Of a stretch of 64,000 bases of DNA, positions 1 through 64,000 are shown piece by piece. Source of the DNA: Chrysoperla carnea. Taxonomy: Eukaryota; Arthropoda; Insecta; Neuroptera; Chrysopidae. Under the pieces are notes generated by a model. The model saw only the letters and a list, made by a program, of their open reading frames with translations. It made no database searches and was not told where the DNA came from. The stretch is from assembly GCF_905475395.1 (NCBI RefSeq), contig NC_058337.1, positions 62,950,368 to 63,014,367 of the forward strand, read 5' to 3'. A program made the translations under genes and the position numbers. How positions within the stretch are numbered: position 1 is the stretch's first letter; each line of letters begins with the position of its first letter.

Positions 1-566
1 CATATACACAAGGTATAAGTAAATAGAATAAAATACTATAATCGTAATAAATTATACTGAAAGAATCAGAAAATGAGATAATTTTAAAAATAGAAAATTA
101 ACATATGATCTGTTATTAAAAAAATCAAGGATATTGAATAATTCAAATTTGTGTCAGTGGAATTTTTGGCTCAAAAACCTCTGGATAACGCAAAATGAGT
201 ATTGCTGTTTGATTTAATCGTTATTGTATTTGCACAGAATGTGTTTAAATTTCAAGCAAAAAACACAAATTTTCAGATTAATTTTTTTTTCCCAAAAAAA
301 TATTTTCCTTAAATACGTTAAACTAATTCGTTAGGTTCTTAGCCACCTCCGTGATTTTACCCTATAGAGAAGACGTTTCCAATCCGCGTGTATACGGATC
401 GCAAAGACCTTAAATACATTCACAAACTAATTTTGAATTTATGGAATTTAGACTTCAGTAGGTTAGATATTATGAAATAAAAACGTCGAAATATTTGTGC
501 TGGTTTTAAAAGCGTCGATAATTGATAAACGGTATCACTGTGGATATCGGAGAGCCAAATAAAAAA

Positions 567-719
567 ATGAATGGAGAAGTTTTTAATGAGGCCGGCAAAT
601 CATTAACAAAAGAGCAGAACGGCGACTTATGCAGACAAAAGGTCGGACGTCCCTGCTTTAGTGCAACATACGATATCAATACCTACAAAACTCAGTGTAT
701 TCGTACTCGATGTCATTAA
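567..719 (+). CDS. possible small or terminal coding exon, Cys-rich C-terminus
   Basis: I do not recognise this gene. An open frame from an ATG in good A-rich context (AAAAAAATGA) gives 50 residues ending in a four-cysteine tail: cysteines spaced C-x7-C-x13-C-x4-C, then His and stop. The base and codon composition is richer in G and C than the flanks, which suggests coding. An in-frame stop lies at 519-521, so any splice acceptor must fall after it; the only nearby AG (about 551-556) has a poor pyrimidine tract. It could be the last exon of a gene left of the window, a short secreted-peptide fragment, or chance. The segment CRQKVGRPC followed by a later spaced Cys vaguely recalls the middle of Spätzle-type cystine knots, but the frame stops before the closing cysteines. 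Low confidence. Confidence 0.25.
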   Translation: MNGEVFNEAGKSLTKEQNGDLCRQKVGRPCFSATYDINTYKTQCIRTRCH

Positions 720-3700
720 ACAATTATAAATATGTACATAATTATACTTTAGTTTCGGTACTTCTGTGTAGTACACCTTATCACTCTTTAAACAATTACC
801 TATTATAATTTATACATTAGTCCACAGAGAATATAATGTTTTATTTTTTATTTTTTTATTTAAGATAAAATTTATAATATTATAATATATGATGAACTAA
901 ATTTTATTATTTATTTTATAATAGAGATTTTTTTAATATGAAAAATTTGTTACTAAATAATATTGTATAAAGTCAGTGTTCCAATTAAAATATTGCAATT
1001 TATTAAAAATATTAAAATGTATGAGTGTGTATGTGGTATATGTGTATAGATAGATAGAACTTTTTACAGATTATAAAATATCATAACATATTTATATGTA
1101 TTTTGTGTAATCAAAAGTATAGAATAGGTATGTGAAATTACACGAGCGTATCTTTTAAAAGGTATAAATAAATTGGGCCATAAATTTCTTTTTTTATCCC
1201 CGAACTAAAAAAAAAAAAGGCTGTTATAAGTTTGACCGCTATATGTGTGTGTGTGTGTGTGTGTGTGTCTGTCTGTGGCGTCGTAGCGCCTGAACGGATA
1301 AACAAGTGCGAGCTAAAGTATCCGTACCCGAAAAAACTAAAAAACTGGCGATGATCTTCAAAATTTATTCAGTTTTTTGAAACGGCATCACATATAATTT
1401 TAACATATAGATAATTACTATAATTTTAACATACAAATAATGAATAGTCAAATAAACCTGGTTCAATTTATTTCGAAAAGTGAAATGGTAAAATAATTAG
1501 GTAATTCAAAACAATAATTAAAAAGAACAAAGTCAACAAATATTTCAATTTGAATTAAAATATTTCCAAAAATTTGTCCCAAAAAATGATAGCTCTCTAA
1601 GTATCCTTTTCAACTCATCTGATGTCCTTTACCATCTCTTTGATATGGATTTAAGAAGGAATGTTATAAGTTTAAAGTGTTTATCTGTGCGTCTAAACGG
1701 TCGAACCTACTTGATTGAGAACATTTTATGGAAGTTTTCAAAAATCGGTTAACAAGGATTTTCTAAATTTCACTTGTGATAAGCTTTTATTTACCTAACT
1801 GAATTTTAAAACAGTTTAGTGATGTGCCGAATATTGTATTTTGTTCATTTGCGAATAGGAATGTTTAACTTGGTTTATCTCCAATATTCGCGATGCGAAA
1901 GAAAATGTTAACTTTCAAACGAAGCGACCGCAAATTGTTTTGTATTAACTTAATTACATATAATTTTTCATCAGCGTGAAAGAGTTCGTCATATAAGTCC
2001 ATTAAAAATAAACCGTATAAGTCTGTTTGGCTTAAATTTATTAATTCTTATTAGTTGTTTTTTCATTCAATATCGGTAAATAATTTCATTTTGTCAAAAA
2101 CATTACCAAAATATTTGCATGGCTTCTTGCGAATGCAAATATTTAAAAAATATGCGAATGCGAATTCACTATAACTGTTATCCTCAACCGACTGAGCTAA
2201 AATTTTGCATACACGTTTAGTTTGGTTGGCAATGCATGGTTAAGCTAAGTGGCGTCCATATTCCACCATATTTGATATATACAGGATCCTTTTTTGAGTT
2301 AAAATGTGGTTGAAACTCGAAAAATAACTTTTATCGATAAAAATGCTTCAAGCAAAAAATGTTGGGTGTGTAGGCTCACATCTTACGCAGACATTAAACG
2401 TGACCTAGGTTTTCGAACTCAATGAAAAGCTTACTATACTCCATAACTAGTAATCTATTCATTTATCGACTTTAAAGCATATGTCAACTTAAAAAAGCAC
2501 TCATACCTTAAAATTTATATTAGACTCTTTGTGCCGAAATTGAAAATTAAAAAATTTATAGTTTACGATAAACTGTTTCACCCTATTCTGAATTCAAAGG
2601 CACTTTTAAGCTGATGAAATATCGTGTGTGTATCATGTTCACGGACGGGCAGATGATAGAAAAGCAATTACAATGTCGTTCAAGTTTATATAAATCAAGG
2701 AACTGGCCTCTCACCTGCAGAGTCGTAAAGGTAGATAGATTAGAAGAAATTTTCATGGTAGTTGGAAAGCGTTCATTTTCACACTCAAAATGAATAAGAA
2801 ATGAAGTTAGAACCGTTAGACTACAATAATCACTAATTTTCCAATCAACTGACATCCTTTAAAAATTTTACTTTGAGTGTGTAATAGACGATTTTACACT
2901 TTGAAAATTTCGAAAAAGTCACTAAAATCAACATAAGTTCAATTTTCAAAACAATATGCATTGACGTTTATTAGACAAAATAATATTGTTACTTAAAGTT
3001 CGTGATAGATAGGCTTATGTTTCAAAACGCGTCCTAGCTCTAGAGCTTCTACCTAGCTTAAAAATATGCATACAATCTCCCATCAAATTGTTTAATGTCT
3101 CCACACCTGACATCATATTGCATTTATTTATTAATGTTATTAGTAAAGTGAAAGAAATTGAAACAAACTAACATAAGTTAGCTAAAAGCTAATACACATA
3201 TCGAGGGCTTCATGCCAGAAGAACGTATCCACCAATTTTGAGATATCATGCCACTTAGTAAAAATATTTACCGAGATATAGAAAATTAATCTTCGCGTAT
3301 GCAAATATTTTAATAGGGAAATTATAGTATATTCCAATATGACGCCCTATTGGAATTAAATTTTATTGTAAACGAGATCACTTCAGGAGAAAACATAAAA
3401 ATTTTCAATTTTTTTTACGGCCTTTTGGAATTAATCAATCGTATTTCAAATGAACCATAACGATTAACTTAAATTAAATGTTTTATTCAATATTGGGGTG
3501 TTCAATTTAAAAACTGCTAAAACCTCAATAGGCTATTCTGAAAAGTTGTGTTTTGGCGAACACGATCTTCTGGCATAAGGCTTCGAAAATATATATACTT
3601 CATACAATATAGTACACTATGTGTTCGTAATAATTTTTTGCAAATAAAATGCAATGTCAGCCAGTTTAGTAAACAGTTTAAATGTTGCATAATAATAGTA

Positions 3701-6700
3701 ACAAACATGAATTGTATATATTCTGTCTTAACTTTTAAATAAATACAACAAAATGTTATTACGATAATGCAACAATATTGTGTACTATTACCTAAATAAT
3801 AATATTATTTATATTAAATTAAATAAAATGATTACATTCTTGATCAATAATTGTTGATAATGATTTTAATTTACGAAAATGCGATTGTTTTGTTTAGTAT
3901 ACTTAAATTTATTAAAAAATGAATTCATCTGAAACGATTTTTGACCTAGAGAAAACAATACACTTTTTTGTATATGATTCTGTTTAGACTAGGCTCAGAT
4001 ATGGACTCCCTATAAAGAAAGTAACAACCAGACCTGGACCAAGCCTGGTGCAAGTGAAAAAAAGTTTTAATTTCGGGTTTTTATATGATTAAATGTTTAT
4101 TCTATGACGTATTTTTTATTATATGACGTATTAATTACGTGTACTTAATCAGTTTTTAAATTTATTTATATTTTTAGTATAATAAACAGGTTTTCAATCA
4201 CTGGAGTTTGAAACAGTATTAGCGAAACCCTTTGGCTCTTAAAACGTCGATTCTTTTAAGTGCCAGGTAGAGATAACGCAACTTATGGCCTATCTTTATT
4301 TTTCTCATCGCAGTTCTTGCAATAGTTGCCATTTGTGATCGCCTATTTTTAAGGTTGACTTCGCCAGTACATTTACTCATATAATAGAACGCCGTAAGGT
4401 ATAAAAATCGTAATATCTCAGAATCCAGGACCAATCAATGAATCTTTATAAAAACTGTTTGACTGCATTGTTTAAAATTTTATTAAAGAAGCTAAAAACA
4501 AAAATTTGCAGTCTTGGATTTTGGATTCATAAGGTCCATCCTGTAAACTGTAAGAGATACAATAAAAGTTTAAATGTTCCTTGTAAAAAAATAAACAACT
4601 TTTGTTCGAAACATAAAGTAACTAGTACACTACAGTAAGCAGTAAAAAACATGTTGTATGTAGTGTAATTGTATAGCTATGTATATACGTATAGCTTATT
4701 ACGCATGCGTAATAAGCCAATAATTTTACACTGGATTGTAGGGAAAGAAAAACCTAATCAAATTTCTATTAAAAATGATTTTTCATTGAACAGGGACTTT
4801 TAGATAGTTTGATAAACAATATTCATTTCGTGTGATTCATATTTAAGCTACAGTGATAATATTGAAACCACACATTAGTAGATTAGGCTTGCAGATGTAT
4901 CTGTGTTTATTTAACGATAAGTATATGACAAAATTTAAATTATTATGTAAATACTTTTTAGGATAACATGATTGAAACATCTTCAAAATACACTAGAAGT
5001 ATGTTCTTTTAGGTCGGGTGTGTTACACTTTTTTCAATCTCTAGAAAATTTTTGCATGGGAAAAGAATTTTAAGATAAATTTTAGTCATCATGAAATGAA
5101 GTATGAAATATGTTCTACTAACCTTGTAGTCATTTTAACTGTTGGTATTCTAAATATGTGACATTAAATTTTACAAACTGCTGTTACCCGTGGCTATCTA
5201 TCATTTTTTTTACGTGCTGCAATGGATAATAATCAGTGACATTGAACGAAAGTCACGTCATATTAAAAAGATTTTTGATAGAATCGTAATTATATAATAA
5301 ATTACAAAATTCGAAATTTAATTATTTATCCGAAATTTTAACTACTATCACTATCCTACTCCAATATTCATCTTTAGTAAACCTAAGAAGCTCTTTGAAG
5401 TGAGCGTAATATTGCAAAAAAAATTTAACCAAGTGTTAAATAAAGTATACCAAAGTTCTCTGTTTTTTAGCCGATATTAAAATGTTAACATCAGTGTTAA
5501 GAAGGTAAAATTTAGATTTGCAAAAATGTACCATCGTAGCTTGCAACATTTTCAAAATGTAACAATTAATTTATGCAATTTCGTTTCTTATTTTCACAAT
5601 TTTTAATGCATTGGGTTTAATTAATTGTTATTTTTCAATAATTTTAATTTGACATTTTCTATACAATTTACTTGTAAAAAATTGAAATACCAAACGGATA
5701 ATCTAATTGCATAATTTTGGCATATATTCTAAAAATATAAAAAAATACTTTTAATTCGCATTCCTTATAATGTACACTAGAATTTGATTCTCACATGATA
5801 AGCTCGGGAAAATTTTTTTTAACTTTCTAACTAAAGCCCCCCTCTCCCGAAATAAATCTCCAAAATCAGAACTTTATTGTTTATACTGTACGTTCGTGAA
5901 AGGGTCCGTAAACGAATACTACCGAATTTTTTCATTAAATAAATCTGGAGAAAATAGGCTATGACAGTCAGTTAGACAGACAGACGTACACAATAATGAT
6001 TGTATAAGAGTTTGAGCCGCAAAGGGAAGTTTTTTATCTCTTCATTACCGATATATTTAGGGTAAAAGCTTGAATGGATTCAATTTCAAAAATCTAAAAA
6101 TTTCAAAGAGATTTTTCTAGGCAGTTTTTATGATTACTTCAGACTACAGAGATTTATTTTTTTATTTAAACAGTATCACGTACAGAATCCTTACAAAAAA
6201 AAAACAGGAGAGAAATGTCTCAATCTTAGAGAAAATTGTTTTGGTCTATATCTCCGTAAACGTGCACTCAAATTATTTATTAGCTCTTTTTATGAATGCT
6301 GAGCAAATATTGGATCTACATTTTTTGGGAACGAGGGCTAGAAGAAGTACAAAAGGGTTGCTTATTTTTTACAATATTTGTTTAAGAAATATTCGGTACC
6401 AGCCCTGAATTTTCCTATCGGTAGGCGTAGTTTATATTTCGATATATCGAATATCGGTATTGAAATTATCTTTTTCCATTCCTATTTTTAATTAAGCGGA
6501 TCATAGCGAATAAAAAGTCTGATTATTTTAACTGATTTTGGCTCAAATTGATTCAGTTTTTTTGAACAGAGGTGTATTTCCAGCCGTTGATTAATTTGTA
6601 AAAATAAAAAGCATAAAAAACATATGTAAAACAAGGATATAGATTTGTATCAATAAAATAATTTCATAAATAATAATAATAATAATATATTTCTTGGTGG

Positions 6701-8285
6701 ATTAAAAAAATGTTTTATAATATAATGCCTTTGAGTCATTTTGAAAATAAATATATTTTATTATAATTTTTTAAAGTTATCAATCAAAACATTATCGGTT
6801 ATGTATTTCAACAACCAATCGTTCAACATAAAATGTAAACACTGAAGGTCGTAAACATTTGTAATCATGTTATTTATGATAATTATCTTGAACTTTTTAC
6901 AACTCTTACATTGAAAAATGCTTTATGAGCTTTATTTTTACAAATATTAGACCAAACTCTATGTTACTGTTTACTGATTAATTTACGTTCAATATTGATA
7001 AAATCAAGGCAAATGTTGACAACTATTTTTGTAATAATATTAATTGCTGCAAATTCTGAAACTAGATATTTATTATATTTTATTCTTACGATCCTTTATA
7101 ACTTTCGGTAAAGTTGTGATGACAGGGTAATAGGTATTACAAATAATAAACAAAATTTTCAATTTCTTAAAATCTTACGAAAATTTTCTTGCATACTGAA
7201 CTTAAGTTTCCTTGATCGCCTTGATATGTTTCCTTGGTATATGCTCAATTCTGACCACAAGGCCTCATTTTCGCAATTGGAAGAAATATTTATTAACAAT
7301 TTCTGAACCCGAAATTTCTTATTATTGTAGATTTCTCAAAAATATATTGTTTTTTTTTTTTTTTTTAATTTTAAACCTCTTACGAAATTGTATACCGTAT
7401 CCAAATTAAAAATATGGATCGAATTTTTACATGTGTTATGATTAACTTAGGTGTACAAATTTTATGACCTAGCTGCTTTAACCAATAGCAAAATTGTTTT
7501 GGAATCTAGGAATTTTTATACCGTAATGATTCATTGAAAACACGTCATCGAGTTTTTGGATGGCAAACATTATCTTTATACTACGTAAATAGAGTTAATA
7601 TTGTATTAGGTATTGCGATAAGCCTGAAATTCAGGAGCTGATAAATGAAATTATCAGCGGAAAGGTGATAAAACACATATATGGTATCACAATGTGCACT
7701 ATAGCCTAAGTTTGTCCTTTGTGGACAGCCAATATAACCTAACCTAACCTAGATATTGCAAATGATCAAAAATTGTCCTTCTTGAAAAATCCTAAAATGC
7801 TTGTATTTAAAAATAATATTATTGGTAAAGGGTTAATATATTCCTGACCTGACTATATTTTTATTGTTTTCAATATTTTATCTCAAATTTAATTAATTGC
7901 CATTATCATAATAATTTATTGCTTTTTCATATCGTTCGAAAGGAAACACTAATATCGTTTAGATAAAATGTCAATTTGATAATGTTCGATTAATGTTATT
8001 ATATTTATTAAATTAGTGAAATTAATTATACTTAACAATAGTGGACGTGTTCAGCAGAAAACTTGTGTTGTAAAAAGGCGGTTACATTTTTGAGCGTTTG
8101 AAATTTTTGTACACCCATTCATTATTTTACCACAGAAAAAATATACATATAGCTTCAGAGACAAGATCTGGAATTTTGCGGGCAGAATTTATTTTGCATT
8201 GTTGAAACGTATAATTCCAAAATTTAAATTAGAAATCTTATTAAATTACATTCTAAACTAATATTTTTTTTATATTTTGTTTTAG
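720..8285. other. intergenic, AT-rich, repeat fragments
   Basis: No gene supported. Contents seen: a GT microsatellite with a conserved-looking flank (1215-1310), a short fragment of repeat family A (about 4540-4640, after an unexplained minus-strand open frame at 4219-4434), and three TTAGG-type units in CCTAA orientation (7736-7752). The remainder is AT-rich sequence with many stops in all frames. An upstream non-coding or coding exon of the SIAH-like gene may lie in the right-hand part, but I could not identify it. Confidence 0.5.
1238..1277. repeat. GT/CTGT microsatellite
   Basis: A run of GT dinucleotides passes into CTGT units. It is followed by a G/C-richer stretch (about 1275-1310) with a CGTCGTAGCGCC core, and preceded by GTTATAAGTTTGACC. 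The non-simple flanks suggest the microsatellite is internal to an old dispersed repeat; a second, diverged GTTATAAGTTTAAAG start occurs at about 1663. Confidence 0.6.
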
Positions 8286-8317
8286 ATGAAACATCGATTG
8301 ATAGAGAGTCACCAATT

Positions 8318-10918
8318 ATGGACAACAACAATACTCTTAGCGATTTAAATGATAACAATGGAACAATATACAAATCACAAACAAAAATAGATTCAGATTA
8401 TTGTAATTGTTACAATTGTAAAATATTATTTAATGAGTATGCAGAATGTGCTATTTGTACCGAACCATTGCAATCATCCACCGCAGTAATTTCACACAAT
8501 GAAGGGGGTGGTATAAGTGAATGTAATTCATGTGGTAACATATGCTGTTATCAATGTTCACAAAAATTAACAAAATGTGCCTTTTGTCGTCAACCATACA
8601 TACACAATTCATTTCCAATGTTCTTAAATGATCGTATACGAAGTTTGGCATTCGAACGTTTATTAGCTAAAATCAAATTACCATGTCGTAATGCAAGGTA
8701 AATATTTTTATTTTTAATTAATTTATATTAATATTAGTATCAGCTCCGAGAATACACATCCGGTTTTTAAACGAATTTTCTGCTATATATCCGGATTTGC
8801 AATATACAAATAAATGAATTTCATATTACCACAGTCTTTTAATAAAACTGCTTATTCAATGAAAATACAAACCTTAGGAGTAGAATCCAAACAAAAATAG
8901 CCACCTCCAAAATAGTCGAAAAAAAATTTGGAAAACCTTGATTATAAAAAGTTTCTAAAATGTGCATAATATGAAAAAATATCTTATGAAAAGTTTTGTA
9001 TTATCCATAGTCGAGTAAAATACGATTCAAGAGTTTTTTTTTGCGTGTATTAACTTATACTTTTGTCTTAAAGTTTTTACTGAAATTGGAATGCAGGAAT
9101 TAAATATATAACCAAGTAATGCAAAAACGCTTCTTTCTTTTGAATAAAAATTTTTCATGGAGAAAAATCGCACGTTTAATTTACACTCACTGGCACAGTA
9201 ATTTGTTCAGATAAAATGATCAAAAAAATTGCCGTTTTCGGATTTTGCCAAAAAAAACTCGGAAATAATAGACCGAAAAAATTTCTGTAATAGTGTCTCA
9301 TTTTTGAACATAAGGGCTAAAAACTTCAGAATCCAACCAACTCCTCTATCATCGACAAACTCAACCCAACTAACTCGTAATTACAACAATACTCCGGGGC
9401 CAAAATATTTTCGGTCTTTTTTTCCGATTACCACCATTGAGTAAGGAAGACCAAGGCTTCGAATCTAACGAATATTTGTTTGATCGAATTAAGGGAAGAT
9501 GAACATTCATATTCGATTGTTTCTGTGATTTTTTTTTCTTTCGATTGTACAAAACTTATTTCTAGTTTTTTTCGTTTTTGTTGTCTTACTTAAAATATTA
9601 AAAAAAATCATCAAAATTCTAATAAAATAATAATTTATCTTTTTCACAGACTCAATTGAAATAGAATCCACTTAGAATATCACTATCGATCGATTGGGAA
9701 GTAAAAAAAAAAATAATACAACCATTATGATTGCATTGTTACTTAAGTATCTAATTGCACCTAACAATGTTAACTAAAGTTCAATTTTTGTTCAATAATG
9801 CTTAATGATTGGGGGATAAAAAAAACTCTTTTTTGCATTGCTATTTTGTATTTTTCGGAAGGTAAAAAGCGAGAATAAGTGTTGCAATGAATATGAATAG
9901 TGTGCAAACTCAACGGTACGAGATTCATAAATTTCATGAGTTGTGAACACCAATACCTTGTTAAATAAATATAGATCCAACTAATACGAGAATCCGATTT
10001 TATTAAAAATAATACTCGCTTCTTCGCTAATTTGGTGCCAAAATTTCATCAATTTAACAAATTAACTAAATTTGATAACATACTTTTGGAGACTAAAAGT
10101 CAAGAGAATAATTACGATTGGGTAATTCGTAATAATGATTTCTTTTCAATCAAAATACGTATTTATATTACAAAATATTGGCAAGGATTTGAAATTTTTT
10201 CAAATATTTACTTTGAGTATACATACAATTTTGTATAGGTAGTGTCTACAAAAACATAACTGCAATACGTAGACTCGTAGAATAGCTTCACCTAGGATAT
10301 ATTCCAAACATTTTTCAAAATTATTGAGGTAATATGTTTGTTAATTTCAGGTATGGCTGCAAAGAATACTTAACATTAGACGTACGTTTAGAGCATGAAA
10401 TCAATTGTCCATATTCGCCACTTGGTTGTCCCTACTGCAGTTGGCAAGGTGAAGGTACAAACATTATCCAACATTTACGTGATACACATAAAATTTCAGT
10501 AGTGCCAGCAAATGGTATTGATATGGAAATTAATGATTTTCGTGCCAAATTAAAAGCTGCAAATGATAAATGTCGCCGATATTGTATATCATTATTGTGC
10601 CACGGTAACATATATGTGTGTAAAGTAAACATGCATAAGAATAAATTAAAATTATGTTTTCATCAAATCGATGGTAATTTTTTCAATAATTTTCAACATA
10701 ATAGTGGTGATAATCGTAAATTTGCAGCTTGGATTGAAATTAGTAGTGCATATAAAACGTTAAAAGGTATACTACCGATATTAAAAAGTAAACATTCAAT
10801 TATGAAACAATTAGAAATACCATGTGATTCATTGTTTGCTCATACGAATAATTGTAATAAAAAAATTGATAATAATTTAATACGAATTTCAATTACCATA
10901 CGACAATTTCTTGTGTAA
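8318..10918 (+). CDS. SIAH/sina-like RING E3 ubiquitin ligase, divergent (2 exons)
   Basis: Exons 8318-8697 and 10351-10918 (GT-AG intron, codon R127 split) give 315 residues. SIAH-type ligases bind E2 through the RING and substrates or partners through a C-terminal TRAF-like domain, acting in the cytosol as dimers. Seen here: C44-x2-C47, then C69, C72, C76, C77-x2-C80-x6-C87-x2-C90 with the SIAH-like QKLTKC segment; then two SIAH-type fingers, C123-x6-C130-x11-H142-x3-C146 and C153-x2-C156-x11-H168-x4-H173. The rest (174-315) fits a shortened, diverged SINA domain. The RING has no histidine at the canonical position. The frame stays open upstream of the ATG to an acceptor-like TTTTAG at 8280-8285, so a further N-terminal exon is possible. 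Many insects have sina paralogues; this is not canonical sina. Ligase activity is inferred. Confidence 0.8.
8698..10350 (+). other. intron of SIAH-like gene
   Basis: Starts GTAAAT and ends TTAATTTCAG; splicing restores a codon split 2+1. Open frames inside (for example 9229-9444 and 10032-10238) lack recognisable protein features and are AT-rich. I see no structured element in it. Confidence 0.8.
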
Positions 10919-10922
10919 TAAA
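10917..10922 (+). terminator. polyadenylation signal overlapping the stop codon
   Basis: AATAAA shares two bases with the TAA stop of the SIAH-like gene. If used, the 3' UTR would be only about 15-30 bases. AATAAA is common in such AT-rich DNA, so position is the only support. Confidence 0.35.
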
Positions 10923-11440
10923 AAGAATTCTCTGTTTTAAAACTGTAGAGATTATATCTTTAATTTAACATTAAATCACAGGCGTCGGCAACCTACGACG
11001 AATTTTTGATTTTCGCACTATAGTGGCTTCCAGTTTCACGACACTGCAATGAATTTAAATAAAATTTTTTACTTTATTTCAACGTTGTAGTAATGAATAT
11101 AGGCAGAATACAGCGACATTATTTTCCAAACGATTTTTATAATTAATTACTGAGCGTGTCGTTCTCTCAATTTTATCATTTAACACTTGCGCAGTATATT
11201 TCGAAGTAGCAAAAATGATATAAAAATAAAACAGAACCGAAAGGCCTTTTAATAATTACATTTTCTCGACTAAAATGGTTGCCAACGCCTTTATTAGGGC
11301 ATTCCAATAAGAATAAAATATATATATATTTATGATTTTGATGACTTTAACCAACGGAGACAATTAGCGTTTACTTCTTTTGAAATATACGATATTTGGC
11401 GAGAGTCGAGCCCATGACCTCCTAAACTATTTTTAAGGCA

Positions 11441-11682
11441 TTATAATGTATGAAGTAAGAAGAGCTTTTTTATTGACGTTCTTATGTATAAGGCAAAGAT
11501 AGACACTTCAGACAATTTATTGTGTGTGATGACTTAAGTCGGCTGTCGTCACGTATACACACAAACAACTAATAAATGATATGATTGCGTGCGCATCACA
11601 AACAATAAATTGTCGCAAGAGTCTCTCTTTGACTTATACGTAAGAACGCCCATAAAAACTCTTCTTACTTCATATATTATAA
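11441..11682. mobile_element. MITE-like foldback element (about 240 bp)
   Basis: Left arm 11441-11532 and right arm 11594-11682 are inverted copies at roughly 80-85% by eye, sharing TATGAAGTAAGAAGAG at the tips and GACAATTTATTGT near the loop. No open frame inside. No clear target duplication recognised. Confidence 0.7.
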
Positions 11683-13339
11683 TAGCTAACGAGATGCTTT
11701 ACAAACGGTAAATAGATCAAGAACTTCTTCTATATTTATTTATAATAACCAAATATTCTCAAAGTATGTATTGACTTATCGGTAATAAATGATCTTAGTG
11801 AATTAAACAAAAGGGTAGTGATAGAGATATCATGTTAAATATGATCTCTATTTCATTAAAAAATATATCGTTCTTATTGGAGTACTTTTTTTAAGAATTT
11901 GATCACAAAGACTCACTATTTCAATTAAGTTGAGAACGAAAGGAAGTTAAAGAAAGCATCCATTTCACTAAAATTGTGTTTTTAGTGGATATGTTCGCTG
12001 ACCTCTTCTAAATGAAGAAATTTTTCCCGTTTTCAAGAAAACGCATGCGTATAACGTTCTTGTAAAACTGTTCTTATTATACAGAATGGTTAAGACTATA
12101 ACAGCAGGAGTTAATCAAATGGTAGTTAACGTTAAAATAATGAAAATTTCTCTATACTTATAGCCGGAATAAAGATTCGACATTTTCGTTCTTTTAAATT
12201 TAATGGGTTTTTACTTTGACCCAAGCATGCCCAAGATAGACATGACAATGAATTATTTATTTTCTATGTGAGTGAATATTTTAAAGAAATACTTATTTAA
12301 AAATATTTCACGGTGACTTAATTAAAATTATTTAAAATGCGTTTTAATAAAACTTTAACCAGAGTCTTTGTGTTATAATCATAATAATTAAAATAACAAA
12401 TCAACGAGCGCTACCTCTTAAAAATGCCCAATTTATCATTCATTTCTTTTTGTATATTTGAGATATGTTCAAGTATTAAAATGCTCAACAAAAAATTTAG
12501 AAATTTCTTGTATATATCTAAAAAATTATTTAAAAGTAGACATTGTTTTTTTCTATGTTGCCAAATAAAATAGTCAAAAAATACAAAAAAGACTGTTTAT
12601 ATTTTTAAAAATATATAATATATTTTATTTAGAGAATAATTTTTTTTTTATTTTGTCATATACGCTTTTCAAACAAATTAAGACTTTGTATAAAATAATT
12701 TAGAATAAAAACAAAGCTGCCATTAATTTTATGATTCAAGAACTTGAGAATTTTTTTTAATGAATCTCTTCAACTTTTATTTTTTATTTTTTTTTTTTTT
12801 GCAATTTATGTATTTAAATTTTTTACATAAATCAATTTAAGTTACTTAATTTTGAAGTACTTTTGTTTGTTTCTTTTGTGATTCCAAATATTATATTAAT
12901 TGATTTTGTTACCAGTATTTATTATAATACCGGATGTTTTCTAAGTTAGTATAAGAAATTAAAGAGCATGTTTTATTCAGTTCAAATGAACATATGTCCG
13001 TAAAACAAAGACTGGTAAAATTTTAAGAAAAAAAAAAACATTTTTTTTATGTTTCTGATATCACACTAATTTTTTTTATAAAATTTATCTGAACGCATGA
13101 ATGCATCCAGGAGTGTATACACCATAAAGCATTTTCTTTATTTTTGATCGACAACAATTTTATATTTTTCCAAGCAATTTTTGAAATCAATAACTCTGAT
13201 TTGCGGACATTATTTATACGAACTTTTTGTTAACAAATTGGCTCAAAAATGTGTTCTTAGATTTTATATACTTATTTAGGAAACACCATATATAAAGCAT
13301 TTGTTTATAGTGATTTGAATTTAAGAAATTTTTGTAATA

Positions 13340-13842
13340 AGTAGTTATGGTCAGTTAAAGATGTTACAAATAAAGGAAAATGAAAGAGATCGGCTGCATT
13401 TTGTTAAAACGCCATGGAATATGTTTCTTAGGTGTCAAATATCATTAGTAACGCATAAGTTCTATTTGTTAATAAACAATTAATTGTTAATTCAATGAAA
13501 CGGTTAAAGTTGACTTGCAAAATTAATAAATAGGCAACTTGAATTACGTATACGTTATACATGTATAATAGTTCTCGATTATTTGACAAACTCTAAACAT
13601 TTCCGCTATACAAGTTGCCCAATTACTAATTTTTTAAGTGAACTTTTCCATTGATCGTTTCATTGAATTGGAAATTTATAGTTTATTAACAAAAAGATAC
13701 ATTTGAGCCAATAATTCATGCGTTACTAATGATATTTGACACCTAAGAAACACATTAGATGAGGTTTTAGCAAATGCGAGTGGTTCCTTTCATTTTCCTT
13801 TATTAGCTGATTTTTGTAACATTTTTTACTGTACTAGTAGTT
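13340..13842. mobile_element. foldback element, nearly complete palindrome (about 500 bp)
   Basis: Left half 13340-13585 and right half 13605-13842 read as diverged inverted copies. Shared blocks include TAAAGGAAAATGAAAG, CTTAGGTGTCAAATATCATT followed by AGTAACGCAT, AATTCAATGAAACG and GGCAACTTG (13533-13541 against 13611-13619). Short gaps in one arm account for the length difference. No coding capacity. Confidence 0.7.
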
Positions 13843-14195
13843 CTTAATTATAAACAAATTAATTTTAATTTTTGCAATATTATTTTTATTGTTAATTTTA
13901 TTAAATATATTTATTTCTAAAAATTATTAATTAATTTTTTTATTGAATCCAAATTCAACTGTCACCATTCCATTCCTCTTTCTATTAATAAAGGGTCCTG
14001 TGTCAGATAAATTTTGAAAATAATGATTTGCATTAAATTAATTAGTGAAAATAGAAAAAGTTGAGTATTGTTTTCGGTAGTATATTTTTTATTTCAAAAT
14101 TCGGCAGTTACTAAACTTCTCATTTATATTATTTAAAAAATCTAAGTTCATTCGGTACGTGGTACGTAAAATCTAATTTTTGCTAGATATATCCT

Positions 14196-15016
14196 CAGGG
14201 CTTCTTAAACTTTTGTAATTCACGACCCCATTTATGATTGCGAGTTTCTTGACGACCCCATACAAATATAAAAGAAAAATAAATTAATATTTTTTGATGA
14301 TTTATTTATTAGGTAATAATATACATATACATATGAAAATATATAAGTTTAGAATTCGTTTTGAAACATACAAAAATCTAAAATTATAAATTGCACGAAA
14401 AATTATAAAATTGTATTTATTATAGTTTCAAAAATAAAAGTGGATTCTGACCGTGTTAATTCTCTCGAATATATTCAGTAGTTGCGTGGTAAGTATTCAA
14501 TTAAAGTATAAGTTAAAAATTTAATGAGATGGATATGCCTGTTTTTTATTGCATAACAAATCAAATCTTGGTGGAATGTTTGAAACTGCTGGACGTAAGA
14601 CCTCTTCAACATTTTTTTTCGCTGAACGATATTGGGATTTAATATGTGTTAAAGCTGTTTCTTCAGCAATAATATCTAGAAATTTTGTTGATAATTATTT
14701 CTCGGGATTATTTCGGCTTTTAGAGATTGACAAAAATAAATTTATATTTTTTATTAATTCCAATAACATTTCATAATTCATAGTAAATGTTATTCAAGTT
14801 ATTATAATACTCTTAAAAGAAATGCAGGTACAAACAATCTTTCCGAAGTAGATTTTATGATATATTTATCTACGATAATTGTTATTTTATCTTTATAACA
14901 ATAATTTTACAAGTTAAAAACATTTTCTGTTAAATTGTATTTTTACCTCTCACGACCCCAGAATTTTGCTACGCGACCCCAAATGGGGTCGCGACCCATA
15001 GTTTAAGGAAGCCCTG
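14196..15016. mobile_element. hAT-like non-autonomous element
   Basis: Begins CAGGGCTTCTTAAACT and ends with the inverted counterpart (its complement reads CAGGGCTTCCTTAAACT), 821 bp apart. Just inside both ends are repeated CGACCCC blocks in inverted orientation. CAGGG-type tips are usual for hAT transposons. The 8-base flanks (TATATCCT and CTTTAGCC) do not match, so no clean target duplication remains. The one internal open frame (14549-14776) shows no BED finger or hAT dimerisation motif. Confidence 0.6.
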
Positions 15017-15968
15017 CTTTAGCCAAAGAAAATTAAATAAATTATGTAAAAATAAATAATAAATAAAACTTCATAAAAAAGTGGAAATAACTATCTTCTG
15101 TTTTCCAATGCAAACAGGCGAAATTTCAAACAAACAATAAAATAAAAAAGAACATGAATAAAAGTTTTCAACTAAAAAAAAAATGTATAGAAAAAAGAAA
15201 AATTTAGTTTTATTTTTTTACATTTATACATGGAGATAATGAAATTAGATAGGAAATGAGTCGTCGAGATCCGCCGAGACTTAAATACAGAGAAAATATT
15301 ACGTAAAAACATATGTTAAGAGCCGCGACAGGATTAATACAGTGGGTTACGCAAAAAGCTAAAATAAAAACAAAAGAGAAGTGAGAGGGGTAGGTTGTTG
15401 TATATAATTTTGGAGTTTGAACTTGTTAAGGAAGATGAAAATTGTAGAGGATTTTAAGCGTATTTAAAACCGGTGGTTGGTCGAAAATGTTTTTTCCCCT
15501 CTCCTCTTTTCGCACAGAGTCCTCGAGGTCGAAAACATGAGAAAATGTTAATTAAACATCCCTGAACAGCATTCTAAGGTATCATTAACTTCTAAACTTT
15601 TTCCACCGAACCCCACTTTTTCCTACCTATCGACTAGAGTATAATATAAAATAGCCTCTATATTTAAATCAGGAAATTACATATCTCCAATATTGTCTTA
15701 AAATGACATTTGTACAAGGAACTAATTCTAACAATAAATAATTTAAATAAGTATCTTTCGAATAATATTCAAAAACTGTTAAAATTTAAAATCAATTGGT
15801 AGCGTTTTTAGTTGCACACATGAATCTTATAAGCTTCATGGTTGCAGAGTTCGAGTTTTAGAGTCCCAAGTGTTGCTTAATCATTAGTTGGTAACACTGC
15901 TACCATTTTGATAAAATTAAATCATTAGTAATTTCATGCGTGCACACAGCGTTGTGAATTGTTAGAAC

Positions 15969-15976
15969 TTCTTTTC
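15969..15976 (+). promoter_or_regulatory. candidate TCT (TOP-type) initiator of Nopp140
   Basis: TTCTTTTC fits the YYCTTTYY polypyrimidine initiator known from ribosomal-protein and other translation-related genes in flies and mammals. It lies 16 bases upstream of the start codon, so the mRNA would begin with an oligopyrimidine tract and a very short leader. No transcript start evidence is available. Confidence 0.35.
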
Positions 15977-15986
15977 GGCTGGCAGC

Positions 15987-18900
15987 ATGTCAACCATGGA
16001 CGAAAAATCCATCACTGCTTTAGTGCACGATTACCTTTTAAAAATAGATAAAAATTTATCAACTGTTTTTCAAAAGAAAACAAACGCGGTAAGAAATTTT
16101 TCCAATTTTTGTTTTTAACCCCACGTGCGTAAACAATTTTGTTGATTTGTAATTAAAATGTACCCCACGTGGGACTTATCCGCGTGTTTGTGAAAATTGT
16201 AATTAATGAGTTTTATTGTATTTTTTTTATAGCCAATATTACCAAAAGGTTCGCCCACAATTAAAGATGTTATATCACATTATCAAAAAACAGCAAAAAA
16301 GAAAATTCCAGAATTAAAAGCGACCAAGGATGAACAATCTAGCAGTGAGGAAACAAGCAGTGAATCTGAAGATGATACACCAGCAAACAAAAAACTGGTA
16401 AATGGAACTAAACAAATAGCTAATGGTCTGCCAGCAAAAAAACCGGCTATTTCACAAAAGAAAGAAGAAAGTTCTTCGGAGGATTCTAGTAGTGAAGACG
16501 AACAACCAGCACAGGTATATTCAGTTTTAATTTAAAGTTTCATAAACGATTTTTATTTGTTTATTGTATTACAATATTTTAAGTTGAATTATTCAACTTA
16601 ACCTAAATATGTTAATTTAACCAAATTTGTTTCTCAATATTTTATTGATTGAAATTCACTCACATTTCAATTGGGTATAAATAAAACAAATTTTTTAATC
16701 TTTTTTTTTTTTGCCAAGATTGTAATAAGGCTTTGTCTAATTTGGTTCATGTTAATTATTCATTTGAATAATTATTGAATTAATAATTTTGTCGTAATTA
16801 AGTTATAATTTTTTTAATTTAGAAAAAATCAGTGCAACCAGCTCCTAAATCACAACCTCCTAAACAAGCGCAAGCGAAAAAACAAGAATCAAGTAGCGAA
16901 GATTCCAGCAGTAGTGATGACGAAGAATCTAAAAAACCACAACAGATCGTTGCAAAACCTCAACCCGTCAAACCTGCAGTAAGTAAAAAGGCCGAATCAA
17001 GTAGTAGCGACGATGACAGTTCAGAAGAAGAAACTCCTCCTAAAGTAACTTCCACAGTTAATAAAGTAGCTCCACAAATTCAAAAGAAAGTTCAAGCCAA
17101 AAAAGATAGTTCATCGGAAGAATCCAGTTCCGATGAAGATGATGAACCTACAATTAAAAAACCTACAACAAAAGTTGTTCAAAAACCGACTGTAACTACC
17201 ACAAAGGCTGTTCCCAAAAAACAAAAATCTAGTAGCGAAGATTCTGAATCAGACAGTGACGAAGAACCACCAGCAAAAAAAGCAGCAACTGTTCCAACCA
17301 AAGCATCTGGTGCTAAACCTGCTCCACCAGCTAAAAAAGATTCAAGTTCAGATGATTCTGATTCTTCAGATGAAGAAGATGCCAAACCTGTCAAAAAAAC
17401 AGCACCCGCACCAGCTAAACAAACACCAGTCAAGAAGGAAGAATCTTCGTCTGATGATTCATCAAGTGAAGAAGAATCCCCAGTAAAATTACCTGCAAAA
17501 TTAACAGCTTCAACGCCTGTTGTTAAAAAACCAGCAGCCACACCATCAAAAAAACAAGAAAGCTCTTCTGATGACGATTCTTCAAGTGATGAAGATGAAA
17601 AACCACAACCTAAAGCAACACCAGCAAAAGCTACTCCAGCTAAGAAGCCAGCTACCAAAGAAGAAAGTTCTTCAGACGATTCTTCTAGCGATGAAGAAGA
17701 GCAACCTAAAAAAGCGGCTCCTGCACCCGTGAAAGCATCAGCAGCAAAGAAAAAAGAATCATCGAGTAGCGAGGATAGTTCTGACGATGAAGAAGAGTCT
17801 AAACCTGCTTCTGCCCCACCAACACCTAAAGGTGGACAAAAAAGGAAATTTGATGATGATTCCAACAACGCCGAACCTCAGTCGAAGAAACCAGCTTATA
17901 GTAATTTTGTTAAAGCAAATGATAGTTTCAATTTGAATGATACAAATAAGGTAAGCAATGAAAATAATTTATTTAACGAATTTTTAGCAAAAATAAATTG
18001 GAAGATTTATTTTCCTACTTTCTGTCAATTCATAAATTTTAACGCGATACTTTGATATTACACTGAAAATGCATTGAAAACCTTCCTTTTTTATTATTTT
18101 ATAAAATTCTCCGTCATAATTTTTGAAAGTAGTAAGACATAATAAATAGCGTATTCGGTTTGTGTTGTACCGATGAACATTGTCCTGGAATGTAAATCAT
18201 CCCTGAAAAAACATCATGCTCATGTCATTTATAAAAATTATCAGATTTGAAAAGAAAAAAACATGCAAGTTTATTTTTCCATTAATTATACCATGTATAT
18301 ATGAAATATATCATAGTATATTACTTTTAGTTCCAAGTTTGTAACGCTCAAAAATATTGATGCTACGAGCAAAATTTTGGTATAGGTGTACATAAAATCA
18401 CGGAATTAGTCCATTTTTGGTTGTCTGCATGTCAACACGATAACTCAAACACGAAAAATGATATCAAGCTGAAATTTTTACAGCGTGCTTAGGATATAAA
18501 AAGTGAGGCCGAGTTAATAAATTAGCAACATAGGTGGTCAATTGCGTCTTGGGTCCGTAGGATCCATCTTGTAAACCCTTAGAGCTAGAACGAAAGTTTA
18601 AATGTAAAAAATGTTCCTTGTATAAAAATAAATAACTTTTGTTTGAAACATTTTTTTTGCAAACATAACTGTTTACCCACGAGGGCGCAAATTTATTCAT
18701 CTGCAAATTTTATAGTATGTATTATAGGGGAATGTCAGTTACATGTGTGTGGGTATCTTTTTTACTTAAGAGACGCCAAAAAACTAACGATAGCGTAATC
18801 AACACTGTCTATACATGGTATTTCAACAATTAAGTCAGTCAATGGTTTGTTTTCACTTGTTTTTAAATAATTTCTGTATAATTTTTACTGTATTGTACAG

Positions 18901-21212
18901 AATGCACATGTTAAATTTAGTTCTTTTTCCTTACTAACTTACCTGCAAGTAATTTATCTTATTTTAGATAAATCGGTACGATCAAAATAAAAACTTTAAA
19001 GATTACAAATATATTATAAACTAACAATAAAATATTGCTCGTACAAAAGTCCACTAAAATAATAAAAAACCAACTAAATTTCTATAGAAACTTAATTTGC
19101 TTACACCGTTGTCATGTTAAATAGTTCAGTGTCATCGTGAGTATTCAGAAACTTTGATTTTCTTAATTATGAGTGTTCGGAAACCTTCGGTTAAAATACA
19201 AAAAATTATACTCTAAAAAAAAGGAAGGAATCTGGTTTCATCAAAAAAAGAAATGGTCTGTTCATGAGTAAATTTTATTTTTAATAAAAGGATAACTTAC
19301 AATTTCATAAAATGACGGTTTCAAAAGGAAACAAATTTTCTGCTAAATTTTAATGCATATCCAATACCTATTAGTTCAAAATTTCAAATGTTTGTTACTC
19401 TTTAAAATTCAAATGTAGATTTAAGCATAAGTTTAAATTAAATATATTTGGTGTTCAAAAATAAGAGAAATATTGACTCAATTATTTTCAATGAAAAAGA
19501 TCACAATAACTCATAACCTCGTTAAATTATAGTATAGTACGTATTCTTTTAGTTGAAATAAAGTAAAATTAAATTGTCTAATTATACCGTGTATATTTGT
19601 AATATATATTAAGATATAGTAAGTTAAGTTCCAAGTTTGCAACGCCTAAAAATATTGATGTTACGAACAAAATTTTTTGTATAGGCGTTCATAAAATCAC
19701 CTAATTAGTCCATTTCTGGTTGTCCGTCTTTCATCTCGATAACTCAAAAACGATACGATACGAGATATCAAGCTGAAATTTTTATAGCGTTCTTAGGATG
19801 TAACAAGGTTCTTATCTTATAAACCGTTAGAGATAGAACAAAAGTTCCGTTAGAGTTAATAAAAGTTCCTTATAAAAAATTAAAAAATTTCGTTTGAAAC
19901 ATTTTTTCTTAAACGTTACTGTTAATCCGCGAGGGCGCAAATTCGGACAAAACTTTCGTGTTCATTTTCTCCAAAATTATTAAAGACAGCTAGTTGAAAA
20001 TTTGCAGGTAGCTTCAACTAGTGGTCTTGTAAAACATTCTTAAAAAACGAAGAAAAGTTCTAGAAAATGCTTTCGAATCTTCGAAAACAAATAAATGGCG
20101 ACCGGAAGGCCTCCATAATTTTGTTGGTATTCTAAGCTCTTCTACCATAAAAAAAATAATACAAGCACTGATATTCAACATTTTCTATACAGGGTATTTC
20201 AACTATAAATTCAGTCAATTATTTGTTTTATTTTGTTTTTTAAACAAGAATTTCAAGATATTTTTTTCCAATATTGTTTATTAATTATTTATAGCCAAAA
20301 AATACACCATTCAGACGTGTTCGAGACGAAGAAATTGAAATTGACCCACGTGTTAGAGATAATTCATTTGAAGCAAAGGTAACGATTGAACCTCAATGAA
20401 ATAAAAGGAAAATAGGCAATGCCCTCAACACAAATTATGCTTTTTTCAACGACTTTTTGTTGTTGAGGTTTAATTGTTACTTGAATTATAAGTTGTTTAC
20501 ATTGTTTATTTTGTGAGTTGAACTAATTGTCTATTTTTCTTTTGTTTCATATCTAGAGTGAAGGTGATGATGGTTTCAAACAAAAACCTTGGCAAAATAA
20601 AAATCGAGAGGGAGGAGGTGGAGGACGAGGAGGTGGATTTGGTGGACGTGGGGGATTTAATAGAGATCGTGAAGGTGGTGGAAGGGGAGGGTTCCGTGGT
20701 GGTCGAGGCGGAGGAGGCCGAGGTGGAGGCGGGCGCGGAGGGGGTGGTCGAGGTGGTGGAGGTGGTGATAGACGAAGTTTTGGTGGTCGCGATAATAATC
20801 GAGGGGGTGGTGGTGGAAGGGGTGGGGGTTTTGTTAAAGATAGAAACAGTTTTGGAGGATTTAATAATTCATCGAGTAATTCCGGTCCACCTCAAAACAA
20901 AAAAATTACATTTGATTAGTTGAAATAAAGGTAACTAATCTAAGTAGTTATTGATCTACCTCTCGATCTTTGTGAATGGTGTGTGCATGTGTGAGAGAGA
21001 ATAGTTAATAATGTATTTAAAATTACACATTTCAAAATTTTTTTTTATTATTTTAGAGAAACGCTAGAGGATCGTGGGGTGAACGAGCTAACCTTGATTT
21101 AAAACATACTCGTGGCAAATCGTTTCGTCATGAAAAGACAAAAAAGAAACGCGGTTCTTATCGTGGTGGAACTATTGACATGAGCGTTAATTCAATTAAA
21201 TTTGAAGACTAA
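15987..21212 (+). CDS. Nopp140: Nopp140 (NOLC1), nucleolar snoRNP/Cajal-body phosphoprotein
   Basis: Exons 15987-16088, 16233-16514, 16823-17950, 20295-20378, then alternatively 20557-20919 or 21057-21212. All introns are GT-AG and every coding junction is phase 0. Nopp140 chaperones box C/D and H/ACA snoRNPs between nucleolus and Cajal bodies and is heavily phosphorylated by CK2. Seen: residues 1-34 form a LisH-type N-terminus (LVHDYLLKI); 35-504 hold about eleven acidic clusters of Ser/Glu/Asp ([10 protein letters not shown] type, CK2-like) alternating with Lys/Pro/Ala linkers; 505-532 begin the conserved C-terminal segment ([19 protein letters not shown]). With the last exon the protein is 583 residues ending in the SRP40 signature ([17 protein letters not shown]); with the RGG exon it is 652. 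This matches the Nopp140-True and Nopp140-RGG forms of Drosophila. Confidence 0.95.
16122..16171. promoter_or_regulatory. pair of CACGTG E-boxes in Nopp140 intron 1
   Basis: CACGTG occurs at 16122-16127 and 16166-16171, both inside a shared CCCCACGTG 9-mer, 135 and 179 bases downstream of the start codon. In Drosophila, Myc/Max sites of this form just downstream of the transcription start mark ribosome-biogenesis genes. Two perfect copies 44 bases apart are unexpected in such AT-rich DNA. Binding is inferred. Confidence 0.45.
18281..18868 (+). repeat. dispersed repeat family A, copy 1 (long)
   Basis: Begins ATTATACCATGTATAT and ends around CTGTCTATACATGGTATTTC plus GTCAGTCAATGGTTTGTTTTC. Internal markers: AAAAATATTGATGCTACGA, ATCAAGCTGAAATTTTTACA, TGTTTACCCACGAGGGCGCA. 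The same markers recur in order at 19577-20246, inverted at 36402-36822, and as the right-hand part only at 57640-57860. No coding potential; probably a non-autonomous transposon. Confidence 0.7.
19577..20246 (+). repeat. dispersed repeat family A, copy 2 (long)
   Basis: Same order of markers as the copy at 18281: ATTATACCGTGTATAT start, AAAAATATTGATGTTACGA, ATCAAGCTGAAATTTTTATA, CGCGAGGGCGCAAATTCG, and an end with TACAGGGTATTTCAAC. The middle-right part differs, containing an extra stretch (about 19945-20180) also seen inverted at 36480-36600. Confidence 0.7.
20557..20919 (+). CDS. Nopp140: Nopp140 alternative last exon: RGG/GAR tail (Nopp140-RGG form)
   Basis: Spliced after the acceptor TCATATCTAG in phase 0, this exon encodes 120 residues: an acidic lead ([13 protein letters not shown]), then a glycine/arginine domain with many RGG and GRGGG units and interspersed Phe (FGGRGGF), ending NKKITFD and stop. 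GAR domains bind RNA and are arginine-methylated in nucleolar proteins such as fibrillarin and nucleolin. The reading frame is fixed by the upstream exon; the overlapping open frame one base later (20558-20923) is a shadow. A donor-like AAAG|GTAACT follows 11 bases after the stop, so the exon may be either terminal or an included cassette. Confidence 0.9.
   Translation, partial: SEGDDGFKQKPWQNKNREGGGGGRGGGFGGRGGFNRDREGGGRGGFRGGRGGGGRGGGGRGGGGRGGGGGDRRSFGGRDNNRGGGGGRGGGFVKDRNSFGGFNNSSSNSGPPQNKKITFD
20924..20929 (+). terminator. AATAAA between the RGG-exon stop and its donor site
   Basis: AATAAA lies five bases after the TAG stop and overlaps the AAAG|GTAACT donor region. Cleavage here would make the RGG exon a true terminal exon; splicing here would carry the conserved exon as 3' UTR. 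Sequence alone does not decide. Confidence 0.35.
21057..21212 (+). CDS. Nopp140: Nopp140 conserved C-terminal exon (Nopp140-True form)
   Basis: Phase-0 exon after TTATTTTAG, 51 residues and a TAA stop. It carries the SRP40/NOLC1 C-terminal signature: WGERAN, then [19 protein letters not shown] and a closing VNSIKFED. It joins directly to the exon ending DNSFEAK, reproducing the uninterrupted conserved domain of vertebrate and yeast relatives. This domain is the most conserved part of the family. Confidence 0.93.
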
Positions 21213-24128
21213 AATATAAGTTTTAGATTAGTTCTGTAATTTAGCACAAATAATCTTATTTTTTTTGATCTAACGACCAATTATTTTTTAAACTATTGTA
21301 GTCTGTAATTTATTTTCAAAAACAAATGTTAATTTTGTTTTTCTTTTTTTGAGTCCTACTTATTGATTATATTAAGTCGTCAAAAGGTGGTTAAGTATGT
21401 AATTCATTCGGATTTAAAACTGTTCTCCACCTGTTATAAGAATACTTGATTCATTAGTAAGACTGATGGATTTACAAGTGCTATAATTTTCGATTAAGCG
21501 AAAATTTTTACAATTCCGATAATTACTTACATTCGAGGTAAATAAGTCCGGCAGCACTTGTAAGTTCATCACTTTAAAATTTTGCGACAACAGATGTAGA
21601 ACAGTTTTGAAAATACAATAAATGTAAATGAAAACGGTAATGAAAAAGTCCTCTGAAAGATGAACTTTTAATACAATTTTGTAAAGTATTTACTTGTAAT
21701 TTTATATATCTGATAATTAAAAAATATATATTACTGATTATAAGAAATTCTGTGTATATTATTGCCATAAGTAAAGCGCTGTATATTTTGTGTTAAGAAA
21801 TTCAAAAATATATTACTGAAAATTTGAAATGAAGCCGTGTTTTTTGTTACATTTAATTTTATTTTACTTCATTAATTTACTTTGTTTATAAAAATGTACG
21901 AAATTTTAATAAGTACAAAATCTCAAATTGTAGAATTTATAAATTTAACTTATTAATATGTTATTCTTTTGCAACGCATGTTAATATTTTATTTCGGTGA
22001 GTGTAAATTTTAAGTCCTCACAATATTCGGAACTTAGGTTCCCACTATTGACTGCCGTTTCAATGAGTTTTTGGAACGTAGTTCCTTAACGCGGCTTGCC
22101 ATGGTGAGCAAACTGACAAAAACCGTCACGTAAGAAAATTAGATATACGTTGTGTGTGTGTGCCATACCCATGGTAACCACGATATGTTATCCTAGTTTG
22201 TATTATTTTTATTTATTATAGTACACGAATTTTGCATTTTTGTACTATTTATATCCAAAACTAGTTATGGATACATATGCATAACTAGTAACTTCGTTCC
22301 TAACGGGGGTTCCACAACCGCAATCTGTTTTTTTTATTAGAAGCTTGTTTAATGAAATCTGATCATTTGAAGGTAGATCATAAGCTCTTTACCTAATTAA
22401 AAAAAACCTGATGATAATGTGGAAATACAGGAAAGATTAAATACATCAACTTATATATTGGTAAGAATTAAAATATAATGTTCAACGGAAAATATTAAAT
22501 TTTAATCAAAGATTATATTTTGTAACCGAAAGAATCAGTCGCAACTTCAATTTTTGAAAAAATTGGATTAATATCATCTTTAGTTTACACTCTCGATGGT
22601 ATTTAACAGAATATTGAGAAAAAAAAAATTGAGTTACGACTTTCCTATCGGCTAAAGGCTTTAATTTTGGTTTTAAACGTCAAAGGTTTTTTAAATTTTG
22701 TAGATTTAACTTGTTTTAATGGATTCGAATTTGAGAAAATATTCTTTTCTTTGTTTTTTTATAATGAGAATTTTATAAAATAAATTTTCTAATTCGATGA
22801 AATTAAATTCTGTAAAATTTTTCTCGTTTATTACAGGTAATATAAATGTATAGGATTACTAATAAAAATAAGTGATATATAAATAACATTTTTGATAGGC
22901 ATGAAATTTTATAATATTTTTAAAAATCCTCCTAATATTTTCATAGGTAGAACAAATTTTTATAAATAAATGCGGTTTTCCAGATAAGAAGGATTCAAGT
23001 TACAATTGAATTTTAATCACTGCGATTATACCCTTCACTCTATCGATTTGAAATTTGGGTATGTTATAGGTATTCGTATTCTACATGTGTACTATGTGTA
23101 CTATTATTTTTCGAAAATCCTGTTAATTTTCCTAATTTTCATTGTTCAAATCCAGAGGTACAGTGGAATAAGAAAAAGTACCTGGGTGTGAACAATGAAA
23201 ATTGGGAAAATTAGCACGAATTTTTTGTTTCTGGATATACCAATACGTCGTAAAGGAGACTTCATATTTTCTATGTCGTTCGTCTCTTTGAAATCTGTAT
23301 ATCCATTATCCAATAAGCAAATATGTATAAAATTTATATTTATTATTGCATTAATAAACTACAATAGATACACTCTAGTAGCAAATAACTTTAGGCAGAA
23401 TACATAATTATAGGAGTGTTGGCGCGATGTGAAATGGATCTAAATGTATAATTGACCCTAGTTGGCGGGAATAATTTTTTTTTTCTTATCAAATATATTA
23501 ATATTAAGAAATGCATTATCTAATAGTTCCAAAAACTAATTAAAACATTAGAAAAATTTTATAATTACTTGAATATTTTATAATAGTTGAAAACGATAAG
23601 CGACAATAACAAAATTTTATTTGATAAAACAAAACAAACGAATCCATCGCATCGACTCAGTAATTAAAGTTAACATTACAGGTGAATGAAACAAGTACTT
23701 AATTAAATATAAAAGTTATGAGGTAGTCATGTATGACACAGAACTGTTGTAAACTGAAATACATTGATTCACATTCAACAAGTTAGCAGTCATCATCATC
23801 ACATCCATACCTGATTGGAGATGGCATTAGCCTTGAAAATTTGAAGAAAATGTTTATTAGTTCTTCAGTTAAGATTTGTATTGAATGAAGTTAAGAACAA
23901 AATACAAAAAAAGAAGAATACATTATAGTCAAAGGCAACAAATGATAACATCCCATTGTTGAAACTATTTTTAACAAAAAATAATGACCATAAAATATTT
24001 TTTTAAATTTCAGTAAATATAGTGAACTTTAAAAATGCAAAATACAAGTGTTTTTAGTTTAGTATAAAAATCATTACAAAATTAATTAATTTATTATTAA
24101 ATTTTAAGAAAAACTTTAATTTTTTACA
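21213..24128. other. Nopp140 3' region and intergenic spacer
   Basis: The Nopp140 3' UTR should occupy the first few hundred bases; a candidate AATAAA lies near 21615-21620. A short palindrome built on AACTAGTTATG and CATAACTAGT is at about 22259-22291, next to CTTAACGCGGCTTGCC (about 22085), whose near-complement recurs at about 29830, so these are probably remnants of one element family. TATAAAAG at 23709-23716 could serve the Spätzle-like gene, but such strings are common here. Confidence 0.45.
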
Positions 24129-27100
24129 ATGTGTTCTAAAAATTTTCCACAGGTAAGTCTTAATTTTTAAAATTAATTTTTTTTTTTAAATTTTTGTAAC
24201 AATACATCTAAATTAGCTAACGTTTTTTAAGTACTCGGGTGAACAAAGCAAACTTTTTCTTTGATCATTGACCTTAAGTAAGAAGTTAACTGTACTTATA
24301 TTAACATTGGTTGACTATTGACCATACAGACGGACAAAAAGAATATTTCATTATCTATTTAAAATGTCTGTCTATCAAAAAAATTCTTGATTTCTTTAGT
24401 TAAAAAAAAAACTGTACGATTGATGACATCGAAAGGGAAAAATCAATTTTTTATAGGTCTAGATTTTAATAATACCTAAAGTAATATCGATAAACATCAT
24501 TTATAATTAATTATTTATGTTTTATTATTAGATAATAAATCAATAAGGCCTGCATATTTATTGTATTAGGTCAATTAATATGTGTGTGATAGTTAAAACC
24601 CGGTTATTCGATGATTCACTTTGCAGAGCACGTTTTAAGTGTTGAAAATTTAACGGTGTTTTTTTTTTTTCAATTTTAATTACTTCTACGTGTGAAATTT
24701 TTAAAATCACTATCGATTATTTTTTAGTTAGCCAGTTTTTTAAAGTAGCAACAATTATACTTCTCGCGAGAATAGTCAATGCAATAAGATGTGCAATTTA
24801 ACAAAAATTTCAATAGTTTCAAAATTTTATTTAAAAAAAGAAAATTGATTGGCAAAAGATAAAATATAAAAGGCAACTTCACGTGGGAAGTATTTAAGTC
24901 AAATTTGTAAAAACGATTTTTGCAATTATAGGTCAAAGCAAAATATGTATGCGAAACAGGTATAAAACAGAATATTTACAAAATTTATTTTATGAAACTT
25001 AAGTCAATGAAATTCATAATTTTGCGTTTACATACCAATTGATTCCTATTGAATGAATCGGAAATTTTCGATTCATTCTACGGAAACCGGGACTTTTGGT
25101 AAATTTTGTAACAATTTTAATTGGAAAATTTTGATCATTCGATCCAATCACAGAAATAAAATAAGGAACTTTAGTTTAGAACAACAGCATATTTTATTCT
25201 TTTTTTACACATTATCGAAACAATTTTCGATCTAGTTTCAAAAAGGAACCTTTAGATTCTTAGATACTCAACAGTTGGATAAATTAGTTTCGAACATAAC
25301 TATAAAATACTCTCACGTTAATTCAACAAGTTTTAAATTAACTCAGGAACAAACATTTACAATGTATAGGAAAACTCAAAATATAGTAGCAATTTTTTCC
25401 AATTGTTGTCCATATCTAACATAAAGTATTGTATTCCAGCATTTTTATGAAATTCACGGGTAACTTCGGTGTAAATATATTGAAATAACTGTACCTTCAG
25501 ATATCAGAGACCCCATTAAAATTGTTTATCAGAATAAGAATGCATTAAGATATTTTATTTACTTTATTCATGTGTATATCATTGGCGTCACAACAAAAGG
25601 ATAATTTCTTGATATTTAATATATTAGCCAATCCAACAAACTTTCAGATAAATGTTAAGTTCTGTATTATCTTTCTATCTCAGATCTTTCTCGTTCTCAA
25701 ATACAATTATTCGATAGTTTGTGCTTTTTTCACGTAATGCTAAGAGTTTTTATCTAATTTGAGCAAAGATTTTCGATTGAAAATTAAAGTAATTGACTCA
25801 TAAAAATAATAAACAATAAAAGCAGAATCACAATCGAGTTACTAGCTCTTAAATTAATAGATCTCTGTGACCTTCTTGCGAAAGTATTGTAATTTCAAGG
25901 CAAAGACGTCTCCAGTGAAAGACGCGTTTCTGAGCAAGTAAAATTATAGATTTCTATCGCAGCTAGAGATAACTTAGGAAGTCCCCCGTTATTCTGCTGG
26001 GATTTTCTCCTAAGCTTTGATTAGTAGAAATAAAATGAATAAATGTTTCATCGTTTTCCATGCGGGATTATTTGAGCCCAATATAATAATAATTATGGGA
26101 TTTATCCTCCTTTTTTCAGGCACCTATCTATAACAGAGGCCACCCACATCATTATTTTGTTCGTTATTTTAAACTACATCCGAATATATAATTAAATTTA
26201 TGATATGGGTGGAGTCGTTTACTTCGTTCTTGTCCAATCAACGACAGTATGATCAATTTACCTCCCTATTAATTATAATTGATTAAACTGCGGCTGCCTG
26301 GATTCGAATCCTCAACCGCTCCTATTCATTATGAAAATGGTAGATCAATTGACAATGTCTGGTCAAAAGCTCCATCATCCTTTTCAACTGATGTTAAGTT
26401 GCCATTATGTACAACTTAACCCTTCGAATGCCTACTAAATCTCAGTAGACAATACTAATATCACGGGTTGTCGTAATGCTTTAGAAATGGGAAGCTTAGG
26501 TGCGGGAGAGTTTTTGGTGATCCTTACCATGCAATCAACTCCTCTCCATTCTGCCTGTTCGTGTTGCTTAGTGCCAGACGATTTAGTTCCTGGTTGAAAC
26601 TGAATCGATTTTAATCGTGAAGTCTTCATGGTTCTAAGTGTGGCTTAAATAAAATAATTCACTCTTCATATAAAAAAATTTCTAACGATAGACAGTTTTT
26701 TCAGTTATACTTGTAATAGTTTGCTTCAAAATGCCGCCACTGACCCAACTCTACATAAAAAAGAACCTTATCTACACCAATGATATGTTTCTCACCATAT
26801 TATAAAACAGTATATTTATAGTACGTAACTAATAATTTGCAAGAAAAAAAAAGTTTTTATATTCAAATGATCATAGGAAGTAGTCTATTAATATTATATT
26901 CGTTTTTTATTAAAATTATCTAAGATAATACCGATTACATACCGTGTAAACTTGCCCTTAATTGCCCTAACAGAAAAAAATACCACAACAAAAAAAGTGC
27001 GGTCGAAGGAAATATTTATAGAAAGACAATGCACAAGAAGTATTTATTTATTATTAATATGAGAAATGTATGTCAGTGTTATTATTATGGCACGGCCATT

Positions 27101-30100
27101 ATGATTATGTGAAATGGATTTACTTACATCCCACAAAAAAATTATGTGAAGGAAGATTTATTATAAAAATCACATAATTTTGTTGTTCTAAATTCCAAAA
27201 CACATACATTTTTATTTACAAAAATAAACGGTAAATTTTTCATTAATAAATCATAGGAGTATGCTGCGGTATGCTTACCAGTTTATGTTTATATTTTTTT
27301 TTTTTTGTATATCTGATTGGTAAACTGGATTTGCCTGAGTTGGTGAACATTTTATGATAATATTTTTGGCAATCATTTATTTATCCGTTATATAAATATC
27401 ATATTTTTAAAAATTATGATTATTTTAATTGTGCAAAAAATATTTTAGGGTTTGTCATTTTTGTAATAGCAGTAAATTCACTTGATGTTTTATTTTTTCG
27501 TACAAATATTGTATCAGCCGTGTGCGTATTACTTTTTGCAAGAGAAAAATTAACTAAAAAATAAAAAAACCCGACTGCGTGAAATAAAAATTGAAAAGAA
27601 AAAAACAGGTTCATTAGTTGTACTAGCGACTTTAATAGACGGGATCCAATTTAATCTAGACCAATTAAAATTTACCCAATAATGGGTCCCGTTTGTTAAA
27701 GCCGCTATGTAAACTACTGAAATTGTTTTTTTCTTTTCAATTTTTATTCAATGCAGTCGGGTTTTTCGGATTTTTTAAATTAATTTTTTTATTTTACACT
27801 TTTTAGTTAGGGTTTTCTAATACCTCAACTTTCATTTACAGCCTATGTATGTATGTTTGGTTTTTTGGTGCTCTAGGGGCCAAACGCGTAAGCCGATTTG
27901 ATCAACTCTTACGTAAATCGATCTGTTTAATCAATAGCTATTCAACGATACCCCATTTAACATAGTTTGTCGACTTTCATTTTTGTTCTTTTTGGCCATA
28001 TGATGTCTGGTGATCACCATATTGAATTTTCATTACTACCATTCTATGAACCTTCTTCAGTGACCCTTGCAAGGTTAAGACTAATCGATTGAACTGAGAA
28101 TCATCAAATTGGCCCACCCGTTTGGTCTCTAGCGAGCTGCATAGGAACACACATATATACTGTATATACATACATACATACAGATAGAGAATGATAAACA
28201 CATTACCACTCCTTGTCGTTGCGCAGTCGGGTAAAAATGGATTAAGTGCGTGTTATACATGCATAAATTATACAGAAATAAGCAGTCATTTTTTGCCCAA
28301 ACTATATGGTTTCCAAAAAATGTTTCCAACAAAAAGTGTTACCTTTTTAAATTAGAACAACTTTCTTAGTTTAAGTGTTCTTCTATCTGTTAATAGTTAC
28401 GAAGCAGAGTGAGATATCTATTCGTTGAACTTGAAAGACAAAGTCGAGTTAAATGTCTGTGTTAGATGTGCGCCTATAAATGCAACATTTTTTTGAAGCT
28501 TTTTTCTCGAAAAAGCTTAAAAACATTCTGTTTATATCAAAAATAATTATAAGTTTGCTATATCTTTTATTAACTCGACGCGACGTCTATCTTGCGGCAT
28601 TAAAATTGGAACAGAACTGTATATCAGATATACTTGTGGCATTAAAACACGTATTAATTAATGTATATTTTTCAAACACCAAATATATCTGATGTATAGC
28701 AAAGTGTTTCATTGTCCACAAGCACCACAAGATACATTCCTTAAAACGATTAACTCCCAGTACCAATCGTAGATAGCGGTTTAGTCGTTTTATAATCTGT
28801 AAAGCAATTTAAATTAAAATTTTATTATTGTAAATTCAACCCTATAATATGGGTCTGTAGAATTGAGTTTAAATTAGGATTTCCAATAGTTTTAACCTGT
28901 TGGTACTCTCAAAATTCAATGAAACAAAATTCGAACGTACTTTTTATACAATTTTTTGAATTCTTCGAAGTAACTGCAATCACAAATGTGTAGCTATCTT
29001 TATGAGTATTAAGCTTATAGACAACTTATGACAAATATTCCCATTTTTTTTACTGATAATAACCAATTTGTAATTACTTCTAATTTAACGAAACAATTAA
29101 CTAAAAACATTCGCTCTCATCTAAATATAAAAAAAAACATAACAGATGATCGATCTAGTTTAAGGCGTTAAAAAAGTTTAATTACTTCAATTAATATTTT
29201 TAATCAATAATAGAAAGTTATTATAAATGTATCCATATATGGATTACAGAATATAATAATGGTATTAATTCAAAAAAAAAATTTTTTTTGAATTCATAGC
29301 GACTTGAATTACTTTCAATTGAGGTTGATAAAAAAAAACCATGCCACCATAGTTTAAGAATTGAAATGCAATACAATTAATTTCCGAGTAAGTTTTTTTC
29401 TTTATAAAGAAACATAAACTAGCTTTTAATAATGCATTTTTAATACAGAGTGATTTATTAGTACAATAATAATCTTTGCTAGATAAAAACTCATGCTTCC
29501 ATAATCATGTGTGACATTACTATTATGAAACGGTACGGTGGCTATTCATCTCATTAAAAGGACAAATCTAATGATAAACTTTGGCAGATAAATACCTTAA
29601 TTAGACTTGAAGTAGATTTAAGGAGAAGATCACGACCAATTAGGAAGGAAGCTCCTATAAAGTTTGAACTACATTTTTGCATTATGCCTAAGAGAAACCG
29701 CGGGTTCTCATTACCCCATGTGAAAATCTATAAATATTAGAGAATTTTGAGATTCTGAATACATTAGGCAATTTAATCAACTAGGGTAAACTAAATCAAA
29801 CGTGACGATTTCTACCACTTTACCACTATGACAAGCCGCGTTAAGGGTCTTCCTTCCAAAAAGACATTTTATAAAAACTAATACCTAAATTGAAAAATTT
29901 ATTATCGATTTCATAAAATGATATTTATAATAAAAATTATTATCGTAATAATTTAAACGATTGTTAACAAACGACCAACATGGTTGACAGGTGGTGCCAT
30001 TTGAAAATTAGATAAAAATTCTTAGGTCAGTTAGATCAATTGTGTATCTGTCACCGGGCTTTTGTAATAAGAATCGTTCGTTCATAATAAATCTAGTCAG

Positions 30101-33100
30101 ATTGTAAACTAATAGATAGTGAACAAACTATAATATTTACAATCTAACGGGTTTATTTTCGTTAGATTATTAAACTAACAATGGCCAACTGTCAGTTTAT
30201 AATATAACGATTTTAAGTCATCAGATTATAAACAAACATGCAAGCTATCGTCCAATCACTGCACAGTCTTATTGATCTAGGGATCACGAATTTGAATCCA
30301 TAGAGCTACTATCTACTAATCGTAATGGTACGTTGAAGAGAGCGTGTAGGAAATATCCTTCAAGAGTTTATTAAAATACAAAAGTTAAACAAATTAGTTA
30401 TTAAAGTATGCTGTTTATTTAAAAAAAAAAAAAATTATTTATCTTTCAAACTGTGGACAATTTTCTCACCACGGCTATGACGTGTAGCATGATGTGTTTC
30501 CGGTTTCGAGTATTCGTTGGTAGTACTATTCATAGCTTGGAATTGTTGGGACTTCCCTTTCATTATAACCACTTTTTCACAAACTTTAGTTAAATTAAAT
30601 TATTCTATTAGTTTAATCTCATTTGTCACTTTTTTCATTGCTCAACATAATTATTGGTATAATTTTGTATAATGGGGTTTAACCTCCGTTTTTAAGACAT
30701 CCATCTTTAACGGAGGTCACCCACATCATTATTTTTAATCTTTATTTATTTTTAAACTACATTCGAATATACAATTAAATTTATGATGTGGGTGCAGTCG
30801 GTTACTTCGTTCTTATCCAAGCGAGACAGTGTGACCAATTTACCGCCCTATTAATTAATCTCATTGCTATGGCTCGTGCGTCATACCAAAACTTTTGCAT
30901 AGAACTATTTACGAGAATGTGGAGATGATACTCGCAAATGTCTTGTCTCGCCTTTATTTGGGCACAAAAAACAAATGAGGCGAGCGCAATGACTTCGTGC
31001 TACTTCGCAAGAATGTGGAGTTTTAACTATAGCGCCCACTGATTCTAATAAAATCAGAGATGTCTCTATATTTTAAAATGATATCAAGTTTTCCTGATTG
31101 GCCTCACATATTAACGTAAATGCACATTTATGCGTTTTTCTGCACATCCAGCAGGCTTAGCTGTACTGCAACGTATTATTTTCGAAGAAAAGTGTCACTT
31201 TCTATGGCTAGATATAAATCCAGAGAATATATCGGTAAAATAGTCTCTGTATAAATCTGAAATTCTGACCCAAGAAGTTTTACTGTTTTTTCTTTTTTTT
31301 ACACAGCTGGTATGTGTTATCCATTATACTAAATATTTTGCACATGAGTCAAAAACAAACACTGATTTCCATCTATTTTGAAATTCTTTATACATGATAA
31401 TATTTTTAAAAAAACATCCATCATTCTTTGAAGTCCAAAGGCACTATTGTATGATCAATGACCTTGGTTACTAAAAAATACCATTAATGTTGAAATGTTT
31501 GATATGCATTTAACGTAAATTTGTAATTGTTGTTTGTTATCAACTTTTAAATTTTATACCGTTAATTTAAAGTATTTAAGAATATTTTTCTTCAGTCTTC
31601 TCTATAAGAACATAAAACGATTAGATGATTACTATTAAATCTTTGAAGATAGAACACGTTTGCATCTTAAAACTGAGCTGTATTTTTTTTCATAACATTT
31701 TCTTTTATTTAAACTAGCTTTTGCCCGCCTGCTTTGACAGACTATTAGTTTAAGTTTACAAATCTAGGAATACACACAATATGAAATTGTAAAATAAAGA
31801 TAAAGTTTTTTTTTTGTTTAAAGTTTATGAAAAATAAAATACAAAAATTTTATATACAAAACAAAAGTATTAAAGGAAAAATTTTTAGCACAAAATTTTA
31901 CCATAGTTTCTACTTTCTATAGTTTTAGAATTATATGGCTCAAAAGTTTTGATCGCCCCTTGGCGCTTTTCACGGAGTGTTGAAAGGGTGAGAAATGTTA
32001 TCTATAAATTTTATATAAATTTTAGAAGCGTACCAAAATTTAAAAAATTATTTTACAACAAATTTGTTGAGACCACTCATAGGCTTACTTATTTTTCTTG
32101 AAAATGAGGCCAAATTTTCGTATTAGCTTTTTGGGCCATCGCACTGAAATTTTTTAAATATCATTCGATATTAATATTAAACTGATTTCTTCTAAGCCCT
32201 GGCATATTGTTTTGAAAAACTTTTATCATTGTCCCACTTTTCGTTTTTAAAACATGTCAAAAAACAGAATTTTTTCATGTTTGGAAGTGGCTTTAACAAA
32301 TTTGTTGTAAAATATTATTTAAAATTATGGCACGCTTCTTAACTTTATGTAAAATATAAGGATAACATTTCTCACCCTTTCAACCATCCGTGCAAACGAC
32401 CTATATTAACACTGTCTATACATGGTATTTCAAAAAGTAAATCAGTCAATTGTTTGTTTTCATTGTTTTATTTTAAGTTTATGGCATATGTATCATGAGC
32501 GCAATATTTTTTTCATTTAAATACCCTTAGATTACTTAAATACCCCGTTTCATCATATTCAGCAATCCATATTTATTTAGGTATTGATAAAAACTTAAAA
32601 TAATTTTTTGTTTCAGATTTTCATAATTTTAAGTACTGTATTAGGAGTATCATTAAGTAGTTATTCAACAGGAAAATGTGAAGGAAATGGATTGAAATTG
32701 AAATATTTATGGGGCGATGCCATGACTGACAATGCAGATTGTATAGGACCGATGAATAAACCTTATCCGATGTAAGTAAATGCACTAAAATTTTAATAAC
32801 TTGAATCGAATAACTTATTCAATAAAAAGTAAGGTATTTGTAAAACAAAAACCTAGCAATGTGAATTTTTTATTAAAACGTGGTGGCTCTGCCCAAGAAA
32901 TAAAATTTAAAGTTGTAAAATGTAGAATTTATTCTAAAAATAAAAGTAAACCTTGAACCTAAACCGCGGAACCTTGCAGAGTTACAGAAGTATTTACAGG
33001 ACCCAAATACCAAATGGCATTTGTGCCTGTATACGCGACTCTCCTCTATCTTATACTCTTTAATAAATTTATTTATTTATTACAAAATATATTTAATAAA

Positions 33101-34492
33101 TTTAAATGATGACGTCATACATTCATAAATTTTTTTAAAATTTTGTTCTCGATTTACCACTAAATAAATGTCACCAAAGATGAATATATTGTTTTTAATA
33201 ACATCAATATTTTATTTTCTGCTTATTTGTAAAGAGTAATTATAAAATTCATATCTTTCAATTTTGTTTGTAGGGCAGCTGTAGCTCGGTCATTTCGAAA
33301 TTCAAATCCATGGATGGGAAACAGTCGAACTGGACGATCATCACCACAAAAAACAATTGATCCAAATTTAATGCGACAAGTGTTACTAGATAATTATGAA
33401 AATATAAACGCCGAAACTGAAGTAGAAACTATCAGAAAAGGTATAATATACATTTTAAATTGTCTCTAGGTCCCAGGCGGATATATTATTATTTTTTACT
33501 TAATACTTTTGGTCCAAATTAGCTGTATCGATATTAGTTTTACCGTGGGTTAAAAGTCTAGAAACCATGCATATCTCGTCTTATGCATGTATATATCTGA
33601 TTACTCTTATGCTCATATAATTTTGAACATGAACTGGCAATAAATTTTCTACTATGTATTGTGATTTTATTATTGGATATTTGTTGTGAGTCTGAAAAGT
33701 TAAATAATCTAAATTACATTTAATTTACGTGATTATTCGGGAGCGCTTGATGGTTCTTTAAGCAGCAACTGGTAGATTTCAATAAATAAGCACGCCTATG
33801 TTCGATATTTTAAATCGTAATTAAAAAATTAATATTTATGATTTAATTTTAATAACGCAGTAAAATTTTCTCATTTTGAAATTTTTTTTGAAAACTATTT
33901 TTAAAGAAAATCATATTTAAAAGATGTTTTTTTTTTTTGAAAGGTTGTAGATTTAAAAAAAATATTTTTAGCATCAACTCTATGTATGTATGGAGGATTT
34001 CTTGATTTTATTAAATTACGTAATAAAATACCGTTTTTTTTCTTAGGTCGAGCTGCTGCCATGAATTCAAAGTGCCCAACAAATAATCCATCGCAAAGAT
34101 TATGTAAAACACGTTACAATACAACAGCTCCAATGTATGGTGTTTCTCTAACATCTGGACAACCAGTTACAATTGTTCAAAAATTCCCGGATTTACTGCA
34201 ACAAGTGGTTTTTGAAGTTTGCGAGTATGTATTTTCAAAAATATATATCGTATAAAATTTTTAATTGAAAATTTTTCTTTCTAGATCTTCTGAATGTTCC
34301 GTGTTACGTGGAGAATGTACTCAAACATACGTACCGTATTTATTCTTAGTAATCCCACTTGGACCAGTTACATTAACCGGACAAGATTACGTATTGGTAG
34401 AAAGTGGATGTGTATGTCGACCTAAAGATACTTTATCATATTCGGATACGTCATCTGCGGATGCCATTGCCGCTGTTGTGCCACAAGGATAA
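24129..34492 (+). CDS. secreted Spätzle-like cystine-knot protein (5 exons)
   Basis: Exons 24129-24152, 32617-32771, 33274-33440, 34047-34224 and 34285-34492 join in frame to 243 residues; all introns are GT-AG. The Spätzle family are secreted precursors, cut to release a disulphide-linked dimeric cystine knot that activates Toll-type receptors. Seen: signal peptide at about 1-27 (MCSKNFPQ from exon 1, hydrophobic IFIILSTVLGVSL from exon 2); a prodomain with basic IRKGR at 113-117; then a knot region with cysteines 125, 135, 174, 179, 186, 217 and 219, in the order CPTN, CKTRYNTTAP, VCESSEC, GECTQTYVPY and SGCVCRP. Seven cysteines suit a knot plus one inter-chain bond. The tail 220-243 is acidic and Ser-rich. 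I cannot assign it to spz or spz2-6, nor exclude a Trunk-like factor. That exon 1 supplies the signal start strengthens the model. Confidence 0.8.
26090..26275. repeat. dispersed repeat family C, copy 1
   Basis: Matches 30668-30860 in the same orientation at about 80% by eye. Shared markers: CACCCACATCATTATTTT, AATTAAATTTATGAT, GTTACTTCGTTCTT-like, and ACCTCCCTATTAATTA. CACCCACATCAT and ATGATATGGGTGG form an internal inverted repeat. Confidence 0.65.
27550..27812. mobile_element. foldback element family B, copy 1
   Basis: Inverted arms around AAAAACCCGACTGC and AAAATTGAAAAGAAAAAAAC; the right arm carries GCAGTCGGGTTTTT at 27753-27766. Outer ends share TAACTAAAAA. The centre holds GACGGGATCC and GGGTCCCGTTTGTTAAAG, also partly inverted. 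A diverged relative is at 62270-62525. Confidence 0.65.
30668..30860. repeat. dispersed repeat family C, copy 2
   Basis: Same orientation and marker order as 26090-26275, starting TTTAACCTCCGTTTTTAAG and ending at ACCGCCCTATTAATTAAT. The internal inverted repeat is better preserved here (CACCCACATCAT against ATGATGTGGGTG). Confidence 0.65.
31951..32402. mobile_element. foldback element (about 450 bp)
   Basis: Left arm 31951-32080 and right arm 32295-32402 are inverted copies: TTGAAAGGGTGAGAAATGTT at one side, its complement at the other, and ACAACAAATTTGTTG against CAACAAATTTGTTG-like further in. The spacer of roughly 210 bp is single copy. A family A end fragment follows immediately. Confidence 0.7.
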
Positions 34493-37400
34493 TATTTTTA
34501 AAAAAATATATATTTAAGAAATTTTTTATACAAATAATTTTAATGAATCCCAAACTGTACATATTATTATTTATTTAGTTTTTATAAAATAATTTTACAG
34601 ATTTTAAGATTGAGTCATTTTTTCTACAAAGCAAACTTTTTATGTGTCTAGGAATATAAATTTTATACATATTTTGATAAATAGGACTGTTTATTTTTTA
34701 AGAAAGAATATAAATAATAATTATATACATATTTATTGAAAAATAGTAGTTACTTCTTTATTATTTGTATTTTTTTGGGGTTTGGGAAAAAATAACATCC
34801 TAGTCATTAGGACTGAATTTACTAAAACACAGTAAGACAAATAATTCAAAAAAATTTGTGTTGTTATAGTTGAGTTCGCATATTGATGAGCAGTTTTTGA
34901 AATATCAATTGTATCGTATAATATACCCATATCCTTATCCGTTCAATCGTTCAAGATTTGAAATACATCGTGAAATGAAAAACCTTATCTAATTTTGGAT
35001 ATAAATTATTGTGGTAAAATTCACTTTTTGAATGGTCTCTTCACTTCTTCTTGCCATTGCGGCACAAAAATTTCAAGCATTATTAACAAAAAATAATTTT
35101 TCAATTAAAAAAATTCAGTTAAAAACGGTATTTATAATTAAAACTCACGGAAAAAAGAGAGAAATAATTAAAAATTTCGCTTTTACATACAGGCATGATT
35201 TCGTCGCTTTACAAAAATGATGATGCTTTTAGGATACTTTACTTTCTCTTGGAAATTAATGGTTGCCAGGAAGAAGTAGGGGTTCCCAAATTATATAATA
35301 ATTTAACAAAATGCTCGGGCGATCCCTAACGAGGAAACCTCAGATCATCAGTGACTATAAATGAACTATCTGTAGAGTTAGTCTATTTTCATAAACTTTA
35401 AGAAAAAAAGAAATATTATCCACAAATATAGGTATAATGAATTTGTGTTTGAAATAACTCAACGCCAGAGACAAAAGATTTAAGTAATTCAAAATTTTCT
35501 TAGCATTTTCAGCATGATAAATCGCTGCTGCACAACTAGCGATCGTTTGTGGAGAAATTGAAGCTCACTCTCCTGGACCATCGCCCTTGTAGATTGTAGA
35601 TCTGAGTTTGTGTCATGCGATTTTTTACTTTTCCTCGTGCCATGCGATTTTGATCGAAAGCAGCCAGTGTCACAAACTACAAGGGGAAGGTGATATTTAA
35701 AACGAAATAAATAATAGAAAATGAATAAATCTCAACGAATAGAAGAGATAAAGTTGATTATCACTTTCGTAAGATTTTTAAGGAACACAGACTGGTAAAA
35801 TTTTTATGTCAACCCACTGGGTTTATTTAGAATTGATTTCGATTACATTTGCCTAAATTAAAAAGTCTGGGTTACGAAATTTTTTAAGTAGGGGGGAGGT
35901 GTATTTGTTCCAAGAAAATTTCTCGGAAGAATATACTCATATACACATATTACTATTGTTCCACTGTGTATATAAATATATTTAGGTTTGCAATTAATCG
36001 AATTCTGAGGAAAATTAAAAAATAGGTAGGGACTTTAGTTTCTCAGCGTGGAGACCGAAAAGAGTGGATGAAAATTTCGTGGTTAATAAAATTTTAAATA
36101 TTTAAGAAGCGATTATTTCTGTTTCTATACGATTTAAAGAACTCTGTTTTCGTAACATAGTATGTTATTCTTCAGTTATTCGACCGTTGTTTACTTCATT
36201 ACCATCGTTTTTTATTTCAGTGACCATTATACTTTAATGCTCACTTTATGCAATACATGTTACAGAAATTCAAATGTATTGTGTATGTATCCAGTGTAAA
36301 AACTGGTTCTCGATATTCTTCAATGATTTTAAGAAAAATAAAAAAACATTAAGCCCCTTGACCAAAATTGTAAAAGAAATTTTTGTTTAAAAAATTTATT
36401 AAAATAAGTGAAAATAAACAATTGATTGAGTTAATTGTTGAAATACCCTGTATACAAAGTGTTGAATATCATATGCTTCATTATTTTTTATAAAAGTTTA
36501 AAAAACCAACACAATTATGGAGGCCTTTTACAAGACTTTCTCAATATCTTTTATAGTTTTGAAGAAAATGGACATCAAAATTTTGTCCTAATTTGAACCA
36601 TCGCGGGTAAACAATGCGACGTTTACGAAAAAATGTTTCAAACAAAAGTTGTTTATTTTTTTATTAGGAACATTTTTTTACTTTTGTTCTATCTGTAACG
36701 GTTTACAAGTCGTAAGGACCCAAGACTCAATTGACCTATTTTGCTCATTTACGAACTCAAACTCACTTTTTACGTCTTGAGCACGCTATAAAAACATCCT
36801 GATATTTCTATGAGCATAATTTTTGTATTTTGGGGTCAATACTCCAAAAGAAACTTATTATATTCTAAAAAAAACCTTCCCCAAAAATTTTTAAATAAAA
36901 AGTATATATTTTTGATTCCGATAAAACTCACTGAATCTTTATTAAAAAGAAAATTTATGAAAAGAATCGCTGATCGTAAAACACACTAAGTTTAAGTGAA
37001 AAAAACCGGTTAAGGATAATATATTTTACAAATTAAAACTAATAAAATATGAAAATTTACCCTGTCATTTAAAAATCGTAAACCGAGGGAAATAGGCGAT
37101 CCCAATACAACAATGGCAAACAGAATTCTCGTATACACAAGTGCAATAAAAGGTCATTTAAAAGTTTATAGAAACCTTTATACATTGTACTTATAGAAAG
37201 ACAGAGTAAAAATTATCTAAAATTTTAATAATGAAATATATATGCTTAATTAGAATAAAAAATTTTTTATATAATAATCAATAATAAATCAAATAGTAAA
37301 TCAATAATCAATAGTAAATCAAAGAGTATTTAAGTTTGATGTAATTATAATTGTGAAAGACCGCCAAAATTAACGCGTCCGTATAAGTATATTAAATTTG

Positions 37401-37765
37401 GTAGCATGGGTACGTTTAAAGTTGATTAAGCAACATTTTTACAAAATGATCACTTCAACATTAATTTTGAACGCACCCATAATGGTGTCTGCAAGCATCC
37501 CCGTATTGATACATATATTAAAAAGAATTTATTAATTTTGTAATTATAAAATGTTAATTTTGTATTAATTAACAGTAATTTGTGATTTATTTAATTGAAT
37601 ATATTTAGTATAGAATTGAAAATGCATCAGTTATGAGTGTCTATATGTTTATATCGAATGGTTAAGAATCCACCGGTTTTCTTCCTATATATTAGCGTGG
37701 TATTTGCATTCCACGTTTAAATTAATTAATTTTGTGTTGATTAGTTTGTGATATTTAAACACATA
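34493..37765. other. intergenic between Spätzle-like gene and SRRM1
   Basis: No gene supported. Contains the 3' UTR of the upstream gene, a G/C-richer stretch with direct CATGCGATTTT repeats flanked by inverted CACAAACTACAAGGG-like arms (about 35580-35690), and an inverted family A copy (36402-36822). The SRRM1 promoter should lie in the last few hundred bases; I see no decisive core element. Confidence 0.5.
36402..36822 (-). repeat. dispersed repeat family A, copy 3 (inverted)
   Basis: Reads as the complement of the copy at 19577-20246: it begins with the complement of the terminal CAATTGTTTGTTTTC, contains GTTTCAAACAAAAGTTGTTT and the complement of the CGCGGGTAAACA-type block, and stops near the complement of the CAGCTTGATATC region. 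The left-end portion of the element is missing. Confidence 0.65.
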
Positions 37766-40700
37766 ATGATGTACACGGTAGGTGCCTTAAATTTTTCTTT
37801 AAATTTTCATAATTAGTAATATAAAGTGGACAGTAAACCATAAGAAATTTTGCTCTATTGCTTAGGGAATTTGTATTGTGACCATTTTTGAACTAATTAT
37901 GGGATCGTTAAATTTAAATTGACTGAAATTAGACAAATTTGTATTTGTAATTTAACCTTCTATTTCGAAATATATTTTATTCTTAACCTTGCTATCTTTG
38001 TACTATCACTAAAGGGCTTACTGTAAAATGAATGCATATTAGAAATATTATGTTTAGAATTTATTAGTTAAAATAGGCCCAAATTTTTTTCTCCATTTTA
38101 CAAGCTTAAAAAATTCCCAACTAATTTTGATTTTTTTAAATTTAAAAGTAGGGTACCTTTGATTTGAAAACAGTTGATTTAAGGGGGTATTTTTCTTTGA
38201 CATTCGAATGATTTTAATGTATAAGTTGAAACTTCCTATTTTGTTACAGGGTACTACAGCAGAGCAAGATAATCGCTTCAGCGATAAAGAAAAAAAGTTA
38301 CTAAAACAATTGAAATTCGGAGACTGTCTCAGTCAACGAGTGAGTACTGAAATATTGTTTTTAAAGAGTTAAATAATTTTCATTTAAATTTAATTACAGG
38401 TGGATATGACAAAAGTGAAATTGGATGTTATTAAACCTTGGATTATGGATAAAATTACAGAAATTCTACATATTGAAGATGATGTTATAGTTGAATTTGT
38501 ATATAATCAATTGGAAGAAAAAGTAAATATTAATTTATTATATTTTTTTAAACAAAAGTATGCTTCAGTTTAATTTCACATGAAAAATTTGTGACAAAAA
38601 TTTATGTGAAATTTTTTGTCACAAATCGTACTAGTGAGGAAAGAACAGTGTATATTCCAAACCCTAATTGAAGGAATTCAAATCATTTTCTCCTGATTAA
38701 TTTTGATTATTTTTTTTATTCCTCAATAACTATGTTTAAGGTTAAAAGTAAATATTATTTTCAGTACCCAGACCCAAAGAAAATGCAGATTAATTTAACT
38801 GGATTTTTAAATGGTCGTAATGCACGCGCTTTCATGACAGATTTATGGGCGTTATTACTATCAGCTCAAGAGAGTCCAACAGGAATACCTGAATCACTTC
38901 TACAAAAGAAAAAAGATGAGATTAAGAAGAGAATGGTAAATTTAATTGGTTTGTGTGTACAAAAATTTGTTTATATAATGCTATTGCTATTTTATAGGAA
39001 GAGCAAGAGAAGATTAACGAAATGGTGACGAAAAGAGAACGTGAGGAGAGTCGTGGAAGATCCGGTACAAGAGAGAGTGATGGCGGCCGGGGAGATGCGG
39101 ATAAACGGAGTAGTGGTGTTCGGGACCGAAGTGAATCTCGTAGGCGCTCACGTTCAAGAGATCGAAATAATCGTTCTAGAAAAGATAAACGTTCTAGGAG
39201 CAGGTATGTTTTTTTTATCAATTTTTATTTTTGTATAACTATCTTCAAAAATCTTTTGATAGGTCTCATTCTAAATCTGATATTAAACGTGAGAAAAGTC
39301 GTTCACCCAGTCGTGTGTCAAATGATAAAGAAGTAAAAGGGAATGGTACAGCAGCAGAGAGTCCTAACCGAACGGCGGATGAAAATGATAAAGATGGTAG
39401 TCTTCCGCCTAGTAATAATACCGACGATGCAACAAAAGTCAAAGATGAACCTTCAACGAATAATGCAAATTCAAATTCACAAACATCAAATTCTGGGCCT
39501 AAACCTAATGTGTAAGTTTAAAATGCAAGTTAATTTAAATTCGAGTTTAATTGCAAATTAATAAATTAATTTTATTTTTCAGTGAAGCTGTTCAAGCTAT
39601 TTCTCGATTACAGGCAAAACTACTCGCAATGGTTGGAAGCAAGAAGTCATCGCGGAATTCTCGTTCAAGATCAAAGTCACGCTCACCTAGACGACGATCA
39701 CATTCAACTTCAAAATCAAAAAATACTCGAAGAAGTCATTCTAGGTCACCAAAAAGGCGTAAAAGTCGTAGTCCATCAAGATCGAAACGCACAGCACGTA
39801 GTAGAACTCGTTCGAGGTCGAAATCACATAAACGCCGCCATTCAAGATCGCTATCAGAGTCTCCAAAACGTTCAACAATTAGAAGGCGCAGTCGTTCTAA
39901 ATCACCTATACGAAAACCGACTAGTAGATCTCATTCAAAATCACAACCTTCTCGGAATAATCCAATAAGTAAACCGCGCAGGAAATCTAGATCGGCATCA
40001 AATACCAGCTCTGGAAGTGACAGCACCGCGGCACGTAATTCAGCGTCGCCCGAAAAACGGCATACAAAAGCAGTAAGCAAATCAAAGTCAAGGGAAAAGT
40101 CAATTACCAAATCTAAAGATGATAAAGAAATTGTAAAGACTAAAGATAGGGCCAGATCAAGCTCATCTAGTGCTTCTGATTCTGATAAAGGTAGTAATTT
40201 CAAGTTTTTAAAAGTTTTGTATTTTAACAAAAATAAAACAAATTTTTAATTTTCAGGAAAAGGGAAAGAAGATTTTTCTATACAGAAAAAAGAAAACAGT
40301 ATACAAAAGAAACGCCATTATCGATCAAATAAAGAGTCTTCTGAGAGTAATGCCAGTGACAGTGAACATGAAAGTTCTAATAAAAATAAATTTAATAGAG
40401 ATCGAGGTGATAAACGTCGGGATATAGACAAAAAATCACCAATTCGAGCACGCAGTCGATCACGTGATAATAGACCTAGGCGTGGAAACAGTCGTGACAG
40501 AGGAGGCGGTGGATTAAGACGTAACAGTAGATCACGAAGAAGTCTATCAGTAAGTAATTCATTTTCAAATCTTATTTTTAACTATTAAGGTAGTTTTAGA
40601 AATATTTAATAGACATTTCTTTATTTATTTATCTTTTGGCGACGTCTTGTGCCATTTCTTAATATATTATTTAACCGCCCGGCCATTAGAATAAAGACCT

Positions 40701-43700
40701 TTTACATTGAAAATTTGAAAACCGGAAAAATTTGCTAAGTTTATATCTCATTTTAGAGGTACGTGAAATTTTTTTTAACGTTTTTAATAATGTAATTATT
40801 AACAGATTTCAATTGATTTTATAACTTTCTCTAATTTCTTGATTCATAATGTTACCAACGATCCTTAACGCAAGGATTTTTCTCCTTCGTATTCACTTAA
40901 TCATTTGTTTTGAAGTATACTATGCTTAGCAACAACATATTTTGATGATCCAATTTACAAAACGACCCATTTTAAAATAGCTTATTATCTTCATCAAATC
41001 ATTATTCAGAGGTGAGGGGTAAAAAACAGGCAGCGCTCTTCTGACTTCACTTCAAGGGCGTCACAGGTGCGCTAGAGTGCTCGCCTCTGGTACATTGGAT
41101 AGCAAAAAAATAAAAATTATTTTTGTAAAATGTAAAAATTTTTAAAATTAAAAAAAATTCAAATTCAAAGGATTCACCAAGGTTAAAAATGACACGGAAT
41201 CACAAAAAATTTACTTGTTGGTCTAAGCATCCATGACAAAAAAAGCTTAAAGCTTAAAAAATGGAAGCCTGTCTAGTAAAAAACCTTTTTTCGCTGACAG
41301 ATTTAAAAAACGAAGTCCATGATAATAAAAAACATTTTTTCGTTGACAGTCCAAATTTTTTGCATAAAATAAATAAAACCTTCTTTTAGAAAAAAAATTA
41401 AAGTAATGTTTTGACATGTGCGTTTTTCAAAAAAAAAAACGTCTGTTTTGTTGGCACAAAAATTTGTCTGTCAGCGAAAAAATGTTTTTGACTATGACAG
41501 ACTTCATTTTTTGAGCTTCGTTTTCTCTACATTCAAAATGGGAAAGTCTGCGATATTAGTTAAAAAAAATTTTCAGCTAGACAAGTTGTAACAAAATTTA
41601 AACTGCATTTGCAAAATAAAAAATAATAAAGATGTTATGAAGTGCAATTTTAATAAAAAAATAATTTAAAGATCTGTCAGAAGTTAATTAACAAAAATTG
41701 TCAGCCAGAAAATTTTTTCAAAAATAATGCATTATTTACTACAACAAGTTGTATAAATTTCAAGCAGATGTTTTGGAAAAAATCAAAAAATTATAAAAAA
41801 CAATTTTTTAGTAGCCTGGCGGGCGTAACATGATTTTCAACCATTTTCACTTTATAATTTTGAGGGGTGCCTTTTTTATCTATAAAGCTATATCTTTTTT
41901 CTATGTTTTCCGTATAAAATATGTTACTATCAAAATTTTGTCTAATGAATGTTTTTTAATTTTTTATTATTTTCTTTAGAGAAATAAAAATCGAGGTCGA
42001 CGCAGTTTAAGCCGAAGGCGTAGAAGTACTAGCCGCAGAAAAAGATCTCGAACACGTAGTCCTATTAGAAGTGCACGCAGACGCACACGTAGTCGAAGCT
42101 TAAGCCGTCGAAGGTAGGTTATCCGTTTGTTATATTTTTATTTTGCATGAATTATTTATAAATTAATTCATATTCCAGTCCAACATATTAAAATTTAAGT
42201 ATTTGAGTAATTTATTAGGATATCAACAAAGCGATTCAACTTTGTTGCTATATAAATTTATGTTTAATATGTATTTGAAGATATTTTAAATTAATTTAGT
42301 GAGAATATTTCATAAAATATTATCTAATTTTATAGACGACGTAGTCCAAGCTACCGTCGTCGCAATTCACGCAGAAGATCCGTATCACGCAATCGTCGAC
42401 GTGATAGATCACGATCACGGATTCGTCATCGAGCTACGTCACGTGATCGTGGACGTAATTCACGATCACCAAGACGTTCACGGTCACGCAGACGCAGTAC
42501 ATCACGTACGAATAGAAGAAATTCACGTGATCGTAGATTGAGCAGTCGAGATAGAGATCGTAAGACGGCTATGGATCAAAAAGATCGACAACCGAAAATA
42601 GATACTAAACGTCAACTCTCTGGATCATCGATATCAAGAACTACAATTGTACGACGAAAGTCGCGTACTAAATCATTATCGAAATCACGTTCAAAATCAT
42701 TACCAAAAGAGAACACTACCACAGAAATTGAAAATAAATTCGATAAAGCAGAGGAAAATAAAAAGCGGCGAGATATAGTTGGCGATCGTGGCTCTAAAAA
42801 TGTCACCAATATTAGTTCTGAAAAGAAAATTGAAGACGAACCCCTTGTTAAAAGAGATGTTAAACAGCATCTTGAAAAAAATAAACGTTCAAAATCGAGG
42901 AGTGTAAGTCCAGAGAAAAAGAAAACGGTACTAAATGTCCAAAATGCAGTACCAAAAGCTAGATGGTCTAAAAGTCTTAGCCGTACACCTAGTCCATTCT
43001 TAAAACCACATGAACGGTCACAAACAGATTCTAAAGTAGCTGTTAAAAAAGTTGAAACGAATGTTACAGGTATGACTAAAAAAGATTTAGAAGATATAGC
43101 GGCGAAACGAAAAACTAAAATAGCAATTGAAAAAGAGTTGCTTAAATCTCAGAAAGTGACTACAAATACGTCTACGAGTAGTAACAAAAAAGCTCAGTCC
43201 ACTGTTACCGAATCTAAGAAACATTCAAAGAAGGCAAGTGATGAATCGAATGATAGCGCTTCGGAAAGTTCTGATTCAGAAGAAGAAAAGAGACATAAAA
43301 AGAAAAGTTCGTCTAAAAAACGGTCTTCTAAAAAGCGCGCTACAAGAGATTCATCGGCCTCAAGTGACAGTGAAACTGAAGTAGTAACCAAACATAAGAA
43401 GAAAAGTAGACAAAGTTCAGGCTCTGAAAGCGATGAAGCGTCTAAAAAACGACAACCCCCTAAAAAGGTATCACGCAGCTCTGATGTTAAATCATCTAGC
43501 TCAAAGAAAAAAACTGATGATTCACAACATACTGATTCAAAAGACACTAAAAAGCGCAATGCTTCACCTAGTAGTTCACCTGACCGTAGGAAGAAAAAGG
43601 TTGTGAAAGATGATTCTTCAGACAGTGAAACTGAATTAAAAAAGAAAAAGTCATCTAAAAAATCACGGGGAAGTTCCGATGTTGAAGTCGAAAAAACAAA

Positions 43701-44046
43701 GAAAAAGAAAAATGATTCATCGTCAAATGATTCCGAAGAAGATAGTGTTAAAACAAAACGTAAACGTAAGAAGCATAAGGAGAAGGCATCGGCTTCCGGT
43801 TCCGATAATGATGAACCCGAAGTAAAGAAAAAGAAAAAGGAAAAAAAGCATAAAAAGCATAAGAAACATTCGAAAAAACATAAGAAACACAGAAAGAAAA
43901 AGGAAGAGAAGAATAACAGTAGTGATAATAGCGATGCAGCTGAAGAAACTGACAAAGATACAAATTTAAATGAAGACGAGCGTAAGCTACGCGAGAAAGC
44001 GTTAAAAAGTATGAAACGACAAACAAGCAGTGACCATTCAGATTGA
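37766..44046 (+). CDS. SRRM1: SRRM1/SRm160 splicing coactivator (PWI + RS domain, 10 exons)
   Basis: Exons 37766-37777, 38250-38339, 38400-38522, 38765-38935, 38998-39203, 39263-39511, 39583-40190, 40257-40549, 41980-42113 and 42336-44046; all GT-AG, in frame, 1198 residues. SRm160 is a nuclear-matrix and exon-junction-associated SR coactivator that binds pre-mRNA through its PWI domain and also stimulates 3'-end processing. Seen: start MMYTGTTAEQDNRFSDKEKK; PWI domain about 25-132 with VIKPWI, FVYNQLEEK and INLTGFLNGRNA; then long Arg/Ser dipeptide tracts, an acidic-Ser/Lys region, a poly-Lys/His stretch (KKHKKHKKHSKKHKKH) and the family's C-terminus LREKALKSMKRQ. The first exon encodes only four residues; its phase and the conserved following GTTA-EQD-RFS support it. 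The complete frame and length (human about 900 residues) indicate a functional gene. Confidence 0.94.
38587..38626. repeat. small inverted repeat in SRRM1 intron 3
   Basis: ATTTGTGACAAAAA and TTTTTGTCACAAAT are 14-base inverted copies around a 12-base loop, between exons 3 and 4. It would form a hairpin in the pre-mRNA. No known family. Confidence 0.6.
41225..41525. repeat. inverted repeat in SRRM1 intron 9
   Basis: TTTTTTCGCTGACAG and CATTTTTTCGTTGACAG on the left face CTGTCAGCGAAAAAATG and AAGTCTGTC-complement blocks on the right, forming arms of roughly 60 bases with about 75-80% complementarity by eye. CTGACAG/CTGTCAG motifs recur through 41285-41720. The intron (40550-41979) is the longest in the gene and otherwise AT-rich. 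Confidence 0.5.
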
Positions 44047-46394
44047 AAAACATTTTCAAAATATTCTTTCATAAAAAAGATTTTACTTTTCAGATATTGA
44101 AAAAATTAATAACTGTGTGCTAAATAATTTATCTGAATTCTTTATTTACAAAAAATATTGTACATATTTCTTCTATTAATTGTCATCTAGTAGACAAAAA
44201 AATGGTTACAGCTTCTAAATATTTAATCGGCAGTTTTAACACTTTGATACAGATTTGTAGTGTAGTAATCATAAAAAAAACGGCTGTTTTTATAATAACT
44301 ATCCCTTGAGTTTCACGAATTCTATATAAAAGTTATGTACTATCCAGAAATAATTCATGTATACAGGTTTCACTGTAATAACTATTTCTATCTAGTAATA
44401 ATTTTTTTATTGAAAGCAGTAAATTTTTTTGTGAAATACCATATAAATAATTCAAATTATTGCACTCTTTAATTCTTTTAAGTTTTGTTAAAAAATATTA
44501 CACACAAAATAAAATTTAAAAAATTGGAAATAAAATGGACAAAAATTCGGTAATGAATTTTATTTTTAATTATATATATTACAGCGTGATTGTTTATAAA
44601 GATATTAGTGTTTATTTGTATGAATGTGTTTGGTTTATTTATCATAAGTTGAACAATTCTTTGCATACCGAAGAATGATTTTTATAAATTAACCGATTTT
44701 TAAGAATTGTTCACCTTGTTGCAAATATACATATAAATAAATCTTGTCAAAAAAAAAAAAAAATCGATCAAATGTTTCAAAAATATTAATTATTCAATGT
44801 AAATGTGTGTTAATTTCAATGAATCTTAAATCAGACATGAAATATTCTTTTAAATCTGCTTTGGTAGCATTATTTTTTTGTATTTAAATATGGCATATGA
44901 AGTTCATTTTAGAAATTATCGATTTCTCCTTCAAAACAATTATTATGAGGCAAAACTTTTATGTCTGATTCAAGATTAAGTTTACTTAGGAATTCAATAT
45001 GTAAGTGATACCCATTTAAAAAAATGCAAAAAAAAAAAAATCCACAGTTTTGAGATTAAAAAAACCAATAAAGAATTGAAATAATGTTAAGTTTATTTTT
45101 AATATTAATGGGTGTATATTTTATATACGGGCTTTTAAACCCAGAGGCAATATTTTTGTCACAGGCGGTCTGATCTAAGCCAATCAATATCTACATCTTC
45201 AATCGCTGCAGCAGCTTAAGACCGGCTGAGCAGTAATGTGTCAACGGCATATTCCATCAATCTCTCCTTGAACATCCGCCATCAGACCGACACAAACAGA
45301 GTCAGTGTGTAGAAAATGTACTCAAATCACAATTCTACGCCTAAATGCAAAGTAAGTCACGTCATATCTGAGCAATAAATAACCGGATTATTATTTTTTT
45401 TTTATAAAAAAATCATGACTTTACTATTATGCTAATTTTGGAATAAGCCGTTTGTGTTTATAGGCTTTAATTACAGATATTCTACCTAACACAGCCGGAA
45501 AATTCAACGTCAGCCACATTATTATTACAATTTTTTCCAGGGAAGTATTTTTTTTTTGTTTATTTAATAAATTTAAATAAATTTTTAACGAATGTGATTT
45601 GTTTTTTTATTTCTAATTCATACTTTTTAAGTAAAATAATGTAAAACACCAAAAGTAAGCTTTATAAGAATGTAAGTAAACTAATTTTTTTTAATAATAT
45701 TTGAGATTTAAGTTTTTTATAATATTTGAGTATGCAATAGTAATAGTTCTTAGATCCCCATTACATCTTCTGAATGATGAAAAAGAAGTAGGTTCACCTT
45801 ATCGTGTACTAATATGATTAAAAGTATGTTATGTTGTTAGTACTGATTGAATATTAAAGGTGGCTCGATATGTACTTTGCCGCATTATATTTTGTTTTAA
45901 GTAGGTAAATGAAATAATTGAATTAAAAAAAATCTAATAACATAAATCAAATGGCTTTTTTTTTTAAAGTAATGTGATTTGTTTGAAAACTTAAATATTT
46001 GTTTTAATCATTTGAGCGCAATAGAGAGATTCAACAGTTGGAGGAGAGTCAAGTTGGGGATATTTCAAATACAAATTCAGTATTTGTGTTCAGAGTAGCG
46101 TCTCGTCGAGTCTAGACTGTTGACGGACGGACATGTGAGTGTATATGTACGTGTCTGAACCTTCGACATTTGTATGTTTTTTAGTGTTTTCTGTGTATTG
46201 ATTTTTCCCCTTCTTTCTAACCTAAAAAAGTTTTACAGAAAAATCAATTTTATTAGTAAAATAATACTAACTGATGCCATGTGTGTTCCAAGTCCATATT
46301 AACAACAGAGTGCCTTAAAATTTTTTCGAAAAATCAGTCATATTATTAATTAGTGCCTTTAAGTGTTATTTTGTTTAGATCTCGATAATTCATA
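44047..46394. other. SRRM1 3' UTR and intergenic spacer
   Basis: The first several hundred bases should be SRRM1 3' UTR; candidate AATAAA at 44508-44513. A G/C-richer island at about 45125-45350 ends in a donor-like CAAA|GTAAGT and could be an untranslated first exon. 46010-46394 is again less AT-rich (GTCTCGTCGAGTCTAGACTG) and probably contains the 5' UTR of the next gene. Confidence 0.45.
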
Positions 46395-49300
46395 ATGAAC
46401 AACGTTAAACGATTGCCCCACGATCAATATTTTGAAAAGGTAAGAATATTATTTACTTTTATTAATATGTAAAAATTTTAAAAAATAATTATTTACAGCG
46501 GTTATGAACAATTTGTATTACTACTTTGACGAAAATTTTAATTTTTTTGTTGACATTTTAAACGTTTAAAGGACATGTGGCGGAAGTAAGTATTAAGTGT
46601 GTTTGTGACTGGCTTTTAATACATAAACATTGACAATGTGCTCTATATTTGATTAGTGTGATTACGCTAGAGGGTTGTTTGATAAATATTCCGCTTGCAC
46701 ATTAGGGGTCTCTTCTTCAATACAAATTTATGGTGGGAAAGTTGAACTTGAAAACTAATACAATTATGATTGATTTTTTCTGAAACCGCAATAACATGCG
46801 ATTAATATTCTATTTATGAAAATGACACTATTTTATAATGATTTAAAATAAATATATTATAAGTACTGCTGACGTTTCTTTTCTATATATGGAATTGGTC
46901 TTTAGATGACATCATTATCACACGCTGGGTTCAACCCAAGCCTGTATTTCTATCTTTATTTTATACACCTACTCGTTTTTAACTTGATCTCACTTCAGTT
47001 AATTACTAAGCGAATAACTATCTTATCATTGTTAATATCTTAGTGCATTGAATTCTTATTAATAAATATTTTATTATTTGCATTTTTTTGTCTTTAAAAA
47101 AGTCGCAATCTTTTAATGTATAAAAAAGAATTAATAAACTGTTTAAAACTAAATTAATTAGTCTTTTCATTTACAAAAAATTTGTTTTTCAGATAATTTT
47201 AAAAATTTTATTTAGACTAGGTGGTACTGGCGCCAGAGTTTCGAAAATTTCCGATATTATTGAAGAGATTTTTTTAAAGTAGATAATCATTGCGGTAGGG
47301 AATCGGAATTTTCTGTTAAAATTATGTAGATTTCGATTAAATATGGCGATTTTAGCAAAAATACGGATAAATTAATCTATAATCTTGATATATAAAAAAA
47401 AGTCGGATTAGTTAGACCATTTATAACTCAAGAGCGGCTGGGCTTGTTGGATTCGCCACCGTCCCGAATAGTAAAATAACTATTAAAATTTTCCATTCAA
47501 ATGCGATGTTTTATGTTCCTGCATTACTAACTTGGGTAAATTAGTACAGTTGCTCGAGAGATAAATTTTCAAATAAAAATAATAATCTTCGCTCCGGTCG
47601 TCCGTAAGACAATATAATTGACCTGAATTGTGAAATGGGTTTTATCTTTTGAAAAATTGATACATATCTGCTGCAAGTTTTATCATATATAATAGGACTG
47701 ACTATTAAGTCGGCTAGGATTCATAAAATTAAATTTTTTGCGTGAAAAGGTTTGTGAACTTACACTATAATTATTGTTCCTTGATATATAAAAGTTTTAA
47801 TACAAATATGATTTTCAAGGGGGTTGAATAAAATAAAATAATTGGAATGGTAAATCTGATAATTTTTTTAGTTTTTTCTAATTACTTTAACTTCTACTCC
47901 ACCTTTATTTCGGAGTAGAAGTTAATAAAATTAGCATCATTAATCAATTTTTAATATAATAGATAAACTACCATTGGGATTTAAAAAGAAAAAAAATTGT
48001 GATCAATAATATATTTTTTCTGAGAATTAACTTTATAAGGTTTTTTTAATTGTCCGACATATTACAATACAATTTGATTCTAGAAAGTTTATGGAAATAG
48101 CATAAGAATAATCGCATACGTAATATACTCGTAGCGTACGTAATATTATACCTGTATTGTACGTAAAATACGGATGCGCCAGTATCTACTAGTTTAAATT
48201 TATGCTATATATTACCAGTGATAAGAATAATTCATTTTTAATAGTGGTTTATTTTGAAATTCAGTTTCCTGTAAATTAAAAACCGCAAATTAATTCATAT
48301 TGAGTACACAATTTCAACGAACCGTGATGAGAATTTAAGATGCTACTAACATATTTAATTTAAAGTAATTAAAATTTTCTCTTGATTATTGTAACTTCAT
48401 ATTCCACAGCTTATTAGCGATTATAATTATTCATTTTTGTAAAATTGATTACGTTCAGCCATACAATTTAAAAAAAAGAGGGCATAGGTATAATGTATAT
48501 GGGTAATTAATATGTATGCGTCAATGCGTAGTAACTACAATGTTATCGCATGCAATAAGCATTTCAAAAAATATAAACATGGCTTTATTATCTGCGAAAA
48601 TAATTTGTCTATTGTTTGGAGAGGTAAGAGCGTAACAGTATATACTGAATGATATTTCTGAAGAATGAATTTTTAAAGATTTGTCTCCTACTTAATTTGA
48701 ATTAATTATTATATTCAAAAAAATATTGAGAATAACAATCTGTTTCTTATCAATTTGAATACTCGCGTAACAAGTTTGAGTTCACTAATCTTATGTAGAT
48801 ATACACAGAGTGATTCAAAAGTGAGAGATTTAGTTGCAAATTTTTGGCAAAAAAGTCTGTAGGTAAGGTTTTAACAAACATGACTTCATAGAAATTCAGT
48901 AAAAGCGATTGAACTATATGTATTTTTGTATAAAATTTCCGCTTTGATGCTTTTGCTGAAATTCGAGTTAAGTATACAGTATGTTCACCGATTGAGTTTA
49001 ACATAAGAAAACATTTTTTATTATAGTTTATACTAGGGAAATGTAGGGTAGTCAAAATTTAGGAAAACATAAAAGTGTGAAAAGTATACATTTGTTTTAA
49101 ATTTGCTCCAAGGGATAGATTTGAAGATTGCTCCCATATCCACCAGAAATTGATTCGAAGATTTGGCCTATGTCTATCCATTAAAAAAAAGGCCGAATAT
49201 CAGCAGTTTTAGAGATTCATATTTTTTAATAATATCGAATTAATAGTTGAGTATATATTCGTTGATTAGGGCTGAAATTTCAAAGAGCATAGGAGAGTAG

Positions 49301-52300
49301 CCTATTTAGCTTTATGAGTAATTTAATTTGTCACCATTCGTTCCTTATGTTCCCGGATCTTCTATGTAGATGCAGATCACCTGGACACATTGCACCCTTC
49401 TCTATCTTTTTTTCTTAAATGCACATTCATTACTTATTTTTACAAAGAGCAAAATACTTTGAAAGTTTCCATTCAGGAATGATAGTCATGAAATTTTATT
49501 ATCATTGTTTATTGAAAATTTATGTAAACGAAGTTATCGATAGAATAGGTAAGTTAAGAATTTAGTCATGTTTGTGTAATAATTTTTAACAACATGTTTG
49601 ATTGTTGATTTGGGTGCCATATTTATACTAAACATCATTTATAAGAAGTAATTTATAAGATTCTTTTTATATGTTTTGAATGTTTAAAATATAATTTCAA
49701 TCCTACTTATATGGAGATGTTTTATTTGTTTATAAAATTATTAACTTATTACTTCATGTATAATTCTAAGAAGTTTTTATAAATAATTTTCGTATAATAT
49801 GATTTCATTCATCTTAAAGTGCAATTATTATTCATTTTTCATGTAATTTATTTACCATACGGTGTCCGTAATTTTAGTTAATTTTTTTTTAAAATTAGAA
49901 ATATTTCATTAATATTAAATTGTTTTGGGTTGAATTCAGTATTTTTATTTCAATTACTTTTTAATAAATTATCTATATATTTAGTTTCAGTGAAAAATGA
50001 TTAAAAATTGTATTATACATAAAAAATTACTTTTAGATTAGATTACTTTTAACAAAGTCTAAAATTGAACTTTTCAGTAATTAGAACAGGCTCTGGATGA
50101 AGTTGATTGTGCAAAATATGAGTACCGCATTTTGTTAATTGATTTTTGATGAGAAAAGCTTATAGATTAATATTGTGAATCTTGCCAGAAATCGTATTGG
50201 TCCAATTTTTGTAGGTATACCCCCCCCCCTCTCCAAAGAAACAGTTAAATGACATTTTTTTGAATCAAGTAAAAGTTACTATTGATTCTATGGGTTATTT
50301 AACGTCAAAAAGGCTCTTTATGATTTTTTGTAAATTCTTCGTTTTCGAGATATTAACAGTTTAATGTTTGGAAAAACTCCAAAAAGGCCATTTTAAAAGC
50401 TGAAAAACCGGGCATAAAATTAGATTTTTGAGTTTATCAAAATTTTAAAATAATGTTTGAACATCCTTTAATAAAATTCTGAAGAGTAATACAGGTTACT
50501 TCATTCTAGAGGCTCATTTTTCAATTCTTAAGAAAATGTTTAATTCCATTATTAACAAAGATGTTCAAACATTATTTTCAAAATTTGATAAGCTCTAAAA
50601 TATATTTTTAAGACCCGTTTTTTAGCTTTTAAAATGACGTTTTTGGAGTTTTTCCAAACATTAAACTGTTAATATCTCGAAAACGAAGAAGTTTACGAAA
50701 AAATCACAAAGAGCCTTTTTCACGTTAAATAACCCATAGAATCAAGAGTAACTTTTACTTGATTCAAAAAAAATGTCATTTAACTGTTTCTTTGGAGAAG
50801 GGGTACTCATATTTTGCCCACTCAACCCCATCCAGCGCCTGTTCTAAATGTTTCCAAATTTATTTTATACATTTTTTTGAATCCTTAAATAGTGATGTCG
50901 ATTCACCTTAATATAGTATTAGAGTCGGTAACTACCTTACAATAAATTAGCTCACATAACTCACATGTAGTGGAATTTGGCCAATACAAGCTTGCAAGAA
51001 AGATCAGGTGCAGGGGCGTTTGTGTATTTTTTCGGACCTCGGGCTCATTCTTCTTAGGGGCCTGCCTAATTACTCAATTAGTTGCGCATTTGGCCCAAAA
51101 AACTGTTTCCTGTTTAGACTACAGCCCATGCTAAAAATTTTCGGGTGAAATGATATCATGTTGAAAAGGATGCTCCTATATGTAAAAGTAAGTTTACCAT
51201 ACCGTCAATTTTACGCGATTCAGTATAGGTATTGAATGTCACGGGTACGAATGGGAAGTTACGGTGGAGTATTTTTGTACGATCTTCTTCCGTGTGCTAG
51301 AACCTTATAAAAAAAAATGACGGAAAACCTAGCATCTCTGCTTTTGTACGGCAGCCGGTGCAGCCGCTTGGTTTAGTGTTTGTACATACAAACGCCAACC
51401 GTACGACATTAATGCAAAATAAATTGACAGGTTATCTGTGGTTATGATATTAGACGAAGAAACGAAGGAATAAAGTTTGAAAAATTTGAGCAGTAAGTCG
51501 GATTTGAATGCGGTTTTCGGCATTCGATACGTTAGAATGTCAGGAAATATTGTGGCCTAGTCTGATTTAGAAGAAATTAAAAATATGCAATTTGCATAAT
51601 TAATATGCATTTTGAATTGGCCGTTAATATTAAATTCACAATTCGGTTAATAGTGATGAAAATGATATCAAACTTGCTAAACGGGGGTTTTTAGGGCTGA
51701 ACACGAATATTGTGACAGAATTGGTCTCAGTGGTACCTGGTGAAATGGTATCCCCATCACCTCCTGGAGTTTTCGAGAAATTCGTCATATAATCAGTCCA
51801 AACTTGTTACTCGGGGGCTTTCGGATGGTTGGTTGCCAAACTGTACTTATAATAATATATCACTATAATTTTATTATATTCTTAAAATACACGTCTTCTC
51901 CACTTAAGTGGTATCATATTTTTGAGCAACGTATCCTTTCCATTTAAATGATAACATTTTATTGAAGAATTTGTGTAGTTGAAAACTACGCTTGTCATCA
52001 AAAGTTGTATGCATGAGTGTAGCTACTTAGAGTTTCCAAATTTACAGAAGGCATGTACATTTTTCTTCTACATATGCTGTAATTTTTATTTGATTATTTT
52101 TCATTGAATTTCGAACTTAAAATGGTATATTAAACATCTAGAGAGCAAACAAAAGTGAATGTCTCAGATCTCATGTTCATTATACAAACATGAAATCTGA
52201 GACATTCTTTACTTGCTCGCGTGGTGTGTGTATATACTATTTTTCTGCTCGACGGAGGTAAATTTCAAAACAATATTTTATATTATTAAATAATCTAAAT

Positions 52301-53148
52301 ATCAACTTAAGATTTGATACAATGATAAAAGAATTAGGACATTATTTTATATAAATATTTTTTTTGTTTTGTTTAGTTTAAACTTTCAAAAAAAATAATG
52401 ATTTTTGTTTTTTGAAACAAGTTTTATGGTATTTCAATTTAAAATCTTCTTACAAAAGTTTGACTGTGCTCAAAATTGTCAAATATAAGTTAATTTCTTT
52501 ACCTTTACCTGGGCTAAGAGCACGAATTAATACTTACTTCACGAATAGATAATGAAGAATTAATTATTTTTTACTATATACGAGGTTTTCAAATCTGTCA
52601 TATGCAAAATTAGTCACTGGAATATATACTCAAAATTTTTTATTGCTGACATAGTTTTTCTCATTTTAAAAGATAAAAAAATTAATTTATGATTGAAAAG
52701 AAGAAAAAAGCTTCATATTTGAAGTGACGCCCCGCTTGGGGGCGGCAAGTAATTTTATCAAAATTTTATTGGAAAGATGAGAGGGAAAATGAAATTTGCG
52801 GTTTTCCGATTTTATTAGAATAATCAGATTCTATAACCTATAACCTGGACTCGTCATTTTGTTGTGTTTAATCTTTTTTTTCCGGAAGATGGGGCATAAT
52901 AAATTTCAATATTTCTGGTTTGTTTTTATTTTCTATTTTTAGCTGTTTTTTTTTAACAATGTTTGTGTGTGTGTCTGTGTGTGTGTTTTGTTAAATTTAA
53001 TAATGGTTTCTTATTATTTACCATATAATTATCATTTAAAATTTACGCATAATTTTTACATCTAGGATGTGGTCATATCGGAAGTTGATCTTGGACAACC
53101 CTGTGAAGAATGTAGTGACTGCCCAGGATACTCTCCGCATTCTTGGAG
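46395..53148 (+). CDS. PET/LIM-type protein, first two coding exons (Testin/LMCD1/Limpet class), partial
   Basis: Exons 46395-46439 and 53066-53148 join in phase 0 to 42 complete residues and end mid-codon; the gene continues past the right edge. Proteins of this class carry a Cys-rich N-terminal segment, a PET domain and several LIM zinc fingers and act at focal adhesions, muscle structures or in transcription. Seen: MNNVKRLPHDQYFEK, then DVVISEVDLGQPCEEC and CPGYSPHSW at 34-42. In Testin and LMCD1 the matching text is a C-x2-C-x3-C segment followed by a Gly-aromatic, His, Trp-Arg-Lys and Cys pairs. Here the spacing is C28-x2-C31-x2-C34, one residue shorter. No PET or LIM exon is in the window, so the assignment rests on this short motif; Limpet is the likeliest insect member. 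Confidence 0.6.
50081..50847. mobile_element. large foldback element with an insertion in one arm
   Basis: Ends TTAGAACAGGCTCTGGATG and its inverted counterpart (complement TTAGAACAGGCGCTGGATG). The arms (50081-50466 and 50560-50847) are highly similar: AAACAGTTAAATGACATTTT, AAACTCCAAAAA-type and TTAACAGTTTAATGTTTGG blocks face each other. The left arm is 98 bases longer, accounted for by a single insertion between GAGTACC and CTCTCCAAAG. The loop (50467-50559) is single copy. No transposase. Confidence 0.8.
52143..52218 (+). ncRNA. pre-miRNA-like hairpin in intron (candidate)
   Basis: About 76 nt folds on itself: GAGCA pairs with TGCTC at the base, AATGTCTCAGAT pairs perfectly with ATCTGAGACATT, and after one mismatch TCATGTT pairs with AACATGA around a 9-base loop (CATTATACA). 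Size and shape suit a microRNA precursor on the sense strand of the host intron. I do not recognise the arms as any known insect miRNA. A small decayed foldback element is the main alternative. Confidence 0.35.
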
Positions 53149-54670
53149 GTAAGTGTTGTTTATTAATATAATTTTTTTCGTGAAATGAAGTGAAAAATTA
53201 ATAAATACGTAAATAAATTAAGTATCTACATTATGACCTGTTTTTAGTATTTCTTTAGTGGTTTTTAGTTCATAAAGGTAGCTCGTACGTCTAGAATACA
53301 TTATATAGAATATTATATTAGAATTTATTAAAAAAAACTAAACCCCCATTTCCACTTTTGTTTATAACAATTGCAATTTTTGTAAGCGATATTTTATTTT
53401 TTTCAAAAATAATCTACATGCTATTCCGAATCGATTGATACCTTGTTCATAATTTTCCAGGACTAGTTTAGTAAATTTAATGAAAATCCTTAAGAAGTAT
53501 GGGTTGATTACAAATTCCAATCCCCGAAATTGTACAATATAGCATACAAATATTTAATAATGGTGACCAGCTTTGTGCCATCTGAAAGACTGTCGGACTC
53601 CAAGCCAAAACAGGCAATAAAATTTAGTTCCTGTCAATATAGATAAGAAATATTAGGATTAATAAAAATAAAGTTGTTTGGTTTTTAACCTTGACGGATT
53701 TACTTATTAACTCCCTATAATTCTTTCCTACGATACGATATATCGAAAATATCGATGTTTTTGACTGATATATCGTTAAACATCGGTACAATATTTCGCT
53801 AACTAAGTCAATTGTTTGTTATGAGCAAATTATAGCATCTATAATCTTGCAATAGGCAACCCAAAATAATTGAGTGGGGCAGCCAATAGAAGCATGTGTC
53901 TGCAAAATGCAGACGGCTTATGCAGATGTGCACTACAGACATGCCACCGATTAAAGAATCCGCGCATTTGCCAAAGCAGCTAGACGTATATTTTATAGTA
54001 TCGAAAAGGCGTTAAAGTCTTAAAATTTAAGGTAATAAAACTTAAAACACTTTAATTTATAGTTAAAACGGATCGACATTAATTTAAAAATATAAGAATT
54101 TTTCCGAGTCAATAACTTTATTATTCAAAATATTTTTCAAATGAGTAATTTTTTCTAATAAAAATAATTATGAACTTGACAAAATTTTGTTATTAGTTGA
54201 TCTATAAATATGTATTTTGATATATAAATTTCAAACAAAAAGTGAAATGACCTTTTCAATTTCAGAAACATTTTCAACAAATAACTTATCACAATTTCTG
54301 TAAACATTATTCGTTTACAGAAATTTATAAAAATTAAACATCTTCGGGACCCTGCGTATAATAATAGTTTGAAGCAAATGTTAGAAAGTATTGATGGAAA
54401 TAAACTCATAAAATTTTATTTAAATACAAACTTTATAAAATTTTTTTGTGTTTAAAAAAAGATTTACATCATGTTTTTCGTAAAAAAATTTTGGTATTCA
54501 GGTGGTAATAAAATTTTCTTTATAATGTCCTTAAAAATTTATATATATTTATGTTTTTTTTTTAGTATAGTTTATACAGCTTCATACGTGGCAAAATTTT
54601 TTAATTTAAACTTTTTGAAAGCATCGCCCATCAAGATTGATAAAAGTGCCATTTCTTACCACTTCTTGTG

Positions 54671-55101
54671 CCACTCTTAGATGCCTAACATATACCATTA
54701 TGAAAGAATTAAACCAAGATTCCCACAATTCCTACAATGTAATCAGAATAATCAGGTAATATTACGAAAAGTGGCCATCAAATAGATTTGCGTACCCAAC
54801 ACGCTCTAATTTTTCTTCATCATGCCTATATACTTTTAAGAGTAGTTCCAAATTTGGATCCCACTCTTAGATGCCTAACATATACCATGACGAAAGAAAA
54901 ACATAGAATGTACTATCACAATAGCATTTAATTCTCATGGTAAAACCAAGATTGCCACAATTCCTACAATGTTATCAGAATAATCAGGCAATATTATGAA
55001 AAGTGGTAATCAAATAGATTAGCGTATCTAACAAGCCTTAGTTTTTCTTCATCATGCATACCTACTTTTAAGAGTAGTTCCAAATTTGGATTTTTTGATT
55101 A
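54671..55101. repeat. tandem duplication, two copies
   Basis: Both copies run from CCACTCTTAGATGCCTAACA to TTTAAGAGTAGTTCCAAATT plus TGGAT. Copy 1 (54671-54860) is about 190 bp; copy 2 (54861-55101) is about 50 bp longer because of an extra segment around 54900-54945. The copies abut directly. Confidence 0.75.
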
Positions 55102-56494
55102 CATATTCTCTATAGATTAGTGATTCCAAAACTTTTTGGTCTCGTAGAGACATTTTCTAGTTCTTCATTATTTAGATAGACCCCCTACCTAATAATGCCG
55201 AATTAAGAATGCGCGAGACCCGTAACAAGTTGTTCCAGTTGGTCATTTTTTGTAATCGTGAATTTACTGTCCATCCTTTTTTCGTTTATGGGACGTCCTT
55301 TACAAAAAACATTCGCGCATCCGTTCCCATTTATACATCATTACAATTTTTTACCTTTTAATCTTTGTTAAACCACCACCAGCCCCTTTTGTCGGCGCGT
55401 TTGCCAAAAATTTTTTTTGCTTCGTCTGTGTGACTCTCAATTATACGATTCTGTTTGCTTGTAGAATGATTTATTCTCATATTCTTATTTTCGATATCAC
55501 ACAGACCTCTTTCTATTCCCATTGACCCTCTATTCTTATTTTCACTACCATAGACTTCTTTCGCCTTTCAATCGACTCCAAGGGGTCGACATCGACCACT
55601 TTGGATGGTTTTACTAAGACTGTCCAAAAGATAAACAACTATTGCATATGTGCATGTGCTATAAACATTGCGATGGTACTTTATCCGTGAAGGTTACTAT
55701 ATTAACCCAAAAACGATTGCATAATTAATTTAGTTTTTTTGAATTTTTAATACTTATTTATATTCTTCGCTGTATGATATTTTAATACATTTCATGTGCT
55801 TAGAGAGAAAGTAGTGTTAGGTTAATTAAACATAATTATATCCGAATATATACGGTTAGCAAATTTTTATGAATATTATTCACTGAAAAAAATTGAAATA
55901 AAACAAACAAAATAATAATTTTTAAATAACCGTTTTACCTAAATTTATTAATTATTTGCTGTGTTACTAAAAACAATCAAAATTTATGTAAATAACAAAA
56001 TCACTACAAGGAAAAACATGAATATTGAACTTATATGCTTGAGTTAAGAATGTATGAGCATGACAAAAATTTTTGATTTAAAGGCCCAAATATACGTGGT
56101 TAAACTTTCAGCTTAGGTATCCATATAAATTTTTTTACGAAAATTTTCACTTGGAACGAATAAAAACAAGGGCAGGGTAGATTTAGGATTGAAATTATTT
56201 TTATATTATTTTTAACTTTGATGATGAATTTTATTATAACTTCATGAATGTAGTCGAAAAATAAAAATAAATATTTTCGATATCTGCTTTAGTTTTCGAA
56301 ATTTTGAAAGCTGAATAATTAAAGAAAAATTTCAGTTTTCAATATTTTGAAAATTTCGCCAGATATCGAAAAATTTTATTCATTCTTTTCGTCTTATATC
56401 GTCACTATCAAAATTGAACAAATATTTTAATTAGGAAAGAGTCTTCAAAAGCTTAAAGGGTTGATAAATGCGGTGTATATATGTATTTAATAAA

Positions 56495-57415
56495 ACCCTA
56501 CTTAATTTGGGTCAAAATATTTAAATTTGTGATCAAAATTAACCTAGCTCTAATAGGTTTCAAGAATGTGGAGTCCCTGGTCTCGAAATATGAAGCACAT
56601 ATGTAATAGCTAGCGAAAAACTGATATCACAGTTGAAAAGAAGGACCCAAAATTAGTGGGTTTCACAAAAAATTCCAATAAGATCGCATGAAATTTGCCT
56701 ATGTTATTAAAAAAATAGAATTTTTTTAACTTCATGACGTCATCAGAATCCAAAATATTTAATTATGCTCGATCACATCCAAATTTTATCCAATTTTGAT
56801 TAACCAAGTAATCCTACCAATGTAATCCTACTGAATTTGAGCCATTCTTTTTAAATTTGCAATCAAAATTAACCTAGCTCTAATAGGTTTCGAGAATGTG
56901 GAGTCCTGATCTCGAAATGAAGCACATATGAGATAGCTAGCGAAAAACTTATATCACAGCGGAAAAGAATGACCAAAAATTAGTGGGTTTCAAAAAAAAT
57001 TTCAAATAAGATCGAATCAAATTTGCCTATGTTATTAAAAAAATAGAATTTTTTAACTTTATGACGTCATCAGAATCCAAAATATTTAATTTTGCTCTAT
57101 CACATCTAAATTTTATCCAATTTTGATAAACCAAGCATGTAATCCTACTTAATTTGGGCCATTCTTTTCAAATTTGTGATCAAAATTAACGTAGCTTGTG
57201 AGCTTCAAATTTGTGATCAATACATAGGTTCCAAGAATGTGGAGTCCTGGTCCCGGTCCCGGAATGAAGCACATAACTGATAGCTAGCGAAAAACTGATC
57301 ACAGCTTAAAAGAATGACCCATAATTAGTGGGTTTCAAAAATTTCAATGAGTTCGGATCAAATTTGCCTATGTTATAAAAAAAAATCGAATTTTTTAGCT
57401 TTATGACGATAACAT
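56495..57415. repeat. tandem array, three units of about 320 bp
   Basis: Units at about 56495-56822, 56823-57140 and 57141-57415, with period 317-330 bp judged from the repeated AACCTAGCTCTAATAGGTTT (third unit altered). Shared markers: AGAATGTGGAGTCC, GATAGCTAGCGAAAAACT, ATTAGTGGGTTTC, TTTGCCTATGTTAT. The first two units contain a perfect TGACGTCA (56735-56742 and 57062-57069). The third is truncated and more diverged. Confidence 0.8.
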
Positions 57416-57639
57416 ACAAGATGCTGACATACATATAACAATTTATGTCACTTGTCGACTCAGGGAGTTTGCTTTTATTTTTTTTAATGTCTATTATTAA
57501 AAGTTATTTCGGAGTTCGAAGAATTCTCTTAGAAGTATTTTTTTCTACATAATATGATATTTATAATATTGTAAATTAATGAGCGCATTTTTCATGATTC
57601 TTTACTAACTTTCTGTTTTACGTATAAAACATACTTTTT

Positions 57640-57860
57640 GTTAGCGCTTCAAAAAATAAACAACTTTTGTTGGAAACTTTTTTTCCTAAACATCACTGTT
57701 TACCCGTGTGAGCGCAAATTGTGTATGTATTATATGAGAATATCAGTTATAAATGTGTGACATGTATGTATGTGTGATGTGGCAAAGTAATCAATACTGT
57801 CTATACATGGTATTTCAACAATTAACTCAGTCAATTGTTTGTTTTCACTTGTTTATTTAT
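57640..57860 (+). repeat. dispersed repeat family A, right-end fragment
   Basis: Carries AAATAAACAACTTTTGTTGG, CTGTTTACCCGTGTGAGCGC and the shared end with CTGTCTATACATGGTATTTC and CAACAATTAACTCAGTCAAT. Only the right-hand part of the element is present, so it was truncated at its left end. Confidence 0.65.
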
Positions 57861-58139
57861 CAACTTGTACCAGCCATTCGAAGAAGGTAAAACTAACATT
57901 CGAAGGGGAACAATATTTAAATTAGATAAAATAATTATTCATGTCAATTAATTTAAATCACGCTGTGTTTGTTAATTTAAACTCAGGGATATATATTTAG
58001 ATAATAATGGGTTCAAATTGGGTCTTGAAACACACATATTATCATCTGTATTGAATAGAATACATGCTTAAAATAATTTATACTCTAGTGGGACGGCAGA
58101 CTGAAAAAATTGTGCGTGATAAAAGCATAAAGTTTTCAT

Positions 58140-58425
58140 TACATTGTTATCATTACATAGTATGAAACAAAGTCACTTCCTGTTGGCTGCCTGCCTGCTT
58201 CTTTATATGCTTAGATCTTTAAAACTATGCAACGGATTTTAATGCGTTCTAATAGATAGAGTGATTCAAGAGAAAGGCATGTATAATATACTTCTAATGT
58301 AATGTCGACTTACTTCTAATGTGATGTCGTAAATAAACACATTTTTGTATTTAAAGACATTCTGTAGTATATTTAGTATCAACATTGCACCCGTGCGAAG
58401 GCGGAGCGAGTCGCTAGCTATATTG
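58140..58425. repeat. relic of a widespread arthropod repeat
   Basis: Runs from TAGTATGAAACAAAGTCACT through TGCTTAGATCTTTAAAACTA and CAACGGATTTTAATGCGTTC to TTGCACCCGTGCGAAGGCGG and the tail GAGCGAGTCGCTAGCT. From memory, strings of this type occur in many insect genomes. No coding content. Confidence 0.5.
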
Positions 58426-58716
58426 ATAAAATCAAAATTCAGATCAAGGTAAACCTACCCTTATTGCATTAGGTAATGAATATTTTATGAATACCAAAAC
58501 CGATACATAATTTTTTAAAATTTGCTATGGTTGTCGCCCCGCAGCTCTGCAACGCCATGCGTAATTAATAATTATTTCATTAAATTTTATTCCTTATCGA
58601 GTTTATATTATATTTCATTTTAAATTTAGCTAATGATATTACGAACACGACTTAACGTTGTCGCGATTTGAATCTCAATAATTGAGTAAAGAGTAATTTA
58701 CCCACATCAGTTTCCT

Positions 58717-59046
58717 TATACCATGTGTGTTTGTACCATCTAGGCATATACATATCTGTAGTATGACAGAATACATCCGTTTATAGTAATGCATCTAAGC
58801 GAGAGGTATTATATACATGTGCTGTAAGACTACAGATACGATACGACAGATCTTCTGTTGTATGCAGTGATTATTGATGAACTTACTAGTTATCTGTAAC
58901 TAAAAGACTCCCACTCTCCAAGCGTCTTCCAACTAATGTTCAATACATGTATATAATACCTCTCGCTTAGATGCATTACTAAACGGATGTATTCTGTCAT
59001 ACTACAGATATGCATATGCCTAGATGGTACAAACACACATGGTATA
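58717..59046. mobile_element. MITE-like element with long terminal inverted repeats
   Basis: Left arm 58717-58821 and right arm 58944-59046 are nearly perfect inverted copies, from TATACCATGTGTGTTTGTAC inwards to CGAGAGGTATTATATACATG; I count only a few differences, including a small indel. The 122-base centre is single copy. The outermost TATA at both sides could include a TA target duplication. No open frame. Confidence 0.85.
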
Positions 59047-62000
59047 TTATTATAGGCTGTTTGATAACTTCATAAAAACATTGAAGGAGGTTGTGCTAGA
59101 GCTTATCTTCAAACTTATTTGACCAATAAACGGGGGTCCATAACGTACGATGTTCGAGTTGGCGTAGTTTTTAACTTTTTCACCCTTTTTTAGTAAATAT
59201 TGTGTGCCATACAAAAAGTATGGCGTTTTGAGCAAATGAATTTCTTTTTCTAAAAGGTATTAAGTTAGTCACTCGGTCGATCTCTATTGGGATCTTGTAC
59301 TAATACCATTATAAGAAATTAAAGCACTTTCTACGATTAAACGCTTAAGTAAAATTTGGCAGGTATTTTAAAATCCGTGTAATTTTGCGTGCTGATATTT
59401 TAGATTTAATTGGTGATATTTACATTGGCATATTTGTTGAAAAAAAAAGTATAACTATCGCTATGTTCATAATTAAATTCACTACGCAAGAACTGTATAA
59501 CTTTAGCAATCATCTTGGGTTAGGCGGTTAAATATCTTGAAACCAAAGGCTTGCTTGAAGGGTCCGGGTGGCCTAAGAGTGTTAACAGTTATCTTCAGTT
59601 GAGTTTTGTCTAAACGTAACCAACTTCGCGTTCCATACATGAAATTGTTCTTTTACACAATTTTGTAAATACACTCTTGCAAATCTCGAGAATGATTTTT
59701 TGAACCGCTTCCCTTATTAGGTTATTAGGTATCTGTACTAAATGGTCTACATTTCTAAATGAACATTAACATTCCTATCGAACTTTTTCAATTTCTGACA
59801 CCCTGTACATTCGATGTCAAAAGTGAATAGAAGAATTTAAATATTTTCGAAAACCAAGATTTTTATAAAGAATAACTTTTTTTCATAAACTCTATACTAA
59901 AAAGTTTTCCATATGGAGGCATCTTAAGTGAAGACACTGTATATAATCACCACAGAAATTAAACTCTTTAAAAATATTAACCCTTTAAAAATAATATTGA
60001 TCTGACCTTTAAGGGTTATATTCTCCATGACTCGTTTCTATAAGTGACACGATAGATAGACAAAAAAAACGATAACATTTTTTAAACAAATAAATGTATA
60101 TATTTCATTAAACGGAAACAAATTGTAATGGATCGACCAAACGGACAACAGACGTATATTAAACCAAGCCTTTTTTCTTGCTGTTTGTTGATATATTTTA
60201 GTGATATTCGAACGAGGTAGTTAATGACGGTAGTAAGAGGAGGATGCCCTTGTCATCACATAACCCGTTGTTTGTCAATCACAGTTTGGATTGATCTATT
60301 TTGATTATATGTGTTTGCGTGTCTAACTTTTTTTATTCTTTATAGAATTTCTAAACAACCTATTGTTTCTACTTTTAAATTCCATTTATTAGAATAAATT
60401 GTGTGGTCCAGTCTATCAGCTCTCGAGTTTTTATTATGTTGTTTTAGATTTTAGATTTTAAATCCCATTAAAAAAAATTGAAAGTTATTGTAATTGAGTC
60501 AAGCAAGGCAATGAAATTTGAACATTTGGTGGTGTGGCTACACATCATTAAACAATAACATTAAAAAATATCTATAATGCGCTGAATGCGCCTAGGTCTA
60601 AGGGTCACAAAGTATCCTAGTAAAGCTCCTAAAAAAGCATTAACGACAACAATTACATTAAGATTGTAACATCACGTCAAGCCAACCGGTGTGGGATTTT
60701 TTTAACTTGAAATATTATAATTTTTATTCAACCTTGGTTTTTTTTATTTCGGAGGATATTGTTGTTCAGGTATTTTTTATATTGCACATTTTATACCTTA
60801 GCTAGTTCTAGAGCTAAATAGTGACCTGTTTATATTGTATTAGGAGATGGATGAAGATTTCTAAAATTTTTGTTTTAGTGTATGACCACATATAACTTTT
60901 TACAGAGTAGTTTGAATTCGATAATTCTTTTTTTTATTGGATAGAGGATACTTTGAATTTGTTACAACATAAGTTTGAAAAATTGTTTCGCCAAGGGTAA
61001 AAAAAGAAAAATGATCATGATTCATCGGGAACCGATTCTTATGTGTGTTCGTTACCCCATTTCTCGGCCACTTGTGGAGCGATATTGTTTAATAATTGTT
61101 TCATAAAAATCAGTTCAGCAATTTTTAAGACATGAACTAATACGTGTAACTTATTATTACGATGCTAACGTTTATTATGAACGAAGACAGACCTAAACAC
61201 ACTAAAAAGTATATAATTACTTTTAAAAAATAGAACTGATGCAAAATTCATAAAAAAGTAAAAAATAATTCTAGAGTATTGACCCCATAACCATATTCTT
61301 AGCTAAAAATCAATTTATTTGCGCCAACTGCAAAGCGTAATTGCTCTTAAGGCAATTATTGATTGAAGTCGCTACTTTAGAATTTACTTTTTTGTGCATT
61401 TTTATTTTTTGCAAAACATTTTTATTTATGTGTATTGTTTACTTTTTAGTTAGTTCCCTTGTACTAAGTAAAGGAAGTATTATAATCGAGAAAAAATTCC
61501 CTGTAGTTTAACGGAAATATCCATTTTGAGCACCTTTGAATCCATTCGGACTAATTTCAGTGATGTTCAAGATAGGTATTTATCTATCTTATTCATTTAT
61601 AACAAAATTTAAGGAAAAAGTAGTTTTATTAAAGTTGTTTTTAAGCGTCAGTTATTTCTGGGTAAAAATTAATTATCAAATAAGAAACTGAAACTTATCT
61701 TTCAATGAATCCATTTCGACTAAACTATCGTAATTTAGTCATGTAGTACACACATACGATTTAATTTGAATAAATACAATTTTTGTAAAGTAATAGTATT
61801 TTTTGTAAAACTCCAAATATAGTAATTTTGACACCTTATAATATATGGTTCCATTGTCACTATAAAATTTAAGTGGATTCTTATAATTGTAATAAAATAT
61901 TATTCACAGTTGGAATCAAATTACGCTTTAATGTCATCGCTATGCCTTTACAATTGCGTTAAATACAATTATTTAAACATGAAATATAACATCTATAGAT

Positions 62001-62269
62001 ATATTTCATTGTCCAATTATAGTCAGTTCCATTTAAAATAATGAACGAATCGATAGAAGTGTCTCTAGATACATCTGTTTAACCCTACCCAACCCATATT
62101 ACTGCGATTTAATATAGTCCAATCTATCTGGTAACATGTATTCATTGAATGTATTGGCACAGAGCATGATAGTTTTTCAAGTGTTGCTTAGATGGCTTTT
62201 CACCTTTTGCATGTAAAATAGCCGAAAGAAGTTTGTATAAGGTAATACTCTAAGAGTAAGTATTAAATT

Positions 62270-62525
62270 AAATAAATAATTAAAAAAATCAGAAACCCGA
62301 TTGTAAAAATAAAATCTGAAAAGAAAGAAACAAATCCAGTAGTTAACATAGCGACTTAAACTGGCGCTCATTAAAATCTAGACCGGCTCAAATCTTCCTA
62401 AAAATGAACTCCGACTGTTAAAGTCGTTGTGTAAACTACTGCACTTGTTTCTTTCTTTTCAGATTTGATTTAACACAGTTTTTGAATTTTTGAATCATTA
62501 GTTTTATTTTAGACATTTTAGTGTT
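62270..62525. mobile_element. foldback element family B, copy 2
   Basis: Inverted arms contain CTGAAAAGAAAGAAACAA and AGTAGTTAACATAGCGACTT on the left, with TTGTTTCTTTCTTTTCAG and AGTCGTTGTGTAAACTACTG on the right. The layout matches the family B element at 27550-27812, including AAACCCGATTG near the left tip, but the two copies have diverged. Confidence 0.6.
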
Positions 62526-64000
62526 CCGGCACTAAACAAATTCTTTTATTTAAACTATAGTACCTGGATGACCGAGCTTTGCTCGGAACTTTTTGAGTTT
62601 AAAAACACAAATTTTATCACTTATATAAGAACCGTTTAAAATGTCACCGCACAAATACTAATTTGATTGCTAATGTACTTTATTTCGTTAACTACGTTTA
62701 ACAACAATAGATGTCAGGAAGAGTCGTATTTTGCAGTTTGTTTCAGTTTTTCCTGAAAACACGAACAAAACGAAATTTTCTAAAAAAGAAACTTAGCTAG
62801 ATCGATTTTTCGCCCCAAAAACCCCCTGCCCATGAATTTTCAAGAAAAACCTAATTATGATTTAAAAATTCTGAACGCTTTCACCGTTTTCGAGTCATAT
62901 GTGAAGTTTTATTCTTAAAAAATAGGCTTTAAAGTTTAATTTGATTCTTTATAGCTTATCTTACATTTTAGAAAGATTTAAAAACTCATTAAAAAGACTG
63001 TTTATTATTTATCATATACGAGGTATACAATTTTTTATTCATTAGTGTGAGATAATGAACATTACCATAAACGAAAACTGATATTGATTTACCAAAATTG
63101 GAAATATAATGTTATTTCAATATATTTAATCGGGTATGTGTTTACTTAAATCTCGGTCCAGTACGCCGCATCATTAAAGAAACGATTTTCATGTCGTTAT
63201 TAATTTCCTATAAAGTTTTTGTAATGGATTCGAAAATCCAAATCGAAATTTTCAACATATCTTTACGATGCATATGTGCATATTTGTGTCTACGCATGTG
63301 TGTCACGATTTCTCTTGAATGAAAATGAGTGGGGGCGTTTGCAGGAGAAGAAAAATAAAAGTTTAATTTTTTCTGTAAATACTAAGAAATTGAAATTATT
63401 ATAGTAAGTAAAATTGTAGAAAATCAATCGTCATTTTTTCTGTAATACCTACTGATATTTACAGAATTATTTACAGATATTTTGTACGTATCTTTATAAT
63501 TTTTTTTTGTGGTGGCTAAGTTGACTTATAGATCATTTAATTTTGCTATTTGCAAATATTGTATCTTTTTTCCTATGGACTTTTTCTATATACCACAGGA
63601 TCAGATCACGTAACGATAATTTGACCCACATTTTGCATGTCAATATGGCAAATCCTATTTTTTTTACGCACTGTGGGGCTCTAGTTCGATATAAATTTAT
63701 TTTGTACGGAGTGCTAAAAAATACAATTAAATTGAATAATTGTTGTCAAAAATTTTATAATTTGTCAAGAAATTATTAAAGCATAAAATAATATTTAATT
63801 TATTTATTATAATATATTACTGTAATTTATCCGTGAAGGTTGATTTTGGCCTTCAAATTATTACGTAACAAATTTTATTTTATTTTTTTGCATTTATTAA
63901 TAATGCCATTAATAAATATAACCAGAGAAAGTAATAGTGGGTTAATTTAGTAGCAAATTTATTCATAATTCAATTGACCATATGATTAGTAACAAATGTG

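Follow-up and report, generated by a model that had tools for sequence, protein, structure and literature searches.

Vertebrate NOLC1/Nopp140 has a middle of acidic-serine/lysine repeats and a conserved SRP40 tail, and the GAR tail of vertebrate nucleolin is a Gly/Arg tail that ends in a short basic/hydrophobic peptide. In Drosophila melanogaster the Nopp140 isoforms are identical to residue 584 and differ through alternative splicing, as described in excerpts of a published study (PMC12192640). The same excerpts state that the D. melanogaster RGG tail closely resembles that of nucleolin, that flies have no close nucleolin, that vertebrates have no RGG form of Nopp140, and that R2 expression is induced in flies when the RGG form is over-expressed, but not when the True form is (PMC12192640). 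Exon 2 of the D. melanogaster gene is 1650 bp, or 550 codons, in the relevant part of a second paper (PMC7197718), and its length is polymorphic, to go by the title of a paper cited in PMC12192640.

Splice signals hidden by RNA structure form the second body of work that bears on the present locus. In passages from two papers, RNA structure masks the 5′ splice sites of MAPT and SMN2 and the polypyrimidine tract of F8 (PMC11802352), and competing RNA pairings control mutually exclusive exons (PMC6071210).

Here we describe the Nopp140 gene of a green lacewing, Chrysoperla carnea, within a window of 64,000 nucleotides (the whole stretch analysed, from contig NC_058337.1; positions below are counted from the first base of the window). 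A two-tailed Nopp140 is already known in Drosophila; the lacewing case is new: its split point apparently differs, and it has a candidate RNA switch. No report of a two-tailed Nopp140 outside Drosophila was found among the matches listed in the literature searched, outside which most subscription papers lie.

The lacewing gene and its two C-termini

The gene lies on the + strand and has four shared exons. Coding exon 1 (15987–16088) has 34 codons, with the ATG at 15987 and a GT donor at its end; the N-terminus that it encodes looks LisH-like by eye, the Pfam LisH model being unmatched. The acidic Ser/Lys repeats start in exon 2 (16233–16514), and exon 3 (16823–17950) is the main acidic-serine/lysine repeat exon. 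In these two exons the alternation of acidic-serine and basic repeats is plain, and for the protein Pfam also gave a weak match to Treacle that fell below cut-off (E 0.0037). Exon 4 (20295–20378; 84 nt, phase 0), the last shared exon, is bounded by intron ends tttatag and gtaacg and encodes 28 residues, the first third of SRP40_C. Two alternative C-terminal exons lie beyond it on the same strand. ttcttttgtttcatatctag directly precedes the Gly/Arg (RGG) exon (20557–20919), with 120 residues and a TAG stop, and atttttttttattattttag directly precedes the conserved SRP40 exon of the True tail (21057–21212), with 51 residues and a TAA stop. With the alternatives included, the model has six introns, all GT-AG, and every coding join is phase 0.

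Joining 20378 to 21057 gives a protein of 583 aa, the True form, in which all 76 positions of the SRP40_C model (PF05022) are matched (E 6e-32). Joining 20378 to 20557 gives one of 652 aa, the RGG form, which matches only SRP40_C positions 1–36, at 21.8 bits and so below the curated cut-off of 28.6. In the genome of 559,487,470 bases (337 contigs; E 0.001) SRP40_C had a single match. The gene in the window is Nopp140. An earlier note on this DNA had called it so on reading the sequence, and the complete SRP40_C match of the True join bears the name out. The coordinates given there (exon ends, phase 0, acceptors, stops, and a GT donor directly after 20930) all hold, and the two alternative C-termini that it described are indeed complete and open; both have valid splice sites and a stop codon of their own. 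The lacewing gene probably gives two proteins, alike over 532 residues and ending in either the 51-residue SRP40 tail or the 120-residue Gly/Arg tail, and from the exons and their splice sites we infer that both forms are made.

No solved structure was found for either tail, the window had no Rfam match at gathering score, and NCBIfam gave no match. One scan each of viral and prokaryote contig collections for relatives of the SRP40 tail gave 18 and 99 pattern matches, of which none was confirmed.

The earlier note had also drawn a parallel with Drosophila Nopp140-RGG and Nopp140-True, which stands as far as excerpts of the fly work go: one gene takes, by alternative splicing, an SRP40-like or a Gly/Arg-rich tail (PMC12192640). 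Its further statement that Drosophila makes the two forms in this way is not supported as to the split point, which apparently differs. Subtracting the 550 codons of fly exon 2 from 584 leaves 34 residues, and lacewing exon 1 has 34 codons; as 34 + 550 = 584, the fly isoforms apparently diverge at the end of the large repeat exon. Unlike the fly, the lacewing includes in its shared part an extra 28-residue exon of SRP40_C. This arithmetic on partial published text, for a fly exon 2 that is polymorphic in length, suggests that the fly split lies one exon earlier than that of the lacewing. The abstract of a 2002 paper reportedly puts the unique part of the fly True form at about 103 residues and that of the RGG form at about 137, lengths that would agree with an earlier split.

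The folded intron before the Gly/Arg exon

Between 20378 and 20557 the earlier note had overlooked a strong fold over the splice signals. The 178 bases of intron 20379–20556 fold at −48.1 kcal/mol (z −5.7), with none of 3000 dinucleotide shuffles as stable; the slightly longer 20360–20556 gives z −4.6 (0 of 200 shuffles as stable), and the grid window 20401–20578 gives z −3.9. Judged against natural sequence, the fold is roughly a 2% event and not one in 3000, because 9 of 426 windows of 178 nt (25 shuffles each) have z ≤ −4. Folding is weaker in the other introns of the gene that were tested (z −0.5, −2.4 and 0.5) and in the two ends of intron 3 (z 1.3 and 0.7), and intron 20931–21056 is not specially folded (z 0.5; 0.1 for 20920–21070). 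The antisense of intron 20379–20556 reaches only −29.1 kcal/mol. Among 1276 grid windows, nine had a sense/antisense gap of at least 19 kcal/mol, and of these nine four lie in the Nopp140 repeat exon and two over the Gly/Arg exon; the gap of 19 belongs to the exact intron, most of which is covered by the grid windows that begin at 20351 and 20401, neither of them among the nine.

Two long helices that cover splice signals are possible on the + strand. The 5′ arm of helix S1 (20377–20399) takes in the last two exon bases, the shared 5′ splice site and the first 21 intron bases, and pairs with 20460–20482. In helix S2, 20396–20420 pairs with 20526–20550, an arm that covers the Gly/Arg polypyrimidine tract and the edge of a putative branch point (CTAAT at 20523–20527, picked by eye). 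S1 has 23 bp with 5 G-U and S2 has 25 bp with 3 G-U, a G-U bias that is partly built in: the search for stems used the sense strand and accepted G-U, and so favours G-U pairs over A-C. Both helices are uninterrupted. They have bases 20396–20399 in common and they cross, so full S1 and full S2 cannot coexist. No other crossing pair of stems of at least 18 bp (span up to 260) occurs on either strand of the window, which has 16 such stems on the + strand (three nested pairs) and nine on the − strand (one nested pair). A 23-bp stem appeared in none of 4000 shuffles, and 18 bp was reached in three.

The two helices alone have computed energies of −24.7 and −25.7, and the best whole fold is −49.4 with S2 as against −38.3 with S1. 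How far the splice signals are paired depends on the length of RNA that is folded. With the RNA ending at 20482 or 20500, the 5′ splice site has an unpaired value of 0.06–0.09; with the RNA reaching 20560 or beyond, this rises to 0.51–0.62, and the Gly/Arg polypyrimidine tract stands at 0.08–0.09. The True polypyrimidine tract is at 0.57. Folding at 20–25 C leaves the values for RNA to 20500 and to 20560 nearly unchanged, and in the longest context gives 0.27–0.44 for the 5′ splice site and 0.12–0.16 for the Gly/Arg tract.

Our reading of this fold, which we offer tentatively, is that the choice of tail is set by the two helices competing within intron 20379–20556. S1 could form once 20482 has been transcribed, and would hide the shared 5′ splice site and delay use of the donor. 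Once 20550 has been made, S2 would replace S1, freeing the 5′ splice site and hiding the Gly/Arg polypyrimidine tract. With the Gly/Arg acceptor masked by S2, the downstream SRP40 exon would be the default, and opening of S2 by an RNA-binding protein or helicase would lead to the Gly/Arg form. The simplest version of such a switch is weakened by the folding at 20–25 C, because the 5′ splice site is then largely paired when the longest RNA is folded, which would hinder both forms.

As in known competing-helix splicing switches, the pairings at Nopp140 exclude each other and splice signals are hidden in a stem. Unlike those switches, the lacewing arms lie in one short intron and would mask the shared donor and the acceptor of the optional exon. 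The duplicated exons or docking site of known mutually exclusive exon systems were not seen at Nopp140. A system of mutually exclusive exons with docking/selector pairing was considered and set aside, the exon translations being unlike by eye and both long helices being in one intron. A transposon origin of the folded intron was likewise rejected, within the reach of the genome search: its 178 bases match only themselves (E 0.01), and its arms follow one another as A B A′ B′, unlike those of a foldback element.

The main rival to competing helices as a control is that the fold arose by chance or from repeats and has no regulatory role, and on this we are evenly divided. As expected of an RNA switch, the intron has mutually exclusive helices over splice signals and is stabler than its shuffles; nine of the 426 natural windows also have z ≤ −4, and further foldback elements are present in the window. 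Against chance stands the placing of the arms, which coincide with the 5′ splice site and a polypyrimidine tract although stems of at least 18 bp cover only 1.2% of + strand bases. The pairing is also strand-specific, and S1 and S2 cross, whereas the three remaining pairs of overlapping + strand stems are nested. A repeat origin would sit badly with the genome search, in which a second copy of the intron was not found (only the self-match at E 0.01, in a search that skips very common words).

The end of the Gly/Arg exon

The Gly/Arg stop (20917–20919) is followed 5 bases later by the start of an AATAAA (20924–20929, + strand), with a GT-rich stretch at 20970–20999, and the donor-like GTAACT begins at 20931. 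The earlier note had proposed splicing from 20930 to 21057. The GT donor is where that proposal puts it; the competing AATAAA that adjoins it had been overlooked. Transcripts that contain the Gly/Arg exon may terminate at that AATAAA, or the exon may be spliced to 21057. In the latter case the Gly/Arg stop would be left 11 bases before the junction, and by the 50-base rule a stop that near would not mark the transcript for decay. The two tails are mutually exclusive either way, since translation of the Gly/Arg exon ends at the stop within it, be the exon terminal or spliced into the 3′UTR.

An alternative terminal exon would take much of the weight off the intron fold. In this account 20378 is spliced to 20557 and the AATAAA at 20924–20929 directs cleavage near 20945–20960, so that polyadenylation competes with splicing, U1 at 20930 opposes cleavage, and the intron fold plays little role; we put both the exon's terminal status and this competition a little short of an even call. 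The AATAAA comes right after the stop, the GT-rich stretch lies about 40–70 bases further on, and the donor at 20930 adjoins the signal, all of which would suit it. On the other hand AATAAA is common in AT-rich DNA, being found also at 20400, at 20596 (within the coding exon) and at 21617, and the acceptor at 21056 and the donor at 20930 both match well by eye.

The copy at 20400–20405 directly follows an in-frame TGA (20397–20399, + strand), and both would be met on retention of the intron. A third, truncated Nopp140 tail (VTIEPQ) is possible by this route.

Origin and use of the Gly/Arg tail

The Gly/Arg tail may have arisen independently in flies and lacewings and not in an ancestor common to both, a possibility towards which we lean somewhat less than halfway. 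Gly/Arg repeats evolve easily, and the fly split apparently comes after exon 2, one shared exon before that of the lacewing. Set against this, the same type of tail occurs at the same terminal position of the same gene, and intron loss and shift in flies could account for the difference.

The Gly/Arg exon is probably in real coding use, to judge from its composition and reading frame. Its tail is 57% Gly+Arg and has ten RGG motifs. In 20,000 Markov-1 simulations of the exon, the frame was open in 0.37% and this Gly+Arg content was never reached. A second forward frame is also open, so for sequence rich in GGN openness alone is weak evidence. Tandem arrays within the exon are short and imperfect (seven rows, 67–93% matches). 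It includes the G-richest 240 bases of the window's + strand (sampled every 20 bases), and its GC content is 50%, against 26–28% in the flanks. At E 0.001 the exon matched only itself in the genome; the search is insensitive to Gly/Arg composition, having missed a fibrillarin-like gene, and therefore excludes close copies only. That the exon is a relic or rarely used, with the lacewing making almost only the True protein, seems quite unlikely: the computed fold masks its acceptor (polypyrimidine tract 0.08–0.09 unpaired), but 120 codons are open, with acceptor and stop intact and a G-rich make-up within otherwise AT-rich DNA, and a relic should have decayed.

Compared with vertebrate proteins, lacewing Nopp140 is like NOLC1/Nopp140 in its acidic-serine/lysine repeat middle and conserved SRP40 tail. 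Its Gly/Arg tail is like the GAR tail of vertebrate nucleolin in ending in a short basic/hydrophobic peptide, and unlike nucleolin has no attached RRM domains. This nucleolin-like Gly/Arg tail would be expected to bind RNA. The RGG form itself sets the lacewing apart from vertebrates, which have no RGG isoform according to the excerpted study (PMC12192640).

A partial survey of the lacewing genome for nucleolin was made by three routes. A Gly/Arg codon pattern was found in 21 places and the reversed control pattern in 5; three of the 21 are the Nopp140 Gly/Arg exon and three belong to one fibrillarin-like gene (named by eye). The fibrillarin-like locus and seven further loci were inspected, and eight others left out. 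Of 196 candidates for the RRM_1 profile 150 were scored, with 139 matches; from these, 15 regions with clustered RRMs, not all, were taken and the longer frames inspected in 14. The vertebrate nucleolin RRM1–4 query gave 17 matches, the best-scoring with 30% identity over about two RRMs and none reaching beyond about two of the four; one more locus was inspected from this query. All Gly/Arg and RRM loci that were recognised are other proteins, by eye and not by family search. Nucleolin was not found among the inspected Gly/Arg loci, clustered RRM regions and RRM1–4 matches of this survey. A lacewing without a recognised nucleolin agrees with the situation in flies, and is not proof of absence.

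A wider reading, which we regard as doubtful, joins these strands. The last shared intron would be a bistable switch, in which S1 hides the donor co-transcriptionally and then yields to S2, which uncovers the donor and masks the acceptor of the Gly/Arg exon. The ratio of the two ribosome-assembly proteins would be set by the state of the nucleolus, perhaps by way of Gly/Arg proteins, Nopp140-RGG among them. The Gly/Arg tail, in a lacewing whose genome has no recognised nucleolin, would go back to the early Holometabola. The ratio of the isoforms has consequences, because of the R2 response to the fly RGG form described in the excerpts of PMC12192640.

If the lacewing case is real, two-tailed Nopp140 is not a peculiarity of flies, and is either common to flies and lacewings or was invented twice. 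Which of these holds bears on how Gly/Arg nucleolar protein is supplied in insects without a clear nucleolin, and the intron fold would offer a testable control point for an otherwise descriptive splice variant.

A possible third end and a repeat within Nopp140

Retention of the folded intron of Nopp140 (178 bases, 20379–20556), which separates the last common exon from the Gly/Arg exon, would stop the reading frame after six codons, VTIEPQ, with an AATAAA immediately 3′ of the stop (20397–20405). A third, truncated Nopp140 end is possible by retention of this intron. Intron 3 of the same gene contains two copies of a repeat that have diverged (18296–18693 and 19594–19943; 71–85% over pieces).

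Other folds and neighbouring genes

Among the 426 windows of 178 bases tested for folding stability against shuffled sequence, the strongest fold was 23101–23278 (z −10.9, 25 shuffles), ~2 kb downstream of Nopp140, which includes a 28-bp stem at 23121–23216. Near-perfect nested inverted repeats, with arms of 33 and 37–38 bp, occupy both strands at 58751–59012, a palindrome resembling a foldback element.

At 38672–44046 lies an SRRM1/SRm160-like gene, a name assigned by eye; its PWI domain (E 5e-15) precedes long frames rich in Arg and Ser. The exons at 8228–10918 have a Sina zinc finger match (E 6e-11) and a RING-like match that scores under the cut-off, and form a SIAH-like gene.

A bacterial-type oxidase gene and its neighbours elsewhere in the genome

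Elsewhere in the same assembly, contig C1 carries at 138880000–138889900 (~1.1 Mb from the contig end) a bacterial-type cytochrome oxidase subunit I of 532 aa without stops, a subunit II-like frame, an RDD-like protein and a 5-formyltetrahydrofolate cyclo-ligase-like fragment, adjoined by a virus-like mobile-element polymerase gene, all named by eye. The region looks like a Rickettsiales-type insertion or else an assembly join.
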